A stretch of DNA of 64,000 nt from Flavobacterium amniphilum (GTDB lineage Bacteria; Bacteroidota; Bacteroidia; Flavobacteriales; Flavobacteriaceae): assembly GCF_023634845.1 (NCBI RefSeq), contig NZ_JAMLJL010000002.1, forward strand, positions 186,001 to 250,000, read 5' to 3'. Position numbers and translations under genes: made by a program. The notes under the pieces were generated by a model that saw nothing but the letters and a program-made list of their open reading frames with translations, was not told where the DNA came from and searched no databases. Position 1 is the stretch's first letter, and each line of letters begins with the position of its first letter. Below, piece after piece: positions 1-64,000 of the stretch.

Positions 1-1
1 A

Positions 2-1810
2 GCTTTCCCGGGAAGATTGGCTTTTAACTTTCCGAATGCAAGTCAGGCAGAACTGGATCAAATGGCCGATATGGGGAATATGTCCGGCCAGATCACCAAT
101 TCTCCTTGTAGTTCAGACGGTCAGCAAGTGGCGTATTTTCCGTACGGGCCGCGCGGATGGCAGGATGAGTATTGCGAATGGGCCGTAACCCGGAATGCCA
201 ACAACCAGATTACCCGTATTGATTTTACCTGTGAAAATCCGGAGTACTGGAACACCTTATGGGAAATTGATCCGAATAAAGTTTTAGAGTTATACCAAAC
301 GGTTTTGGGGAAACCGCAAATTACTTTAAAAGACTTAAGCTTACCAAATGTAACCAATCCAATTACGAACCAGCCTGTTTACAATCCGCTGAACAAATGG
401 AATGCAGGTACCATTTCATCTGATTCGAACGGTGGCGCCATGCATCTTACCAGTACGCCGAATACCTTACAGACTGAAATCGGATTAGCCACCACCTCTA
501 CCGTGCAGCGTTTTAATCCGCCGACAAACCCAGACAATACCATGTGGCCTTCATCCCAATACAATGATTTGATCTGTGTGGGCGCTTTCGGGCAACGCTA
601 CCGTAACAGTGATCCGAACATTGGAGGAAATGTAAATAACTTTGTTACGGCTGCCAACAATGTAACACTTGCCAATCCTCCGGGACTATACATCCAAACG
701 CCTGACTTTACGAATTATGTAACACCGGACGGTACCGATGCTTCCACTTTCTGGACCATTGCAAGAGGATCACAAACATTAAATGATGACAGCGGAAAAC
801 CGTTACCGGGTAACTTTATCTTACATGCTGTATATGAAGTTCCTGAAAACCTGAACTATACTATCAGTGATATCAGTATTGCCGGTACTAAAATCGCCTG
901 GGCTTCACAAATTGCTTCAACTTTTAAAATGCAAATCGTAGCGGCTGCTTACGCCGGAACAAAACCACAGGGATATGCTCCTGTAGGAAGTACAACTCCT
1001 GAAAATACATTTGCACAGCCTTTACAGATTTTTTACCAGGACTACTTTGACCAAATGTATAATACATTAGTACCAAATCCGGTAAACAATCCTATATCAT
1101 TATTAAGTAACAGTACCTATGTACCTTTAAATGTAAACGTAGGAACAAATTCGGCACAAATGGTTATTGTTGCGGGAACCTGCACAGCAAAAGAAAACCA
1201 ACCGGCCACTTATCCAAGCATAACATTTGACGATCCGGATATCAAAGCTACGGTGACTTCGGTAAAAGAAAATGTATTTTATGCTGTACCGGGGAACAGC
1301 CAACCAAGTACCAATACCGCTCTATATGTAACCGTAACGGTAAGCCAAAGTGCAAAACCGGGACAAAAAGGAGTGTATGTGACCAATGTAGGCCAAAATA
1401 TTAGTGTAGCCATGCCGGCTTTATTCTTAGTTAGTCCGGTAAGTGCGCAGGCTGCTATTGCGTGGCAAAACACCGGAGTGGTGATTTCAGCCGCAAACAC
1501 GGTAAAAATTACCTACCAATCCGGATTATGGACTGCCAATCCGCAGGATAACGGCGGAAAATTATACAACGCTTACGGTAATCCAACTTTCATTCCGGCC
1601 AAAGAAGGCTATACCATGCCGGGAGAAAACGAAGGTGCCTTAATCGGTAAAGTGGGTAATACCGTTTTCCTAATCGGAATGGGTGCCACCCTGCCGGCTA
1701 ATCTTTCAGGTGAAATCCAGTTATGCATCAACGACGACCTAAACGGTGAATATGGTGCGGGATTAACAGACAACATAGGTGCCATCGCAGTATCTATCAA
1801 TGTTCAATAA
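2..1810 (+). CDS. Hypothetical protein, N-terminus cut by window edge
   Basis: The frame is open to the left edge (codons from base 2), so the TTG at 17 need not be the start and the gene probably begins outside the window. About 600 residues are visible. They are rich in Asn, Thr, Pro and Gly, with no membrane segment and no motif I recognise. The middle and C-terminal parts look like beta-rich domains (alternating Val/Thr strands around residues 370-500). A terminator-like hairpin follows at 1841-1883, before the secreted CxxCH protein gene at 1918. The product may act with that neighbour, but this rests only on adjacency. Function unknown. Confidence 0.75.
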   Translation, partial: AFPGRLAFNFPNASQAELDQMADMGNMSGQITNSPCSSDGQQVAYFPYGPRGWQDEYCEWAVTRNANNQITRIDFTCENPEYWNTLWEIDPNKVLELYQTVLGKPQITLKDLSLPNVTNPITNQPVYNPLNKWNAGTISSDSNGGAMHLTSTPNTLQTEIGLATTSTVQRFNPPTNPDNTMWPSSQYNDLICVGAFGQRYRNSDPNIGGNVNNFVTAANNVTLANPPGLYIQTPDFTNYVTPDGTDASTFWTIARGSQTLNDDSGKPLPGNFILHAVYEVPENLNYTISDISIAGTKIAWASQIASTFKMQIVAAAYAGTKPQGYAPVGSTTPENTFAQPLQIFYQDYFDQMYNTLVPNPVNNPISLLSNSTYVPLNVNVGTNSAQMVIVAGTCTAKENQPATYPSITFDDPDIKATVTSVKENVFYAVPGNSQPSTNTALYVTVTVSQSAKPGQKGVYVTNVGQNISVAMPALFLVSPVSAQAAIAWQNTGVVISAANTVKITYQSGLWTANPQDNGGKLYNAYGNPTFIPAKEGYTMPGENEGALIGKVGNTVFLIGMGATLPANLSGEIQLCINDDLNGEYGAGLTDNIGAIAVSINVQ

Positions 1811-1840
1811 CCAAAACTGAAATTTTATTTAACCAATACA

Positions 1841-1883
1841 AAGACCTAAATCATATGTAAAATATGGTTTAGGTTCTTTCTTA
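1841..1883 (+). terminator. Rho-independent-type hairpin
   Basis: AAGACCTAAATCATAT and ATATGGTTTAGGTTCTT form a near-perfect stem around a short GTAA-containing loop, followed by T-rich sequence. It lies 30 nt after the stop of the first gene and before the next start. Confidence 0.6.
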
Positions 1884-1917
1884 TGAACCTATACTAACCA
1901 ACAATCAAACCGATTCC

Positions 1918-3408
1918 ATGAAAAATAGTATCTATAAATCCATTGGAGCTTTCTCTTTCGTCCTGCTTTCCTGGGGAGTCATCAGCAGTATGCAAAGGAA
2001 AGAAGAATATACCAAAATACCGGTTGCCGACAATACCTGTGATTGCTACTCGAGTTCTTCCCTGTTCAACATTCCCATTACGTTCAACAATCAGGTTCCG
2101 GGCGATTTACAATCGTTCAGCAATCAGTCACAGGCCGATTGTTTTGCCTGGCAGGAATTCATTTCGTTAAACTGGCCCACAAACGGCAATAATTTTGGTG
2201 ATCCTTATGATTACTCTCTTGTTTCCTGGGAAAAGTATATGCCCGAGCAGGTTTTATTCCAGCCGAACGGTGCACCGCCTCCAGCTTGGGGAACTTTGGT
2301 TTCTCCCGAATATGCAAAGAAGTTCAAAACACAGCGGATGGTGTACAGCAACACCGAAACCAAACTCCTGACATTCGCAGCTAAATTTGGTGAAACCGAT
2401 ACCATCAGAGGCTTCAGTCCGGATCAGGCAGCACCTTTCGGAAAACCCAACTGGCTGGGAGCCCAAAACAGTACTAATGTCTGGTATGAAATCATGCTTA
2501 ATAAAGACTATTATGATTTTGTCGTTCAAAACGGTTATTACAATGCCATTAACCAACATACAGCCACACAGAATAAAATTCCGATTAATTTTCCACAGGG
2601 TGTTTACAACGGCGCAGTAGGTGCCATTGAGTTAAAAGCTGCCTGGATGGAAGTCGACAATATCAAATCGGCAAAGTGGGCACGTTACAAATTATCCAAA
2701 GCCATCGTTATGGATGCCACTACGGGAAAATTGCGTACTACAACTGTCGCACTCGTTGGTTTACACATTTTGCACAAAACGACCAACCAGCCAACGTGGG
2801 TTTGGGCTACATTTGAACAAATTGACAATGTTCCCAATACTCCTAACGATACGCCTCCTCCTTACGGTTATAATTTTTACAGTGCTAATTGTACACCTAA
2901 ACAGGTAACCCTGAGTAATGGTAAACAGGTTACGGTAAGCTGCACGGCCAACACTTCTCCTCCTTACTATCTAAAAGATGGAACGCCGGTTCCTATTCAG
3001 CTGACGCGTGTGAACAGTATTGATCCGGAAGATGCCGCACCTATCAATTTAAAAATGCAAACCAATATCAAAAAGTTTTATCCTAATTCGGTGTTCCAGT
3101 ACTACCAGTTGGTCGATGTTATCTGGTCACAAATATTACAGCCGGATCCAACCACACCGATACAGGCTCCACGCAACATCAACAATTCATCGATGGTGAG
3201 CGGGCGTAGCATTGTAGCCAACAGTACCATGGAAAGTTATGTGCAGAATAAAAATACCTGCACCAGCTGTCATGTATACAGTACGATTGCATCTTACAGT
3301 CAGGATACCATCAATAACAATGTTTTCGGGGATTTCAGTTTTGCGATTTCCAAAGCAGAATACCCTTCTACTTCAAAAACTTCAGCGAAAAAGAAGAAAA
3401 AAGGTTAA
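1918..3408 (+). CDS. Secreted protein with a single CxxCH haem-type motif
   Basis: The 496-residue product starts with a signal-like segment (residues 8-25, hydrophobic, after KNSIYK). A CTSCH motif of the c-type cytochrome form lies near the C-terminus (about residues 446-450), and the chain ends in a lysine-rich tail. The rest resembles no domain I can name; it is aromatic-rich, and the Cys pair at about residues 41-43 could form a disulfide. The motif suggests covalent haem and export to the periplasm or cell surface. A single CxxCH without a clear distal Met ligand is weak evidence of a true cytochrome. The gene follows the first gene on the same strand and ends in a terminator at 3469. 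Confidence 0.8.
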   Translation: MKNSIYKSIGAFSFVLLSWGVISSMQRKEEYTKIPVADNTCDCYSSSSLFNIPITFNNQVPGDLQSFSNQSQADCFAWQEFISLNWPTNGNNFGDPYDYSLVSWEKYMPEQVLFQPNGAPPPAWGTLVSPEYAKKFKTQRMVYSNTETKLLTFAAKFGETDTIRGFSPDQAAPFGKPNWLGAQNSTNVWYEIMLNKDYYDFVVQNGYYNAINQHTATQNKIPINFPQGVYNGAVGAIELKAAWMEVDNIKSAKWARYKLSKAIVMDATTGKLRTTTVALVGLHILHKTTNQPTWVWATFEQIDNVPNTPNDTPPPYGYNFYSANCTPKQVTLSNGKQVTVSCTANTSPPYYLKDGTPVPIQLTRVNSIDPEDAAPINLKMQTNIKKFYPNSVFQYYQLVDVIWSQILQPDPTTPIQAPRNINNSSMVSGRSIVANSTMESYVQNKNTCTSCHVYSTIASYSQDTINNNVFGDFSFAISKAEYPSTSKTSAKKKKKG

Positions 3409-3468
3409 ACGATTAGACTTCTCAGATTATTAGAAAATCCTTTTAAGTCTCTATTTATTTTCAAAACG

Positions 3469-3497
3469 GAAAAAGCGCCATAATGGCGCTTTTTTAT
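3469..3497 (+). terminator. Rho-independent terminator
   Basis: AAAAAGCGCCA, a TAA loop and TGGCGCTTTTTT form a strong GC-containing stem ending in a T run, downstream of the CxxCH protein gene. With its A and T flanks it could work in both directions, also ending the ExbD-like cluster. Confidence 0.85.
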
Positions 3498-3527
3498 TAG
3501 ATTATTAGATTTTCAGATTGTTCGATT

Positions 3528-3592
3528 ATTAGACTTACTTAGACTTCTTAGACTTCTTAGACTTCTTAGACTTCTTAGATTCTTCAAAAAAA
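3528..3592. repeat. Tandem 9-bp TTAGACTTC repeats
   Basis: A run of TTAGACTTC units with small variants fills the space before the ExbD-like cluster. The same 9-mer recurs in nearly every intergenic space of the window, for example at 5937-6012, 10736-10778, 22980-23030 and 45533-45715. It is a dispersed low-complexity family of unknown function. Confidence 0.85.
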
Positions 3593-4141
3593 TTATTTTT
3601 CTGCCAACAATTTCTCATCTTCAGGAGTAATGTCTACTACTGCATAAGTGGGTACCCGTGTAATAGCCATTTTATCCAAAGCATTGACTAAATCTCCGTA
3701 ACTGGATTTTTTTGACGGTTTTATCAATACAATCAATCCTTTTTTCGGATCACCATAAATATCTAAGAGATGCTGACTCTTAGCTCTCAATTCTTTTGTG
3801 AGGTCATTAGTGTTGCCATTAAAAACTTTAGGTTCTTCTTTAGGACTGGAAAAATTTCCCCAATTGCTCACTATTTTACCGTTCTCTCCCAATAGAATTG
3901 TCATATCACGGTCATCACTAACTTCCAGAATACAGATAATTCCATTACGCTCTTCTTCATCATACTTTTCAGGCATTCCCAGGTCCATACACTGCGGTCT
4001 CGACATATACGACGTCAGCATAAAGAATACAATCAGTAAAAAGGAAACACTCACCATTGCCGTTAAGTCAACACGGGCATTGAGCTTTTTGGTTCTGATC
4101 CTTCCTTCTATTCTTCCGAAATTATTTCTTCTCTCTTCCAT
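3593..4141 (-). CDS. ExbD/TolR-like protein, copy 1
   Basis: The 182-residue product has the ExbD/TolR layout: short basic N-terminus, one membrane helix (about residues 27-47), then a periplasmic alpha/beta domain ending near VVDITPEDEKLLAEK. The family normally has a helix motif of the form MVDLxFLLITFF, whose Asp takes part in proton coupling. Here the motif reads MVSVSFLLIVFF, with Ser in place of Asp. The first 48 residues nearly match copies 3 and 4, while the periplasmic part has diverged. It is the last gene of a four-gene minus-strand array with no ExbB/TolQ partner in view. Family assignment is firm; a role in energised transport is doubtful. Confidence 0.85.
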   Translation of the reverse strand: MEERRNNFGRIEGRIRTKKLNARVDLTAMVSVSFLLIVFFMLTSYMSRPQCMDLGMPEKYDEEERNGIICILEVSDDRDMTILLGENGKIVSNWGNFSSPKEEPKVFNGNTNDLTKELRAKSQHLLDIYGDPKKGLIVLIKPSKKSSYGDLVNALDKMAITRVPTYAVVDITPEDEKLLAEK

Positions 4142-4193
4142 GGCTAGATTATTAGATTATCCGATTGTCAGACTTCTTAGACTCTTCAAAAAA

Positions 4194-4715
4194 TTATTTT
4201 TTGGCAAACAGTTTCTCATCTTCCGGTGTGATATCAATCAATACATAATTGGAAATATTAGCAATCATCATTTCATCCAGAATATCAGCCATATTTTTAT
4301 AATTTGCCTTTTTGCCTAGTTTTATGAACACAATTTTTTTGTCCTTATCTTCTTTTAAGAATGTCGATTTTAAACGTACTATTTCCTTACGGATTCCTTC
4401 TTTACCATGTTCAAATTCTTTGGGTTTTTCCAAAGGAGAAGACAACGGACCAACATAACAGATAATTTTATTGTTGTCACCCACTACTATAGTGATGGCT
4501 TTCTCAACAAATTTAGGATCAATTTCAACTGCTTTGATTTTAGACTGGCCATCATCACCCACACCTAAATCCATTGACTGGGGTTTAGATAAAGTTGTTA
4601 CCATGGCGAAAAAAGAAAGCAGCAGAAAAAAAGCACCCACTGCCGCAATTATATATATCCATACACTTGGTTTCTTCTTTGCTTTATTTTCAAAATCTTT
4701 TCTGCTTAATTCCAT
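4194..4715 (-). CDS. ExbD/TolR-like protein, copy 2 (divergent N-terminus)
   Basis: The 173-residue product matches its neighbours in the periplasmic domain (MDLG after the helix, LSSPLEKPKEF, DEMMIANIS, DITPEDEKLFAKK). Its N-terminus differs: a basic stretch, then the helix WIYIIAAVGAFFLLLSFFAM, with no acidic residue. The conserved ExbD aspartate is therefore missing here too. Gaps to the copies on either side are about 50-60 nt and filled with TTAGATTATT-type repeats. It is probably a duplicated periplasmic domain with an exchanged or decayed anchor. Confidence 0.8.
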   Translation of the reverse strand: MELSRKDFENKAKKKPSVWIYIIAAVGAFFLLLSFFAMVTTLSKPQSMDLGVGDDGQSKIKAVEIDPKFVEKAITIVVGDNNKIICYVGPLSSPLEKPKEFEHGKEGIRKEIVRLKSTFLKEDKDKKIVFIKLGKKANYKNMADILDEMMIANISNYVLIDITPEDEKLFAKK

Positions 4716-4773
4716 GGTTAGATTGTTGGATTATCCGATTGTTAGATTATTAGACTACTTAGACTCTTAAATA

Positions 4774-5295
4774 TTATTTCCCTGCCAATAATTGCATCTC
4801 TTCATATGTAATATCCGTTACTGCATATGATAACCCGTTGACTGTCATTTCATCCAAAACTTCCACCAGATTTTGATATGTTGATGCTTTACTTGGTTTT
4901 ATGTAAACGAGTAAATGTTTTTTATGCTTTGACGGAAGTGCATTGATCATACGCAACAATTCTTTCCGTAAGCCGTTTTTGCCATACTCCAACTCCTTAG
5001 GTCCTTCCAACGGCATTTCAAAATTTCCAAAATAACCCACCAACCGGTCATTGTCACCCAACAATAGTGTCAGACTTCGGTTGTCGCCTTCATAATAAGG
5101 GGCACAATCACAACAACCTCCATCGTCTCCACCCAAATCCATTGCCAGTGGTCTCGACATATACGACGTCAGCATAAAAAATACAATCAGCAAAAAGGAA
5201 ACACTCACCATTGCCGTTAAGTCAACACGGGCATTCAGTTTTTTGGTTCTGATTTTTCCTTCTATTCTTCCGAAATTATTTCTTCTATCTTCCAT
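4774..5295 (-). CDS. ExbD/TolR-like protein, copy 3
   Basis: The 173-residue product has an N-terminus and membrane helix nearly identical to copies 1 and 4, including the Ser in place of the helix aspartate. A GGCCDCA-like cysteine cluster (about residues 57-64) follows the helix and is absent from the other copies. The periplasmic domain ends YAVTDITYEEMQLLAGK. Near-identity of the first third beside divergence of the rest fits local gene conversion, or selection to keep one anchor with different periplasmic heads. Confidence 0.85.
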   Translation of the reverse strand: MEDRRNNFGRIEGKIRTKKLNARVDLTAMVSVSFLLIVFFMLTSYMSRPLAMDLGGDDGGCCDCAPYYEGDNRSLTLLLGDNDRLVGYFGNFEMPLEGPKELEYGKNGLRKELLRMINALPSKHKKHLLVYIKPSKASTYQNLVEVLDEMTVNGLSYAVTDITYEEMQLLAGK

Positions 5296-5344
5296 TATTA
5301 GACTTCTTAGATTATTAGACTTTCTTAGACTCTTAGCGACTTTG

Positions 5345-5890
5345 CTAATTTTTAGCCAGTAATTGCATTTCTTCCGGTGTGATATTGGCTATCGTATGAT
5401 ACTTGATTTCAGCTTCACCCAAACCGTCCAGAACATTTACCAGATTACCATAATTAGAATCCTTTGAAGGCTTAACCAATACGATCAATCCTTTTTTGGG
5501 ATCACCGTATAAGGTATTCTGAACATACTGATTTCTGTCAGTCAATTCTTTTGTCAAACTTTCCGTTGCTGAATTAAATTCTTTTGGTGCTTCCAGCGGA
5601 TTTTCAAAATTTCCAAGGTAACTTACTACTCTGTCATGGTCATCCAATAATAAAGTCATCACCCGGTCACTATTCAAACAACCCGGATTTGGTATCCCAC
5701 AAACTATCCTGTCTGCATCAGGTAATTTCAAATCAACCGCCTGTGGTCTTGACAGATAAGACGTCAGCATAAAGAATACAATCAATAAGAAAGAAACACT
5801 CACCATTGCTGTCAAGTCAACGCGGGCTTTCAGTTTTTTGGTTCTGATTTTTCCTGCTATTCTTCCGAAATTATTTCTGCGCTCTTCCAT
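5345..5890 (-). CDS. ExbD/TolR-like protein, copy 4
   Basis: The 181-residue product is the first gene of the minus-strand array. It has the same anchor (basic MEERRNNFGRI start, helix with MVSVSFLLIVFF) and a periplasmic domain ending ANITPEEMQLLAKN. Its GDPKKGLIVLVKPSKDSNYG segment closely matches copy 1, which makes copies 1 and 4 the nearest pair. The usual helix aspartate is missing. The gene is preceded by a long repeat-filled gap rather than by exbB or tolQ. Confidence 0.85.
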   Translation of the reverse strand: MEERRNNFGRIAGKIRTKKLKARVDLTAMVSVSFLLIVFFMLTSYLSRPQAVDLKLPDADRIVCGIPNPGCLNSDRVMTLLLDDHDRVVSYLGNFENPLEAPKEFNSATESLTKELTDRNQYVQNTLYGDPKKGLIVLVKPSKDSNYGNLVNVLDGLGEAEIKYHTIANITPEEMQLLAKN

Positions 5891-6078
5891 GGTTAGATTG
5901 TTAGATTGTTAGATTGTTAGATTATCCGATTGTCAGACTTCTTAGACTTACTTAGATTATTAGACTTCTTAGACTTCTTAGACTTCTTAGACTTCTTAGA
6001 CTTCTTAGACTCTTATATATTACACAATTTTTCTGTGGGAATAAACCAAGATACGAATTACTTCCTGCTTAAAACAAA
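5891..6078. repeat. Gap with 9-bp TTAGACTTC tandem repeats
   Basis: The 400-bp space before the WGR gene starts with TTAGATTG units, then seven or more TTAGACTTC units, and leads into the TGTGATAA palindrome array. No gene is visible. The promoter of the array of ExbD-like genes must lie in here, but I cannot place it. Confidence 0.7.
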
Positions 6079-6173
6079 GTTGTGATAATTTTTTTTCTTT
6101 CATTTTTTTTATCACAACTCTGTGATAATTTTTTTGTGATAAATTTTTTTATCACAGAAAATTTATCACAACT
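6079..6173. repeat. Nested TGTGATAA/TTATCACA inverted-repeat array (copy 1)
   Basis: TTGTGATAA and TTATCACAA flank a T-rich loop. They are followed by a second palindrome built from two TGTGATAA units and two TTATCACA units with T-tract spacers. The same architecture recurs at 22880, 46383 and 51876, and in a base-swapped form at 10795. It could fold into long hairpins on either strand. Its function is unknown. Confidence 0.85.
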
Positions 6174-6290
6174 TCCCGCTTCCGGGTTTCCAAAAAAAAT
6201 AAATTGGAATAATTTTCCAAAAGTAATTACCTTTCGGCTTCTGATCTGTAAAACAGAAAACCAATCCTAAATACGACGGACGAAAACCGA

Positions 6291-9200
6291 ATGAAAAAGC
6301 ATCTTAAATACATCGACGGAAGCTCGGATAAATTCTGGCAAATTGAAGTTACTGATTCCCAATTCACTGTTACTTACGGTAAAAACGGAACTTCGGGAAC
6401 TTCCCAGGTAAAATCTTTTGAAAGCAGTGAGGAATGCCTGAAAGCGGCCGAAAAATTACTTTCCGAAAAAACAAAGAAAGGCTATTCCGAAAACGGTGAA
6501 GTTGCCGTCAGTACTGCCACAACGGCAACTAAAACAGCCAAAGCTTCAAACATCGATGCCATTTTAGAAGAATATGATGCCATCATAAAAGCAAAAGATG
6601 TTCAATTCCTTCTGCCCTTCTTAATTAAAAATGCCAAAGGAAATATTGGAGCGATAAGCAAACACGTCAAAAAATGCCGACGGTACTGGACCACTTTTAC
6701 TGATTTATCGAATGATCCCGGTTACAAACCACTGAAAGGCGGTTACAATTGGGGAACACGCGGTGATGAGAAAGTAAAAGACATTATTACGCTGAGTACC
6801 ATCGCCTTATTTGACAAAAACGATATGCTGTCTAATGATGATGCACTTCCCTATCTGCAAGATGCAAATAATCCCCACATCCTGGAAATTCTGGAATGGG
6901 CAAAACCCAACTGGATTACTTCCTATCTTCTGGAAAGATTCCGGAGATCCGAGTGGACCAATTTCAAATACAGATCGCTCCGGTTTCTGGAAGAAAAAGG
7001 TTTGGTTGAATTTGATCCGGAATTAACAGCCTTATGCCTGCCCAGCTTCAGTACCTGGCGTGAGAAGATCACTCCGCGTGAATACATCAATTATATTACC
7101 ACCGACAAAACGGCTTATGAAAGGGATGTTCTTCAGGTTTTTTATTATGAAACAGGTATACAAAATGGTTTCTTCAAAGAAAATGAAACAGCAAAATACG
7201 ATGAGTTTTACATTTGGGAAATTATCTTCAGTACTTTATTAAATGAAAATAAATTAGACCGGAATTTTTTCATTGAAAACTGTCTTTTAATCCAAACCAA
7301 AGAATGGAACAACAATTTAAAGTCATTTTTCAGGAAGAGACTTGCTGAACAGAATCTTAGTGATGATGAACTGATTCTGTATCAGGAAACCATTTTCACG
7401 TATTCCCATAATGCTAATCCGGTTATTGTCAATTACGGTTCCGAATTGGTCAAACAAATCTTCACCCATCCGAAATTTAAACACAAAAACTATTTCGAAT
7501 GGATCGAACCATTACTAATGCGGAACGATTGCAAAACTGCAGTAAAAAACAATCTGATGGTTTTGGAAAAAATCAGTAAGGCCAATCCAAAACTAAACAA
7601 ATCCATCGCTTTATTATGTGCCGATGTCTTTTTGGTTCCTGACGTAAGCCTACAGGAACGGGCGGCAAAAATCATCTCAAAATCCGGTAATCCAAAGGAT
7701 AAGGAATTAACCGAAAAACTTTCCGGTTATGCTTCATTGATGCAAGGGAATATCAAGCCGGGGTTAAGTCATTTCCTTTCGGAAGAAGATTTAATTGTGG
7801 ATGAATCGCAATTGGAAATCTATCGCTTCAGTCCGAAAAATTATCCGGTGCTGACCGAAGAAGTTGTTATTCCTGACACTTGGAACGAAATCATGTTCCT
7901 TTTCGGGAAATTTATTGCTTCTGAAGATCCTTTGGACTCCGAATTATTACTGAATGTGTATACCACCCAACGGCATTTATTTCCGCAGGATTACAAAAAC
8001 CAACTCCAACCTTATCATAAGCAATTGGATAACAATTATTTCAGCAGCGTACAAAAATCCTATGTCCAAAATTTATTAATTAATAAAATTAATGATAAGC
8101 ATATAACCTACACAGTTGATGATAAGAATTACGTTACATTAAAATCATTGGGGTTAATCAAACCGGTCATGCAAAAAGTATTGGATAAAAACAAGGTCAG
8201 GTCAAATTTGCCCTTATTGTCATTACCTACGCACAAGCCGCATTGGATTGCTCCCAAAACGCTTGTGGAAAGGCTTATTGCCTACCAACAAAACAATGAA
8301 GACATTGATTATACCGATTTAAGTATTGCCATCAGCAGAATGCCGCGGGAAAATACCGAAGAAGCGCTACCTTTACTGGAACAATTGGATTCTGACATGA
8401 AAAACCTGATGTCTTTCTGTTTGGGAACAACCAAGGAAATAGCGATCAAATCAGGTTCAATCATTTCAAAATTATTTTCTTCGCTTGGAGCTTCGCAAAA
8501 AAACGATGAACTAGCCGCTTTATGGGCAGTTGCCGCAAGAACCCATTATCCCGGTGAAACATTTGAAGAATTTGAAAAAACGGCCTTGAAGGATATTCCC
8601 AATGTGGTGAACAAATTCAATGCTGAATTAAAATTTGAGGAAAAATCAAATGAATGGAAAGATTACCATACCCAAAAATTAATGAGAACTTCCTGGACTG
8701 TTATTTCCTACCAATTACCGGAGAAGAAAAGCATGCCGGCCAATTTACTGTACAGTCTGGATTTATGTAAAAAGAAAAGCAAAAGAGATTGGCTGGATGA
8801 TTTTACATTGGCAACTGAAGCAAATGTTTACCATTGGAACAGCCTGATGCCACAAAACAATGATCCGTTGGCCTGGTTACTGATGGAAAAGGTCTGTGAT
8901 ACAACCGACGGAACCAAAAATGAACTGAAAGGCTTTTTGAACATTGTCAATCAGCAAGGTTTTCAATTATCAGATATCATCTTGCTTGTATTTGCCTGCT
9001 GTTTTTTCATGGAAAAGAAAGACATCCGCTTAATGGCATCCGAAGTTTTAATCAACCTCGTAGAACAACAATCCATTGATGTTAATCAGTTTGGTGAAAA
9101 CCTGGCACTTCTGATATCAAACAAATACGGCGTATTGCTGCGGATGATTGATGGCATCATTGCCCTGAAAGACATTTCCCCTTTACACAATTCGGCTTTG

Positions 9201-9398
9201 TTTTTAATTCTGGACCACATTTTCCAAAAAGTGGAATTAGCGGAAAAACTGCCAACCAACTTCAAAAAATTGGTTGAGAATTATGTGGATGTCCTATTGA
9301 AAACGAATCAGAAACCATCGGAAGGCTGTCTTCAGTTCTTTGGAAAATTAAAGGACAACACCGCATTGAAAACAATAGTAAAACAGATTTTAACGTAA
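6291..9398 (+). CDS. Large WGR-domain protein (DUF6493-like body)
   Basis: The 1035-residue product begins with a WGR-type domain (residues 1-75, with the [19 protein letters not shown] strand pattern), named for poly(ADP-ribose) polymerase-type nucleic acid-binding modules. The literal W-G-R triplet is replaced by YGK. The remaining roughly 930 residues are helical-repeat-like. They resemble the large partner proteins found beside SWIM zinc-finger proteins in many bacteria (DUF6493 type, from memory). The stop and the next start are 3 nt apart (TAAGAAATG), so it is translationally coupled to the SWIM gene. A nucleic-acid surveillance or repair role is plausible but unproven. Confidence 0.75.
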
Positions 9399-9401
9399 GA
9401 A

Positions 9402-10730
9402 ATGAACGATTTAGAATATAATTACCAAGGGATTTCCACCATCAGTAAAACCAAAGGTGTCAATAGTTTAGTCATGGCGCACCAGACCGAAATTGAAGAA
9501 GTCAATTCGATTCCGTGTTTCTTCTGGGGAAATTTAACCGATCCGTATGTTACGGCAAAATGCTGGACAACGATTGCCAAAGTGGTACGCACCAGTTTTG
9601 GTCCGGTGCCGCCAAGTTTGAGGGATCCAATCGTTTCCGCCGGTGCCGAACGGTTGCGCTTTGAAGGTTTTTCTTCCTGCAACGGTGTGTATGTACGCCT
9701 CGATATGAAACCGGAAGCCGTTGACGGTGAGTTCATCGCTAACGGAACCACCAATGTCGATTTCAACGAACCGATGCTCAACGCGCTCAATGCCATCCAG
9801 AAAAATGAAAAAGTAACGCTGGCCGTGGGACAAAAAGATATGCAGGTAATCACTTCCAAGGCAAAAGTAACCGAGAAGAAAGTAACACTTCCCATGCGCT
9901 GGATAAAAGGACTGACAAGTGTCCAACTCTATCTGGCCGACATGGATTTTAAGTTTGAGCTTTCCAAAATACAAACCATACAATTGTTCCAGAGTTTACC
10001 GAAAGGAAGTGTTAAAGGCGATTTTTACATCACCAAACGCGCCGGGAAGTTTATGTTCAGTACGCTGGAAACCAATGACAGCGTCAGAATTGGCGGTGTG
10101 CACCGTTTGCGTTTACTCGAAGGCATACTGGCCATAGTAGATAAACTGTATGTGTATGAATCCTACGATAAACAAACCTGTGCCGTGGTTTGTGAATTTG
10201 GAAAAATGCAACTGCTGATGGCTTTTTCTTCCGATGCATTCCGCGGGTTCTCCGGTGAAGGAAATGTATTGGAAACCATGACCGAAAATGTTCCCATGGA
10301 ATGGGTGTACGGTCTGAACAGTTTGCTCAAGTCAAACGAAACATTCGACCCTACCCTGCTTTCCGTTGAAACGGATATCGACTTCGGAACGATGGACAAC
10401 CTGACATCCAGTTTGTCTTCGATGGGACTGTTAGGATATGATGTGACCGATCAAAAACATTTTTACAGAAGACTTCCGTTTAAAACCGAACGCATCCTGA
10501 GTTTAAACCCAAGACTGAAGAACGCCAAAAAACTAATTGACAATGAGGATATCCAAATACTGAAACGCACAGGGAATTACACCGAAGCACGAGTAAAAGG
10601 AACAGGAGTTTCACACCGTGTCATTATCGATGGCTCCAACCAGCATTGCACCTGCAACTGGTTTACGGCGTATCAGGGAAAAAGAGGAATCTGCAAACAC
10701 ATACTGGCGGTTAAGATGACGATTGGTTAG
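9402..10730 (+). CDS. SWIM zinc-finger protein
   Basis: The 442-residue product carries a C-terminal SWIM motif, CxCx(12)CxH (C416, C418, C431, H433), a zinc-binding fold that contacts DNA or protein. The upstream 400 residues have no recognisable domain. It lies 3 nt behind the WGR protein gene on the same strand, a pairing seen in many genomes, so the two probably work as a complex. TTAGACTTC repeats start directly after the stop. Confidence 0.85.
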   Translation: MNDLEYNYQGISTISKTKGVNSLVMAHQTEIEEVNSIPCFFWGNLTDPYVTAKCWTTIAKVVRTSFGPVPPSLRDPIVSAGAERLRFEGFSSCNGVYVRLDMKPEAVDGEFIANGTTNVDFNEPMLNALNAIQKNEKVTLAVGQKDMQVITSKAKVTEKKVTLPMRWIKGLTSVQLYLADMDFKFELSKIQTIQLFQSLPKGSVKGDFYITKRAGKFMFSTLETNDSVRIGGVHRLRLLEGILAIVDKLYVYESYDKQTCAVVCEFGKMQLLMAFSSDAFRGFSGEGNVLETMTENVPMEWVYGLNSLLKSNETFDPTLLSVETDIDFGTMDNLTSSLSSMGLLGYDVTDQKHFYRRLPFKTERILSLNPRLKNAKKLIDNEDIQILKRTGNYTEARVKGTGVSHRVIIDGSNQHCTCNWFTAYQGKRGICKHILAVKMTIG

Positions 10731-10794
10731 ATTATTAGACTTCTTAGACTTCTTAGACTTCTTAGACTTCTTAGACTCGGATAATCTAAAAACC

Positions 10795-10928
10795 TCTGTG
10801 AGAATTTTTTCAATTTTAAATTTTTTCTCACAACGTTGTGAGAATTTTTTTGTGAGAATTTATTTTCTCACAGATTTTTTCTCACAGAGTTGTGAGAATT
10901 TTTATTTTTCTGAAATTTTTCTCACAAC
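10795..10928. repeat. Nested TGTGAGAA/TTCTCACA inverted-repeat array (variant)
   Basis: It has the same architecture as the TGTGATAA arrays, but every unit here reads TGTGAGAA or TTCTCACA, so both arms changed together. It contains at least four forward and four reverse units with T-rich spacers, and it abuts the stop codon of the minus-strand nucleotidyltransferase gene at 10929. Confidence 0.85.
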
Positions 10929-11987
10929 TTATTTATAAAGTATCTCCCTCATGGCTATTAACGTTTGGGTTCCTTTATCATAATCCGGAAAATCCTGAAG
11001 CTGCGAATCAGGATAAGCCGCTTCGATGGTTCGTATCAGATCTTCCGCTTTTTGCAACAGTTCATCATACTCCATTTCACCGGCTTTGATGGAAAGCAGT
11101 TCGCCTCTGTTTCCTACACGGATATTTAATTTACCTTCAGTCAGGATTTGCTCCGCCGATTGCAGCAAGCGTACCGTATGCATCATGTTCTTACTGTCGT
11201 AATTTTTCCCGTGCTGTTGGTTCATATTGTAACGGTCATCGTTGCGTTTGACAACCCAGTCCCAATACTCTCTGTACTCTTTACAATACACTGAATACCC
11301 TTCCAGGTTACAGCTCAGGTAAGCGCGTTCTTTTTCTCCCTTTGGTATGGAAGACAACTGCAACTCGTTTGATTCATTCGTTTTGACGATACCACGGTAA
11401 CCCAATGTCGCACCGGCATCATAAAACAACGCAAACATATTTTTGGAATGGGGCATGTTCATCAATCCGCACTGATCCTGATCCAATTGATTTGCTTCCA
11501 GCCATTTCACTAACGGCACACTGTCATACCCCTCGAGTATAAAACAAAACTCCAACAGGCTTTTGCGCTCCTTCTCCATGGGGTTCACAATCTTCTTTTT
11601 GAGTCCGCGTGCTTTCTTGATCTGCGTCATGGCATACCCCGCAAACGAATCCTTGCAGAGCTTCGACAGGAAATCTTCCAACTTCAGGTTTTCCATCAGC
11701 GGATGTCTGTACGACACACAATCCTCGGGCGTTGCGAGTATTTCGAGTATATTCGGATTGTTCTTCAGAAGCAGTTCCACAAAGCGCCCTAATTCGTAGT
11801 ACACTTCATCATTCGTTTCATTACTGACCTGTGGTATGTAATCGAGTCCGAAGAATTTTTCTTTCGGTAAATAGAAAACGCCTTTGATATCGGTATCTGA
11901 CGCTGGTGTGTCCAGTCCAAAAGATTTACTTCCGGATATTACTTCGAATAGTATGAGATTATTTTTTTTTAAATCCTGTATCGTCAT
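10929..11987 (-). CDS. RlaP/COG3541-type nucleotidyltransferase
   Basis: The 352-residue product has the polymerase-beta-fold nucleotidyltransferase signature near its N-terminus: G19-S20, then D31 and D33 within SGSKSFGLDTPASDTDIKG. This form belongs to the RNA-ligase-associated nucleotidyltransferases (RlaP, PF10127, COG3541). Family members are proposed to act on RNA ends, but a defined substrate is not established as far as I know. The gene has its own promoter with the palindrome at 12031-12048, shared with the RNA-repair locus more than 40 kb away. Its 3' end touches a palindrome array. Confidence 0.85.
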   Translation of the reverse strand: MTIQDLKKNNLILFEVISGSKSFGLDTPASDTDIKGVFYLPKEKFFGLDYIPQVSNETNDEVYYELGRFVELLLKNNPNILEILATPEDCVSYRHPLMENLKLEDFLSKLCKDSFAGYAMTQIKKARGLKKKIVNPMEKERKSLLEFCFILEGYDSVPLVKWLEANQLDQDQCGLMNMPHSKNMFALFYDAGATLGYRGIVKTNESNELQLSSIPKGEKERAYLSCNLEGYSVYCKEYREYWDWVVKRNDDRYNMNQQHGKNYDSKNMMHTVRLLQSAEQILTEGKLNIRVGNRGELLSIKAGEMEYDELLQKAEDLIRTIEAAYPDSQLQDFPDYDKGTQTLIAMREILYK

Positions 11988-12009
11988 CGTAATTCATTTA
12001 TGATTTCAA

Positions 12010-12048
12010 GATACAAAATTGGAATAAGGGTGCGCAATTATTTTGCGC
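12010..12048 (-). promoter_or_regulatory. RNA-repair palindrome site 1 with -7 box
   Basis: On the minus strand the palindrome GCGCAAAATAATTGCGCA is followed by 13 nt and TTTG in the box CAATTTTG (Bacteroidetes -7 consensus TAnnTTTG). It lies 44 nt before the nucleotidyltransferase start. The palindrome occupies the region where the -33 element would lie, as expected of an operator. Confidence 0.75.
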
Positions 12049-12059
12049 TATAAGTTAAA

Positions 12060-12112
12060 TGGTTTGTGGTTTATGGTTTGTGGTTTGTGGTTTGTGGTTT
12101 GTGGTTTGTGGT
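12060..12112. repeat. 7-bp minisatellite GGTTTGT
   Basis: About seven copies of a GGTTTGT heptamer (one GGTTTAT variant), followed by AACAACAAACAATTAACAACAAACAATTAA-like imperfect repeats to about 12150. The remaining gap to 12285 shows no gene. Confidence 0.85.
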
Positions 12113-12285
12113 TAAAAGTAAACAACAAACAATTAACAACAAACAATTAACAGCATTCTGTGCAGCTTTCCGTGAAAAACACCTGCCGTCTTCCAAGTAC
12201 CAAAAACCTGCAGCCATAAAATTTAATATTTTAATTCTTTAAACGTTCACAACCCAATTCCTGTAAAAAATAAAATCCTGCTGAT

Positions 12286-12906
12286 TTATTGTTCTTCAAC
12301 CGTCAGATTTTCAGGTTTTGCAAATTCACTTTCCTCAATTTTCATCGGAATCACTTCAACCGCCTCCATCGTTGCAATAAAATCTTTAGTTACGATGGTA
12401 TGCTTTAAGAATAAGGCCGACATCAATTTAGAGATCTTATTTTTATTGGTAAATGTAAAATTCCTGCAGTGATCCGGATTCACCTTCAGCTTCGGGGCAT
12501 AATAAAAAGTCATTTCATATTTGTCATTTTTATACACCAGTTTATCGCAGTCATATCCCAAGACCGTTCCTGCTTTTTTAATTATTTTATGTTGAAAAGG
12601 TGTATTGGCGGTTTTATCCCCTCTGTAGTAAAACAATTTACCCGGGGCAATCCGCTCCTGAAAGTAAAGCCGGTTTTCAGATGGCAGGTATAATTTATAC
12701 GTTAAAAAATCAGAGTCTGTAATTTCCTTATACTTACCGTTAGACACCGTAAATTCCATTTTACTTCCCAATGATTTTTTTAATTCGGTCGTGTCAATGA
12801 CTGCATTTTTGTTTGGAAGATAGGATATCTTAAAAATAATTTTTCCTTCAAATTCCTGACTGAAACAGTTTATTCCGAATAATAAGAAGTAAAAGATATA
12901 TTTCAT
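12286..12906 (-). CDS. Secreted GLPGLI-like/DUF4412-like protein
   Basis: The 206-residue product has a signal peptide (residues 1-16, ending CFS|Q). The body resembles the exported beta-sheet proteins of Bacteroidota annotated as GLPGLI or DUF4412: it opens with EFEGKIIFKISY and has an AGTVLGYDCDKLVYKN segment followed by FYYAP. The usual GLPGLI motif itself is not present. The C-terminal EVIPMKIEESEF is also typical. Probably periplasmic; molecular role unknown. Confidence 0.6.
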   Translation of the reverse strand: MKYIFYFLLFGINCFSQEFEGKIIFKISYLPNKNAVIDTTELKKSLGSKMEFTVSNGKYKEITDSDFLTYKLYLPSENRLYFQERIAPGKLFYYRGDKTANTPFQHKIIKKAGTVLGYDCDKLVYKNDKYEMTFYYAPKLKVNPDHCRNFTFTNKNKISKLMSALFLKHTIVTKDFIATMEAVEVIPMKIEESEFAKPENLTVEEQ

Positions 12907-12983
12907 TTTGGATTGTTAGATTATTAGATTGTTCGATTATTAGATTGTCCGATTGTTAGATTTCTTGTGAAAAAACCATTCTT

Positions 12984-13607
12984 TCATTCATAAAACTCCG
13001 GAGTCAAATAAAAAACAGTATCAATGAAATAAAGATTTTTTTCGAAAGTCAAAACGTTTTCATCATGTAAATCTTCTAAAATAATTCCCAATTCCGGATT
13101 AAAATAATCATTGTTCTTTTTATTGATAAAACCATTATTATCCATGAAATTTTTGACATTCTCTAATTCCGTTGCTTCATCAGATTTTATGAATTCCTGT
13201 TCAACAACTGCATAAAGGATATTGTCTATTTCATAAAATCCAACTAATTGGTAAGCAGTGTCGGGAAAAAAGAAATTATTGAGTAATAAATTGTTGAGGT
13301 AGTCTGTCCAGGTTTCGTAATAAATTCCATCATTAAGTTTGAATACCTGATATTCATCATGAAGATAAACCTTTTGTTCTGCTCCACTTGAAATAAATGC
13401 TTTTATATCTATTTTGGTATCCCAAAAATTATTTAAATCACAATATTCCCTTATGAGCGTTGCTTCTTCACTCTTGATTTGCTTGCTGCTTTCAATCTCA
13501 ATGCCTGCTCTCTTGCTTCTTTCAAGGTAACGGGAGATTTTTTGGATAACATCTCCATACCTAACTTGGCTCTTTCCTGAAATGATATTTTGTAGTTCAT
13601 TTTTCAT
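12984..13607 (-). CDS. Polyvalent-protein-kinase-like protein
   Basis: I chose the ATG at 13607 (MKNELQNIIS, about 207 residues), because a longer frame to 13667 only reads into the inverted-repeat element beginning at 13659. The middle shows a kinase-like glycine loop region (FISSGAEQKVYL), and near the C-terminus EDLHDENVL could be the catalytic HxxN-like segment, followed by FIDTVFYL as a divergent metal-binding site. This matches the degenerate kinases seen in phage or plasmid polyvalent proteins and in stand-alone Bacteroidota proteins. Activity is uncertain, since the DFG-like motif is only an ID pair. Confidence 0.55.
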   Translation of the reverse strand: MKNELQNIISGKSQVRYGDVIQKISRYLERSKRAGIEIESSKQIKSEEATLIREYCDLNNFWDTKIDIKAFISSGAEQKVYLHDEYQVFKLNDGIYYETWTDYLNNLLLNNFFFPDTAYQLVGFYEIDNILYAVVEQEFIKSDEATELENVKNFMDNNGFINKKNNDYFNPELGIILEDLHDENVLTFEKNLYFIDTVFYLTPEFYE

Positions 13608-13658
13608 TGGATTATACCACAAATATACTAATTTCCATGAACTTTCCAGTTCCTCTTC

Positions 13659-13792
13659 GCTGCGCAAAGTCTCCTGACTTTGAGCTAGTAAATCGATATA
13701 AATAAACTTTGAACTAAAATTAAATAATTACAACAAATATTTAATTCAACGAAAGCCCTTTCTTACTCAAAGTCAGGAGACTTTGCGTAGCA
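13659..13792. repeat. Small inverted-repeat element, copy 1 (MITE-like)
   Basis: A 134-bp element bounded by the inverted arms GCTGCGCAAAGTCTCCTGAC and GTCAGGAGACTTTGCG, with an AT-rich core. The second copy is at 18493-18629 and has the same arms but a diverged core. No coding capacity is apparent. It resembles a non-autonomous mobile or REP-type element, and it overlaps the spurious N-terminal extension of the kinase-like gene. Confidence 0.8.
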
Positions 13793-13801
13793 GACTTTGG
13801 A

Positions 13802-14275
13802 CTATTGTATCATTTCTTTTAACCAGTTATTTAAATGACCTGATGCCAACAACTCTTTCATTGTAAATTCTTCTTCAAAAGTACATCCTGAACAGAAAAC
13901 AACTTTATCAGGACTCATCATGTTTTGTTTTATCCGGGTTTGTTCCGAAGGCGTCAGTGAAATCACTTTTTTAGCTTCAAGGGTTGTACAAACTGCTGTT
14001 GCCAGATATCTTTCTGCAGTACTTTTCGCTGAAAGTTTTGCCCGGATGCCTATGTAATCTTTCTTTGTCAGCAATTTACCCATTACTTTTACCGGTTCAG
14101 ATTTTCTTCCTGAAAAATAACATCCAAAACCGATCAAACGGTTTTCGTCAATTTTTTCCTCAGGTGGCAGAGATACTAATTCTATGCTCTGCTTTTCAAT
14201 AGTTTTAGGAATACTTTTTTCTTTACAGTTTAAAAAAGGAAAAATGACCAGTGCGAATAAGATTTGAATTTTCAT
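13802..14275 (-). CDS. Small lipoprotein
   Basis: The ATG at 14275 gives MKIQILFALVIFPFLNC, a signal peptide with lipobox FLNC, so the mature protein starts at that Cys and is membrane-anchored. The body (about 140 residues) has a CSGC motif near the C-terminus and a TERYLATAVC segment; I do not recognise the family. The first of two adjacent exported-protein genes on this strand (with 14312-14704) lies 36 nt upstream. Confidence 0.7.
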   Translation of the reverse strand: MKIQILFALVIFPFLNCKEKSIPKTIEKQSIELVSLPPEEKIDENRLIGFGCYFSGRKSEPVKVMGKLLTKKDYIGIRAKLSAKSTAERYLATAVCTTLEAKKVISLTPSEQTRIKQNMMSPDKVVFCSGCTFEEEFTMKELLASGHLNNWLKEMIQ

Positions 14276-14311
14276 GACAAGTTTTTGTAATGGTATAAAC
14301 TTAAACATTTA

Positions 14312-14704
14312 TCATTCGATCAACTTAAACAATAAATTATATTTTTTGCCTTTGATCGTAGAAATCCCGTAAACCAATCCGTTTTCTATTTTGTCGAACT
14401 TAACATTCAGCACATCGCCGGGTTGGAAATAGAAGTTGGGAATATTCAGTTCGGTCATTGTGGCTGTGTATTCGCAATCATTGATCCAGGTTACATCCGA
14501 TTTGATGTAGTACTTACCGTCTTCGAGGTATTCGGTGTGTTTGTTGTTGTTGATGATCACATGATCGGTCGTGCCGGATTGGGTCACATACTGAAGTTTG
14601 CAGTGTTTGAGAATTTTACAGTCGGTTACGGTTGCAGTTTGGGAATACGAAACCGAAGTACCTATCGACAGGGAGAACATCATAAGAATTGGAACCGACT
14701 TCAT
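14312..14704 (-). CDS. Small secreted protein, unknown
   Basis: The ATG at 14704 places the signal peptide (MKSVPILMMFSLSIG...SYSQ) at the N-terminus, so the longer reading from 14728 is not needed. About 130 residues follow, probably a small beta-barrel (alternating hydrophobic strands, NIPNFYFQPGDVLNVKF). It shows one Cys pair (DCKILKHC). No family recognised. It is probably in one transcript with the lipoprotein gene downstream. Confidence 0.6.
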   Translation of the reverse strand: MKSVPILMMFSLSIGTSVSYSQTATVTDCKILKHCKLQYVTQSGTTDHVIINNNKHTEYLEDGKYYIKSDVTWINDCEYTATMTELNIPNFYFQPGDVLNVKFDKIENGLVYGISTIKGKKYNLLFKLIE

Positions 14705-14835
14705 TTTTCTGATTTTTAAATGAAACAATGTACCGCAGTCTTTCTGCTCCTTACAATTTACGGAAAATATTTTAGATTGTTAGATTTTAGTCTAACTTAG
14801 ACTTCATAGAATCGGACAATCTGAAAATCTGAAAA

Positions 14836-15990
14836 TCACTTCTCCACAAAAATACGTTCCGGTATCAGTTGGGCCGTTTTTTTGCCGGTAGCGCTCAACT
14901 GTCTCCATAACCATTCCAGCGGACCGTAAGTGTGCGTTTGCAACCACCAGTAACTGATTGCAATCTGGAAACAGTACACCATTATGGCAAACATAAAATA
15001 AAAATGAAACGGTATATAATGGAATATCCGTAAGCCTGCGCCCTGAAATGCTAAAAAGCTGATGATGTTCTGGGCGATATAATTGGTAAACGTCATTTTA
15101 CCCACCGATGAAAAGGCTTTAAACACATCCTGCATTTTACCTTGGCTAAACAATAATACAATTCCCGAAGCCGTAAACACCATGGTAGCGATCACGATCC
15201 AGTAATGAAGAGGGAAATACTTCTGATAACCGATTTGCATAAACCGTAAAGCGAACGCAATTCCCCACAATAAAAGTGTCAGTAAGAACGAGCCGATCAC
15301 CATTCGTTTTAAAAGCGGTTGCTGCATCGTCAGATTGTCAAAGAAATTACTCTTTTGCAAAGCAAGTCCGAACAGCATGCAGATAAACATAACATAATGT
15401 GCCGTTACCGAATAAGGCAGACTTAACACTTCGTAATAATACGAACTCATTACATTGTATTTGAAAATATCGAGCCAGTGATGACTGAACTTTAAAAGTG
15501 TAATTTCATTTACCTGTGCCGTAATATAAGACGCATCGATTTTGTCTATTCCGGCCTGCAAAAAAGGTTCGAGCAGTAACAGTACACCTCCGATTAGTAT
15601 TAGTTTCCGTGCCGGCAAATGGATGAAACACAAAAAGAGTAAGCCCAGAAAAGCGTAATCCCTTAAAATATCGCCGTCGTAAATCAACGTATTGAAAAGA
15701 GCAAAGCCAAACAACACCAGCATACGCCGGGTCAGGAATGCATACGCATTTTGTTGCATTTTAGCGTAAATCACACCAAATCCAAATCCGAACAAAACAA
15801 AAAGAAGGGTCCATCCTTTGGCTGAAAAACAAAAACGCTCGACGGCCTGGATAATTTCAGATACCACACTTTCCCCGTTAATTTTCCCTTCGGGACTGTA
15901 ACCGAAATATAAATAATTGGAAATAACCACCACCAAAAGAGCCCAACCTCTTAACACGTCAATAATCTCGACTCTTTGTTCTGTTTGCAT
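14836..15990 (-). CDS. DUF418-domain membrane protein (YeiB-like)
   Basis: The 384-residue product begins RVEIIDVLRGWALLVV, the start of the DUF418/YeiB family, and has about eight to ten membrane helices. The C-terminal part contains GKMTFTNYIAQNI and YGPLEWLWRQ, both typical of DUF418. Members are polytopic inner-membrane proteins related to acyltransferase-3-like proteins, with poorly defined function. It stands alone between repeat-rich gaps. Confidence 0.85.
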   Translation of the reverse strand: MQTEQRVEIIDVLRGWALLVVVISNYLYFGYSPEGKINGESVVSEIIQAVERFCFSAKGWTLLFVLFGFGFGVIYAKMQQNAYAFLTRRMLVLFGFALFNTLIYDGDILRDYAFLGLLFLCFIHLPARKLILIGGVLLLLEPFLQAGIDKIDASYITAQVNEITLLKFSHHWLDIFKYNVMSSYYYEVLSLPYSVTAHYVMFICMLFGLALQKSNFFDNLTMQQPLLKRMVIGSFLLTLLLWGIAFALRFMQIGYQKYFPLHYWIVIATMVFTASGIVLLFSQGKMQDVFKAFSSVGKMTFTNYIAQNIISFLAFQGAGLRIFHYIPFHFYFMFAIMVYCFQIAISYWWLQTHTYGPLEWLWRQLSATGKKTAQLIPERIFVEK

Positions 15991-16135
15991 ATGTGTCGCC
16001 GTAAAGTATATATAAATAACTGGAAAAAGATGGTGTTTATTGTTGGTTTTTTTAGATTGTCAGATTATTCGATTGTCAGATTTTCAGAGTGCTTAGGCAC
16101 TTTTACTGCTTAGATTCTCATTCCGAATTACTTAT

Positions 16136-16176
16136 AAAAAAACCTGAAGGTTTTGGAACCTTCAGGTTTTTAAATT
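16136..16176. terminator. Bidirectional hairpin terminator
   Basis: AAAAACCTGAAGGTT and AACCTTCAGGTTTTT form a perfect stem with A and T tails. It sits in the 350-bp gap between the DUF418 gene and the small basic protein gene. The gap also holds a dispersed element with CTTCGACAAGCTCAGTGTGA (about 16226-16262; a relative is at 22808-22835) and a weaker hairpin at 16303-16336. Confidence 0.8.
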
Positions 16177-16302
16177 ATTATCCGGATACACTGGTTAAAA
16201 TTGTTGGATTGAGAGATTGTGGCTTCGAGAGCACTTCGACAAGCTCAGTGTGACACCTCAGCCACCGTTTGAAGTGTTAGACTTTTTAGACTTCTTAGAA
16301 AA

Positions 16303-16336
16303 ACACCTGAAAGGTTATGGAAACCTGTCAGGGGTT
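16303..16336 (-). terminator. Imperfect hairpin after small basic protein gene
   Basis: CACCTGAAAGGTT and AACCTGTCAGGGG pair with two mismatches around ATGGA. The position, just after the stop of the minus-strand gene at 16351, suits a terminator. Confidence 0.45.
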
Positions 16337-16350
16337 TATGGTATAAACCT

Positions 16351-16599
16351 TTACACCTGATCGGTGTTCGGTCTTATTTTTGGTGTTTTCTCTCCTGCTT
16401 CACCCTTATCTTCAGTAGTTTGCCTCAAGGCAGGTGGTGTTGAAGTCAAATGCCCGTTCTCATCAACGTACACAATCATGCTTTCCAATCCTTTTCCTTT
16501 ATTGTTATTCACTTTGCGGTCTTCACGCTTTTGGCTTTTCTGCTTTTTCTTTTCTATTTTTTTCTTTCGGTTCTCTTTCTTGTAAAATGAATCTGCCAT
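16351..16599 (-). CDS. Small basic protein resembling the N-terminus of Bacteroidota cold-shock proteins
   Basis: The ATG at 16599 gives MADSFYKKENRKKKIEK, about 82 residues, strongly lysine-rich at first, then NNNKGKGLESMIVYVDENG and a Pro/Thr-rich tail. From memory, this start occurs in Flavobacteria as the extension in front of a cold-shock domain. Here the chain ends without that domain, so it is either a stand-alone relative or a truncated form. It lies directly downstream of the DEAD-box helicase gene and near an RRM protein gene, in keeping with a cold or RNA-structure theme. Confidence 0.65.
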   Translation of the reverse strand: MADSFYKKENRKKKIEKKKQKSQKREDRKVNNNKGKGLESMIVYVDENGHLTSTPPALRQTTEDKGEAGEKTPKIRPNTDQV

Positions 16600-16641
16600 A
16601 CTTTTTATAATTAATTTCCACATCTGTTTAATACTTGTTTT

Positions 16642-17760
16642 TTATTCTACTTCCGAAACGGTAAGGCTAACCCCTATCAGCTTCTCGATATTCTTCAAAT
16701 CTGATTTCTCATCGGTGCTGCAAAACGTTATCGCCGTCCCGCTTTTGCCGCCGCGCCCTGTACGGCCAATCCGGTGTACATAGGTTTCGGGCACTTCGGG
16801 TAAATCAAAATTGACTACATGCGGCAATTCATCAATATCAATCCCGCGTGAAGCAATATCGGTAGCCACCAAAACCCGGAGGGAATTGAGCTTAAAATCC
16901 GCAAGGGCTTTCTGACGCGCATTTTGTGATTTGTTCCCGTGAATGGCAGCCGCGCTGATGCCTTTTCGGCTCAGTTTTTCTACCAGTTTGTTTGCGCCGT
17001 GCTTGGTTCTTGTAAAAACCAGGGAACGCGAAATGGATGCATCATCCAGAATGTTGGCCAACAGTTTTTCCTTGTCTTGCTTTTCAACAAAATAAACCGA
17101 CTGTGTTACCGATTGAGCGGTTGATGAAACCGGATCGACGCTCACGTACTCAGGATTGCTCAGGATTTTCCCTGCCAGTTTTTTAATGCTGTCGGGCATT
17201 GTTGCAGAAAAAAGCAATGTTTGTCTTTTTGCCGGTAAACTGGCCACGATTTTTTTCACATCATACACAAACCCCATGTCAAGCATACGGTCGGCTTCGT
17301 CCAGTACAAATATTTCAAGGTTGGAAAGATCAATTTCTTTCTGGCTCATCAGATCCAGTAAACGTCCGGGTGTTGCAATGAGGATATCAGATCCTTTCCG
17401 TAAGGCTTTGACCTGATGGAACTGGGACACTCCTCCGAAAATAAGGGTGTGCTTTAATTGCAGATACCTTCCGTAACAAGTGAAATTATCACTGATCTGA
17501 ATAGCCAACTCTCTGGTGGGTGTCAGTATCAGTGTCCGGATTACATTAGGCTGTTTAGCCGGGCGGTTGGCCAATTGCTGTAAAATAGGAATGGCAAAAG
17601 CTGCCGTTTTCCCGGTTCCGGTCTGGGCACATCCCATAATATCGTTTCCTTTCAGGATAACGGGGATGGCTTGTTGCTGTATGGGTGTCGGGACACTGTA
17701 TTTTTCTTCCTCAAGTGCTTTGAGGATGGGTTCAATTATATTTATTTTTTTAAAAGTCAT
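16642..17760 (-). CDS. DEAD-box RNA helicase (RhlE-like)
   Basis: The ATG at 17760 (MTFKKINIIEPILK) gives about 372 residues and places the Q motif (PTPIQQQAIP) normally. The longer frame adds only an unlikely leader. The complete helicase core is visible: AQTGTGKT (motif I), PTRELAIQ (Ia), DEAD (II), SAT (III), VATDIASRGIDI (V) and HRIGRTGR (VI). There is almost no C-terminal extension. The enzyme unwinds structured RNA using ATP, in ribosome assembly or cold growth. The 250-bp upstream leader holds no convincing gene and is long enough for post-transcriptional control. Confidence 0.93.
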   Translation of the reverse strand: MTFKKINIIEPILKALEEEKYSVPTPIQQQAIPVILKGNDIMGCAQTGTGKTAAFAIPILQQLANRPAKQPNVIRTLILTPTRELAIQISDNFTCYGRYLQLKHTLIFGGVSQFHQVKALRKGSDILIATPGRLLDLMSQKEIDLSNLEIFVLDEADRMLDMGFVYDVKKIVASLPAKRQTLLFSATMPDSIKKLAGKILSNPEYVSVDPVSSTAQSVTQSVYFVEKQDKEKLLANILDDASISRSLVFTRTKHGANKLVEKLSRKGISAAAIHGNKSQNARQKALADFKLNSLRVLVATDIASRGIDIDELPHVVNFDLPEVPETYVHRIGRTGRGGKSGTAITFCSTDEKSDLKNIEKLIGVSLTVSEVE

Positions 17761-18013
17761 TGTATAAATTTTATAAGCCATTACGGCTTGGGTTAAAACA
17801 AAACACCCGATCACTTACTGATGGACAATGTTTTGTTGGGCGGTACTAACCGGTACCTGTTGATCGTACTGAAGTGCATGGGAGAATACCCGGGTAAAAC
17901 GAAAGCCCGGAGCATTTCACAAAAAATCAACGCCTTTAACGGAAAATAAAGGAGGATGGTCAGACCATTGTTTTGTACCGGGAAGCGGGTACTTTTTTTG
18001 TTGGTGCAGCTTA

Positions 18014-18274
18014 TCAGATGCCGTTTCTGTTTCCGCGGGGACGTGCTTCAGAAACCGTGATAAAATGGCTGCCCATTTTTGTATTGTTAAGGTGTTTAAT
18101 GGCCGCTACAGCTTCAGAGTTATCATCCATTTCCACAAAACCGAAACCTCTGGAACGGCCGGTAAAGTTATCCGAAACTATTTTTACCGAGGCTACTTCC
18201 CCGTATGTTTTGAATAACTCGCGTAACTGTGGTTCTGAGGTCTGAAAACTTAAGTTGGATACATAAATATTCAT
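18014..18274 (-). CDS. RRM RNA-binding protein
   Basis: The 86-residue product is a single RNA-recognition motif: RNP2 IYVSNL (residues 3-8) and RNP1 GRSRGFGFVEM (39-49), with the usual beta-alpha-beta spacing and a short basic RGNRNGI tail. Such small proteins act as single-stranded RNA chaperones and are often cold-induced. It lies upstream of the DEAD-box helicase gene on the same strand, about 250 nt away, probably with its own promoter. Confidence 0.93.
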   Translation of the reverse strand: MNIYVSNLSFQTSEPQLRELFKTYGEVASVKIVSDNFTGRSRGFGFVEMDDNSEAVAAIKHLNNTKMGSHFITVSEARPRGNRNGI

Positions 18275-18492
18275 GATGTCAATTGTTATTAATTAGTAAT
18301 AAGGCAACTGGAACGCCAAAACTGAAGAGTAATAAATAACAAATTGCAGATCAGGAAGAGCACTGGCAGAAAACCAATAAGTGCCAAAGATAGGTATAAT
18401 ATATTAATATTGAGTGGTTTTGGGAGATTATTAGACTGCTTGGACCTTTTAGATTGTTAGACTTCTTAGATTTTTAGACCTTTTAGACCAAT
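18275..18492. other. Gap without genes
   Basis: AT-rich upstream region of the RRM gene followed by TTAGACC/TTTTAGA repeats. No gene or clear structure is visible before the inverted-repeat element at 18493. Confidence 0.6.
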
Positions 18493-18629
18493 GCTGCGCA
18501 AAGTCTCCTGACTTTGAGCCAGTCAATTGATACAAATAATTTTAAACTAAAATTTTAAGTTATTATTCTGTAAGTTTCAATTTAATAAAACTGTTTTACA
18601 TTGCTCAAAGTCAGGAGACTTTGCGCAGC
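18493..18629. repeat. Small inverted-repeat element, copy 2 (MITE-like)
   Basis: It has the same inverted arms as the copy at 13659, GCTGCGCAAAGTCTCCTGAC and its complement, with a diverged AT-rich core (137 bp). It lies 9 bp from the stop codon of the HNH nuclease gene and may serve as its terminator or mark the edge of the inserted defence pair. Confidence 0.85.
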
Positions 18630-18638
18630 GGGGGGAAA

Positions 18639-19571
18639 TCATTTAATACTCAACAATTCATCAATAATATCTTTCTTAAATTTAGAGAATGGTCGTTTGT
18701 GAAAATCTTCTTCTTTTATTTCTATTCCGAAAACCATACGGTAGATTTCTTCTTTTGACAAGATATTTCCAAAAGTTTTTATTAGTAGATCAATATAATT
18801 TTCTGAGTACTTATATCTCAAATCTAATAAATCTCTAAGTTCTAAATTTGAATGTTTATCATAGATCTGCTTTAAATTCATCTCATTAAAAAAATTTTCA
18901 ATTTTTATTCTTGAGGAATTATCCGATGTTTCAATTTTCAAATCAACATTGTTATCTATAAAGTTTTTCTTTTTGAATGAAAACCGAAAGTTTTTCTCAT
19001 CATCAGACATACAATAAGGATTCAAATGAGTTTTTAGCTGAAAGTTTTTATTGCTCTTCTTTTTATTACAAGAAGAGCAAGAAGGCACAAGATTATAAAA
19101 ACTCAAGGCTAATAAAGGGTATTTGCTTTTACTGAACCAATGATCGTATTCAGGTCTAGTGACTTTACTATTTTTTGAACCTACCGTTATTATGTAATTT
19201 CTATTGCAATGAATACATGTAAGTTGGTTAAGCAAATCAGCTAAAAAATAATCATTCCCAACAATTCTAGAATAATTTAAAATTCCTTCAATTTCTTTAA
19301 TTTTAAGATGATATTTTGTGTTTTTTGGTCTTTTATCTTTATTTAATTTCAAATAATCTTCAAATTCATTTTGATCAAAATCTAAAATTATCTGATTTAT
19401 CAAATCATTATTAAGCTGAATTAACTCTTCTGGACCAGCAAGGATGATTTTTTTTATTTCATCAGAAGTAACTGTTGTCCCATCATGTTTATTTATTTTT
19501 CCTGTAATCTTATTTTTTATCTCTAAATAAAACTTTTGAGATTTAATATCTGAACTCTTCAATGTCAGCAT
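18639..19571 (-). CDS. HNH endonuclease, Septu PtuB-like
   Basis: The 310-residue product carries an HNH/zinc-ribbon nuclease core: CIHCNRN (first CxxC, about residue 118), PEYDHWFSK (catalytic DH), NLVPSCSSCNKKK (Asn and second CxxC). It lies 13 nt behind an ABC-type ATPase gene, which is the Septu (PtuA/PtuB) arrangement; PtuB-type nucleases cut nucleic acid when released or activated by the ATPase. Both genes are much richer in A+T than the nucleotidyltransferase gene ahead of them, a sign of transfer. Other ATPase-HNH systems, including retron-linked PtuAB, remain possible; no reverse transcriptase is seen. Confidence 0.8.
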   Translation of the reverse strand: MLTLKSSDIKSQKFYLEIKNKITGKINKHDGTTVTSDEIKKIILAGPEELIQLNNDLINQIILDFDQNEFEDYLKLNKDKRPKNTKYHLKIKEIEGILNYSRIVGNDYFLADLLNQLTCIHCNRNYIITVGSKNSKVTRPEYDHWFSKSKYPLLALSFYNLVPSCSSCNKKKSNKNFQLKTHLNPYCMSDDEKNFRFSFKKKNFIDNNVDLKIETSDNSSRIKIENFFNEMNLKQIYDKHSNLELRDLLDLRYKYSENYIDLLIKTFGNILSKEEIYRMVFGIEIKEEDFHKRPFSKFKKDIIDELLSIK

Positions 19572-19584
19572 AATAAATTATTTG

Positions 19585-21882
19585 TTAAGGTTTAGTTTTT
19601 ATTAAATCCAACTCTTCCTGCATTTTATCTATTTTTTTCTGTAGAATATCTGCTCTTGAAAAATCCATAACAACCTCGTTATACATTTCTTTCAACTTAT
19701 ATTTCATCAATGGTTCATCAATTGATTGAATTAAATTATAATGATTTTTAAATGATTTATTACTCTTAATGTCAACAATTTCCTTTGATTTTATTTTCTT
19801 AATTTTATTCTCAATCTTTGTTCTTTTTAAAGAGTCTTTCTCATTACTTAATTCTAAAAGTTGCTCTTTTAAATCTGATAATTTATTTAGCCAAGTAATT
19901 GTACCATTTATTTTTTCTTTTGCATAGTTTCCTATTAATCCATCTCCAATAAAAAAACTATCAGCCAGTAAATCAGTAATATTCGCACCAAAAGTGTTCA
20001 TTTTTTTATAATCTTCAGGCTTCCCATTATTCAAAAATAAAATATTTTGCTTTGGAATATCAGAAAGAATAAATGGTGAATGGGTAATGAAAAGGATATT
20101 AAGATAATGTTCACTTAAATTTATAAGTCTTAAAGAGTCTAATAATTCATTTATAAAACATTTTTGAAAATCGGGGTGGGCATATAATTCTATTTCATCA
20201 AAAATTACATTTATATTTTTATATGATACCAAATCTGTAGCTTTTTGCATTTCATTAGGCAATGAGATATTATCTGGTTGATTTTTTACCGAAGTAATAT
20301 TTCTTATATGATAAATTACTGAATGTAGGCTAAATATTTTCTGTTTTTCTCCTGAACTTAGATTTGAAAAATTATTATCACTGATTTTATCTTCGAAATA
20401 ATAGTTAATTTTAAAAAAAGGTGGTAATGAACAATCTGTACCGAATTTATCAAGATAATCTCTATTAAAATCTTTATTAAGTGATATTTTGTCATATATG
20501 CTAAGTATCTTTTTTTGAGATAATAAATATGAAGTATTTATCCATTCATAAACTTTATCAACCTCTATTAGCTTATCTTCAACATCCTCTCTATCAAAGT
20601 AACAATACATGACAAAAAACAATGTTTGTCTGAATTTCTCTGTCAAATGTGAATTGTCTCTATATAATGTTTTTAAATAACTTTCAAGTATTTTATTATT
20701 TACTATTTTAAATTGGTAAACTCTTTCATTTTCTATTTCTAAAAAATCAAACTCCTCAAAGCATTTCTTATAAGCATTAAATTTTTGATGGAAAGTCATT
20801 TTTTTCAACTTAAGCAACAAATAATCAATTGCATAATTGCGATAAAAGTTATCTACATATTGAGTTGTATCTTCTTCAATTTGAAAAATTTGAAAAATTA
20901 CACCCAATATATTTATCTTTTCTTGTTCACTATTAAGTAACCTTATATCTCTACCATTAATTTCTGTCCATTTAAATTTTAAATAGTCTAATTCAATGCC
21001 TACATACTTAATCATTTTATCTTTCTGAATTGTACGTAATTTTTCTTCTTGCAGAATATTTACTAAAAATCGTGACTCGGCAAGATACTTTTCACTATTA
21101 ATGTCAATATTCCCTTTTTCTCTATAAGGATTAATAACAGCTGGTAATTGATAGCCATCATTCTTATGAAAAACCCCTTTTATCCATTCACCTATTTCAT
21201 TAGTATTAAATCCATAATGAGAATAATTAATTACAACCGAATAAAATAAATTTTCTAATAACTCCTTTACTATAGCTGGTACTTTTTCTTGATTTGATTT
21301 TTTATTTTCCGATTCAACTATTGATACATATGCAGATAAATTATTTTTACCAATTTGTTTTTTTATGTTAACAACAGCACCATTTAATTCAACGCATTGA
21401 ATTATCTTCTCTTCTTCTAAACTATTTTGATAGTAAATCTCAACTTTTAATTCATTTAAATCTGAATTTATACTAGTCTTAAACTTTTTGATATTCTTTT
21501 CGAATTCATTTTTATCTAATTCATCATCCCCTGAATCATATAATTCTTCTGGCTTAAAAAAATTAGGATTCACTATTAATGAAGTTTTGAAAATGCTCGC
21601 TATAAGTAACTCAATTAACGCGCTTTTCCCACTCCCATTTTTCCCAACAATAGCAGAAATATTAATGTTTTCCCCGTAAAAATTTTCCGGAACTGTGGGT
21701 GTATGTTTTATATTTTTTACTTCTATATAATTTTCACTACCAAAACTTTCAATAGGATTATTTTCAGCATCCAGAAAATCATAATCATTATAAAATTTAT
21801 AAATTCTGTTTTCTTCTAAATTCTTTAAAAATTTACGCTTACAGCGATCAAGTGGTCTTATAGCTAATAGTTTAAAACTCAT
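19585..21882 (-). CDS. ABC/AAA-type ATPase, Septu PtuA-like
   Basis: The 765-residue product has Walker A GKNGSGKS (residues 80-87) near the N-terminus, a long insertion, an ABC signature NLSSGEKQK, and Walker [17 protein letters not shown] followed by [11 protein letters not shown]. This is the layout of OLD/SMC-like ATPases that guard toxic nucleases. It is longer than the PtuA proteins I remember, mainly in the middle, and ends in a lysine/glutamate-rich coiled-coil-like tail. The start lies 11 nt after the nucleotidyltransferase stop and the HNH gene follows 13 nt later, so the three genes probably form one transcript. Confidence 0.82.
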
Positions 21883-21893
21883 TATATTTTCAA

Positions 21894-22646
21894 TTACTTT
21901 AATAAATCCCTAAAAACCCCATCTAACTCCTCGCCCATTTTCTTTCCGGAACGCAAAGAAGAAGCATGCGCCATATTATACGCCAGAGTCTCCTGCAAAT
22001 AATCCGTGATGAGGGATTCCTTCGGATGGAGGTAGCTTTCGTTTTGTTGTGACTTGATTTGCATTAACTCTTTTATCTTTTCCTGTATGGCTGGTGGTGC
22101 TATCGGCAGCAATTCATTGAAATCGACCGGTGGGAAACTGTCGCGGTCCACGATCCACTTGCCGGCGAGTGCCGTTCGCAACGCATAGAAATAGCTTTTG
22201 AGTTTGACTGCATCCTGGGTGCAAACGTCCATGAAATTTTTGGTGGTACCTATGTAGTGGTGCATGCAGGCGATGGGCGAAAAACAATCGGAAGCCACGG
22301 CACGTAATTTTGCCATGGCTTCCGTGTTTTCATAATACACTACCGGACTGTACAGCCATTCCAACAAAGAGGCATTGGATTTTGCCAATTGTTTGACGGA
22401 CTTCCCCAAGTCCCAGCCGGAACCGTCGAGATCATCGGCGGTCATAAACTCGATAACATCAGGCTTGTCCCAAAGTGACAAATAATAATCCAGACCGTGT
22501 TTGTAAATAAACCGTATGTCGTAGTCACTATCTGGAGAGGCAAATCCCCACGCTCTGCTCCCGGACTCTACCGCATACAGTATTTCGACGCTCTTTTCCC
22601 GCTCTGTTTCTTTGAGTTTATCGAGTATGTTTTGCATGTCTTCCAA
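21894..22646 (-). CDS. RlaP/COG3541-type nucleotidyltransferase, second copy
   Basis: The 250-residue product shows [20 protein letters not shown]29-S30 and the metal-binding D41/D43 of the polymerase-beta fold, in the form typical of RNA-ligase-associated RlaP proteins. It is shorter than the paralogue at 10929-11987. Its promoter region carries the shared palindrome at 22766-22784. The ATPase gene follows after 11 nt, so the repair-type nucleotidyltransferase heads the Septu-like operon. Its more GC-rich codons differ clearly from the two genes behind it. Confidence 0.85.
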
Positions 22647-22744
22647 ATTTAATTAAGTGTATTGTCATTTTAGTACGTATTTATACTGATTTTTTTTAGA
22701 CTTCTTAGATTCTTAGACCTTTTAGATTCTTAGACTCTAACCAG

Positions 22745-22784
22745 GATACAAATTTGGTAAGGGTGTGCGTAATTATTTTGCGCA
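22745..22784 (-). promoter_or_regulatory. RNA-repair palindrome site 2 with -7 box
   Basis: On the minus strand TGCGCAAAATAATTACGCA is followed by 13 nt and TTTG in CAAATTTG, then TATCC. The flank matches site 1 well beyond the palindrome (GGGTG on one side, GATACAAA next to the box). It lies about 100 nt before the start of the second RlaP-type gene. Confidence 0.75.
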
Positions 22785-22879
22785 ATTCATTTTAGATTAT
22801 CAGATTGGACTTCGACAGGCTCAGCCACCGTCGAAAGATTGAAGAATTTCGTAGCGGATAACTCCTGTAATAATTTTTT

Positions 22880-22970
22880 TGTGATAAATTTTTTCATCAC
22901 GGATTTTTTATCACGGATTTGTGATAAATTTTTTGTGATAATTTTTTTTATCACAGATTTTTTATCACAA
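22880..22970. repeat. TGTGATAA/TTATCACA inverted-repeat array (copy 2)
   Basis: GTGATAAATTTTT units face CATCACGG and TTATCACAG/TTATCACAA units, with T-rich spacers. Two units read ATCACGG, so the array is partly degenerate. The rest of the 22647-23203 gap holds site 2, a fragment of the CTTCGACAGGCTCAG dispersed element, TTAGACTTC repeats and CACTAGTTACT repeats. Confidence 0.8.
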
Positions 22971-23203
22971 CTTCTTTTTAGACTTCTTAGATTACTTAGA
23001 CTTCTTAGACTACTTAGACTTTTTAGATTCTAATCACTAATTACTCTTCACTAGTTACTCTTCACTAGTTACTCTTTACTAATCACTAAGTAATAAGAAA
23101 ATTCCTAAATTAAATTTGTTTATCAATTCCAAAACATTATTTTCGTAAAATAATTCCTACGTGGATTAGATTAAATAACAAAAACAAATTAATTACAATC
23201 ATC

Positions 23204-23383
23204 ATGTTAAAAAACATTTTAAAATTAGACGGAGCTCAGGAGCTTTCTAAAGAAATGCAAAAATCAGTTAAGGGTAAAGGCGGCGAGTTAATGGCTTGTC
23301 TTTGTCCTGACGGTCAATTAGTGGTGGCGCACGGCGACAGCTGTGACTTGATCATCAGTCAGTTTTGTGCATTGGATGCGTAA
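23204..23383 (+). CDS. Double-glycine leader peptide (bacteriocin/RiPP-like precursor)
   Basis: This 59-residue frame starts MLKNILKLDGAQELSKEMQK and continues SVKGKGG, a leader of the double-glycine type used by C39-peptidase transporters in Bacteroidota. The presumed core after GG has four Cys (CLC, then two singles) and acidic residues. Upstream sequence is AT-rich with a plausible start context (ATC ATG), and a strong terminator follows at once, so it is a single-gene transcript. No modifying enzyme or transporter lies beside it; a stand-alone C39 peptidase is encoded at 56684-57211. Whether the product is antimicrobial, signalling or structural is unknown. Confidence 0.8.
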   Translation: MLKNILKLDGAQELSKEMQKSVKGKGGELMACLCPDGQLVVAHGDSCDLIISQFCALDA

Positions 23384-23405
23384 CCGCTCCTCATATGCAT
23401 GATAA

Positions 23406-23438
23406 GAATCCCCGATGGCTGGTCGGGGATTTTTTATT
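23406..23438 (+). terminator. Rho-independent terminator
   Basis: AATCCCCGA, a short loop and TCGGGGATTTTTT directly follow the double-glycine peptide gene. Confidence 0.9.
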
Positions 23439-23550
23439 TTACAGCCTAAGCGATTTCAAAAAAAAATTTGAAAGTTGTAGCTTTTTTATTACTTCCCGTT
23501 ATATTTGGGCTATAATTTTTTTGAATGTATCAAATGAAAAAATAGTACCA

Positions 23551-23979
23551 ATGAAAAACTTTTTAAGCAATTCCGACAAACAGGAAATTGTCGGGGCCAT
23601 TATCCAGGCCGAAAAACATACTTCGGGTGAAATACGCGTGCATATTGAAAACGACAACCGGCTGCCTTCTTTTGAAAGAGCACAATCCGTTTTTTTTGAA
23701 TTGGGCATGGATGCCACCCAAAAACGGAACGGCGTTCTTTTTTTCGTCTGTACCAAATCAAAATCACTCAGCATCATTGGTGATGAAGGCATAAACAAGA
23801 AAGTCGATGCCAACTTCTGGGAGGAAACAAAAGATGCCGTGCTTGGAAAATTTAAAATGGGACTGTTCAAACAAGGATTGGTTTTGGGCATCGGAAAGGC
23901 TGCAACCCAATTACAGGAATTTTTCCCGCTTGAAAGAAAGAACAGAAACGAACTGACTAACACTATCTCAACACTATGA
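23551..23979 (+). CDS. TPM-domain protein, cytoplasmic-type
   Basis: The ATG at 23551 (MKNFLSNSDKQEIVGAII, 142 residues) is preferred. The longer frame back to 23365 would run through the terminator of the peptide gene. The sequence is a TPM domain (SGEIRVHIE; RNGVLFFVC; SLSIIGDEGINKKV; GLVLGIGKAATQL) without signal peptide. TPM domains occur beside LemA in many bacteria and have been tied to phosphatase-like or membrane-protein repair roles. The stop overlaps the next TPM gene by 4 nt (ATGA), so the two are coupled. Confidence 0.85.
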   Translation: MKNFLSNSDKQEIVGAIIQAEKHTSGEIRVHIENDNRLPSFERAQSVFFELGMDATQKRNGVLFFVCTKSKSLSIIGDEGINKKVDANFWEETKDAVLGKFKMGLFKQGLVLGIGKAATQLQEFFPLERKNRNELTNTISTL

Positions 23980-24914
23980 TTAAAAAACTACTTTTATTTA
24001 CTTTTCTTTTTTGCAGTGTACTGGTTACGGCCCAACTGAAAATTCCGGAAAGGCCCGGCAAAATTCCTTTCATTATCGACAGTACCTATACCTTAAGTAT
24101 TGACGAACAATCCATTTTAAACAATAAATTAAAAAATTACTGCCTCAGTACGTCCACCGAAATACTGGTGATGCTGATTCCGACGACGAACGGAATCAAT
24201 ATTGAAACCTACGCCAAGGAGCTGGGACAGAAATGGGGCATTGGAAAACGCGGAAAAGACAACGGGATTGTCATGCTGATTGCCAAAAATGACCGCATGA
24301 TGAGCATTCAGAACGGCCATGGAATCGAACCCATACTGAGCAATAAGAAAACCAAACAGATTATTGACGAAATCATCACACCCCATTTTAAAAACGGCGA
24401 TTTCTTTTTAGGGATCAGTGAGGGACTCAATACTATTTTTGACATCCTGAAGAATGAGTTCACCAATGAAAAAAACACAACCGATCTCAGCAATTTCATC
24501 ACGGATATCAATCCGCCTGCAGCTGTCCAGAAGATCGCTAATGAAAATCAGGAAGTTACCGAAGTAGGAGAACCAATCGGTCTGGTTGGCGCCCTCATTA
24601 TCATTTTTATATTTCTTTCGATAGTTGCCGTAATTATCTTTGCCCTAATAAACATAATACGGAACAGAAAAAAACTGTTCTCCGGAAATTATACAATGGG
24701 CGGTTATGGTGTAAGCAATACGGTTTACAATCACGTGCATGTTAACAACAATAACGGTGACCGCTACAGAAGAAGATCGACTTCCTCTTTTTTCAGCGGA
24801 AGCAGCAGTTCGGGAAGTTCAAGCAGTTCAAGTAGTTCAGGAAGCTCGTACAGTTCGGGTAATTCAGGAAGCGGAGGAACCTTTGGCGGCGGCGGTGCAT
24901 CCGGTGGCTGGTAA
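23976..24914 (+). CDS. TPM-domain membrane protein (YgcG-like)
   Basis: The 312-residue product has a signal peptide (residues 1-19), a TPM domain (about 25-165, with LVMLIPTTNG-like strand and GIGKRGKDNGIVMLIAKNDRMMSIQNG), a membrane helix near 205-228, and a serine/glycine-rich tail ending GGGGASGGW. This is the usual YgcG/TPM architecture, with the domain outside the membrane. It overlaps the preceding TPM gene. LemA, the usual partner, is not nearby. Confidence 0.9.
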   Translation: MIKKLLLFTFLFCSVLVTAQLKIPERPGKIPFIIDSTYTLSIDEQSILNNKLKNYCLSTSTEILVMLIPTTNGINIETYAKELGQKWGIGKRGKDNGIVMLIAKNDRMMSIQNGHGIEPILSNKKTKQIIDEIITPHFKNGDFFLGISEGLNTIFDILKNEFTNEKNTTDLSNFITDINPPAAVQKIANENQEVTEVGEPIGLVGALIIIFIFLSIVAVIIFALINIIRNRKKLFSGNYTMGGYGVSNTVYNHVHVNNNNGDRYRRRSTSSFFSGSSSSGSSSSSSSSGSSYSSGNSGSGGTFGGGGASGGW

Positions 24915-24932
24915 ACTTTTCAATTATAAATC

Positions 24933-24965
24933 AAAATCCCCGATGGTTATCGGGGATTTTTTATT
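24933..24965 (+). terminator. Rho-independent terminator
   Basis: AAATCCCCGATGGTTATCGGGGATTTTTT, a perfect 8-bp stem with T run, after the TPM pair. It lies tail to tail with the minus-strand gene ending at 24982. Confidence 0.9.
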
Positions 24966-24981
24966 TCCGGCTACGTAAATT

Positions 24982-26247
24982 TTATAGTCTGATTCTAATT
25001 TTCGGTACAGCCCTGCGGATGGCTCTTTCAACATTACCCGGTGCCCTTCCGACTTCATTCCCGATATTACGGAAAATTTTCACCGCTTCGTGGTTTGGCC
25101 CCGGTCCTCTTGTAAAATCATTCACGGAATTGTTCCAAAGCTTAACCAGATCGTTGTTAGGACCGAATTCAAGATTCATGGCATCCCCAATCGCTTTCAA
25201 GCCTTTGATGATGTCGTTGTTTTCACCAAAACAGCCATTTGGACCTCCTACACCGTACATCAGGCATTTGTCCAGTTCACGTGCTAACAGTTGGCCGCCT
25301 GCACAACCGGCAAAAGTATACGGTTCTCCACCTGATGCCATCGCACACTCAATCATGATCTGGGTTTCGGGATTCAGGTCCAGATTCTGTGTACCATAAC
25401 AAATGGCAGTTCCCATGATGCTCACCTGACCGCTGCGGCTTTGCTGTTCCATACAGGATAAGATTTTGGCCACTTCCCCATCCGTCACCGAACCGGCCAT
25501 GCACAAAGGATAACGGCTGAAATCTTTTCCATAGGTACTGTAACATTCCTGCAATTTTTGGGCAATCTCCCTTTCTTTATCACCACCCAATGCTTCAAAC
25601 AGACAAATCGTTTGTTCTTCGGGTGTTTTTGCATTTTTGACACAATTGTAAATCGCCAGCTCCTTACTCCCTGCCAACTTCTCAATCATACAGTTTCCAA
25701 ACATTTTTTTGTCCAACTTCCCGGCACTATTGAGTGATTGCGCATAACATTCCTGGGCGTTCTGTTCACTCGTACTCATTACATTTCCGTACGGGCGGTT
25801 TACATCGACAATCGCGGTGGGCAAAGGTTTAAAACCGGCATTCGTTTCAATTCCCACATTCGGATTGTACTGCGGCGCTCTGTATACATTCGCATACGGA
25901 TTGGTGGGAAGCGGGCATAAACAACGGCCTACTATCCTTGCTCCCCTGTAACTGTCAATCTCTACTACCCGGTTGTTCCAGTCCATAAAGAACGCATTTA
26001 AATGCGGAGTTGTGGAAGGTATCATCAGGTGCATGAATCCGGAAGGGTCGCGCACCGTCATTCCGCGGTTGGCCGGATTTCCGTCCTGAACCAACATACC
26101 GTCACTGTACAAGGTAAAAGACAAACGTCTAACGTCATCGGTAACCGTCCCGATAGGTTGCTGTCCATAGGTGCCAAGCGTAACCAATGCCACTACAAAA
26201 AGCAGCATTGGTTTACATTTACTTAAATTCAATGTTTTTGTGTTCAT
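24982..26247 (-). CDS. Secreted cysteine-rich protein, unknown
   Basis: The 421-residue product has an N-terminal signal sequence (about residues 12-29). The first 150 residues look beta-rich (RRLSFTLYSDGMLVQDG). The rest holds many spaced Cys in short helical repeats (NAQECYAQS; FGNCMIEKL; IYNCVKNA; KLQECYSTYG; ILSCMEQQ), suggesting a disulfide-braced helical repeat array outside the cytoplasm. The C-terminus is Arg-rich. No family recognised. It is the last of three minus-strand genes (28671 to 24982) that start opposite the response regulator gene. Confidence 0.7.
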   Translation of the reverse strand: MNTKTLNLSKCKPMLLFVVALVTLGTYGQQPIGTVTDDVRRLSFTLYSDGMLVQDGNPANRGMTVRDPSGFMHLMIPSTTPHLNAFFMDWNNRVVEIDSYRGARIVGRCLCPLPTNPYANVYRAPQYNPNVGIETNAGFKPLPTAIVDVNRPYGNVMSTSEQNAQECYAQSLNSAGKLDKKMFGNCMIEKLAGSKELAIYNCVKNAKTPEEQTICLFEALGGDKEREIAQKLQECYSTYGKDFSRYPLCMAGSVTDGEVAKILSCMEQQSRSGQVSIMGTAICYGTQNLDLNPETQIMIECAMASGGEPYTFAGCAGGQLLARELDKCLMYGVGGPNGCFGENNDIIKGLKAIGDAMNLEFGPNNDLVKLWNNSVNDFTRGPGPNHEAVKIFRNIGNEVGRAPGNVERAIRRAVPKIRIRL

Positions 26248-26280
26248 AGCTTATTTGATTTATGTTATAAATAGTACTTT

Positions 26281-27348
26281 TTACCGTTCTTTAAACAATT
26301 TGGGAACATCCGGAATTTGGGACAAATCCAATTCAAGTTGTATGGTTCCGTTATCGGTTTCAACGCCAACGGTAAAGGCTCCGTAACTGATCAGTTTATT
26401 CACGGCTTTTCCATCTATCACTTTAATGGTTTCAACCTCGCTGGGAAATGAAGGATGCAAAAAGAAAGTCACCTCACCGGTGAGCGGATTATCCGGATTG
26501 GTTGACGTTACTTCAATATCAACAACAAACAATTCTTTGTCGTACGAAGTCTCCCTTACCGTTGCAGATACTATCCTTCCGGCGCGCTCGGCTAATCCGC
26601 CAAATTTATCTTTATGTGGGTCATTTTCAGATTTTTCATCGTCCCGAATCTTGATTTGATTCTCTTTGATGGTTTGTGTCACATCCGGGAAAGTAGTGAC
26701 AATAGCATCAAGCTCGGTTTTTGCATTCTGGCTTTCGGTTTCAGCTTTATGCAATTCAGTAGCCTTTACATCTAATTCTTCTTTTGTTTTATTGATTACC
26801 TTAATCAAATCAAGTTTTAATACCCGGTAAAAATGTAATCTGGTCCAGGTATAAACCATCATAAAACCAAGTATGGCAAAGTATAAAATGATAGCTATAG
26901 AAGTATTGGTACCAAAATCACCATTACCTCTATGATCAAAACCCAAAATAGTTGTACCTAATATTTTCCCGATTTCATAAAGCGCCGGAGCAATGTAATT
27001 CAATTGGGTTAACCCAACCCCGACAATTATTTTGGTCAGCCAGTCACTTATCTGTACCAAATTATCGTTATGAGCCACATTAGATTCACTTTCACCCAAG
27101 TTATTGGAATCAATGTGATTGTTCTGTATCATTTTAGGTATTCCAAACAAAAATCCTGTCAAACCTCCCACTCCGTAGAAAGCACCGGCAATCAGTAAAG
27201 CATTACCCAGAGTAAATAAATATGCAGAAGTGTTTTGTGAAATAAATGATAAGAACACGATCAAAAGAATACCCAGCCACAGCATCCCTTTCAGTATCTT
27301 GAATACATCCGGTAGATCGTCCATGGACAATCTGTTAGTAGTTTCCAT
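26281..27348 (-). CDS. Membrane protein with probable C-terminal pYEATS domain
   Basis: The 355-residue product has two membrane helices near the N-terminus (about residues 17-60), two more around 105-170, a coiled-coil-like helix (about 175-225), and a C-terminal beta domain with FFLHPSFPSEVETIKV and SYGAFTVGVETDNGTIQLELDL. That pattern matches, as I remember it, the prokaryotic YEATS (pYEATS) domain, predicted to bind a modified ligand in membrane-linked signalling. The domain call is tentative. It lies between a cysteine-rich secreted protein gene and a coiled-coil/beta-barrel-like protein gene. Confidence 0.7.
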   Translation of the reverse strand: METTNRLSMDDLPDVFKILKGMLWLGILLIVFLSFISQNTSAYLFTLGNALLIAGAFYGVGGLTGFLFGIPKMIQNNHIDSNNLGESESNVAHNDNLVQISDWLTKIIVGVGLTQLNYIAPALYEIGKILGTTILGFDHRGNGDFGTNTSIAIILYFAILGFMMVYTWTRLHFYRVLKLDLIKVINKTKEELDVKATELHKAETESQNAKTELDAIVTTFPDVTQTIKENQIKIRDDEKSENDPHKDKFGGLAERAGRIVSATVRETSYDKELFVVDIEVTSTNPDNPLTGEVTFFLHPSFPSEVETIKVIDGKAVNKLISYGAFTVGVETDNGTIQLELDLSQIPDVPKLFKER

Positions 27349-27444
27349 TTTTCAAAATTTTAAAATTGTTTTTGTAACCTTTAATGAATTTCTTTTCAGA
27401 AACAGTGCTCAATAGCTTTCTTCTTAAAGAGTTTGAAAGTATTG

Positions 27445-28671
27445 TTACTTACTTGGAATTATTTGTATCCCCACTATAACCTTTCCTGAACGCAATGACT
27501 CATCACTACCGAAAGTATTGAATGTGGCAGACAATCTGAATTTTCCGTAAAAAGTCATCCCGGCAGCTAATTTCCCGCTTACGAAGGGTTTCTTATCTTT
27601 CAGGTTCAGGTTATCATAGACGGTTTTTGAAGCGATATTATAATTCAAATCGGCATTAACGAAAAAATTGAATTTCTTTTCGGCAGTATTTCCTCCCACA
27701 TAAGCATTAACTCCAAAAGCCGAGTTGAACGTACTGGTGTCAACACTGTCACTGAACCCTTTCAATCCCAGTCCTAATTTGCTGTTGAAATACAGATAAC
27801 CGGCAAAACTTTCATTTGAATAAATAGCCCCCGGCAAAATAGTTTCCAGATAAAAATTACCGCCACCGTTGATTAAATTCTCCAATTGGTCTTCTTCCTG
27901 CTGTTCTTCCTCTTCTTCTTCTGTTTCAGGTGTTTCACTATTGGACTGAATCAGTGTTCCGAGGGCAATCCTCACTGGGCCGAAAGTATCAGCCAAAACT
28001 TCTGATTGGGCCAAAGCACCGGAGTTACTGTAATTTAACGCCAGTGAATTCAGGTAATTTGTTTTCGTTCCGTCTGTATAGTAAAACTTTTTAAAAAAAA
28101 CGGTTCCGAATTTTTTACTGGAAGAAGGTAAAATCAAAAACCGGTCATCATTCTCTCTAAGTTTTTGCTCATATTTCAGCTCGATAATTTCGCGGTTAAT
28201 ATTCAGCACTTTCTCATGTAATAAACTCATCCCGTCGATATCACCCGATTCAACCAAACCTTCCATATCTTTTTTGATTTTTTTGATTTCGTCATCTTTT
28301 TTGGCAATCTTATTCTCATAAGCTTTTCCAAATTCTTCTTTGAAGTAAAGCCTTCTAAATTCCTTTAACGATTCTATTTCATCGTTGTAGTTCCGTATTT
28401 TTAAATCTAACGATTTGATTTCTCTTTCATTTTTCACCTTTTCATCCCCGGCGAGGTTTTGATTTTTAAAGATTGTATTTTCGAGTGAATCTTTTCTCTT
28501 TTTCAAGTTGGTTTTTTGATCTTCAACGCTTTTAATCTTTTCATCATCAATCCGGATGCTCTTTGCCAGATAGCTGTCACCGTTAATTTTTTTATCCACC
28601 AGTGTCGGGATTTGTGCCTGCATACTTACCGTTAGTAAAACAGTCAGTATAAATAATAATCTTGTTTTCAT
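27445..28671 (-). CDS. Exported coiled-coil protein with beta-barrel-like C-terminus
   Basis: I chose the ATG at 28671 (MKTRLLFILTVLLTVSMQAQ), a clear signal peptide; the longer frame to 28731 adds an unlikely leader. After the signal comes a long charged coiled coil (about residues 25-165), then an Asn/Gly-rich region with alternating aromatic strands, and an acidic EEEEEEQQEED linker (about 245-260). The end, SATFNTFGSDESLRSGKVIVGIQI, fits an outer-membrane beta strand. Probably an outer-membrane or periplasm-spanning protein. It is transcribed away from the response regulator gene, with a 250-bp shared control region. Confidence 0.7.
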   Translation of the reverse strand: MKTRLLFILTVLLTVSMQAQIPTLVDKKINGDSYLAKSIRIDDEKIKSVEDQKTNLKKRKDSLENTIFKNQNLAGDEKVKNEREIKSLDLKIRNYNDEIESLKEFRRLYFKEEFGKAYENKIAKKDDEIKKIKKDMEGLVESGDIDGMSLLHEKVLNINREIIELKYEQKLRENDDRFLILPSSSKKFGTVFFKKFYYTDGTKTNYLNSLALNYSNSGALAQSEVLADTFGPVRIALGTLIQSNSETPETEEEEEEQQEEDQLENLINGGGNFYLETILPGAIYSNESFAGYLYFNSKLGLGLKGFSDSVDTSTFNSAFGVNAYVGGNTAEKKFNFFVNADLNYNIASKTVYDNLNLKDKKPFVSGKLAAGMTFYGKFRLSATFNTFGSDESLRSGKVIVGIQIIPSK

Positions 28672-28737
28672 GATTTCCAATTTTTTAGTTCCGTTATCTA
28701 ACCCAAAGCTACCCCCGTAACGGTATACCAATCAATT

Positions 28738-28869
28738 ACCCTTTCGGGTGATATTTTACCTGTGGGAAAAATCAGTAAAAACGCTTACCTATTATATAGA
28801 TAAGATTTGTATTTTTATGAGATAAGGATTACAAGCAAAGTCCGTCGAAACAAAATCACCCTTTCGGGT
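28738..28869. promoter_or_regulatory. Two ACCCTTTCGGGT palindromes, 120 bp apart
   Basis: Two identical ACCC-TTTC-GGGT sites (28738-28749 and 28858-28869) lie in the divergent space between the secreted coiled-coil gene and the response regulator gene. Their flanks are mirror images (ATT before, GAT after; ATC before, AAT after). A TAnnTTTG-like box (CAACTTTG) lies about 22 nt after the second site, ahead of the regulator start. They are good candidates for operator sites of the NarL-type regulator. Confidence 0.6.
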
Positions 28870-28921
28870 AATTGCGGCACTTGGGTTAATTGGCCAACTT
28901 TGTAAAGTAAAAACACGACTC

Positions 28922-29545
28922 ATGAACATTTCGGTTGCCATAGTAGAAGACGATAAAAATTACAACAACGCACTCAAAACGATTGTTGATTATCAGGACA
29001 ACATGACCTGCGTAGCCCAATATTTCAATGGGGAAAGTGCTTTACGCAAGCTGAAGGAACAGGAACCAGACGTGGTTTTGATGGACATTCAGTTACAGGA
29101 CCATTCGGGTATTGATATTGTCGCAAGCCTCAAAGAATTTTTACCGGACACTACCTTTATCATGTGCACGACCTTTGAGGATGACGAAAAAATTTTCTCG
29201 GCCCTTCGCGCGGGGGCCAGCGGTTATCTTGTCAAAGGAGAACCAATGGAAAAAATTATCAGTGCCATACTGGAAGTCTCCAACGGCGGCGCTCCGATGA
29301 GCTTCAACATTGCCAAACGGGTATTGCAGCACTTTCACGAAACGAAAGTACAAGTACAAAGTCTGTCATTGCTCACACCCACCGAAAAAGAAGTCCTGGA
29401 ATGCCTGGCGCAGGGACTGCTTTACAAGGAAATCGCCGATAAGAAATGTGTGACGATCGACACCATAAAAAAACACATCGGCAACATTTACAGAAAATTA
29501 CAGGTAACCAATAAAGTGGAAGCCATTAACAAACTTAAAAACTAG
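28922..29545 (+). CDS. NarL/LuxR-type response regulator
   Basis: The 207-residue product has a receiver domain with the acidic pocket E9-D10-D11, the phospho-acceptor D55 (VVLMDIQ) and the conserved Lys in YLVKGEP. A LuxR-type helix-turn-helix follows (LTPTEKEVLECLAQGL, then TIDTIKKHIGNIYRKL). It activates or represses transcription when phosphorylated, presumably by the DesK-type kinase encoded at 30912. It is the first gene of a four-gene plus-strand operon. Confidence 0.95.
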   Translation: MNISVAIVEDDKNYNNALKTIVDYQDNMTCVAQYFNGESALRKLKEQEPDVVLMDIQLQDHSGIDIVASLKEFLPDTTFIMCTTFEDDEKIFSALRAGASGYLVKGEPMEKIISAILEVSNGGAPMSFNIAKRVLQHFHETKVQVQSLSLLTPTEKEVLECLAQGLLYKEIADKKCVTIDTIKKHIGNIYRKLQVTNKVEAINKLKN

Positions 29546-29550
29546 AAATC

Positions 29551-30315
29551 ATGGAACACAACCAACAATTAAATGAAATAGCCTATTTACTAAAAAAATA
29601 CTGCTATGAAAATGACATAAATACTGAAACTGGAGAAGATTTAACCCAATTAGATATTTTATTGACTGAAATCAAAGATTCACTACCTCGAATCAATCTA
29701 GAGTTCCCAGAACCCTTTATATCTACAGAAAAATTTGATCTTAGAATGCCACTGAAATATGAAGAAGCGAAACGCTATATGATTAAGTTCAAAAAGCACT
29801 TCGCTTTACATCCTCAGTTATCAAAAGTATTTCACATAAAATCATCTCTACTTGAAGAATCTATTAAAAATAATGAAAAAGTCATATTTCGTTTGATACA
29901 ATTCGATGAAAGTTTTGAACTTGCTTATTTAGCAAATGGTGAACCACTTAGAGTTGATCAAGAACTTGACAGATTAGAAACAATTAATGATTTAAGTACT
30001 TTAGAAGACAATTTTGATAAAAAAATAGGAAAAGAGTTAGACAAGAATTTGCATTATCTTTCAAATGGAGAAAACTTAAACAATACGCGGAAGATTACTA
30101 TTAATTATTATGGTAATTTCGATGGAAAAGATTTTGAAGACCATGAATATGTCTATTTATATCCAGCACTCATTGATAATTGTTCTAAAGATTGTAATCA
30201 TCAATTCACTTTCATTATGTTTTTTGGAGACAAACCAAGTGATTCGGGTAAAATTGAATCTTTAAGTCCGGATATTTACTACGACACCTTCCAACTATGT
30301 CCTCCTAATTGCTAG
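29551..30315 (+). CDS. Hypothetical protein inside the two-component operon
   Basis: The 254-residue product is acidic and soluble, with no signal peptide. Its C-terminal half includes ITINYYGNFDGKDFEDHEYV and CSKDCNHQFTF, and it ends LCPPNC; paired Cys there could bind a metal. No family recognised. Its start is 5 nt after the regulator stop, and its end overlaps the next gene by 7 nt. The codons are visibly more A+T-rich than in the flanking regulator, membrane and kinase genes, so it may be a later insertion into the operon. Confidence 0.7.
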   Translation: MEHNQQLNEIAYLLKKYCYENDINTETGEDLTQLDILLTEIKDSLPRINLEFPEPFISTEKFDLRMPLKYEEAKRYMIKFKKHFALHPQLSKVFHIKSSLLEESIKNNEKVIFRLIQFDESFELAYLANGEPLRVDQELDRLETINDLSTLEDNFDKKIGKELDKNLHYLSNGENLNNTRKITINYYGNFDGKDFEDHEYVYLYPALIDNCSKDCNHQFTFIMFFGDKPSDSGKIESLSPDIYYDTFQLCPPNC

Positions 30316-30908
30316 TTAATTTGATCTGGATATACTTCATCATCATACTCTTTTGTCTTGGCGCCTCGTTCTTTAACAAGGTGTCAAGGCAAAACTTTTT
30401 GTATGCTTATTTTTTACTGGTTGTCATTTTTGAGCTGGGATTGTTCAAAGGATGGATCACACCGGAAGTGTATAACTCCTCGCCCCCGGCCTACATTTCA
30501 TTTTTCATTTTTTATTACGGTTTTCAGCAAAACAGTTTCAGAAAGACCATATATGCAATTGGCTTGTTAGCCGTTGCATTTTGCGTTTATATCTTTTACG
30601 GCAATGGCGTCAAAAGCTATTCGATCGAAGCCGGTGTGTCGGCCAGTATCGCTTATGTTTTGTTTACGCTGTTGTGGTTTATCAGCCAACTCACAAACGT
30701 CGACGAGATTTCCCTATTGAAAAAGCAAGCCTTTTGGGTGAGTACCTCAATGCTGATCTGGTCGGTATTTTTTCTGTTCCGCCTGATTCCCATGTACTGG
30801 CTCAACATCAATGACATCCAATTTTTAACGCAAATTAATATCGCTTACCAAGTCCTGACCATCGTGTGCTACTGTATGCTTTTCAGGGCTTTGTTGTGTA
30901 AATACTAA
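30309..30908 (+). CDS. Polytopic membrane protein linked to histidine kinase
   Basis: The 199-residue product is six or seven membrane helices with very short loops and no extra domain. It starts inside the preceding gene (7-nt overlap) and stops 3 nt before the kinase gene. Such separate membrane proteins next to DesK-type kinases with a single helix often supply the sensory part. This role is inferred from position only. Confidence 0.75.
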   Translation: MLVNLIWIYFIIILFCLGASFFNKVSRQNFLYAYFLLVVIFELGLFKGWITPEVYNSSPPAYISFFIFYYGFQQNSFRKTIYAIGLLAVAFCVYIFYGNGVKSYSIEAGVSASIAYVLFTLLWFISQLTNVDEISLLKKQAFWVSTSMLIWSVFFLFRLIPMYWLNINDIQFLTQINIAYQVLTIVCYCMLFRALLCKY

Positions 30909-30911
30909 TTT

Positions 30912-31709
30912 ATGAGAGAACTCCCGTACGAAATCAAACTCACCTATATCATTGCCATTGCGGTCATGCTGCTCTTCGTGGGTTTTATTATTATTGTCAT
31001 TTTAATTTACAACAAACGACAGTTGGTCCAGCAGCAGGAAATTAAAATAAAGGAGAGTGAATTCAAAAACCAGTTGCTCGAGAAAGAACTCGAACGTCAG
31101 AAATCCATACAGGCCGAACGCGAACGTATTTCGCGTGACATGCACGACGATTTGGGCGCCGGGATATCAGCGATCAAACTGCAGGCTGAATTCATGAAAT
31201 TCAAATTGAAAGATGCCGGATATTCGGAAGATCTGGAAGCTATTGTGAAAACCTCCGAAGAAATGAACCTGGCGATGCGCGAAATTTTGTGGAGTCTGAA
31301 TTCAAGTAATGATACGGTCGGGAATTTTATTGACTATGTACAGACTTACACCGAACGCTTTCTGGAAAAAACAACCATCAGCCTGAAAACGGAAAAAAGC
31401 GGGATACAGTCCATGGTGAACCTGTCGGTGAAAGTCAGACGCAATCTTTTCCTGGCTATTAAAGAAGCCGTACATAATGCTTACAAACACAGTGAAGCGA
31501 AAAACCTCACTATTCTTTTTACACAAACCGACAACACCTTAACCATTGACATCACCGACGACGGGAAAGGACTGGAAAAAACCCCACACAACGGCAACGG
31601 TCTTTCCAACATGAAACTCCGCACCAAAGCGATTGACGGAACGTTTGAAGTGATTCCGGCGGATACAGGGACGCATTTGCGGTTTGGGTATGGTTTTGGG
31701 GAAGTATAA
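30912..31709 (+). CDS. DesK-type sensor histidine kinase
   Basis: The 265-residue product has one membrane helix (about residues 11-33), a coiled coil, the HisKA_3 phospho-acceptor region RERISRDMHDDLGAGISAIK (H78), and an HATPase domain with the N-box (IKEAVHNAYKHS), DDGKGL and GNGLSNMKLR. It lacks a long sensory domain, so input probably comes from the membrane protein encoded just before. It pairs with the NarL-type regulator at 28922. Confidence 0.93.
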   Translation: MRELPYEIKLTYIIAIAVMLLFVGFIIIVILIYNKRQLVQQQEIKIKESEFKNQLLEKELERQKSIQAERERISRDMHDDLGAGISAIKLQAEFMKFKLKDAGYSEDLEAIVKTSEEMNLAMREILWSLNSSNDTVGNFIDYVQTYTERFLEKTTISLKTEKSGIQSMVNLSVKVRRNLFLAIKEAVHNAYKHSEAKNLTILFTQTDNTLTIDITDDGKGLEKTPHNGNGLSNMKLRTKAIDGTFEVIPADTGTHLRFGYGFGEV

Positions 31710-31716
31710 ATCATTT

Positions 31717-32262
31717 CTACTTACCTTCCCATTCAAAATTTTCCCGGGCTCTTTTTTCAAGACCATCAATAAAACTTTTTTCGTCAATAATAATCTTTTC
31801 TCCTTTCACACTTTTGAAAGTGTTGAATAATTCATAGAGCGTGAAATTATTCCAATTGAATAATTTATTAATCCTGTAATTTTTCCCATTGGAACTTAAA
31901 TCAATCATATAACCAACAATACTGCCTGCTTTAGATCTCCGTTCGATTATCCTGATGTTCACTTTTTTTATATCCAGCGTTACTTCCCAATTCCGGTTAA
32001 ATTTTTGTCCGGATATTGTTATATTTTGGGAACCGATACGGACTTCATCGATATAATTGAATTATTCGCGCAGGATTATAACCACTGTTACCGTTAAAAG
32101 ATATAGGGCGAAGATTAATTCAAAAATTCCGGCATCGTTGCCCTTAACAGAAAGAAGAATCATTGAAAAAAAGATAAAAAAAGCCAGGATTTTAAATAGT
32201 AAACCTTTTTTTATCCGGTCTTTAAAATCCAGTTTTTCGGTACAAAATATTTTTTCTTCCAT
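31717..32262 (-). pseudogene. Membrane protein gene split by an in-frame stop
   Basis: Two frames on the same strand and in the same phase, 32262-32062 and 31717-32061, are separated only by a TAA at 32064-32062. The first half (66 residues) has two membrane helices and ends VVIILRE. The reading then continues without a further stop through FNYIDEVRIGSQNITISG to a cytoplasmic-type domain ending FEWEGK. The second half has no good start, only a GTG at 31962. I read this as one gene of about 180 codons with a nonsense mutation; two genes or a sequencing error are alternatives. Confidence 0.6.
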
Positions 32263-32299
32263 GATGGTTTTCGGACTATGTTTAAAATTATAATCTCCC

Positions 32300-32467
32300 C
32301 TCTGCTACCGCGCGAAATGAAATTCGGCGAAGCCAATCCTTTCGCGTGGTTTTACAAATGAACACTTATTATTAATGAAAAACTAAATGATTTTAATTTT
32401 GAAGTTAATTCTTTATAAGATTTTAGATTAAAAGTACCACGCGAAAGGATTCGCGCGGTAGCGGGGG
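32300..32467. repeat. Inverted-repeat element family B, copy 1
   Basis: Termini GCTACCGCGCGAA and TTCGCGCGGTAGC, with an inner pair CCTTTCGCGTGGT/ACCACGCGAAAGG and a conserved AT-rich core including ACTAAATGATTTTAATTTTGAA. Copy 1 has an additional ATGAAATTCGGCGAAGCC stretch also seen in copy 2. Four copies occur within 9 kb. No coding capacity; a non-autonomous mobile or REP-type element. Confidence 0.88.
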
Positions 32468-32472
32468 AATTG

Positions 32473-32931
32473 CTATTCAACTATATTACAATGTTTTGTA
32501 AAATAACTTTCGTTTAGTTTGTATTTCGCTTTCAACAAGTCAAGTTCTACAATTTTGAAATAAAGTTCTTCATCAAGGCTGTTTTCCAACGATAAACCTT
32601 TAAAAGTAAGGGCCAACTTATATTTATTTTCCAGGTCGGTTTTTAATTTATTGAGTGTGTCTTTATCCTTCGTCTTTACAGGATGTGCTATCATGTGGTC
32701 AATTTTGTCATTGGCAATCTTCAGACTGTCATAGCTGGGTTTTAGAAATGGATAATCACCGACTTTAAATTCAATGGCCGATCCAATTTGGGTAAGATTT
32801 TCAGTCAAAAATACTTTTGAATCATCCAATTCGCTATTTAATAGTTTTACATACACATTTTCTGATTTATTCTGACAGGAAACCAGTAGCAAAATAAACA
32901 GTAACCTAATTATCGATTTTTTTATGGTCAT
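32473..32931 (-). CDS. Small lipoprotein, unknown
   Basis: The 152-residue product starts with a signal peptide and lipobox (LLFILLLVSC, Cys at about residue 19). The mature part is mainly helical and charged, with the sequence KVGDYPFLKPSYDSLKIAND in the middle. No family recognised. The gene ends 5 bp from inverted-repeat element copy 1. Confidence 0.7.
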   Translation of the reverse strand: MTIKKSIIRLLFILLLVSCQNKSENVYVKLLNSELDDSKVFLTENLTQIGSAIEFKVGDYPFLKPSYDSLKIANDKIDHMIAHPVKTKDKDTLNKLKTDLENKYKLALTFKGLSLENSLDEELYFKIVELDLLKAKYKLNESYFTKHCNIVE

Positions 32932-33041
32932 GGTTTATTGATGGTTTGGGTATACAACTATAAATATATGTTTTAAATTAAAATGGGACGCTATTTGCTA
33001 TGCTAATAGATAAAAAATATTTGTCCGGGAAATATGAAGTG

Positions 33042-33069
33042 AAAAGCCCTGATGCATGTCAGGGCTTTT
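33042..33069. terminator. Hairpin terminator
   Basis: AAAAGCCCTGATGCATGTCAGGGCTTTT forms a perfect stem of ten or more base pairs with A and T tails, suitable for termination of the minus-strand small-gene cluster ending at 33092. A near copy is at 38271. Confidence 0.85.
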
Positions 33070-33091
33070 GTATGATTAAAATATAGTCATT

Positions 33092-33226
33092 TTATTTTTC
33101 TTTTAAGTACTTTGATAAACCTTTAAAAGCTTTAAATAAAAACATTAATAATCCAATTAAGACGATTAAACAAATTAATTGAATCAAAAAAAGTCCAATA
33201 CTAAATTGTGAAAAAGTTTCTTCCAT
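33092..33226 (-). CDS. 44-residue single-helix membrane protein
   Basis: The ATG at 33226 opens a 44-residue frame starting MEETFSQFSIG, with a long hydrophobic helix (about residues 10-31) and a basic end FKGLSKYLKEK. It begins 22 nt after the stop of the secreted-protein gene at 33248, and a terminator follows its end. It is too short for statistical support, but the composition and position look genuine. Role unknown. Confidence 0.5.
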   Translation of the reverse strand: MEETFSQFSIGLFLIQLICLIVLIGLLMFLFKAFKGLSKYLKEK

Positions 33227-33247
33227 TACATTTTCAATCTTTAAATA

Positions 33248-33691
33248 TTACATAGTTGTTGGGACCATATTCATCATCTTAGCAACTTTCAAATAAATTT
33301 TGTTTCTTTTGTTAAGTGCCGCATCAATAATATAAACCCTAATTTTCTTGCTTTCTAACAAAAAAACAATTTTCGAGAAAGTGGACTTGTGAAAATCATC
33401 AATATAAAAGACTTTACTCTTGTTCTGCTCAATAAAAGATTTCTTCTTGCAAATAGTCTTTCTGAACTCCTTATGTAAATCCACACTGAAACTTATAGCA
33501 TCTCCATCCGGATACTGGTAACTATAAGTTTCGCTAAAATCATATTTTAAATACTTCAAATGCAAATCATCAAAGGATTTTGTTTTATCAAAATAGAGAT
33601 ATACAGTATCCCGAGAATTCAATTTTTCAAAGTCTTGTGAAAAAATGCTGCTGCAACTGAGTACTGTTATTAATAAAATTATTTTTTTCAT
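33248..33691 (-). CDS. Secreted protein next to HExxH lipoprotein
   Basis: The 147-residue product has a signal peptide (residues 1-18, ending IFS|Q) followed by a beta-rich body. I know no homologue. It starts 5 nt after the stop of the HExxH lipoprotein gene, so the two are probably translated together. The second HExxH lipoprotein at 39034 likewise has a small secreted protein gene directly behind it (38342). That repeated pairing suggests a functional couple, perhaps inhibitor or immunity partner, which is inference. Confidence 0.65.
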   Translation of the reverse strand: MKKIILLITVLSCSSIFSQDFEKLNSRDTVYLYFDKTKSFDDLHLKYLKYDFSETYSYQYPDGDAISFSVDLHKEFRKTICKKKSFIEQNKSKVFYIDDFHKSTFSKIVFLLESKKIRVYIIDAALNKRNKIYLKVAKMMNMVPTTM

Positions 33692-33696
33692 TTTTT

Positions 33697-35607
33697 CTAA
33701 GGATTTATGACGGCATTGAATGCTGAAATGTAATAATAAAAATAATAATCATTGTCATTAAGAAAAATATGATTGGCACTTCTTGGTATTGAAAAAGGAA
33801 AAGCTGAACAGTTCTGTAAACCGGTATATGAGAAATATGTAAAAAAAGTATCCCAATTCCAACTAACTTGTGTTGATGAAATACCTCCTAATATTGGAGG
33901 GTTATTTAATGGTTGATAAATAATAGCGGCTCCATTAGTTGGGTTTTCAAGCTGATTAGCCTGTTCAGATGTGATAACTAAGTCTTTTATATCTTGAAAG
34001 ATTTCAACCAAAATTGGTATCATATGATCTACAAAAAATGAATGTTGTGTCTGATTTCCAGAAAATCCATTATAATAAGTATTTATACAACTTTGCAAAT
34101 CAAGATTATTAATTGTTTCGATTGTCATACCAATTGATGGATTCCTGAGTTTAATATTTAGAAATGCATGTATGCATTCATGTATTATAGTTTGCGCAAC
34201 TTCAAATTTTGAGCGAGTTAATAAAAATTCTCTGTCAATTTGTATTAGATTAAAAGGATTAGAGTTAAGTATAGAATTAAACATTTTACATCTTCCGGAT
34301 GTTATCTGGCTTTGATTTTGAGGAAGGTTTGCAACTTGAAATTTTACATTAAATAAAGGACTTGAACCAAAAAGACTAATAAATAAATTTTTAAAGTTTG
34401 GAGATGTACATACCAAATTATATACCTCTCTGAATTTAAGTTCTTCAGGACTGTTCCCCATTACTGATGACATATCGATAAAAGATGGTGATTTTAATGA
34501 CATGTTGAAATCTAATTGCAATTCAGGAGTTGAAATAGATTGAGTAATAAAAGTATTTATAAAATCTTTACTCTGAAGAGAAAAGTTGTTTTGAATTAAA
34601 AAATTAAAAATCGAAATTTGATTATACTCACTTTGTTCCGCAAGCCACATATAGTTAAGACTTCTAAAGTAATTTAGTGCTGACATATATTGGGTAGCGT
34701 TACAAGTATTGATGTAATTCAATACCGGCATAACAACATTGACATTTAATTGACTAAACTCTTCTCTTAAAAAACCTAAATCTCTCAAAAAATTCGATTG
34801 TTTATCTGTAAGTGGCATACCTACAATCGATGACCCACCCCCAACAACTGGTGTAGTCAATACTGTACCGCTTCCACTTGAAGATGAGCCTTGTGTTGTT
34901 CCTGTTGGCAATGTAGGTAATGGTGTATATCCTGTTGAACCACCTGTACTAGCTCCAGTTGAACCACCAGTACTACCTGTGCCAGAACTACCGTTAGGAG
35001 AACCAGAACCACCAGAGCCTTGTGGACATGGGTTAGCATAAGTAACTACATAGTACACTACTCCGTCCATATAAACTGCGGTACAATGATCTATAACTGT
35101 ATCACATTTCGGATCAGTTGCTTTGCCAACTATAGTTATATAGGGTGTATCCACAGGGGTGAAAGTTTCATCATTAAAAAGCTTTTCTTTTTCAATTTCA
35201 TTTAAGTCATAAGTTGTTAAAAGAGCTTCATAAGATGAGTCTTCCTTTAAGTTAAATACAATATTCTCTAATTTTTCAGTTGGCTTATTTCTATAAATTT
35301 TGAAGGTATAAGATTTATGTCCATTCTCATCTTCAACTAATATTCCGTTCTCATCATCAAAATAAAAATCGTTGATGCTATCATATACAATCTTACCGGA
35401 AGATTGTGCTTGTTGTTTTAATTTAATCTTTTTGGCTTCTTGAATTAGTTTGGTATTCTTCTGAATCAAAGGGTCTTTAAGTGATATTTTCGAAATTTTT
35501 AAATTCCCATTATCCGATCCATCATAAGAATCATTTTCACATGATGAAAATACCATTGCAGCAATTGTTAAGGCTGTTGCTACTAATTTGCTCATTTTAA
35601 ATTTCAT
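33697..35607 (-). CDS. Lipoprotein with HExxH zinc-protease motif, copy 1
   Basis: I placed the start at 35607 (MKFKMSKLVATAL), because this ATG lies in a CCAATGAAA context conserved with the paralogue at 40776. The 636-residue product has a lipobox (VFSSC), an N-terminal domain of about 180 residues, a Gly/Ser/Thr-rich linker (about 195-255), and a C-terminal domain with IIHECIHAFLN, a zinc-metalloprotease HExxH motif. Another shared block is WLAEQSEYNQISIFNFLIQ, present in both paralogues. Probably a surface-anchored protease; substrate unknown. Confidence 0.75.
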   Translation of the reverse strand: MKFKMSKLVATALTIAAMVFSSCENDSYDGSDNGNLKISKISLKDPLIQKNTKLIQEAKKIKLKQQAQSSGKIVYDSINDFYFDDENGILVEDENGHKSYTFKIYRNKPTEKLENIVFNLKEDSSYEALLTTYDLNEIEKEKLFNDETFTPVDTPYITIVGKATDPKCDTVIDHCTAVYMDGVVYYVVTYANPCPQGSGGSGSPNGSSGTGSTGGSTGASTGGSTGYTPLPTLPTGTTQGSSSSGSGTVLTTPVVGGGSSIVGMPLTDKQSNFLRDLGFLREEFSQLNVNVVMPVLNYINTCNATQYMSALNYFRSLNYMWLAEQSEYNQISIFNFLIQNNFSLQSKDFINTFITQSISTPELQLDFNMSLKSPSFIDMSSVMGNSPEELKFREVYNLVCTSPNFKNLFISLFGSSPLFNVKFQVANLPQNQSQITSGRCKMFNSILNSNPFNLIQIDREFLLTRSKFEVAQTIIHECIHAFLNIKLRNPSIGMTIETINNLDLQSCINTYYNGFSGNQTQHSFFVDHMIPILVEIFQDIKDLVITSEQANQLENPTNGAAIIYQPLNNPPILGGISSTQVSWNWDTFFTYFSYTGLQNCSAFPFSIPRSANHIFLNDNDYYFYYYISAFNAVINP

Positions 35608-35670
35608 TGGCTTATATTTCATTTCACTTATTACTCAGGCAGAAATGATTTTGTTACTCCTGTTTTATAA
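35608..35670 (-). promoter_or_regulatory. Conserved leader of HExxH lipoprotein gene, copy 1
   Basis: The leader contains ATTTCACTTA, TCAGGCAGAAATG and TTACTCCTGTTTT, closely matching the leader at 40777-40838. CAGG and CCTG can pair across about 20 nt. The rest of the gap to 35987 shows no gene, only a weak CCTGA/TCAGG hairpin at 35913-35932. Confidence 0.55.
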
Positions 35671-35987
35671 CTTGTATATACAAAAGCAAGTTATATATCT
35701 TAAAAAAAACATAAGAAAAGGACTGCAAAAATAGTTTTTTGAAGCCAACATAAATATGGTATAACCGTACGTTTTGTTAATTTTTTTCCAGTAACAGAAA
35801 GGGATTACGCGTTTTTGTATATGTCGTTAAGTATTAATACGTAAAATTAAAACCCGGAATAAATTATGTCTAGAGGAAGTATAAGATCGATCGCGAAACT
35901 GAATCAAATAAGGTCCTGAATTACATCAGGCTTTTGCGTGAGTTTACAGGTTGTTATTAAACTGAAACCGATCTGGTTTTTACCTAT

Positions 35988-36647
35988 TTATAATAAACTT
36001 TTTAGCTTACTATTAATTTCTTCATCAAAAAGCTTGATTTGGGAATACACTTCAACTATTTTCCCGTCTTTATCCAGAAGCAAAGTCATAGGATAATATT
36101 TGATGTCCAACTGATCCAATTGCTTTTGGGAATTTACTATATGCTCAAAATTAATAGGTCTCGTTTTTAAAAAATCTGTGACTAACTTTTCTTTTTCAAA
36201 AGTAATGGCGATAAAATTTACCGAATCATTAAATCTGGCTTTCATGATATTCAAGTTTGGAATCTCAGCAACGCAGGGAGTACAGGTTGTAAACCAAAAA
36301 TGAACCACGGTTGGCTTATTCTTTAGGTAATCGTGAGAATAATAATTTCCGCTTTTATCCTTAAACTTTTCAATTTTAAAAGAAGTTCCGATGCCTTCCC
36401 TGAATTTATCATAATTAGCTTCGGTTTTGCTGTCAAATAAACCGATGGTTTTAATGATGGAATCATTTCTTTCCTGAGTCTTTACAATTTTAGGAGTAAT
36501 ACCACTTGCCCTCATCGCTTTCTCTAAATTACCATATTCTATTTGATTGAGCGTCTGATTATCATTCAATTTATAGTAAGTTCCCTGTGCGTAGGTTGTA
36601 AACCCAAACAGAAGTGATAACAAAAACATGTATCTAATATTTTTCAT
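35988..36647 (-). CDS. TlpA-like thioredoxin-fold protein, exported
   Basis: The ATG at 36647 (MKNIRYMFLLSLLFGF) gives a signal peptide ending TYAQG; the longer frame adds an unneeded leader. The 219-residue product has a thioredoxin fold of the TlpA/ResA type: HFWFTTCTPCVAEIPNLN holds the active CTPC pair, and YYPMTLLLDKDGKIVEVYS the cis-proline region. It acts as a periplasmic thiol-disulfide oxidoreductase. It is monocistronic, with inverted-repeat element copy 2 behind the upstream gap. Confidence 0.88.
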   Translation of the reverse strand: MKNIRYMFLLSLLFGFTTYAQGTYYKLNDNQTLNQIEYGNLEKAMRASGITPKIVKTQERNDSIIKTIGLFDSKTEANYDKFREGIGTSFKIEKFKDKSGNYYSHDYLKNKPTVVHFWFTTCTPCVAEIPNLNIMKARFNDSVNFIAITFEKEKLVTDFLKTRPINFEHIVNSQKQLDQLDIKYYPMTLLLDKDGKIVEVYSQIKLFDEEINSKLKSLL

Positions 36648-36845
36648 TTCAGTATTTTTAAATCTATGGATGGTTTTAGTCTGCATGATAATCTTACATT
36701 TATAAGGAATGCTTCATATTGTTTTACCTGATTTTTATCCTCATAAAAAGTTATGCATCATATTATAAGATGGTGCAAATCTACTGAAAGTGTTTTTTAT
36801 TTGTAAGAAAAAGATTAAAATAAAAAGGAGATATTTTGGAATGCC
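36648..36845. other. Gap without genes
   Basis: AT-rich upstream region of the TlpA-like gene. No gene or clear structure is visible before the inverted-repeat element. Confidence 0.6.
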
Positions 36846-37014
36846 TCCTTTACCTCGCGAAATGAAATTCGGCGAAGCCAATCCTTTAGCGAAGTTTTAC
36901 AAATGAGCATTTATTATTAATTGAAAAACTAAATGATTTTAATTTTGAATTTAATTCTTTATAAGATTTTAGATTAAAAGTACCACGCGAAAGGATTCGC
37001 GCGGTAGCGGGGGG
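36846..37014. repeat. Inverted-repeat element family B, copy 2
   Basis: It has the same core and right arm as copy 1, ending GCGCGGTAGCGGGGGG. The left arm is decayed (TTTACCTCGCGAAATG instead of GCTACCGCGCG), so the terminal inverted repeat no longer pairs fully. Confidence 0.85.
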
Positions 37015-37065
37015 AAACTGAAAAAAACTAACCAAGCATTGCAGAAAACCATAATTATATGGTAA

Positions 37066-37779
37066 TTATTTACCTTCCTTGAGTTTTTTTGTTTTCGCTA
37101 AAATCTCAACTTCAACCTCTTCCATTTTATTAATTAACTTGAATGGATTACTAATGAGGTTTTGATTTTCTTTTACTATTCTTAGTTGCTCTTGTGTAAG
37201 AATTTGTGCAAAAACTTTGATCTCGTCTTTATCTGTATATTTTGCATATAAAAGACTACCTACCAAAACTGCAAAATTTGGAATATCTTTTGAGCTTTCA
37301 TTTAAACGGGCTATTGCTTCAGCTGTATTTAAATCAACTTCAGATTGAACTTTATCAATATGCTTTAATTGCAAAGCTCGTTCTAATTGTTCAACTCTTG
37401 AGGTTACTTCTTTATGTGTAACCACACGAATAATTTTCAACCATAAATTCTTATACCAAGACCCCAGTTTCGATGGGTATTCTTTATCTACTTTAAAGTC
37501 AAATTTTTCTACGAAATTTATAAACTCTTTATAAAAATTTTCTGCGATTTCTATGTTATCTGTATCAAGATATATTTGAGTTTCAATTGGCAAAGCTTTT
37601 TCATTAAATGTAACTTTTGCGATTTTTTTTCTCAATAATAGTTTCCTGTTTCTATTGTTTGGAGTTCCACCTGTAATTGAACTTAGAAAATCAGTTGTAG
37701 GAGATTTTCCACCACCACCGCTAGAAGTTCTTGGTTTTATAGGTAATTTTTTTCGTCTTCGATGTTGTTGCTGTTCCAT
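37066..37779 (-). CDS. Basic-tailed soluble protein, unknown
   Basis: The ATG at 37779 (MEQQQHRRRKKLPIKPR) gives 237 residues: a basic, Gly/Ser-rich disordered start (1-45), then a helical domain with many charged residues. A compact stretch (about 145-195) with LNTAEAIARLNESSKDIPNF may be a small adaptor-like helical domain. No enzyme motif or membrane segment is visible. It stands between two copies of the inverted-repeat element, next to a gene fragment. Confidence 0.6.
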   Translation of the reverse strand: MEQQQHRRRKKLPIKPRTSSGGGGKSPTTDFLSSITGGTPNNRNRKLLLRKKIAKVTFNEKALPIETQIYLDTDNIEIAENFYKEFINFVEKFDFKVDKEYPSKLGSWYKNLWLKIIRVVTHKEVTSRVEQLERALQLKHIDKVQSEVDLNTAEAIARLNESSKDIPNFAVLVGSLLYAKYTDKDEIKVFAQILTQEQLRIVKENQNLISNPFKLINKMEEVEVEILAKTKKLKEGK

Positions 37780-37941
37780 AATTTTGTGTTTAATGTAAGA
37801 TTTAATAAATTTTATACAGCTCATAAATATTTCTCATAAATCAAATTATGAACACATTTACAATCCCAATCTACAAAAAACCAACCACATACCGTAAGAA
37901 AAAGACTAAATTCTGTATAAATACGTAATACAAAAAGTACA

Positions 37942-38035
37942 TTAACTTTCAATAAACGGCTCCAGAAAACCTATCAACTCACTCCCTTCCCTATTCCAGC
38001 GAATCCCGTTGCCATTAGCGATCCGGATTTCATAC
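37942..38035 (-). pseudogene. Duplicated 3' end of the gene at 44846-45529
   Basis: Reading from 38035 to the TAA at 37944-37942 gives YEIRIANGNGIRWNREG and then SELIGFLEPFIES, differing from the C-terminus of the 44846-45529 product at a single residue. Similarity continues downstream of the stop to about 37875 (matching 44780-44845). Upstream it stops abruptly where inverted-repeat element copy 3 begins. It is therefore a broken duplicate of the last 31 codons plus 3' flank. Confidence 0.85.
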
Positions 38036-38183
38036 CTCCGCTACCGCGCGAATCCTTTCCCGTGGTTTTACGAATGAACATTTATTATTAATGAAAAACT
38101 AAGTGATTTTAATTTTGAATTTAATTCTTTATCAGATTTTAGATTAAAAGTACCACGCGAAGGGATTCGCGCGGTAGCGGGGG
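38036..38183. repeat. Inverted-repeat element family B, copy 3
   Basis: Complete arms CCGCTACCGCGCGAATCC and GGATTCGCGCGGTAGCGG and the conserved core. It joins directly to the truncated gene end at 38035, which suggests element-mediated insertion or recombination. Confidence 0.88.
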
Positions 38184-38270
38184 CCCGCCGTAAATCAAGT
38201 AGGACAAAATTTACTGTGTACTAATCTATAAAAAAATGTCATGAAGTTTATAAAGGAAAATATAGAACGT

Positions 38271-38299
38271 AAAAGCCCTGATGTATATCAGGGCTTTTG
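38271..38299. terminator. Hairpin terminator
   Basis: AAAAGCCCTGATGTATATCAGGGCTTTT, nearly the same hairpin as at 33042. It follows the second HExxH lipoprotein/secreted protein pair, as the first hairpin follows the first pair. Confidence 0.85.
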
Positions 38300-38341
38300 G
38301 ATGTGAGACTAATTACTAACCGTGAACTTAAACCATTCTGC

Positions 38342-39013
38342 TTATTTTTTTTTCAGTAGAATAAGTTCTTTGTTTTGAATATCTAAAAGACGTAATTCTT
38401 CTTTATTTTTTCCTTTTTGGATTAAATATTTCTTAATTCCTTTTGAAAAATTATTTCTTGTTTGATCCAAGGACAAAGTTACTTTTACTTTGGTTTTATA
38501 ATATATATAATCTCTAAAATCAACAACAACTTCATCATTCAGGTTGGCAAAAGAAATTTTATCAACCTCTGTGTTATCAGAAATAGTGATTTCAACTTTT
38601 CCTTCCATATCAACCATAAAGCCCTTAATGACTTTACTGTTTTTATCCATCAGAACAACTGTTGCTCCTCTGGAAACTGAGTTGTCACTGTTAAAGATTT
38701 GAATTTCAAAACTTGTCATTTTAACATTGTTGCCCAATGCATCATTAACTTTCATTTTATTGATGACCTCTACCCTTTTATCGACAGGGTTATTATACAT
38801 CATTACTAATGTATCATTTGAGATTAAATAATAGCCTCTATCTTTATAACTTATGTCCGAATGGCCGTTTCTAATAATTTCAAAGTTATCTTTTTTAAAA
38901 TTATAATCTGAGCACATTGAATTGACCGGATCACACCAACGGTACATTCCTTCAATTTTTTGTGAGAATGATTTAGTCGATATCAATATGATAATGGCAT
39001 ATAAAAATTTCAT
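38342..39013 (-). CDS. Secreted protein next to second HExxH lipoprotein
   Basis: The ATG at 39013 (MKFLYAIIILISTKSFSQ) places a clear signal peptide at the N-terminus and leaves 20 nt to the stop of the lipoprotein gene. The 223-residue product has a middle region resembling an exported carboxypeptidase-regulatory-like beta sandwich (GATVVLMDKNSKVIKGFMVD, then GKVEITISDNTEVDK). It is not obviously homologous to the 33248 product. Its position behind the protease-like lipoprotein gene matches the first pair. Confidence 0.65.
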   Translation of the reverse strand: MKFLYAIIILISTKSFSQKIEGMYRWCDPVNSMCSDYNFKKDNFEIIRNGHSDISYKDRGYYLISNDTLVMMYNNPVDKRVEVINKMKVNDALGNNVKMTSFEIQIFNSDNSVSRGATVVLMDKNSKVIKGFMVDMEGKVEITISDNTEVDKISFANLNDEVVVDFRDYIYYKTKVKVTLSLDQTRNNFSKGIKKYLIQKGKNKEELRLLDIQNKELILLKKK

Positions 39014-39033
39014 ATTCAAAAATAAATTATTGT

Positions 39034-40776
39034 TTAACATCCAGAGTTTTTTCCTTTTTTCGGTTGTTCATTTCCATCAACGTCTTTCCCTTTCGTTTCT
39101 ATAGACAAGGTATCTAAAATTCTGTTTCTATCAGCAACTCTTGGAACCATTTGCTCGAAAATTGGATTTGTAACTCCTGTATTTTGATCATGTGTCAATC
39201 CACCCCATGCCATATCAACATAAAACTGTCTTGGAAGATTATAACCTTGCGAAATTCCATATTCTTGCAAAGCATCTGCAATAGGTGCTAAATAGTTGTT
39301 TGCTATAAAATCGTGATTAGAATTAATATGTATTGTTGTAAACTGAGGCCCTAATAATAACTCTAATTGTGTACTATTTGTAGAATTATAATATGCAGCA
39401 ATTATATAAGCGTGTATAACCTCATGCAATATTGTTCTAACTATTGCTATTTCGGATGCTGAAGCAAAATTATCAGCATCAAAAGTTGTAGTAACGGTAC
39501 CTGTCGCAGCATTATATCGCGTACTTGTAACACCATAAGTACCAGCTGGTAAATCCCCATTATTCATTATCCAATTAAATCCTGGTGTATTACCGCTAAA
39601 TTTTTGAACAACCTGGGCTACACTGCCCTTTTTTAGAGATGCGATACTATTCATAAGACTCTGCATACAAGGTTTTAAATTATTAGAATTAATTTTCGTT
39701 TGCTCCCACATTTTTACCTTTACATAATTTTCAACATTGATATTGGGATTTGATGCGCAATAATTAATCAATTGTTTTATAAAATTAGAACTAATGCTTG
39801 AAAAATTATTTTGAATCAAATAATTGAATACTGCAGTTTGATTTTCTGCACTTTGTTCAGCAAGCCACAAGTTAATGTTTCCATTTGAATTAAGATAACT
39901 TAATGCTTTATTGTAATTAGTTGTTGATGTGTTAACATAACTAAGAACCGGTAATGTTGCATAATAATCAAATTGAGTAAACTCTTCGCGAAAGCTAAGA
40001 CTATTTAAAAATTGTCTTTGAACGGTAGTAAGAGTACCGCCAACAGGAGTTGTTATAATGCCACCGCCAGTAGTACCTGTTCCCGTTCCCGTTCCCGTTC
40101 CTGTCCCTGTTCCTGTCCCTGTTCCTGTCCCCGTTCCTGTTCCTGTTCCTGTTCCTGTTCCTGAACCTCCATATTGTACAACTACATAAAATAAAAAAGC
40201 TGGATTTGTACAATTATTACCTGCAAGATGTGCTACTCCACCACTACCATGACCATCATTATAACAAAATAAAATCTTGCATACATATACAGTTTCTTTA
40301 CCTACAATATTAACAGGTCTAACCTGTCCATCAAAAATACCTGACTGCAATTCATCTTTAGTTACATTATACTTTACAATGGCTGATTCATATTCTCCAT
40401 TTAATCCTGCTGTAATTACAAGGTTTTCGACATATAATTCATCAGAAGTTAAATCATAAATTGGGAAAGTATAGGTCTTTGTCCCATTACTTTCAATATA
40501 AGAGCCATCATTTTCATCAACATAATAATTGTTAAGATCAACTCCTCGATTAATAGTAGATTTTGACTTTCCTTTTTTAAAATCATCAACTATTTGAAGA
40601 ACTTTAGAAAAAGATCTGGAATTATTTTGTTGACTTCTCAATTCTCTTAAAGAAATTTTTTGGAATTTAATTTCTTCTTTGGAACTTGACTTTTCAGTTT
40701 CTTCATTACAAGAAGAAAATGTAAATGCTAAGACAGAGAAAATAGTTCCTAAAATTTTGTTTACATTTAGTTTCAT
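39034..40776 (-). CDS. Lipoprotein with HExxH zinc-protease motif, copy 2
   Basis: The start at 40776 (MKLNVNKILGTIF) shares the CCAATGAAA context with copy 1. The 580-residue product has a lipobox (TFSSC), an N-terminal domain resembling copy 1, a linker of about 14 Gly-Thr dipeptides coded by a hexamer repeat, and a C-terminal domain with RTILHEVIHAYII (HExxH). The block WLAEQSAENQTAVFNYLIQ is shared with copy 1. A later Asp- and His-containing region (HINSNHDFIANN) may supply the third zinc ligand. Probably surface-anchored. Confidence 0.75.
   Translation of the reverse strand: MKLNVNKILGTIFSVLAFTFSSCNEETEKSSSKEEIKFQKISLRELRSQQNNSRSFSKVLQIVDDFKKGKSKSTINRGVDLNNYYVDENDGSYIESNGTKTYTFPIYDLTSDELYVENLVITAGLNGEYESAIVKYNVTKDELQSGIFDGQVRPVNIVGKETVYVCKILFCYNDGHGSGGVAHLAGNNCTNPAFLFYVVVQYGGSGTGTGTGTGTGTGTGTGTGTGTGTGTGTGTTGGGIITTPVGGTLTTVQRQFLNSLSFREEFTQFDYYATLPVLSYVNTSTTNYNKALSYLNSNGNINLWLAEQSAENQTAVFNYLIQNNFSSISSNFIKQLINYCASNPNINVENYVKVKMWEQTKINSNNLKPCMQSLMNSIASLKKGSVAQVVQKFSGNTPGFNWIMNNGDLPAGTYGVTSTRYNAATGTVTTTFDADNFASASEIAIVRTILHEVIHAYIIAAYYNSTNSTQLELLLGPQFTTIHINSNHDFIANNYLAPIADALQEYGISQGYNLPRQFYVDMAWGGLTHDQNTGVTNPIFEQMVPRVADRNRILDTLSIETKGKDVDGNEQPKKGKNSGC
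40074..40164. repeat. Hexamer repeat coding for (Gly-Thr)n
   Basis: About 14 copies of a 6-bp unit (CCTGTT/CCCGTT/CCTGTC on the plus strand), in frame within the second HExxH lipoprotein gene. Length change by slippage would keep the frame and alter only the linker. Confidence 0.9.
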
Positions 40777-40838
40777 TGGCATATAATCATTTCACTTATG
40801 TTTAATCAGGCAGAAATGTAATTGTTTACTCCTGTTTT
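40777..40838 (-). promoter_or_regulatory. Conserved leader of HExxH lipoprotein gene, copy 2
   Basis: It contains ATTTCACTTA, TCAGGCAGAAATG and TTTACTCCTGTTTT, in the same order and nearly the same spacing as at 35608-35670. It is either a retained duplicate or a shared regulatory leader. The remaining gap to 41083 shows nothing else recognisable. Confidence 0.55.
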
Positions 40839-41083
40839 TGTTTTATCGGGGATTTTGTAATAGAATGATAGTAAAGAAAATTGGGCCGCAAAACTAACAA
40901 TATAAAAGAGAACTTACTATTACTTTTTACTTCATTTTTGATTTCATCTTAGTAATCACAAGGCCTAAAGCTTTTAATTCGTTACCAAAAACCAACTTAA
41001 ACAACTGATTTGGTTATCTCTAAAACTTAGTAAAAAACTATAAGCTGAATAGATAATATAAAACAAAAAAGCCCTGAATAATT

Positions 41084-41231
41084 CCTCCGCTACCGCGCGA
41101 ATCCTTTCACGTGGTTTTACAAATGAACATTTATTATTAATGAAAAACTAAATAATTTTAATTTTGAATTTAATTCTTTATAAGATTTTAGATTAAAAGT
41201 ACCACGCGAAAGGATTCGCGCGGTAGCGGGG
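41084..41231. repeat. Inverted-repeat element family B, copy 4
   Basis: Complete arms CCTCCGCTACCGCGCGAATC and GATTCGCGCGGTAGCGG with the conserved core. Just before it, AAAAAAGCCCTGA looks like the left half of the hairpin found at 33042 and 38271 without its right half, so the element may have replaced part of a terminator. Confidence 0.88.
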
Positions 41232-41236
41232 AATTA

Positions 41237-41926
41237 TCATTTTTTCAAAAAATCCAATGACTGCCTAAATGTGTATTTATTTTCAAACATATCTTCATAT
41301 TCAAAAATTAAATACCCATTTTCAAATTGTTTTCTACACTTTTCTTGAAAAAATTCAAATACGCTTGGATCATAGCCCTTGGGTTCTATCTTAAAAAGTA
41401 TTTTTGTTGAGTTGGGAGCCAAAATAGGTTTTGGAGATGTATTATGCAAAATATCTATATAATTAAAATCGAAAAATTTGTCTACTTTTTTTTCAGATAA
41501 AAGAATTTCAAAATTTCTATAGGTTTGATTATTACATTCCAAGTACCATTTTGTTATTATTAAAGGACCATTTCCATGATTACATAATGTGATTACAGTT
41601 TTTTTAGGTCCTTTGTGCATATCTAAAAAAGGATATGGTTTATTCAAACTATGAATCATTGAAACTTCAGTATTTTGAACTTTTTCTGCAATTTGCAAAC
41701 TGTAATAAATACTTAATAAAGAAAAGAATACTGCTATTAAACTTAGAAATGTGCCAGACACACCTCCAATATAACCTCCAAATTCAGCCCAGTCTGTAGC
41801 ATCTGAAGATAAACCATCATTGAAATTGCAGAAGTATAAAACTAATGGCAATACAATAACTATTAATATTATTATTGATATAGGTACTATTATTTGCTTG
41901 AATCCAATTTTATTAATTTTCTCCAT
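41237..41926 (-). CDS. Two-helix membrane protein with soluble C-terminus
   Basis: The 229-residue product has two membrane helices (about residues 14-33 and 48-70) with the motif WAEFGGYIGGVSGTFLSLI between and in the second, then a soluble beta-rich domain. The W-FGG-GG pattern next to a helix pair resembles proteins annotated as putative phage abortive-infection membrane proteins (putAbiC-like N-terminus), a weak resemblance from memory. It is the last gene of a four-gene minus-strand operon with a trypsin-like protease. Confidence 0.65.
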   Translation of the reverse strand: MEKINKIGFKQIIVPISIIILIVIVLPLVLYFCNFNDGLSSDATDWAEFGGYIGGVSGTFLSLIAVFFSLLSIYYSLQIAEKVQNTEVSMIHSLNKPYPFLDMHKGPKKTVITLCNHGNGPLIITKWYLECNNQTYRNFEILLSEKKVDKFFDFNYIDILHNTSPKPILAPNSTKILFKIEPKGYDPSVFEFFQEKCRKQFENGYLIFEYEDMFENKYTFRQSLDFLKK

Positions 41927-41960
41927 GTTTAACTTACTGATTGCATTTAAAAATTAAAAT

Positions 41961-42530
41961 CTAGACAGATTTTTTCATTTCTTCGGATATCCTATTATAT
42001 GTATTTGGAAAATAACTATATGCTTCAGTCAATCTTTTTTTTTCTTTTTCTCTTGCTTCATTAAGCTCAATAACATTTCTACACTTTTCAAAGCTAAATT
42101 TAGGTTCAACAAAATCTCTCAAATCATTAAACAAACTAATAATAATCTTTCTTTTTTTAGTCAAATTTGTAAAATATGTTATTACTTTAAAATAGTTTGC
42201 GTTCGCTAATCTAATTTTCTCATCAAACTCTTGCAAAATACTAAGTGATTCATTTGCAGACTTATACAATTCCTCATTATCTACATTCTTATCAAACTCA
42301 AAAGCAATTGCAGCCAATCTTAAAAAATATGCTGAATGTGTAATTTCTTGAATATATAAAGCATAATATTGGGATAATAAATAGGCAAGAAATCTTTCTT
42401 CAGCTATAAGCTCCATTTTCATTTTTTTCTTATCTCGGTTTGATGTTAAAAATGACGAAAGATATTGTCCAGCTAAAGTTAAAGCTCCTCCAAGTAAAGC
42501 TGCAATTAATGTATAATATCCTGGTATCAT
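41961..42530 (-). CDS. Membrane-anchored helical protein
   Basis: The 189-residue product has one N-terminal membrane helix (YYTLIAALLGGALTLAGQYL, residues 5-24) followed by a long helical, charged cytoplasmic-type domain (DKKKMKMELIAEERFLAYLL onward). No enzyme motif is seen. It lies between the protease gene (25 nt upstream) and the two-helix protein gene (34 nt downstream) in one transcript. Function unknown. Confidence 0.65.
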   Translation of the reverse strand: MIPGYYTLIAALLGGALTLAGQYLSSFLTSNRDKKKMKMELIAEERFLAYLLSQYYALYIQEITHSAYFLRLAAIAFEFDKNVDNEELYKSANESLSILQEFDEKIRLANANYFKVITYFTNLTKKRKIIISLFNDLRDFVEPKFSFEKCRNVIELNEAREKEKKRLTEAYSYFPNTYNRISEEMKKSV

Positions 42531-42555
42531 TGTTTACTAATGATTTTAAAGTAAA

Positions 42556-44064
42556 TTAAGTAGAAAACGAGAAAAGATATTGACAAAAAACCAGTTTAGC
42601 AATTTCATTCCATTTTGTCAATACATCTTCACACATTGAATTATTGTCATCTTGTAAACAAAGTGATAAATTTTGATTATACTCAGTACTACCTTCATCA
42701 TCTGTTAATGAAAGAAAAAATAAATCTTTATTCTTTTTTGCAGTTGTAATAAATTGAAATTCTAATTGTTGGATATTAGTTGAACCATTCACAAACGAAT
42801 TTTTCCCATATCCTTCACGATTTATATATTGCCCATCGAACGTTAAAATTGGAGCTGGGTAACTATAATTTGGGCTTCTTTGCCACGAAGATATAGAATC
42901 AATAGGTCTATTGAGTCTTCCATTTTCACATAGTTCATCCATAATATCATAGTTTTTTGCAAGTTTGTAATAATTCAACTTAATGTGCAATGATCTGTGT
43001 GAAGTTATAAATTCTGTTTCATTTCCTTTTTTAATTATTTTATAATCATGTGGTAATACAAAAGTCAAACCAGTTTCAAAATTCCTATAAATATCAAATT
43101 CTGTTTTTGTGAGATTAGTTTTTTGAAATAAATTTATTAAAGCAGTAAGGGCGTTTTGATCATTGGAATATTTCAAAATATCAGAAAATGATTTTTGTGC
43201 GACTTTATAAAATTCGATATTTTGGATCTTAAACATATCTTTTTGTAATATTTCTTTCTCCTTAATTAGAAAATCTTCTCCGAAACTATTCATATCAATT
43301 GGAAGTTCGGAAGAGAATGCTATTTCAGAACTCTTTCTAAAGCTATCATCTATATTATTGATGTTTTCAATTGAATTTTCAAGATCTAAAATTTTTGAAG
43401 ATGGTATTCCCCAAGAAATGCCAACTTGACCTCTATTAAGTCCCCCATTTCCAATTGCTATTATTTGCCCTTTATTATTAAAAATAGGAGCTCCAGATAA
43501 TCCAGGCAAAAGAGAGCCTTGAAAATGGACAACTTCTATATCTGGATTAAAGTTCAATTTATTAAGTTCTGCAACAATACTTGAAGGAAGGTTCGGCCTT
43601 AGTTTTTTACTTTCATTAAATGGAATTCTTAATTGAATACTTCTTTTACTTGGTGCACCAAGCGGATAACCTAAAGCTTCAACATTCTGTTTAATAAAAA
43701 GATTTGAACTAATAGAGTTTAGAGGTTTAAGTTTCGGTATATTCACTTCGAGCATTGCCAGATCTGCCGACTTCAATATCTTAACAACTTTAGCGCTATA
43801 AAAAACACCTTTTGTATAAGTATTATTACTTGGAATAAAAATATTAATCGATCCATTAGAACAGTTACCTGTTACTAGATGTAAAGCAGTTACAATTTGA
43901 TTGCTTTTCTTCCAAACAAATCCTGTTCCTGATTTTGCTTTTCCAATATCTCTACATGAATAGACAACTTTTACAACAGAACTATTTAAATCAGATAAAT
44001 CTTGACTATAAACAATTTTAGTAAAAAAAAGAAAAAAAAGTAAATGTTTAGTTTTTAGATTCAT
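42556..44064 (-). CDS. Trypsin-like serine protease, exported
   Basis: The 502-residue product has a signal peptide (residues 1-20). An S1-type trypsin fold follows: SGTGFVWKKSNQIVTALHLV (catalytic His in TALH), KSADLAMLEV (Asp), and GSLLPGLSGAPIFNNKGQII (Ser in GLSGAP). A C-terminal domain of about 240 residues, not recognised, may sense or bind a target. It is the second gene in an operon with three membrane-protein genes. Stand-alone trypsin-like proteases joined to small membrane proteins occur in predicted conflict systems, so a defence role is possible but not shown. Confidence 0.85.
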   Translation of the reverse strand: MNLKTKHLLFFLFFTKIVYSQDLSDLNSSVVKVVYSCRDIGKAKSGTGFVWKKSNQIVTALHLVTGNCSNGSINIFIPSNNTYTKGVFYSAKVVKILKSADLAMLEVNIPKLKPLNSISSNLFIKQNVEALGYPLGAPSKRSIQLRIPFNESKKLRPNLPSSIVAELNKLNFNPDIEVVHFQGSLLPGLSGAPIFNNKGQIIAIGNGGLNRGQVGISWGIPSSKILDLENSIENINNIDDSFRKSSEIAFSSELPIDMNSFGEDFLIKEKEILQKDMFKIQNIEFYKVAQKSFSDILKYSNDQNALTALINLFQKTNLTKTEFDIYRNFETGLTFVLPHDYKIIKKGNETEFITSHRSLHIKLNYYKLAKNYDIMDELCENGRLNRPIDSISSWQRSPNYSYPAPILTFDGQYINREGYGKNSFVNGSTNIQQLEFQFITTAKKNKDLFFLSLTDDEGSTEYNQNLSLCLQDDNNSMCEDVLTKWNEIAKLVFCQYLFSFST

Positions 44065-44071
44065 ATTAACT

Positions 44072-44665
44072 TTATTTACAATTGAGTAAAATTTTTTCTT
44101 TCAAAACCAAAATTTGATCTTTTTGGGGAACATCATTTTCAACTGAATCTGTAAAAATTTGCCATTCTGGACTTAATGATTGTAATTCGGAAATTAAAGT
44201 TTCGGCATCATTTAACTTTAATAAGTCATTACAATTTTCCGATATATTGAAGAGAACCCCATGATTTATATCGTCAGTTTCTTTAGCTTCTGCCCCATGC
44301 AATTTATCATATAAATTTTTTATTATTCCAGAAGAATCTTTATCCTTTAGTTCCCATTTTTTTTTAAAATTTTCAGGGTTAACACCGAACCAATCATTTG
44401 TTCTAGCATAGATTCCTATTGTAGCTGAGAATGAAAGACCAATTAAAAAAACTGCCAATGGTAAAATATTAATTACTCCTAATTTATCATTGAGTTTTTC
44501 CTTGATTGAACCATCTTCTAAACTAAACAATAAAGTAATTACACTTGTAATTATTGCTAAAATTGAACTTATGACAGTTTGAATAACTGATGAAACAGAT
44601 AGTCCAATTAACCAACCAATTGAAATTCCACAGATAAATAAAGAAATTATGTTAAGTGTTTTCAT
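44072..44665 (-). CDS. Membrane protein heading protease operon
   Basis: The 197-residue product has about three membrane helices in the first 95 residues, then a soluble helical domain with an acidic KDKDSSGIIKNLYDKL stretch. It is the first gene of the operon; the protease gene starts 7 nt after its stop. No homologue recognised. It could anchor or sense for the protease; only the position supports that. Confidence 0.65.
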   Translation of the reverse strand: MKTLNIISLFICGISIGWLIGLSVSSVIQTVISSILAIITSVITLLFSLEDGSIKEKLNDKLGVINILPLAVFLIGLSFSATIGIYARTNDWFGVNPENFKKKWELKDKDSSGIIKNLYDKLHGAEAKETDDINHGVLFNISENCNDLLKLNDAETLISELQSLSPEWQIFTDSVENDVPQKDQILVLKEKILLNCK

Positions 44666-44845
44666 TTGTCTTTTGTTTTAAATCTCTATCTAATCTTTAA
44701 ATTATTATTGCCATAAATTTTTAAAATATTAATTCATTCAACATATAATGCTAAAATGACTAATCTTCACTAATATAATAAAAACCAACCACATCCCGTA
44801 AGAAAAATATTAAATTCAGTATAAATACGTAATACAAAAAGTACA

Positions 44846-45529
44846 TTAACTTTCAATAAACGGCTCCAGAAAACCAATCAACTCACTCCCTTCCCTGTTC
44901 CAGCGGATCCCGTTACCGTTTGGGATGCGGATTTCATATACGAGTCCGTGCTTGTAATGAAAGAACACATTCCACCAGGTGGCGTGTTCGATAATGTGCT
45001 CCACCAGTTTGCGGACCTGCTTTTCTTTTTTGGCGGTGTTGCCTTCCATGGCGCCCCAGAAATCAGTATGGCCCCGGCCGAGGTGTTTCTCCCAGGCGCG
45101 TCTCGCCTGTGTGATTTCAATGTTATACGGTAGCAGGCAGCTTTTAATGAGTGTTTCCTTTTTGGGCGGCAAGGCAGTCTCGTCGGTGGCACTCGACTCG
45201 GTGAAGCGTTGCCCCATCACGGCCAGCAATTGGATAAACGGTAATTCCGTTAGCAGACGGGCATATTCCCTTGTAAAGTCTTCAACCGTTTGATGTGTGG
45301 CATACAACTTCCGGAACTGCGTGAGCAACTCTTTCAGGTCAATGTGGATTTCTTCTTTATACTGTGGAAGCAAATCTTTGGACTGTCCTTTGATCATCAT
45401 CGCAATCAGGTTCGCATGAAACCGCCCGAAATTTTCCTCATCCAGAAAATTCCCGTAGCGGTCGAGCCATGCCTCCGGCAGGTATTGTAGTATGTTTTGC
45501 CGGAAATCTTCCGGTAGATTGATAGACAT
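44846..45529 (-). CDS. Conserved-looking hypothetical protein
   Basis: The 227-residue product has no signal peptide or membrane helix. It contains an acidic N-terminal helical part (LPEDFRQNILQYLPEAWLDR), a His/Trp-rich segment (LGRGHTDFWGAMEGN; HATWWNVFFHYKHG) and ends SELIGFLEPFIES. Codon use is more GC-rich than in the genes downstream. No family recognised. Its last 31 codons and 3' flank occur a second time at 37875-38035. Several long frames on other strands overlap it but are shadows. Confidence 0.7.
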   Translation of the reverse strand: MSINLPEDFRQNILQYLPEAWLDRYGNFLDEENFGRFHANLIAMMIKGQSKDLLPQYKEEIHIDLKELLTQFRKLYATHQTVEDFTREYARLLTELPFIQLLAVMGQRFTESSATDETALPPKKETLIKSCLLPYNIEITQARRAWEKHLGRGHTDFWGAMEGNTAKKEKQVRKLVEHIIEHATWWNVFFHYKHGLVYEIRIPNGNGIRWNREGSELIGFLEPFIES

Positions 45530-45532
45530 TTT

Positions 45533-45706
45533 TAGACTTCTTAGATTATTAGACTACTTAGACTCTTAGACAATTTACAAATTCCTGAGGACTAAGAGCT
45601 ATGGACTATTCACTTTAGACTTCTTAGATTATTAGACTACTTAGACTTTCTTAGACTCTTAGACTCTTAGACAATTTACTAATTTCTAAAGACTATTTAC
45701 TAAGGA
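45533..45706. repeat. Tandem TTAGACTTC and CTAAGGACTA repeats
   Basis: Two near-copies of a block of about 90 bp (TTAGACTTCTTAGATTATTA, then GACTACTTAGACT and ACAATTTAC) follow each other, built from 9-bp TTAGACTTC-like units and ending in GGACTATGGACTAATCAC. No gene. It is a larger local duplication of the dispersed low-complexity family. Confidence 0.75.
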
Positions 45707-46255
45707 CTATGGACTAATCACTAAGTACTTCTTCAACTCCCCTTTCAGGTGACTGTGCTGCCATTTGAGGGTTTCGAGTTGGAGCATTGCTTTCTTTTGT
45801 GCAGCCGGACCGTTTTCACTAATTTTTTGTTTAGCGATTAAATGCAAATAATCAGCATGCTTATCTGAAGGTCTGTCATCATTTGTTTCTTTGGCTGCGA
45901 AATATTCGGAAAGATACAAATTAGCGATACCTTTTTCATACTTCTCCCTAATGTCTTCAATCATCTTACGGTATTTATGCTGACTGCGTTCATTCTTTCT
46001 CAGTTCATCTTCCAGGAATTCAATTATTTTTGAATTTTCCTCCTTCAGACCGGGATGTACAAACTCCTGCTTTTGTTTTTCCAGTAAATGAATACTCATA
46101 TACGTCAGGCTTAAACCCGCCTGAGCAGGTAAATCGCGTTTTCCGGTTTCGTACATCGCTATCCGGCTTATCGGAACTTTTAATATAATGGCCAACTCTT
46201 CCTGTGTTAGCCCTAACGCTGTCCTTTGATTCTGTTTTTTATTTATTCTTCCCAT
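45707..46255 (-). CDS. XRE-family helix-turn-helix protein
   Basis: I take the ATG at 46255 (MGRINKKQNQRTALG). The 182-residue product carries a lambda-repressor-type helix-turn-helix (GLTQEELAIILKVPISRIAMYETGKRDLP, about residues 15-45), followed by a helical region that may dimerise. It probably binds DNA; target unknown. The gene stands alone, with a TGTGATAA palindrome array 130 bp upstream. I see no evidence that it is the regulator of the RNA-repair palindromes. Confidence 0.85.
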   Translation of the reverse strand: MGRINKKQNQRTALGLTQEELAIILKVPISRIAMYETGKRDLPAQAGLSLTYMSIHLLEKQKQEFVHPGLKEENSKIIEFLEDELRKNERSQHKYRKMIEDIREKYEKGIANLYLSEYFAAKETNDDRPSDKHADYLHLIAKQKISENGPAAQKKAMLQLETLKWQHSHLKGELKKYLVISP

Positions 46256-46382
46256 GACAAATGCCATGCAAAAACCATGACATTTTTTTAGACATCTTAG
46301 AATTTTAGATTTTTAAACTTCCTTAGACTCTTAAACCGGAATTCTTTAAGCACCGTCATTTGTGGGTTGACGCAAAAAATTC

Positions 46383-46487
46383 TGTGATAAATTTTTTGTG
46401 ATAATTTTTTTTATCACAGATTTTTTATCACAAAAGTGTGATAAATTTTTCGTGATGATTTTTTTTATCACAGAAATTTTATCACAC
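46383..46487. repeat. TGTGATAA/TTATCACA inverted-repeat array (copy 3)
   Basis: Two consecutive palindromes: TGTGATAA, GTGATAA, TTATCACAG, TTATCACAA, then TGTGATAA, CGTGATGA, TTATCACAG, TTATCACA, spaced by T tracts. It is nearly the same as the array at 51876. Confidence 0.88.
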
Positions 46488-46534
46488 TTTATTTAGACTT
46501 GCTTAGACTCTAATTACTAATTACTAGTCACTAA

Positions 46535-47695
46535 TCACTCCCGAACAAGCTTCTTAGTCACAACACCCTTCTCATCAACAATCTTCAAAACATAGGTTCC
46601 TTTCGGGTAATTCCCGGCATTGATGGGATAAGTATCCAACTTGGTTGCCTGGGTTTTTAAATACAGCTTGCCATAAAAATCATATACTTCGATTTGGATT
46701 TCATTTTTGACTTCTCCAAAATTCACCACAAAAGTATCTTTGCTTGGGTTGGGTTGTATTCTTATGGCAGTTTCAGCTGCAGTTCTACAGGTATTATTTC
46801 TTGTAATATGGTAATTGATGATTGGAGTGCAGGTGTTTCCGCCTAACGTACAAATCTTAATGTATAATTCTTCTTCTATGAAGGCTGGTGCATTTGATGC
46901 GACAGTAATGGTACCATCGGCATTAAAGGTAAGAAAGCTTGGCAAAGACTGAACAGCTATTGTTGCATTACTCGCGTTCGCCTGTACACCATTTATGGTC
47001 ACCGGATTACCTGAGCCACCTAAATTAGTAAACACACTTGGAATTAATGTGGGGAATTGTGAATAACAATTATAATAGGCATATTTTGGATCGGCAATAA
47101 TTTCAGGATCTGGCAAGGTAAAACCAAAACGGCACAGATTACCGCTTACCCAACCGGAGTCAGCCGAAATATTGGTTAACGTTATTGTTGTGAAAGGTGT
47201 GGCTGAAGAAACGGTTATGGTAATATCACTATTGTCTGCATTATTTGGAAAATTACCTTGTATTCTATCCGGCCCGATAATATTGACACCGCATGGATTC
47301 GACAAATACACGGGAGAAGCGCCATCTATAGTGATTTGCCCGACATCCTGAGAGTTTACAACAGCATAACCTATGGTTGCATTTATAACAGGCTCACTAA
47401 ACGTATACGTGATAAAGCCGGTTGCACTGTGGCCTGTCCAGGGTTGATCACCATCAAATGCCATACTAAAACAACCGTTGGCAACTGTTGGGGGAATATA
47501 GGCGTGATCTGGATAACTCCCTGTTGAAGTAATTTCTACTCCGTTAAATGTACAAGGATTTGAAGCTTTCTTGTAGCTGTCATACTCTGTTAATGTCCCG
47601 GCAGAACCAATGGTTTTATTTGATTTTTGTGAATACGAGAAAGTATTCGACAGGATAAGAAATATAGTGACCACTACCTGTACTGTTTTTTTCAT
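46535..47695 (-). CDS. T9SS type A sorted surface protein
   Basis: The 386-residue product has a signal peptide (residues 1-22) and a C-terminal type IX secretion domain (about 308-386): RIQPNPSKDTFVVNFG, IEVYDFYGKLYLK, YPKGTYVLKIVDEKGVVTKKLVR. The middle part is beta-rich (TITVSSATPFTTITLTNISA), an adhesin-like or cadherin-like module. It is expected to be exported by the Por/T9SS machinery and attached to, or released from, the surface. Substrate unknown. Confidence 0.88.
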   Translation of the reverse strand: MKKTVQVVVTIFLILSNTFSYSQKSNKTIGSAGTLTEYDSYKKASNPCTFNGVEITSTGSYPDHAYIPPTVANGCFSMAFDGDQPWTGHSATGFITYTFSEPVINATIGYAVVNSQDVGQITIDGASPVYLSNPCGVNIIGPDRIQGNFPNNADNSDITITVSSATPFTTITLTNISADSGWVSGNLCRFGFTLPDPEIIADPKYAYYNCYSQFPTLIPSVFTNLGGSGNPVTINGVQANASNATIAVQSLPSFLTFNADGTITVASNAPAFIEEELYIKICTLGGNTCTPIINYHITRNNTCRTAAETAIRIQPNPSKDTFVVNFGEVKNEIQIEVYDFYGKLYLKTQATKLDTYPINAGNYPKGTYVLKIVDEKGVVTKKLVRE

Positions 47696-47856
47696 GTGTT
47701 AAGTTTAAAGGGTTAGATTTGAATCTAAAAGTAAGATTAAAATTATTAATTAGCTAAATATTTTATCGGAAACAACATTAAATCAGATTGTTAGATTGTT
47801 GGAATGTTGAATTATTAGACTTCTTAGATACTTTGCAACCCTGTAACACTGAAAAA

Positions 47857-47892
47857 AAATCCCCAAGATAACTTGAGGATTTTTTTTTAGAC
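47857..47892. terminator. Hairpin terminator
   Basis: AAAAAATCCCCAAGATAACTTGAGGATTTTTTTT. It lies in the gap between the two T9SS genes and can end the minus-strand transcript from the T9SS gene upstream of it (46535-47695 lies downstream of it on the minus strand), or serve the opposite strand. The following 47900-47970 consists of 7-bp TCACTAA units. Confidence 0.6.
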
Positions 47893-47911
47893 TTCTTAGA
47901 TTCTTAGACTA

Positions 47912-47971
47912 TGGACTAATCACTAATCACTAATCACTAATCACTAATTACTAATTACTAAGGACTAAGGA
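47912..47971. repeat. 7-bp TCACTAA/TTACTAA tandem repeats
   Basis: About eight units of TCACTAA and TTACTAA immediately behind the stop codon of the delta-60 repeat gene. The same heptamer forms arrays at 51977-52040, 53990-54085 and 63505-63560, always at minus-strand gene ends. Confidence 0.85.
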
Positions 47972-50476
47972 CTAACCCTTGATAATTTTAACCGTTTTCT
48001 TTTCCTGTCCGGAAGTGATATATCCTACGTAAATACCTTGGTTCAATCCCGAAGTATTTAACTGATAAAGGGAACTGTTCAGATTCGAGCTGCTGATCAC
48101 TTTCTGGCCGTTGACAGCGTACACTTCGATGCTGTCAATTACATCATCTGATGAGATCATTACAAAATCTTTAGCCGGGTTTGGAAATACAGCAAATTCT
48201 TTTTCCGTGAACGGATTATTTGAAAGCGTATCGTAATTCAAACGTGCAATACGGTTCTTCCCAATGTTATCATAAGCGGTAAAAGATCCTCCTATCAATA
48301 TTTTATTGTCAGACAGGAATTCAATAGCGTTAATAGTTCCGTTTGCCCCGCTCACATTACTGTAACTATTGTTAACCGAACCGTCCGGGTTTAAACGCAC
48401 CAGGTTATTGACACTGGTACCGTTATAATTTGAAAAAGAACCGCCAATCAATAACTTGCCGTCTGCTTCCACTTTAACATCATAAATAAGCGGAACGTTA
48501 AAACCCGTCCCCATTACAAAACTGTTGTCCAAAGAGCCGTCAGCATTGATACGTGCCAATCCGTTTACCGTAATAGTATTATATTGGGTAAGATTACCTG
48601 CAATGATTATTTTCCCGTTCGGTAAGATATTGATTGCATCAACCGAATCATTGCCTCCGGTTGCCGGATTGAAAGTGGTGTCCAAAGATCCGTCAGCATT
48701 CAAACGCGCAATATTGTTTCTGGTAACTCCATTGTATGAAGTAAAATCACCGCCGATGATAATCTTTCCGTCTGGTTGTACTGCTACCGAATAAATGGAA
48801 GAAATATTCGTATCGATACCTGTTCCCGGATGAAATCCTGTATCGATAGTACCATTGGCATTTAAACGGATAATTCCTTTTCTTGAAAATCCGGTATAAG
48901 AAGCAAAATTACCGACAGCAATAATTTTTCCGTCGGATAAAAGCTGAATGGCATTGATCTTTCCTCCATTGGCATCAAAACCTGAAACGAAACCGGTATC
49001 CAATGATCCGTCGGGATTAACGCGCACGATATAATTTTTCACCGTATTCTGAAATTTCTTAAAGGCGCCTGCCACTATAATTTTATTGTCCGGCTGTAAT
49101 GCCAGGTCAAGAACAGAGTCATCAGCCCCTTCTCCGGTAGTGAATCCTGTATCCAGTGTACCGTCTTGGTTTAAACGCGCCAATCTGTAGGATAAAACCC
49201 CGTTGTAACCTACAAAATTACCCCCGATAACTACTTTATTGTCTGGCTGGGACTTAATGACACCAATAGTGCCGGCAGCACCCGTTCCAAGATTATAGGG
49301 AGTTCTCGGGTTTCCGTTTGCATTTAAACGGACCAGGTAAGCTCTTCCTTTTTTATTATAATTAGTGAAAGTTCCGGTAACGATAATACTGCCGTCCACC
49401 TGTGGTACCACTGAATAAAAAATACTCAGGGGAGCATACCCTGTCGTAAAGGAATTATCCACGGCACCGTTGGTATTTAAACGGAATACGCCGGTTTGCA
49501 CATCCTGCGCGGCCTGATCACGGTTCGCAACCAATATTTTTCCGTCCGTAAGCACCGCTATATTTTGGACTCCTTCAGTAGCTGAGCTGAAGGCAACTGC
49601 AGTAAAATTAAAACCATTGTCAATGGCACCGTTACTTTCCAGACGCACCATTCTGTTCAAAGCCGTTCCGTTATAGGATGAAAAAAGACCACCAACTAAA
49701 ATTTTACCGTCGGCCTGCAAAGCAACACTGTTTACGGCCGTATCAAATCCGGAACCGGTAACAAACCCTGCGTCCGGACTTCCGTCAGCATTCAACCGTA
49801 TGATCCTGCCATTCGCAATACCATTAAAAGTACTGAAACTGCCGGCCAGGATAACTTTTCCGTTGGTTTGTATTTTTAGGGTACCAATGTTAGCGTCTGC
49901 CCCGGCACCCACATTAAAACTGCTGTCTGCCGAACCATCCGTATTCAAACGTATTACCCTGTTTTGTGTTACCCCTTTATAAGTTGTAAAATTACCGCCG
50001 GCAATAATTTTCCCGTCAGATTGTAAAGCGAAAGCATTCACCGTATTATTGGCACCTGATCCCACATTGAAAGAAGCGTCAATTGTTCCGTCAGCATTCA
50101 GACAGGCAATCCGGTTCACGGCAGTTCCGTTGAATGAAGTAAAATTTCCCCCGATAAGAATCTTTCCGTCTGACTTCAAAGCAATGGCCTGGATTGAATT
50201 GTTCGCAGCCGTACCGGGATTGAAAGTAGTATCCAATGACAGATCAGCATTCAATCTGGCGATCCTGTTTCGGGAAATTCCCATGTAGGTAGTGAAATTT
50301 CCACAAACGATTATTTTTCCGTCGGGTTGTGTAACGCTTGAATAAATCACATTATTCGAAGTTCCTCCGTTTCCGAAACCGGTGTCGGAAGTGTTAAAGC
50401 TCGTGTCCAATGTTCCGCCTTGGGAAAAAACGGACAACGAAAAAAACAACAAAAATAAAAATGTAAGTTTTCTCAT
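47972..50476 (-). CDS. Delta-60 repeat protein with T9SS C-terminal domain
   Basis: The ATG at 50476 (MRKLTFLFLLFFSLSVFSQ) gives a signal peptide; the earlier M at 50575 adds an unlikely leader. The 834-residue product is built of about 13 repeats of 50-60 residues with the pattern RLNxDGSLDTxFNxGxGxxxxVxxIxxQxDGKIIxGGxF, the delta-60 repeats of beta-propeller-like proteins. A T9SS type A sorting domain follows (FAVFPNPAKDFVMISSDDVI; GLNQGIYVGYI). Probably a large secreted propeller or fibre; function unknown. Confidence 0.92.
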   Translation of the reverse strand: MRKLTFLFLLFFSLSVFSQGGTLDTSFNTSDTGFGNGGTSNNVIYSSVTQPDGKIIVCGNFTTYMGISRNRIARLNADLSLDTTFNPGTAANNSIQAIALKSDGKILIGGNFTSFNGTAVNRIACLNADGTIDASFNVGSGANNTVNAFALQSDGKIIAGGNFTTYKGVTQNRVIRLNTDGSADSSFNVGAGADANIGTLKIQTNGKVILAGSFSTFNGIANGRIIRLNADGSPDAGFVTGSGFDTAVNSVALQADGKILVGGLFSSYNGTALNRMVRLESNGAIDNGFNFTAVAFSSATEGVQNIAVLTDGKILVANRDQAAQDVQTGVFRLNTNGAVDNSFTTGYAPLSIFYSVVPQVDGSIIVTGTFTNYNKKGRAYLVRLNANGNPRTPYNLGTGAAGTIGVIKSQPDNKVVIGGNFVGYNGVLSYRLARLNQDGTLDTGFTTGEGADDSVLDLALQPDNKIIVAGAFKKFQNTVKNYIVRVNPDGSLDTGFVSGFDANGGKINAIQLLSDGKIIAVGNFASYTGFSRKGIIRLNANGTIDTGFHPGTGIDTNISSIYSVAVQPDGKIIIGGDFTSYNGVTRNNIARLNADGSLDTTFNPATGGNDSVDAINILPNGKIIIAGNLTQYNTITVNGLARINADGSLDNSFVMGTGFNVPLIYDVKVEADGKLLIGGSFSNYNGTSVNNLVRLNPDGSVNNSYSNVSGANGTINAIEFLSDNKILIGGSFTAYDNIGKNRIARLNYDTLSNNPFTEKEFAVFPNPAKDFVMISSDDVIDSIEVYAVNGQKVISSSNLNSSLYQLNTSGLNQGIYVGYITSGQEKKTVKIIKG

Positions 50477-50564
50477 ATTATAGATTTGGGTTAAGTTACA
50501 CAGGCATGGTATTCCTGTACAATACCCGAACTGTGAATACTCTTTTTTATTGTCCTGAAAAACA

Positions 50565-50602
50565 AAAAATCCCAAAGAATTAACCTTGGGATTTTTTTTT
50601 TA
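50565..50602. terminator. Hairpin terminator
   Basis: AAAAAATCCCAAAGAATTAACCTTGGGATTTTTTTT, a stem of about 8 bp with long A and T tails, in the gap between the delta-60 repeat gene and the glycosyltransferase gene. Confidence 0.65.
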
Positions 50603-50721
50603 GACTTGCTTAGATTGTTAGACTTCTTAGACTTCTTAGATTCTTAGACTATGGACTAAGGACTAGTCACTAATTACTAGTTACTAGTCACTAATTACAA
50701 ATAAATTCAGATCATCTGAAA

Positions 50722-51774
50722 TCATAAAGTCTCTAAATAATTTTTCAGTTTTTCAAATAAAACCGTATTCCCTTTTTGGGAATAAGACGCCAGATTGTGG
50801 TTAAACTTAGAGATGTCAAACAAAAAAGCTTTTAGATTATCCGTTGACAGTTGCTCAAAGTGTCTTCCGAATCCCAGTTTTTCAATATAGGCAGCATTTA
50901 CAAATTGCTCAAACTGATCTTGTAACGGAAAGGAATACACGGGCTTTTTTAAATAAACAGCTTCCGATATAAAAGAAAAACCGCCATTGGCAATTACGGC
51001 TTTGGCTGAGGCTAAGTCTGATACAAATCCTTCCTCGCTAAAGGTTTTGAAAATGATATTTTTATTGACCAGGTCTTTGTTAAAGCCATAGACATAAAAA
51101 GTAACTTCAGGGATTTGATGTAAAACTTCGGTTACTTTATTGATATTGCTCGAACTTTGGTACATCAAAATATGATGGCCTGCCTGGGGTTGGGCATTTA
51201 TAATAGCTTCCCTTACAATAGGCGGAACTAAAATCGTGTCCGCTTTAAGAACTGTTGCGTCAAAAAAGCTACTGATAAAATAATGATCCGCTTTAGGCAC
51301 TTTTACTTTAACAATAGATTTTGAGATACTGAAATTATTCTTTTCGGAAGCAGGAATGGAAATATCCAGTTTGCACCGGTTGATGACTTGCATATTGTCT
51401 ATGCTGATTAAAGGCAAATCGTGCTTTTTGGCAAATAAAGTGGTAAAGGTTTCAAAATCGCTGATCACTAAATCGGGTTTGAAATTTTTCTTCAATTCCA
51501 GATACTCGGCAAAATTTTGAAAGAGCAGCTTAGAGGCGTTTCTCACATTCAACAAAACTGTTCCTGTTTTAGATACTTTAGAGTCTTTGAACGCAAAATG
51601 CATCCCTTCGATTTCATGTACCCGCTTGGGAAAGTTTTTATTTAAAAATTGATACGCTCTGGAGCTTGAAACCACTTGGACATCATGGTTTTGTGCCAGT
51701 AAAAAATCGATGATGACTTTGCTTCTGGTGGCATGACCCATACCCTCACCCGGTACTCCGTATAAAATGTTCAT
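50722..51774 (-). CDS. Glycosyltransferase (GT-B, MurG/MJ1255-like)
   Basis: The 350-residue product starts MNILYGVPGEGMGHATRS, the glycine-rich first strand of GT-B enzymes with the GHATR motif of the MJ1255-type glycosyltransferase family. The second half has ASAKAVIANGGFSFISEAVY, the sugar-nucleotide-binding GG-S-E region. It probably transfers a sugar from a UDP or GDP donor to a lipid or surface glycan. It stands alone; a TGTGATAA array lies upstream. Confidence 0.85.
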   Translation of the reverse strand: MNILYGVPGEGMGHATRSKVIIDFLLAQNHDVQVVSSSRAYQFLNKNFPKRVHEIEGMHFAFKDSKVSKTGTVLLNVRNASKLLFQNFAEYLELKKNFKPDLVISDFETFTTLFAKKHDLPLISIDNMQVINRCKLDISIPASEKNNFSISKSIVKVKVPKADHYFISSFFDATVLKADTILVPPIVREAIINAQPQAGHHILMYQSSSNINKVTEVLHQIPEVTFYVYGFNKDLVNKNIIFKTFSEEGFVSDLASAKAVIANGGFSFISEAVYLKKPVYSFPLQDQFEQFVNAAYIEKLGFGRHFEQLSTDNLKAFLFDISKFNHNLASYSQKGNTVLFEKLKNYLETL

Positions 51775-51875
51775 TGACTGTTATTTTGAATCATACAAAT
51801 ATAAAACAATAGGCTTAAAGCAAGATTGCTATCCTTCTTAGACTTCTTAGATACTAATACGGAAGTAAAACCTGT

Positions 51876-51967
51876 TTGTGATAAATTTTTTGTGATAAAT
51901 TTTTTTATCACAGATTTTTTATCACAAAAGTGTGATAATTTTTTCGGAATGATTTTTTTTATCACAC
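51876..51967. repeat. TGTGATAA/TTATCACA inverted-repeat array (copy 4)
   Basis: TTTGTGATAA, TGTGATAA, TTATCACAG, TTATCACAA, TGTGATAA, then a decayed GGAATGA and TTATCACA, with T-tract spacers. It closely resembles the array at 46383. The rest of the 51775-52046 gap is TTAGACTTC and TCACTAA repeats. Confidence 0.88.
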
Positions 51968-52046
51968 TTTTTTTAGACTTCTTAGACTCTAATTACTAAT
52001 CACTAATCACTAATTACTAGTCACTAATCACTAATCACTAAGAACT

Positions 52047-52841
52047 CTACAACTTAAAAAACCGTTCCGCATTCTCCGTCGTGGCTTTCGCTACTTTATC
52101 CAAAGAAATTCCTTTGAACTGTGCGATGCTTCCCGCGACATACGGAAGGAAAGCCGGTTCGTTGCGTCGCTCGTGGTATTTCTTCAGTTGGCCGGCCGGT
52201 ACGTTCTTCGGTAACATGAACGGTGCATCGGTTTCAATCATGATTTTATCCAGCGGAACATAGTTCACGACTTCTTTCAGATGGGCAAAACGTTTCACAT
52301 CACTGATCGATCCGGTAAAGCCGAGATAAAATCCCATGTCGAGATACGCTTTGGCTTCGGCGAGCGAACCGGTAAAACAATGCACGACGCCCAAAGGCAG
52401 CTTCGGTAAATACTCTTTGGTCACGCCCACAAAACGGTCAAAGGCCGCACGCTCATGCAAAAACAACGGCTTTTGTACGGCGACGGCCAATTCCAATTGG
52501 GCGGCATAACATTTTTCCTGCACGGGACGCGGGGAAAAATCGCGGTCAAAATCGAGTCCGCACTCACCTACTGACACTACATGCTTTTGCTCGAGCAATT
52601 TCTTTAAAGCCGGAATGCTTTCACCGTTAAAACTTTTAGCATCATGCGGATGGATTCCCGCTGTGCTGTACAATACACCCGGGTATTGTTTGGCGAGTTG
52701 CGCCGACAGCTGACTGTTGCGCACACTCGTTCCGGTCAGTATCATCTGCGATACTTCTTCTTCCAAGGCATCCTGAATGATGTCGTCTGCGTCATGCTCG
52801 AACTGCCTGTTTATTAAATTTATTCCTATATCTATGTACAT
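52047..52841 (-). CDS. tatD: TatD-family nuclease
   Basis: The 264-residue product matches the TatD family along its length: IDIGINL start, TAGIHPHD, VSVGECGLDFDRDFSP, PLFLHERAA, VVHCFTGS and IMIETDAPFMLP with the metal-binding His, Glu and Asp. These enzymes are metal-dependent 3'-to-5' exonucleases acting on single-stranded DNA or RNA. The start form IDIGINL is that of E. coli TatD itself rather than YcfH. It lies next to the RNA-repair locus but has no palindrome promoter, so a link is only suggested. Confidence 0.92.
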   Translation of the reverse strand: MYIDIGINLINRQFEHDADDIIQDALEEEVSQMILTGTSVRNSQLSAQLAKQYPGVLYSTAGIHPHDAKSFNGESIPALKKLLEQKHVVSVGECGLDFDRDFSPRPVQEKCYAAQLELAVAVQKPLFLHERAAFDRFVGVTKEYLPKLPLGVVHCFTGSLAEAKAYLDMGFYLGFTGSISDVKRFAHLKEVVNYVPLDKIMIETDAPFMLPKNVPAGQLKKYHERRNEPAFLPYVAGSIAQFKGISLDKVAKATTENAERFFKL

Positions 52842-52948
52842 ATTTAGATTTTTAGATTGTTAGACTACTTGGACTTCTTAGACTATTTAGATTATTAGAC
52901 TGCAAAGATTTTTGGATTTTTAGACACTTAGTACCTTAACCACTGTCT

Positions 52949-53941
52949 TTAATCAGCAGTGTCATCAACTCTTAGAACGGGTTGTACTACGGAATTATAT
53001 TTTTCGTAAGGAAACTTCAACCCTATTGTACTCCATCCCGAACTGGTGGATAAAATTACGTCTTCCCAATACGGAATGGGAATATAGGCTTTTCTTCTTT
53101 CTTCATACCATTTGTCCAGCTCAGCTTCTCTCGCCAAAATTGCTTCTTCGGTTTCGGTTTCTTCGGTTTCTTCGCTTTCATCTTCGGTACAGTCTGAATC
53201 TTCATTGCTTTTTTTAATCGCTTTAATCGCCTTGGCAACTGCAAACGGAGCCGGTTTTTCATCTGCATCCTCATCATCATACTCCCTTTCGTCTAATCCC
53301 AGATCCCAACGCAATTCATTAATTAAATGCTCTCTTAAATTTAAACTATACAATAGGGTATCAAATCCATACATGGATATAACATGATTGCATTTTTGGG
53401 TGGGTTCCGAAATGAGGTACCGGTGTGAATTGACCGGAATCAGGATGCTTGCCTTTTCCATCCATTTTTCCATGACGGCAATACATTCTGCTTCTGTTTC
53501 GGGTCTTGTTCCCCATGCCTTCAGCCAACTTGGCTGGATACTTGAGAAAACATCAAACTTAAGATGTTCCAAAGGATTGGCAAAACGCTCTTTGATCAAT
53601 TCTTCATCGCGCCAATTATGAAATAAATGATTTTCTCTTAATGTAATTTCATTTGTTTCGAAATCTTCCTCTTCAAAGAAATCGCATTTGTCCACTCTGT
53701 GGAGTATTTTTAAAAAACTTTTAAAATCATCCGGAAATTTAATTCCCCATTTGATTTCCAAAGCATTTACTTCTTCATCAGAAAGCGGATCAACCCATTT
53801 GGCTCCTTCAAAAAGATCATGCTTTTGGCTCCACCAGTTTCCGTCTTTTTTACTTTCGGAAAGATTGGCCCATCTTTTTTCAGTGGTTTCTTTTACCCAG
53901 TATAAAAACTCTTCAAAATTATTTGGTATTATAGTGTTCAT
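52949..53941 (-). CDS. SMI1/KNR4 (SUKH) family protein
   Basis: The 330-residue product contains a SUKH core: DPLSDEEVNALEIKWGIKFPDDFKSFLKIL is the signature for SMI1/KNR4 proteins (about residues 52-82). A later acidic region (DEDADEKPAPF; DCTEDESEETEETETEEAI) precedes a final segment with IPIPYWEDVILST. SUKH proteins often act as immunity proteins against nuclease toxins; others have housekeeping roles. No toxin gene is adjacent. Confidence 0.88.
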   Translation of the reverse strand: MNTIIPNNFEEFLYWVKETTEKRWANLSESKKDGNWWSQKHDLFEGAKWVDPLSDEEVNALEIKWGIKFPDDFKSFLKILHRVDKCDFFEEEDFETNEITLRENHLFHNWRDEELIKERFANPLEHLKFDVFSSIQPSWLKAWGTRPETEAECIAVMEKWMEKASILIPVNSHRYLISEPTQKCNHVISMYGFDTLLYSLNLREHLINELRWDLGLDEREYDDEDADEKPAPFAVAKAIKAIKKSNEDSDCTEDESEETEETETEEAILAREAELDKWYEERRKAYIPIPYWEDVILSTSSGWSTIGLKFPYEKYNSVVQPVLRVDDTAD

Positions 53942-53989
53942 TTTTTTTGATTATTAGATTTTCCGATCATCAGATTGTTAGACAAATTA

Positions 53990-54084
53990 CTATTCACTAA
54001 GGACTAAGGACTCTTCACTAATCACTAATCACTAATCACTAATTACTAATCACTAATTACTAATCACTAATTACTAATTACTAG
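53990..54084. repeat. 7-bp TCACTAA/TTACTAA tandem repeats
   Basis: About ten heptamer units between the SMI1/KNR4 gene start and the stop codon of the RNA ligase gene. No other structure is visible. Confidence 0.85.
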
Positions 54085-55095
54085 TCACTCACAAAAAAAA
54101 GGCTTTCCGAATTCCGGTCTGATACGCTTCCAGATTTCGTGGTCGTAGCTTTTATTGTCGAGCATCAGGAAGAGCACTGCCGAATGCTTACACGTCAGAA
54201 AATAAAAAGCGGTTTCTTTTCTCGTTTCCAATACTTTGAAATCTTTTTTACATTGGTCTTCAATGGTTTTGAAATCGGATTCCAATTTTGCCTGAATGCC
54301 TTTCACCCAATTGAAAAACTCATCGGGAACCAGTTCCAGAATTTCCGATAAGGGCTCATTGTTTTTCAGTTTCTCCCAGATATCCACACTGGACACCTGT
54401 GTGATGATACGGTGCAGACGCATATACTCTTCAAACTTTACCTTCAGACGGAAATTGTTCGCAAAACGGATCACAAACCCTTCCTTGTTTTCAGTTTCCA
54501 GATTTTTCAGCAACTGAATGTCTTTGATTCCGTCGTATTTTTCAACCAATGGGAATCCGATATCTTCCAATGCAAATTCGTTCCCGGTTTGCGTATCGAT
54601 TACCGCCAGTAATACCAAAGCCGAAGTAGCGCCATAATCAACTACGATCCTATTCTCAGGGTAAATGATTTCAAACAGGTAGGTTCTCGACTGGTCGATC
54701 TTCTCCCAACAGTCTTTGTACTGACCATGCAGCATTTCGGTCGCTTTCAATGCCTGTTCGCTCGTAAAAGAACCACGGCTTGCCATAAACGGTGTTCCGT
54801 TGGCCCAGTATAAAATGCCGAGTGAACCGTCCATTTTGTCATAAACTTCAAAAGAAGTATCGGGAATTTCCAATTCCGGTTTTTCGCCCAGATTGAAAAA
54901 TTTCGGAAACGGACGTGCCACCACATTCATTTCACTGTCAAGGATCAAACCACGGCAGGTAATCGTGATGTCGTTCCATAAACGGTCAAACTGGGCATCC
55001 TGTGTATAGTTGTAGATGTACAGATCATAATCAGGATGTTTGTTCACCCTGATATAATTCTGTGCTATCATTTCCTGTAATAATTGTGTATTCAT
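54085..55095 (-). CDS. T4 Rnl1-like RNA ligase
   Basis: The 336-residue product has the nucleotidyltransferase motifs of T4 Rnl1-type RNA ligases: K87-M-D-G-S (the AMP-accepting Lys in YDKMDGSLGILYW), TITCRGLILDSE upstream, TYLFEIIYPENR (motif III), EGFVIRF (motif IV) and RLKVKFEEY (motif V). It joins 3'-OH to 5'-phosphate RNA ends using ATP, as in repair of cut tRNA anticodon loops. It has its own palindrome promoter at 55110-55150. It is the last gene of the locus; the nucleotidyltransferase-like gene ends 44 nt upstream. Confidence 0.92.
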   Translation of the reverse strand: MNTQLLQEMIAQNYIRVNKHPDYDLYIYNYTQDAQFDRLWNDITITCRGLILDSEMNVVARPFPKFFNLGEKPELEIPDTSFEVYDKMDGSLGILYWANGTPFMASRGSFTSEQALKATEMLHGQYKDCWEKIDQSRTYLFEIIYPENRIVVDYGATSALVLLAVIDTQTGNEFALEDIGFPLVEKYDGIKDIQLLKNLETENKEGFVIRFANNFRLKVKFEEYMRLHRIITQVSSVDIWEKLKNNEPLSEILELVPDEFFNWVKGIQAKLESDFKTIEDQCKKDFKVLETRKETAFYFLTCKHSAVLFLMLDNKSYDHEIWKRIRPEFGKPFFCE

Positions 55096-55109
55096 GATCG
55101 TAATTAATG

Positions 55110-55150
55110 GTATGCAAATGTTCCAAAGAACCTGCGCAATTAATTTACGC
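55110..55150 (-). promoter_or_regulatory. RNA-repair palindrome site 3 with -7 box
   Basis: On the minus strand GCGTAAATTAATTGCGCA is followed by 14 nt and TTTG in AACATTTG, then CATAC. It lies between the end of the nucleotidyltransferase-like gene and the start of the Rnl1-like ligase, 38 nt before the ligase ATG. Confidence 0.75.
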
Positions 55151-55874
55151 GGTCACTTTGATAGGCATACTCTTCAGTATTTTTCATTTTCGGAATTTCT
55201 TCTTTCAGTACTGCAACCAATTGGTTCACATACGTTTGAATCACTTCCATGTTGGTTTCTGGTTCACGCAACAGAAACGGTTTCAGCTCCGGAAAAAATG
55301 CCATGATTTCTTTTTTGGTGTACAATTCGGTTCCGGATGCCAAAGCTAAAGTTTGTCCTAATTGGAACGCCATCATCTTTTTTAAACCGGTTGCATCGGT
55401 TCCTTTTCCGAAATCATTCAGTTGCAGTAAATTAATTTCAGCCAGTGTTTTAACTTTCAAATGGACATCTCCTTTCAGAGCTGCTTTCACGACGGTACGG
55501 AATTCGGTTTTGGAAACAAAAGACAGCAACATGCGAAGCGAACGGATCAATTTCAGATGTACGTCCCTTTTCAATGTCTTTGTAATTTCATTCCCGAAAT
55601 CCTGATGATGAAGATCATACGTGGCCAGCACCGAATTATTCAATTCATCGGCCGTTCCTTTATACACGCTAACAATGCATCCGTTGGAACAAACCGCAAG
55701 GTTCGCATTGATTACTTTATCCTGGTATTCTTCCGCCAGTTGTTCTTTTAAGGAATTGCTGAGCGTCAGTTTTTCCAGAATGGTTTCCGGCATCGCATCA
55801 ATCAGGAACACCACATCATAATCAACTGAATCGGCCGAACCAAAAAAAAGGTATGTTACGTTAGTATTTTTCAT
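55140..55874 (-). CDS. Nucleotidyltransferase-like protein A
   Basis: The 244-residue product has G12-S13, then D15, D18 and D20 in FGSADSVDYDVVFLID, a compact form of the polymerase-beta-fold GS...DxD signature. It is paralogous to the product of 55861-56628, with the same motif at the same positions, a shared ATYDLHHQ-like segment and similar length. Its start overlaps that gene's end by 14 nt. RNA-repair operons commonly include nucleotidyltransferases of uncertain substrate beside ligases. The spacing between GS and DxD is shorter than in RlaP, so this may be a distinct branch. Confidence 0.75.
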   Translation of the reverse strand: MKNTNVTYLFFGSADSVDYDVVFLIDAMPETILEKLTLSNSLKEQLAEEYQDKVINANLAVCSNGCIVSVYKGTADELNNSVLATYDLHHQDFGNEITKTLKRDVHLKLIRSLRMLLSFVSKTEFRTVVKAALKGDVHLKVKTLAEINLLQLNDFGKGTDATGLKKMMAFQLGQTLALASGTELYTKKEIMAFFPELKPFLLREPETNMEVIQTYVNQLVAVLKEEIPKMKNTEEYAYQSDRVN

Positions 55875-56628
55875 TCAGCATATCGATTACTTCATTATTG
55901 CAATACAATTTTCCGTTTTCAGAACGGTAGGAACCTAATTTTTCAATTACAGCCAACCATTCAGCAATCCGTTTTTGAATGTTTTGTTTATCAACATCAC
56001 CAATAGCTTCCCGGTAAATAAACGGATGCATTTCAGGCCAATAAGCCACCGCATCGGTTTTGGTATAAATTTCAATTCCATCACGTATCAAAGCCATATT
56101 CTGGACCACATAAAAAGCAATTATTTTCCAGATATCACTGTCATTTGCATTTTTTTGGTTGAAATGATCCAGAAGCATGAAATCAATTTTCCGGATCACA
56201 GTGATCTTATCGTTAAAATCATGAATCCCTTTTAAAACCGGTTTGATTTCTTTCCGGTAATCCGTCCGCGTCAGGAAAGTGAGCACTGTTCTCACCGCTT
56301 TATAAACCGAAAGTGTTTTGTTTCTTTTTTGCAACCGGTCAATTGGCAACGGAAATAATTGTTCATGCAAATGATACGTTTGGAACAAAGCATTGTTCAG
56401 GGAATCGATCCATGATTTGGTGTAAATCGTATCCACCATTATACCTTCTTCAATAACCGCCAGTGTTGCATTCCAGTCGAAGTTATAAGTTTGCTGCAAA
56501 CTCAGGACAAACCTTTTGCGTTCTTCCTGTGTGGAAGGCATTTCCTCTTTCGGAATAACAATAATCACATCTTTATCCGTAGAATCAGATGAACCATAAA
56601 AATAATAAGGATATGGTATTGCATTCAT
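55861..56628 (-). CDS. Nucleotidyltransferase-like protein B
   Basis: The 255-residue product has G12-S13, D15, D18 and D20 in YGSSDSTDKDVIIVIP, the same layout as protein A. Downstream helices include LSVYKAVRTVLTFLTRTDYR, matching LKLIRSLRMLLSFVSKTEFR in A. A heterodimer is plausible because the two genes overlap. A palindrome promoter (56642-56682) lies 14 nt before its start and probably drives both genes. Confidence 0.75.
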   Translation of the reverse strand: MNAIPYPYYFYGSSDSTDKDVIIVIPKEEMPSTQEERKRFVLSLQQTYNFDWNATLAVIEEGIMVDTIYTKSWIDSLNNALFQTYHLHEQLFPLPIDRLQKRNKTLSVYKAVRTVLTFLTRTDYRKEIKPVLKGIHDFNDKITVIRKIDFMLLDHFNQKNANDSDIWKIIAFYVVQNMALIRDGIEIYTKTDAVAYWPEMHPFIYREAIGDVDKQNIQKRIAEWLAVIEKLGSYRSENGKLYCNNEVIDMLNEKY

Positions 56629-56641
56629 TTTGTTTCATTTA

Positions 56642-56682
56642 GAAGACAAAATTGAAATGTGCCTGCGCAATTATTTTTCGCA
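56642..56682 (-). promoter_or_regulatory. RNA-repair palindrome site 4 with -7 box
   Basis: On the minus strand TGCGAAAAATAATTGCGCA is followed by 13 nt and TTTG in CAATTTTG. The next ATG (56628) starts nucleotidyltransferase-like protein B. It lies just after the stop of the C39 peptidase gene. Confidence 0.78.
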
Positions 56683-56683
56683 G

Positions 56684-57211
56684 TTATTTTTTGGCTTCAA
56701 GTAACAAAGCGACACCATACGGTTTAAACTGTCCGGTTTCACACCATTCCTTACGAATTGTTTTCTCATCGTGTTTCACGAGTCCGACAGCCGGGTCGGC
56801 GACATAAAATGTATTTCCTTCGATAGCATAGAGCACAACAAAATGATTATCATTCCAATGCAACATTGCCGGCAACGGTGCTTCCCTCAATTCTTTGATT
56901 TTCAGTTTAACCCCAAGAGTCCTGAATCCGAAATGCTCGGCGGCTTCACTTAAATCAAACAGATTTGTCCCTTCCGCTTTATCCAGTTTTGCAACCGTAT
57001 TGATAGAATCCCTCGGAATCTTTTTGCCGTAATATTCAAAAATCATCTGCAGGCAGGTTGGTCCGCATTCGGGTGCATTGCTTTGCAGATGAAAAGGAAA
57101 ATCACCGTTTGGTTTTTTACCATTATAGAATTTGGCACCAATACTAAATCCGCTGATCAAAATCAGGTAAATAATATTTTTCACGATAAATCCTTTATTA
57201 AAAATTCCCAT
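56684..57211 (-). CDS. Stand-alone C39-type cysteine peptidase
   Basis: The 175-residue product has an N-terminal membrane helix (about residues 11-27) and a C39 peptidase fold: APECGPTCLQMIF with catalytic C49, LHWNDNHFVVLYA with the catalytic His, and VADPAVG with the Asp. C39 enzymes cut double-glycine leaders and are usually fused to ABC transporters; here it stands alone. The start overlaps the kinase-phosphatase gene by 14 nt, so it belongs to the Hen1 operon. Its link to RNA repair is unclear. The double-glycine peptide at 23204 is a conceivable substrate, but 33 kb away. Confidence 0.88.
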   Translation of the reverse strand: MGIFNKGFIVKNIIYLILISGFSIGAKFYNGKKPNGDFPFHLQSNAPECGPTCLQMIFEYYGKKIPRDSINTVAKLDKAEGTNLFDLSEAAEHFGFRTLGVKLKIKELREAPLPAMLHWNDNHFVVLYAIEGNTFYVADPAVGLVKHDEKTIRKEWCETGQFKPYGVALLLEAKK

Positions 57212-58100
57212 AATACACCTGAAAACAAGGCAGTTTTAAATCGTTACGCCACATATCCACCACTTGGTTACGGTCATCGAGAATGAATTCGATCTGGTAT
57301 TTTCCGCCAATTTCCGCGTCGAAGATTTCCCTTTTGATAATGCTGTCTTTTCGGCTGTCACCGGTAGCACGCATCAGCAATGCGTCATATCCGATGTTGT
57401 ACTGTTCCAGGAAACGCAGCGTTGGTTCACGGTGTTTCTCTTCACGTCCCGACAGTAAAATAATGGCAAACCCGAGATCTTTGTAATTTTTCAAAACATT
57501 CGCCACGGGTTCGTTCAGTAAATCCTTATCGCAGTTGGCCGCATCAAAAGGATTTCGTCCGTTCATTAAAGCCAGCGTTCCGTCAAGATCACAAATCAAA
57601 GCCTTCGGCAATTGTGCATCCTGCTCGGCATATTCAAGATCTTTTCTTCTGATTCTTTTCACCGGCTGGAAATCGAAATTATTCTTCAGACTCTGCAATT
57701 GGTGGTACATCGCATCAATCACCTTCTTCGGGACATTACGGTCACGTTTGGCATTACGTTCGTACAATTCTTCCAATGGCAGATCGAACAGTTTGAATTC
57801 TATATCCGCCAGTTCCTGATACTCACCGATATTATTTTTGATGTATTCCTTTTTTGTATTACAACTGTCCAATACGACGTTCCATCCACTGGAAAGCAAA
57901 GCCTTCACTTGTTCGTATACCATTTTCGAAATCATTTTTTCTGCCTCAGGCTCCATCGCTTCCTGAAATTGTGAAAAACGGATTTCATCACGGCTGATAC
58001 GGAATGTTTTCGGTTCCGATTTTACGATCCATTCGGCATATGTACTTTTCCCCGAAGCCGGGCAACCTATCAATATTGTCAGTTTGGGTGTCTTTTTCAT
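57198..58100 (-). CDS. T4 Pnkp-type polynucleotide 5'-kinase/3'-phosphatase
   Basis: The 300-residue product has the size and order of phage T4 polynucleotide kinase: an N-terminal kinase with P-loop GCPASGKST (12-20) and RISRDEIR, and a C-terminal DxDxT phosphatase with D171-L-D173-G-T, LLSGREEKHR and DDRNQVVDMWR. It converts 2',3'-cyclic phosphate or 3'-phosphate and 5'-OH ends into 3'-OH and 5'-phosphate, ready for ligation. It starts 8 nt after the ligase gene and overlaps the C39 gene. Confidence 0.95.
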   Translation of the reverse strand: MKKTPKLTILIGCPASGKSTYAEWIVKSEPKTFRISRDEIRFSQFQEAMEPEAEKMISKMVYEQVKALLSSGWNVVLDSCNTKKEYIKNNIGEYQELADIEFKLFDLPLEELYERNAKRDRNVPKKVIDAMYHQLQSLKNNFDFQPVKRIRRKDLEYAEQDAQLPKALICDLDGTLALMNGRNPFDAANCDKDLLNEPVANVLKNYKDLGFAIILLSGREEKHREPTLRFLEQYNIGYDALLMRATGDSRKDSIIKREIFDAEIGGKYQIEFILDDRNQVVDMWRNDLKLPCFQVYYGNF

Positions 58101-58108
58101 TTTTCTTA

Positions 58109-59293
58109 TTATAATCTTGGATCCAATTTCTTCTCTATCTCTTCATTATTAATCCGCTTCAAAAGTAAGAGTTTCATTAGATAATTTTCTTCATTTAAAT
58201 TTTTATAGGGAATTTCCAGCATCTGACGGTTGATTTCCCAGTCATTGATGGATTGCTCCAGTTTCTTTTTGATATTCCGTTTGTCCAGATAATGCTCAAA
58301 ATTCGTATCAAAATTAACACCGTAAATCATCGTCAGGTATTTGTTGTTCCTGATTTTGAAACAAGGCGGCAAACCTTTCACATAACTTTTCACGGTTTTA
58401 ATCATGATCCCTTCCTCGTTTTGCGCGGTAAGCATTTCCATGAAAGCTTTGATTTTATTTACCTCATCTTCTTCATTTTCAGGAGTGAATCGCAAATGCA
58501 AAAAAGCATCATCATTAACGGAAGCATAGGTTAAATTAGAATTTGGAATCACTTCTTTACCTGAATCATAAACGATCTTCAGGATGTTGAACGGCTTGAA
58601 ATGGATTTCCCCTTCCCCACCGAAAATTTCAATCTGTTCCCTGAAAATATCCAGTGACTTCGCCTGTGTTTCCAAATCATACAACTTGAATTGTCCCAAT
58701 GCTTCATATTGTCTGACGATATGGGATTTGTGTTTCGATTTGAATTCTTTACCGGAAAGATTCTTTTTATCATCCACATAAGCTGTATAATCTGCTTTTT
58801 GTTTCACTCTGCTGATTTTCGCATACAAATCACTATTCTGCAAATAAGCATTGTGGGTGTCCAACGCTTCATAATAAGCACAATATTCCTTTTCGATCAG
58901 ATTGCCTCCCATAATTTTCCAGGGAAGCATTTCCGAAGCGATGATCATGGCATCGAAACCGGGATGCATTTCCAGCATTTTCTGATGGAGACCAACGATA
59001 CTTTTTTGGGCAGCTTCGGTATCGATATGTTCTATCCGGTAACCGTTTCTCGAAACAAAATAGGTTTCCTCCAATTTGTTTTTCAGGTAAATGGTACAAT
59101 AGGACCCCATGTATTTCTTTTGGACAACCAATTCGGTTTCGCCACGGCTCAGGAAATAGTTCACGGCCTGACGGATACTTTCAATTTCATTGTCCGGCAG
59201 ATATTTCGGAGCCGGTGAAATCGTAGGTGAAAATTCATTGACTTTATTTTTACAAAACCATTCAATCCGGTTTTTTACTCTTAGCTCTAACAT
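58109..59293 (-). CDS. Pnkp-type RNA ligase domain as a separate protein
   Basis: The 394-residue product has VVQKKYMGSYCTIYL with the nucleotide-binding Lys K60 in KYMGS, FVSRNGYR (motif Ia), EGIMIK at 294-299 (motif IV), and FKIRNNKYLTMIYG at 312-325 (motif V). KxMGS and the KxR-x-x-x-YL-x-x-IYG block are features of the ligase module of bacterial Pnkp, normally fused behind kinase and phosphatase modules. Here it is a free protein encoded between the Hen1-type methylase (12 nt) and the T4-type kinase-phosphatase (8 nt), so Pnkp is split. A second ligase, Rnl1-like, sits in the same locus. Confidence 0.88.
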   Translation of the reverse strand: MLELRVKNRIEWFCKNKVNEFSPTISPAPKYLPDNEIESIRQAVNYFLSRGETELVVQKKYMGSYCTIYLKNKLEETYFVSRNGYRIEHIDTEAAQKSIVGLHQKMLEMHPGFDAMIIASEMLPWKIMGGNLIEKEYCAYYEALDTHNAYLQNSDLYAKISRVKQKADYTAYVDDKKNLSGKEFKSKHKSHIVRQYEALGQFKLYDLETQAKSLDIFREQIEIFGGEGEIHFKPFNILKIVYDSGKEVIPNSNLTYASVNDDAFLHLRFTPENEEDEVNKIKAFMEMLTAQNEEGIMIKTVKSYVKGLPPCFKIRNNKYLTMIYGVNFDTNFEHYLDKRNIKKKLEQSINDWEINRQMLEIPYKNLNEENYLMKLLLLKRINNEEIEKKLDPRL

Positions 59294-59305
59294 TTCTTTC
59301 TCTTT

Positions 59306-60583
59306 TTAATTGGCATAAACAATCATGGCACTCGTTGGATGAACTCCGTTGACACAATCCCCGATTCCCGAATATTCCATCCGGTTAGGGAAAATTTCGC
59401 CGACAAAAGTGACAAACTCTTCCCTATTGAATTCAAAATCATGGTCGTCATGGCGAAATTCTTCGGTCATTTCATAGTTCACGTTGAAATCGGAATTGGG
59501 TGTTGTAATGAACAATTGTGTGAACGATACATTCTCTTTGATCCAAACCAATAGTTTTTTAGCTTCTTCCAATGTATTATGCTCGATTACTTCACTCAAA
59601 ATCACCTGTCCGCTAAATCCTTTCAGGCTGTCCACATCCGAAACCCAGTTCAGGTTATCCACACGCTCGATTTCCATGATCTTATTGGCCGTTGCTTCAT
59701 AATCAACTTCGTCATATGCCCAGTAATCATTCCGGTAGCCTTTTTTCATCAGGGATCTGAAGTACTGCATTTCCCCGCAGCCAAAATCCAGCACCGGTTC
59801 GTCATGACTGATTTTATCACAGATGAATTCCTTACGTGACTGGTGCGTATCGGTGAACAAAAACTGTATTCTATTATCGAAGTACGCTTCCAGTTGGGGC
59901 TTGAACTGTTCAAACTGTTTGGGTGAACGCATCAGCCTTTTAATAAACAGATAGTACACAAAATACGGTACGTTTTTGATGTTCGTCAGATTCGTTACGT
60001 GTTTCTGGATGAAATAATCATCTATGAAGGTATGCACCGAATATTTATTGGTAAAATGGCAGAACAAAGCCACCAGTGAAAACTTTTGAAACGCTTCCCG
60101 TACCGAATTCCCTTCTACAAACAGTGTATAATTATTTCCTCTTTTGGGAGTCAGTGTGATTCCGTCGATATACTTTGACAACAAGAAGTTTCCGTTCTTA
60201 TACCATCCGGAATCCAGAAAGAATGTGGGTACTTCAATTGTTGCAGGAACAGTATCCACATCAGCATAGGTTTTATCCAGCCAGGAAATTACGGTCGCAT
60301 TCAATTGTGTATTTTCTTTATACAAATGGTTGAAAAATTCGGTACCGATGTTCAAAGCCAGCAGCGGACTGCAGTAACTCTGGTAATCGATTGGATTTCC
60401 TTCTTCGGGCATGTAACTGTGCTTGGTATCCTGAAACACACAGTGGTATTCATTTGCACTGACACAGTTACCAATTAACACGCCGTCTTTCAGGGATGTG
60501 CAGTACAAACCTTCGTCGGTATTTGGGTTCTTGTGTAATATATCCAAAAAGTAAGGATTTTTGGACTTCAAAATCAGTATCAT
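59306..60583 (-). CDS. hen1: Hen1-type RNA 3'-terminal 2'-O-methyltransferase
   Basis: The 425-residue product has a unique N-terminal half and a C-terminal methyltransferase: VLDFGCG (264-270, SAM motif I), EVIEH (331-335), TPNSDFNVNY and FRHDDHDFEFNREEF (377-390). E-x-x-E-H plus the later His is the metal site of Hen1 enzymes that methylate the 2'-OH of the 3'-end before sealing, so the repaired RNA resists the same cut. It starts the operon ligase, kinase-phosphatase, C39 peptidase. Two palindrome sites lie upstream. Confidence 0.92.
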   Translation of the reverse strand: MILILKSKNPYFLDILHKNPNTDEGLYCTSLKDGVLIGNCVSANEYHCVFQDTKHSYMPEEGNPIDYQSYCSPLLALNIGTEFFNHLYKENTQLNATVISWLDKTYADVDTVPATIEVPTFFLDSGWYKNGNFLLSKYIDGITLTPKRGNNYTLFVEGNSVREAFQKFSLVALFCHFTNKYSVHTFIDDYFIQKHVTNLTNIKNVPYFVYYLFIKRLMRSPKQFEQFKPQLEAYFDNRIQFLFTDTHQSRKEFICDKISHDEPVLDFGCGEMQYFRSLMKKGYRNDYWAYDEVDYEATANKIMEIERVDNLNWVSDVDSLKGFSGQVILSEVIEHNTLEEAKKLLVWIKENVSFTQLFITTPNSDFNVNYEMTEEFRHDDHDFEFNREEFVTFVGEIFPNRMEYSGIGDCVNGVHPTSAMIVYAN

Positions 60584-60600
60584 ATCTTCTTAATTAATTT

Positions 60601-60641
60601 CTTTGACAAATGTCTTATGCCGTTGCGCAATTATTTTGCGT
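60601..60641 (-). promoter_or_regulatory. RNA-repair palindrome site 5 with -7 box
   Basis: On the minus strand ACGCAAAATAATTGCGCA is followed by 13 nt and TTTG in GACATTTG. It lies 18 nt before the Hen1 start and is its likely promoter. Confidence 0.78.
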
Positions 60642-60717
60642 GGTTGTTTTTTTGTTTTTAAGTGTTGGTTATGAAGAGGGAAAACAGAATCTGTCACATC
60701 TTCATCAATTTTATATT

Positions 60718-60756
60718 GCAAAGATGTCCAACAGTGTACGCAGTTATTATACGCAC
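60718..60756 (-). promoter_or_regulatory. RNA-repair palindrome site 6 with -7 box
   Basis: On the minus strand TGCGTATAATAACTGCGTA is followed by 14 nt and TTTG in CATCTTTG. It begins at the stop codon of the 60757 gene and is the less perfect of two tandem sites upstream of Hen1. Confidence 0.6.
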
Positions 60757-62184
60757 TTACATAAATATATATTCTGTAAAAGATAATCCGTCCATGAAAA
60801 ACTTGTCAGCTGATTTAATTTGAATTCCTTTGGCTGTTTCAGAGAAAACCAGTTTCATGGGTTTGAATTCAAAATGAAGCGGAACCGTTGTTGCCGAGTT
60901 GGCATGCGGAACTTTAAAACGCGGAAATTGTGGGTATAAATCCGGAGCAGTACTAACCCTGCTTAATTCTTTCCCAAAATAAAAATGCGTCAAAAAGCGT
61001 TTGTCCATTGTAAAACTGCTATATCTTTTTATATAATAAGCAAACGGAGCTTCGGTTTTCATTCCTTGTTTACTGTATAAAAGAAAGAAATCAACATCGA
61101 AAAAAACAACCATATCATAGCCGGTTTTATTTTCTATCCTGATTATATTATCTGTCTTCGGAGTTTCATACTGTCCCGAAAAAAAATTATATCCGGTTTG
61201 TAGCGTATCTTTAAACTCTTCGGTAAACTTAATTTCTTTTTGGACCGGCTGGTATAAACTTCTGTAAAACGAACTGCTTTCATTCAGCTTTGTATTCATC
61301 TTCCCATTTATCGTTTCATTCATTCTTTCCACAACTGTACTGTTCATTTTCTCAGTGCTGTTTGTTTTTCCATCATTCACAAGAAAAATAAAAATCAATA
61401 TTACGGCAATAATACACCCCAATAAGGTTCCCATAAATTTAAAATCCTTCAATACCCTGTTACGTTCACGGATTTCCTTGGGGTCTGTCGGATGGTCAAA
61501 TAAATAAAAGAATCCTTTAAACATGGTTTCGAAGAAAAAAACAATACCAGGTTTACTGATATGGTCAATCGTTACATTCATGATTTCCCACTGCTTCTCC
61601 CTGATTTGTCCCACTTTTTTATTCAGTTCAAGATCTCCAAGATCTATTACTAAATCTACTAAAGCATCAAATTCGGGTGTGTTACCCTGAATGCTTCCTT
61701 CATTGATTCCATTGTAAAATTGGTTCAGTTTACCGTCAACCCTATTGAGCATACTGTCCCGAACCGACCTCGGCAATACTGTTCTAAATTTTAAAATTGC
61801 ATTGAACTGGAAGAATTCATTTTCCTTTATTTTTTCTGCCACAAAGTGATTCAGGGCATCCGACAGCAGTAAGTCGGTATCCCGGTATAATTCGGCAAAA
61901 TCATAAATGTTATAATCCGGTTCAGGATAGTTTTTCAGATAATCCATCTTCCCGACGGCAATTCCGTAAAAATCTTCATGCGCATCCAAAAACTGTATGA
62001 TGGCACTTTTATTCCTGAGTCTTTCAATCAATAAGGTTACATCATTTGTGTTAAAAGCATCATTCTGCAACCGGAGTTCCATTTTAAGCATTTTTTCGGC
62101 TCTGATAATATCCTCATTATCAAACTCAAAAAGTCTTTTGCCATTTGACTTCTTCAGGTACTCATAACATTTAATAAAACTCAT
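60757..62184 (-). CDS. Membrane-anchored protein between Y-RNA array and Hen1 operon
   Basis: The 475-residue product has a cytoplasmic helical N-terminal part of about 250 residues, one membrane helix (MGTLLGCIIAVILIFIFLV), a Ser/Asn-rich MNSTVVERMNETINGKMN-like coil, and a C-terminal domain with NKTGYDMVVFFDVDFFLLY. No family recognised. It lies downstream of the Y-RNA-like genes and upstream of Hen1 on the same strand. Scaffold or membrane proteins occur in some RNA-repair operons, so it may anchor the complex; that is inference. Confidence 0.7.
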   Translation of the reverse strand: MSFIKCYEYLKKSNGKRLFEFDNEDIIRAEKMLKMELRLQNDAFNTNDVTLLIERLRNKSAIIQFLDAHEDFYGIAVGKMDYLKNYPEPDYNIYDFAELYRDTDLLLSDALNHFVAEKIKENEFFQFNAILKFRTVLPRSVRDSMLNRVDGKLNQFYNGINEGSIQGNTPEFDALVDLVIDLGDLELNKKVGQIREKQWEIMNVTIDHISKPGIVFFFETMFKGFFYLFDHPTDPKEIRERNRVLKDFKFMGTLLGCIIAVILIFIFLVNDGKTNSTEKMNSTVVERMNETINGKMNTKLNESSSFYRSLYQPVQKEIKFTEEFKDTLQTGYNFFSGQYETPKTDNIIRIENKTGYDMVVFFDVDFFLLYSKQGMKTEAPFAYYIKRYSSFTMDKRFLTHFYFGKELSRVSTAPDLYPQFPRFKVPHANSATTVPLHFEFKPMKLVFSETAKGIQIKSADKFFMDGLSFTEYIFM

Positions 62185-62287
62185 TTCCGGTAAATATTAG
62201 CTTAAAATTAAAACGGTTCTTACAATATTAAACAAATATTATAAGAACCGATAATTGAACAATACAATTGTTTCTTTAAAAAATTAA

Positions 62288-62356
62288 AAAGAGGCAATAA
62301 TGATAAACAGCTGGGCTAAGTTTTGATCGAAGTAACTGTTTAAAACGGCACTCTTT
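62288..62356 (-). ncRNA. Y-RNA-like gene E (short form)
   Basis: On the minus strand: outer stem AAAGAG/CTCTTT, 5' internal TGCCGTTT, inner stem TAAACAG/CTGTTTA, loop opening TTACTTCG, and a 3' internal strand ATTATTGC. The 69-nt unit has a loop of about 25 nt and no tRNA-like arms, so it would be a minimal Y RNA of Ro-binding stem only. It is the last of five tandem units. Confidence 0.72.
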
Positions 62357-62358
62357 GG

Positions 62359-62431
62359 TATAAGAGCAATAATTCAGTGGAGCTTGTTATCAATTTTGGT
62401 ACGAAGTAACTCCATTGCACGGCATCTTATA
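62359..62431 (-). ncRNA. Y-RNA-like gene D (short form)
   Basis: On the minus strand: outer stem TATAAGA/TCTTATA, 5' internal TGCCGT, inner stem TGGAG/CTCCA extended by CA/TG across one mismatch, loop opening TTACTTCG, and a 3' internal strand ATTATTGC. The 73-nt unit has no tRNA-like arms. It begins 3 nt after unit E in plus-strand coordinates. Confidence 0.75.
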
Positions 62432-62436
62432 TATTT

Positions 62437-62566
62437 GAAGAAGTAAAAAACGTAAAGTGTATTTTTAACCGGGGCATCTCGTTGCCGGAATCGAACCGGA
62501 CAGTCATGCCAATTTTACGATTCCCCTTTACATTGGACGAAGTAACACTTCACTACGACATTCTTC
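62437..62566 (-). ncRNA. Y-RNA-like gene C (with T-arm module)
   Basis: On the minus strand: outer stem GAAGAA/TTCTTC, 5' internal TGTCGTA, inner stem GTGAAGTGT/ACACTTTAC (9 bp with one G-U), then TACTTCG. The apical part has a CCAAT/ATTGG hairpin and a GGCAT/ATGCC stem enclosing a T-arm-like hairpin CCGG-TTCGATT-CCGG. No clear D-arm. The small basic-protein frame at 62528 overlaps its 5' end. Confidence 0.78.
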
Positions 62567-62788
62567 TTTTTCTTTCCATTGTTTGTTTCTGAATTTCTTC
62601 CAGTTACGCTGGCGGTTGCTTAGTGTTGAATTTGTGGTTTCCCATCCGTGTGGAAAACACCGGCTGCATCCCTGCAAATCACCGTAGCGTATTCTTGAAA
62701 TTTGTATGTTAGACATTTTTGAAGGAAAATTAATCCCTCCGATTTCATTTTTTCCCAGTGCTTTATAAAAGCGTTTAAATTTTCTCAT
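62528..62788 (-). CDS. Small basic CxxC protein among Y-RNA genes
   Basis: The 86-residue frame starts MRKFKRFYKALGKNEIGGIN, contains GCSRCFPHGWET and a basic NRQRNWKKFRNKQWK stretch. The composition looks like a nucleic acid-binding small protein with a possible CxxC metal or turn motif. Its last 13 codons run into the 5' strand of Y-RNA-like unit C, so either the C-terminus or the RNA boundary is imprecise. No family recognised with confidence. Confidence 0.5.
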   Translation of the reverse strand: MRKFKRFYKALGKNEIGGINFPSKMSNIQISRIRYGDLQGCSRCFPHGWETTNSTLSNRQRNWKKFRNKQWKEKEECRSEVLLRPM

Positions 62789-62864
62789 GATGTTTCTATT
62801 GAATTATACCTCAATAGAATGCACCTTTTCGTGTTGTTTTATAATTTTTCATATTCTTTAAAAT

Positions 62865-62987
62865 TAATCAGGGCAACAAGTTAAAAAAGAGACTCTTCCG
62901 TAGTCTTACCATTAGACGATACACCAGGAATCGAACCAGGATTGACGGTCCTTAAACGAAGTAACTCTTCTTTACGGCACCTGATTA
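62865..62987 (-). ncRNA. Y-RNA-like gene B (with D- and T-arm)
   Basis: On the minus strand: outer stem TAATCAGG/CCTGATTA (8 bp), 5' internal TGCCGT, inner stem AAAGAAGAG/CTCTTTTTT (9 bp with one G-U), loop opening TTACTTCG, and a tRNA-like apical part. That part has CCGT/ACGG as the anticodon-stem equivalent, T-arm CCTGG-TTCGATT-CCTGG (one U-U), then D-arm GTCT-AATGGTA-AGAC. The T-arm comes before the D-arm, a permuted order. There is almost no acceptor stem between them. Confidence 0.82.
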
Positions 62988-62992
62988 TTATA

Positions 62993-63134
62993 ACAAGGCA
63001 AAAAGCAATAAGTGAAATTTTATGCGCTCTACCACTGAGCTACTCTCCCATTTTTATTTTTTTGTGGAAGAGACGGGATTCGAACCCGCGACCTCATCGT
63101 CCCAAACGAAGTAACACTTATCTACGGCACTTGT
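62993..63134 (-). ncRNA. Y-RNA-like gene A with circularly permuted tRNA module
   Basis: On the minus strand: outer stem ACAAG/CTTGT, 5' internal TGCCGTA, inner stem GATAAGTG/CACTTATT (8 bp, one G-U), loop opening TTACTTCG. The apical part is a permuted tRNA: T-arm GCGGG-TTCGAAT-CCCGT (63073-63089), 3' acceptor strand CTCTTCC (63066-63072), a 16-nt linker, 5' acceptor strand GGGAGAG (63043-63049), TA, then D-arm GCTC-AGTGGTA-GAGC (63026-63040). The acceptor stem pairs 7 of 7 with one G-U. Known bacterial Y RNAs carry a tRNA-like module. The promoter with palindrome site 7 lies just upstream. Confidence 0.88.
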
Positions 63135-63143
63135 TTTTATTAT

Positions 63144-63183
63144 ACTACAAATTTATTTTTACCCTGCGCAATTATTTTACGCA
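63144..63183 (-). promoter_or_regulatory. RNA-repair palindrome site 7: promoter of Y-RNA array
   Basis: On the minus strand TGCGTAAAATAATTGCGCA is followed by 13 nt and TTTG in TAAATTTG, a perfect Bacteroidetes -7 box. Transcription should start near 63141, about 7 nt before the outer stem of Y-RNA-like unit A. Confidence 0.82.
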
Positions 63184-63262
63184 GGATTTAATTCTTTAAT
63201 AAAAAGTAATTAGTGACTGCAAAACATAATTCTGTTAGTACTTAATAATCATAACTAATCAA

Positions 63263-63510
63263 TAATAATTAATATCTAAAAGATTATAATTAATATCTAA
63301 AAGGTTATAATTAATATCTAAAAGGCTATAATTAATATCTAAAAGATTATAATTAATATCTAAAAGGCTATAATTAATACCTAAAAGATTATAATTAATA
63401 TCTAAAAGGCTATAATTAATACCTAAAAGATTATAATTAATACCTAAAAGATTATAATTAATATCTAAAAGGCTATAATTAATACCTAAAAGGCTATAAT
63501 TAATATCTAA
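63263..63510. repeat. 21-bp tandem repeat, about 11 copies
   Basis: Unit ATAATTAATATCTAAAAGATT with variants at two places (ATATCT/ATACCT; AGATT/AGGCT/AGGTT). The period of 21 bp equals two helical turns with phased A/T tracts, so the DNA may be curved. It lies between the stop of the Ro60-like gene and the Y-RNA promoter. TTACTATTCACTAA repeats follow to 63560. It has no spacer diversity, so it is not a CRISPR array. Confidence 0.9.
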
Positions 63511-63563
63511 TCACTAATTACTATTCACTAATTACTATTCACTAATTACTATTCACTAATCCC

Positions 63564-64000
63564 TTACAAAACAATTCTGTTTATATATTGCAATGCCGAA
63601 GTTTTATCTTCCAATGCATGCAACACATCAAACACTTTGTCTGACCAACCTGCAATCAGGTACACATCATTTTGTTTAATATCCAACGGAACCTGACCGT
63701 AACCAGCCAAATCGAACAAATACAACTTGGCATTTGGTGCCATCGCTTTATAACGGTTCCAGGAATTTTCAAACGAATGTGTTGTGTTGTTACTGTTCCA
63801 CATCTGAACATCGGTAAACAACATGACTTTATCCACGATTTCGTTTCGTTTGATTAAATCTTCGATTACCAGATAACCATTGGTTGCATAACCTACTTCA
63901 CCTTCACGGCGGTAAAATTCCTGGACATTGGCCAAAACATTACGTTTCGACATATTGATTACTTTCCATCGGTCACCAAACATACCACTGATCACATTTT
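63564..64000 (-). CDS. rsr: Ro60/Rsr (TROVE) protein, C-terminal vWA part, cut by window edge
   Basis: The frame is open to the right edge, so only the last 145 residues are visible. They match the C-terminal von Willebrand A domain of Ro60-family proteins: VDKVMLFTDVQMWNSN, YKAMAPNAKLYLFDLAGYGQVPLDI and VYLIAGWSDKVFDVL. Ro60 is a ring-shaped RNA chaperone that binds Y RNAs and misfolded or broken RNA. It lies directly upstream of the five Y-RNA-like genes on the same strand, the arrangement expected of a bacterial Ro/Y RNA unit. The GTG at 63995 is not the true start. Confidence 0.88.
   Translation of the reverse strand, partial: NVISGMFGDRWKVINMSKRNVLANVQEFYRREGEVGYATNGYLVIEDLIKRNEIVDKVMLFTDVQMWNSNNTTHSFENSWNRYKAMAPNAKLYLFDLAGYGQVPLDIKQNDVYLIAGWSDKVFDVLHALEDKTSALQYINRIVL

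Follow-up and report, generated by a model that had tools for sequence, protein, structure and literature searches.

To our knowledge, few species account for the bacterial Y RNAs described so far, which mostly come singly or in pairs. YrlA belongs to an RNA-repair neighbourhood, the rsr-yrlBA-rtcBA operon (PMC7790460), is a substrate of DusA and TruB (PMC8394870), and has a tRNA domain proposed to act as a competitive inhibitor in Salmonella (PMC7790460). Also described are a Deinococcus Y RNA that tethers Rsr to PNPase (PMC7790460, PMC4726728), a vertebrate Ro60 site in the helix of the lower stem, where a single nucleotide bulges from one strand and a bulge faces it on the other (PMC4726728), and a Pnkp1-Rnl-Hen1 complex that repairs ribotoxin-cleaved tRNA in vitro (PMC4411300). 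Our literature search, which missed core papers on bacterial Y RNAs, found no Y-RNA arrays in Bacteroidota. The array described below lies in a 64,000-nt stretch of Flavobacterium amniphilum DNA, which we call the window.

Five units downstream of a Ro60 gene

A preliminary description of this DNA had placed a Ro60 homologue upstream of a row of Y-RNA-like genes. The 3' part of a Ro60 gene (TROVE plus vWA, by reading frame and Pfam) does lie there, at 63564..64000 on the minus strand, and runs past the window end. The full reading frame (L004:2565-4127) encodes 520 aa with Pfam matches to TROVE (4.1e-34, which bears the homology out) and vWA_Ro60 (1.6e-6). The protein also matches the NCBIfam family Rsr at 2.9e-7 and 29 bits, the cut-off being 900, and its residues 29-507 align to PDB 9l5y, a 'TROVE domain-containing protein'. 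Read along the minus strand, the order is Ro60, units A and B, a small protein, units C, D and E, and a terminator; past the terminator come an unknown 475-aa protein, Hen1, a PNKP-type ligase and a kinase-phosphatase, followed by a C39-like peptidase, two unknowns and a T4 Rnl1-type ligase. Ro60 and the array are separated by a 21-bp tandem repeat of 11.7 copies (63265-63510), next to which lies a 14-bp repeat (63507-63560).

We called units by the motifs TGYCGT and TTACTTCG, with at most one mismatch in each, together with an outer and an inner stem. Run on both strands of the window, the caller recovered all five minus-strand units of shared plan where they had been described (scores 28-38), plus one weak match at 20614 (score 16), a chance hit. 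Unit A (62992..63135, minus strand) joins the Y stem to a circularly permuted tRNA head, with a T arm, a loop-closed acceptor stem and a D arm. Unit B (62865..62987, minus strand) has a likewise permuted head on its Y stem, a T arm and then a D arm, without an acceptor stem. Unit C (62437..62566, minus strand) carries, on a GGGG/CCCC stem, a head that keeps the normal tRNA order, with a D-like stem and a T arm. Two of the five units had been listed as lacking the tRNA-like head; D (62359..62431) and E (62288..62356), also on the minus strand, are real units with short heads on the Y stem. Successive units are 4, 298, 5 and 2 nt apart.

Across 41 loci, 40 with Ro60 and one (L071) without, the caller placed 160 units on the coding strand but a single one on the opposite strand. 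When the 3' side was shuffled, 53% of trials still yielded some call, and scores of at least 25 were reached in 6% of these trials versus 85% of real calls. Among the best 80 of 436 relatives, 79 of the 80 Bacteroidota Ro60 loci hold 2-10 units and 29 hold exactly five, counted without a score threshold and with some genomes shared with the 41 fetched loci; the sole locus without a unit, L221, stops 201 bases past the Ro60 match. Neighbouring units lie a median of 9 nt apart, with gaps of at most 20 nt in 295 of 444 cases. Five units in a row, first thought an unusual expansion, are thus ordinary in the phylum's Ro60 loci, and the array is not a local expansion.

A shared stem and its distribution

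Each unit is laid out as an outer stem, a bulged U, a G-C and a Y-R pair, an internal loop, an inner stem of about 8 bp, TTACTTCG, the head and a return strand. Two details of the preliminary description have to be amended: all five units have the 3' strand that ends in TTGC or TTAC and was assigned to D and E alone, and the 5' and 3' strands, taken to be internal, are partly paired. The TGYCGT and TTRC motifs meet in the G-C pair and a covarying Y-R pair (position 3 of TGYCGT with the R of TTRC) beside the bulged U. Among 505 unique units the Y-R position is C-G in 228, T-A in 209, T-G in 32 and C-A in 3; 469 of the 505 pair, a pairing that the caller does not demand, in units that are related, so that the counts are not independent. 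In the window it is T-A in unit C and C-G in A, B, D and E. Spacing within units is also fixed (15 nt in 431/505, 17 nt in 353/505).

The stem covariation proposed from the window alone is borne out in related genomes, where a loss of pairing without compensating changes would have spoken against it. In 29 short units, all 15 stem pairs show double changes, with a covariation score of 0.874 as against 0.231 in shuffled and 0.15-0.22 in slid alignments; these rows were picked for score and diversity, which favours the count, they came from a caller that requires pairing, the sequences are related and not independent, and two of 31 rows had been dropped because their heads held T arms. Minimum-energy folds recover the Y stems of all five window units; the heads drawn for B and C are absent from them. 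By comparison, the units have the structure of a bacterial Y RNA, with 5' and 3' ends joined in a long stem and, within it, a conserved putative Ro60 site in the form of a bulge or internal loop. The bulged-U element resembles the Ro60 site of Y RNAs, and Ro60 is the predicted docking partner of the shared stem.

In the genus, 17 of 199 genomes have Ro60, and in the phylum 28 of 395 do. The exact motif pair occurs in 5 of 18 genus genomes, the same 5 that carry Ro60. The preliminary description had suggested a covariance-model search, which we ran with a model built from the 29 short units. In the window the model found A-D, and in a whole-genome scan D, E and B; it gave 65.8 bits to unit D and 65.2 bits to unit E, both members of the training set, 55.2 bits to B and 51.4 bits to C. 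It matched 18 of the 395 phylum genomes (the same draw, by handles, as for Ro60), under strict filters with 12 candidates scored per genome; several of these 18, G000 included, had supplied training rows. All 18 are among the 28 Ro60-positive genomes, as expected of RNAs encoded beside a Ro60 orthologue, and none of the 367 Ro60-negative genomes gave a match. Five of the ten Ro60-positive genomes without a match hold units found by the caller (G289, G072, G077, G101, G577). The other five have a distant Ro60 (27-35% identity), and the caller found no units in the three of their loci that were fetched. A looser pattern, TGYCGTN{3,14}GTTACTTCG, matched 51 of 296 genomes and was not used as a count because a reversed control pattern also matched many genomes. 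Separately, 12 of 22 Ro60-bearing viral contigs (L245-L266) have at least one unit call, with seven in L255; host DNA may account for some of these contigs, and chance for single calls.

Against Rfam, of the five units only A resembles YrlA: it spans the whole RF02553 model but at 40.1 bits stays below the cut-off of 69, so the proposed Rfam check fell short. No unit in the window or in 20 further loci reached the gathering score of 69 bits, and all 8 further loci tried gave YrlA matches of 32-42 bits, the best at 42.2. The Y-RNA-like identity first put forward otherwise holds in the computational tests, through matches limited to Ro60-positive genomes, covarying stems and the alignment of unit A.

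RNA-repair neighbours, a common palindrome and a small protein

The genes past the terminator include, all on the minus strand, a Hen1 RNA 3'-end methyltransferase (59306..60583; Pfam Hen1_N 1.5e-64), a PNKP-type RNA ligase or Rnl (58109..59293; PNKP_ligase 8.8e-18), a Pnkp1-like polynucleotide kinase-phosphatase (57198..58100; HAD_PNKP 7.2e-51, AAA_33 2.3e-17) and a T4 Rnl1-type RNA ligase (54085..55095; RNA_lig_T4_1 9.4e-20). Farther off, two RlaP-family nucleotidyltransferases (10929-11987, 21894-22646) each stand behind a copy of the palindrome described below. Within the fetched flanks, Hen1 occurs in 2 of the 80 Ro60 loci drawn as the best of 436 relatives, and RtcB in 27 of these 80 and in 26 of the 41 fetched loci. 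Near the RNA-repair genes we also noted an SMI1/KNR4 (SUKH) family protein (52949-53941, 1.1e-5) and two adjacent, similar-looking proteins without a Pfam family (55140-55874 and 55861-56628, best 0.045).

An operator- and promoter-like palindrome, GCGTAAAATAATTGCGC, lies upstream of the array (63166..63182, minus strand). The pattern GCGYAAAATAAYTGCGC has seven matches in the window with at most two mismatches, where 0.03 are expected; all are on the minus strand and followed by TTTG, and they stand before the array, Hen1 (two, at 60625 and 60738), a 255-aa gene, Rnl1 (55134) and the two RlaP genes. With at most one mismatch the genome holds seven copies, all on one contig between 181925 and 249182. 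Because the array shares the palindrome with the Hen1, RNA-ligase and RlaP genes, it probably belongs to an RNA-repair regulon. Upstream of Ro60 in this genome no copy was found at up to two mismatches. Of 27 Flavobacterium loci, 23 have the palindrome no more than 200 nt upstream of Ro60 and 19 have it no more than 300 nt upstream of the first unit; of 32 Chryseobacterium loci, 3 have it before Ro60 and 0 before the first unit. It was present in 16 of 19 Ro60-positive and 10 of 17 Ro60-negative genomes tested. A WYL/WCX regulator encoded 5.6 kb from Ro60 (L004:9767-10798) is, as a guess, a candidate for the protein that reads the palindrome. Two odd tRNA-like genes outside the window (L163, L164; G000:C12:181126-181326; 31.6 and 38.3 bits) are possibly further tRNA mimics of the palindrome regulon; a copy of the palindrome stands some 600 bases upstream of them, behind a 130-aa frame.

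Just before unit A, where transcription is predicted to start, stands TAAATTTG (63148..63155, minus strand), which fits the Bacteroidota -7 box, TAnnTTTG. This box occurs in 26 of 104 stretches upstream of first units, compared with 2.7 in shuffles; none of the 104 combines it with TTG at the -33 spacing. A sigma-70 promoter scan was rejected (2 found versus 7.1 in shuffles). The 298-nt gap between B and C makes a second promoter before C possible. Past unit E by 37 nt is a predicted intrinsic terminator (62214..62250, minus strand), a 16-bp stem followed by TTTTAATTTT; the scan used a loose criterion and found 1 where shuffles predict 0.8.

Between B and C lies an 86-aa reading frame (62528..62788, minus strand), whose 3' end overlaps unit C and which encodes a small basic protein with the sequence GCSRCFPHG. 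A hairpin, CTATTGA..TCAATAG (62796..62817, minus strand), directly precedes its start codon, and similar hairpins are seen by eye in 12 examined upstream stretches and in L273. Homologues on the Ro60 strand occur in 24 of the 80 loci (best 80 of 436) and in 4 of the 41 fetched loci, this one included, with at least two of the 80 repeating genomes of the 41. In these 28 loci the protein follows at least one unit in 14 and precedes all called units in 14, and the next unit starts no more than 15 nt past its stop codon in 23. We found 11 homologous proteins, with conserved columns. Searches up to E 1 gave no relative in the PDB, the protein matched none of the families in Pfam, NCBIfam or PADLOC, and an AlphaFold2 model, with a mean pLDDT of 59, was set aside. 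Seven of 395 genomes encode the protein, five with Ro60 and two (G088, G503) without, and in one of the five, G166, it lies away from Ro60, so the idea that it is exclusive to Ro60 arrays was rejected. In G503 an RlaP gene follows it. As a side observation, a protein resembling the 55140-55874/55861-56628 pair precedes it in this Ro60-negative genome.

Head types and their possible roles

By a rough pattern classifier, 184 of the 505 unique units have permuted T-then-D heads, 103 short heads, 57 acceptor-anchored heads and 48 T-arm mini heads; 74 others have a T loop, and 39 have long heads that lack one. At least two classes occur together in 78 of the 80 Bacteroidota Ro60 loci (best 80 of 436 relatives). 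A T-arm minihelix takes the place of unit D's short head in L052 and L053 (fourth unit in each) and in L054 (third unit).

A second pattern gave 189 T-then-D heads, of which nine, with the T loop more than 50 nt in, are probably misfiled. If the variable loop is taken to be standard, the base directly following TTACTTCG falls at tRNA position 30-32 in 102 of the 189. The three registers hold 19, 30 and 53 heads, with U33 in 17/19, 21/30 and 47/53; a purine at 37 is less regular (25/53 in the commonest register). By the position of the break, many of these permuted tRNAs are thus opened in or near the anticodon loop. Unit A starts with TTTGGGA, the tRNA-Pro anticodon loop, and the head of unit B looks Gln-like by eye. 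In permuted class A5, 96% of cells pair and all seven acceptor pairs show double changes, in a test that is independent of the caller's pairing and uses 18 heads hand-chosen from 30; unit A was not among the 30, and the 12 dropped, unit B included, were irregular or without a regular acceptor stem. Several of the permuted-head acceptor stems are capped by TTCG, which means that no free acceptor end is encoded. The acceptor-anchored class A6, to which unit C belongs, has normal tRNA order on a GGGG/CCCC stem; in its 11 rows, left after two of 13 heads that looked misfiled were removed, 6 of 17 pairs show double changes, none of them in the GGGG/CCCC stem.

Because one common stem carries different heads, the units likely hand Ro60 different partners during RNA repair. 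We think it somewhat probable that the units are made as one precursor, that their stem docks on Ro60, and that the differing heads tether different RNA-handling partners. A regulated promoter at the palindrome would yield a single precursor ending at the terminator, which would be cut into single Y RNAs; each could then dock on Ro60 through the common stem, and the heads would act as interchangeable adaptors, by analogy with the Deinococcus Y RNA that tethers Rsr to PNPase. The array would be induced together with the RNA-repair enzymes upon tRNA damage.

A different and rather doubtful reading is that the heads are decoys, mimics of tRNA without an intact anticodon arm that occupy tRNA-cleaving toxins or nucleases, with Ro60 merely stabilising and displaying them. 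It fits the position of the array beside Pnkp1-Rnl-Hen1 genes, a system that repairs ribotoxin-cleaved tRNA in vitro (PMC4411300), and the competitive-inhibitor role proposed for the tRNA domain of Salmonella YrlA (PMC7790460). In addition, 52 of the 505 units have an exact anticodon-loop heptamer within their first 20 nt, compared with 20.7 +- 4.4 in shuffled heads, 15 in reversed and 17 in reverse-complement controls; however, permuting the loop letters gives 19.4 +- 10.9 with a maximum of 59 units, so the enrichment is not beyond every null. The anticodon arm, the usual target, is broken in the permuted heads, and most short heads are without a clear anticodon stem, the best match being 14 nt of tRNA-Asp in L114 and L117. 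We accordingly dropped the notion of an anticodon loop in every short head, keeping it only as a lead; CCAAA, as in tRNA-Trp, occurs in 37 of 105 short heads and GTCAC in 4.

It is less likely still that the heads serve mainly in biogenesis, their tRNA features recruiting enzymes of tRNA modification or processing, by which the precursor would be cut and the units stabilised. YrlA is a substrate of DusA and TruB (PMC8394870), the median 9-nt spacing is too tight for separate promoters in most cases, and in L114 a true tRNA stands directly before each of two units; but 103 of the 505 unique units keep the same stem with a short head and without a T loop, so a tRNA head is not needed for a unit to exist. 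In that L114 stretch (3091-3514) the real tRNA-Arg and tRNA-Lys genes stop a few bases before the next Y unit, and the short heads of these units contain tRNA-Ser-like and tRNA-Asp-like anticodon loops. The tRNA-like T and D arms and the 86-aa frame inside the stretch might suggest a decayed cluster of tRNA genes, or a leader acting in cis on the genes downstream; either is highly improbable given that neither ARAGORN nor Rfam at cut-offs finds a canonical tRNA gene in the window, that class A5 combines permuted order with covarying acceptor stems, that the stems covary across the phylum, and that a predicted terminator separates array and downstream genes.

The adaptor reading thus preferred can be widened, tentatively, to a Bacteroidota Ro60 supplied with an interchangeable adaptor set from a palindrome-controlled RNA-damage regulon. 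Polycistronic Y RNAs displaying parts of tRNA (sealed bodies with their opening in the anticodon loop, heads of D and T arms, T-arm minihelices and anticodon-loop-like short heads), together with the new small protein, might let one ring protein sense or intercept many kinds of attack on tRNA. The Ro60-bearing Bacteroidota examined have up to ten Y-type RNAs with a constant stem and swapped heads, and the Flavobacterium arrays carry a promoter-like element common to RNA-repair enzymes. Such a system allows a direct test, with the same Ro60 and stem and different heads; a covariance model is now available for RNAs below the Rfam cut-off, and the small array protein is a candidate new component.

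The array is like YrlA in its Ro60/Rsr neighbourhood, in its long terminal stem, in unit A, which covers model positions 1-114 of 114, and in lying beside RNA-repair genes, as YrlA does in the rsr-yrlBA-rtcBA operon. The permuted order of YrlA (T arm, closed acceptor stem, D arm) recurs in unit A and class A5; it is absent from B, which has no acceptor stem, and from C, D and E. Unlike YrlA, these RNAs come in arrays of 2-10 units with several head types and a near-constant TTACTTCG after the inner stem, and the heads of C, D and E have no match to the YrlA model. The Pnkp1-Rnl-Hen1 system is that of Capnocytophaga gingivalis; next to the array the window has three separate proteins likened to it by kind, and the text of the paper examined (PMC4411300) does not contain the term 'Ro60'. 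The helix of vertebrate Y RNAs is similarly bulged, with a bulged C there and a bulged U here, and we do not claim homology. RYPER of Deinococcus radiodurans (Rsr-PNPase) would follow the same proposed logic, with the stem on Ro60 and the head tethering a partner (PMC7790460, PMC4726728); one tether is described there, whereas the array here offers a set with different heads. Taken with these systems, the sequence comparisons support the array as a new, modular variant of bacterial Y RNAs.
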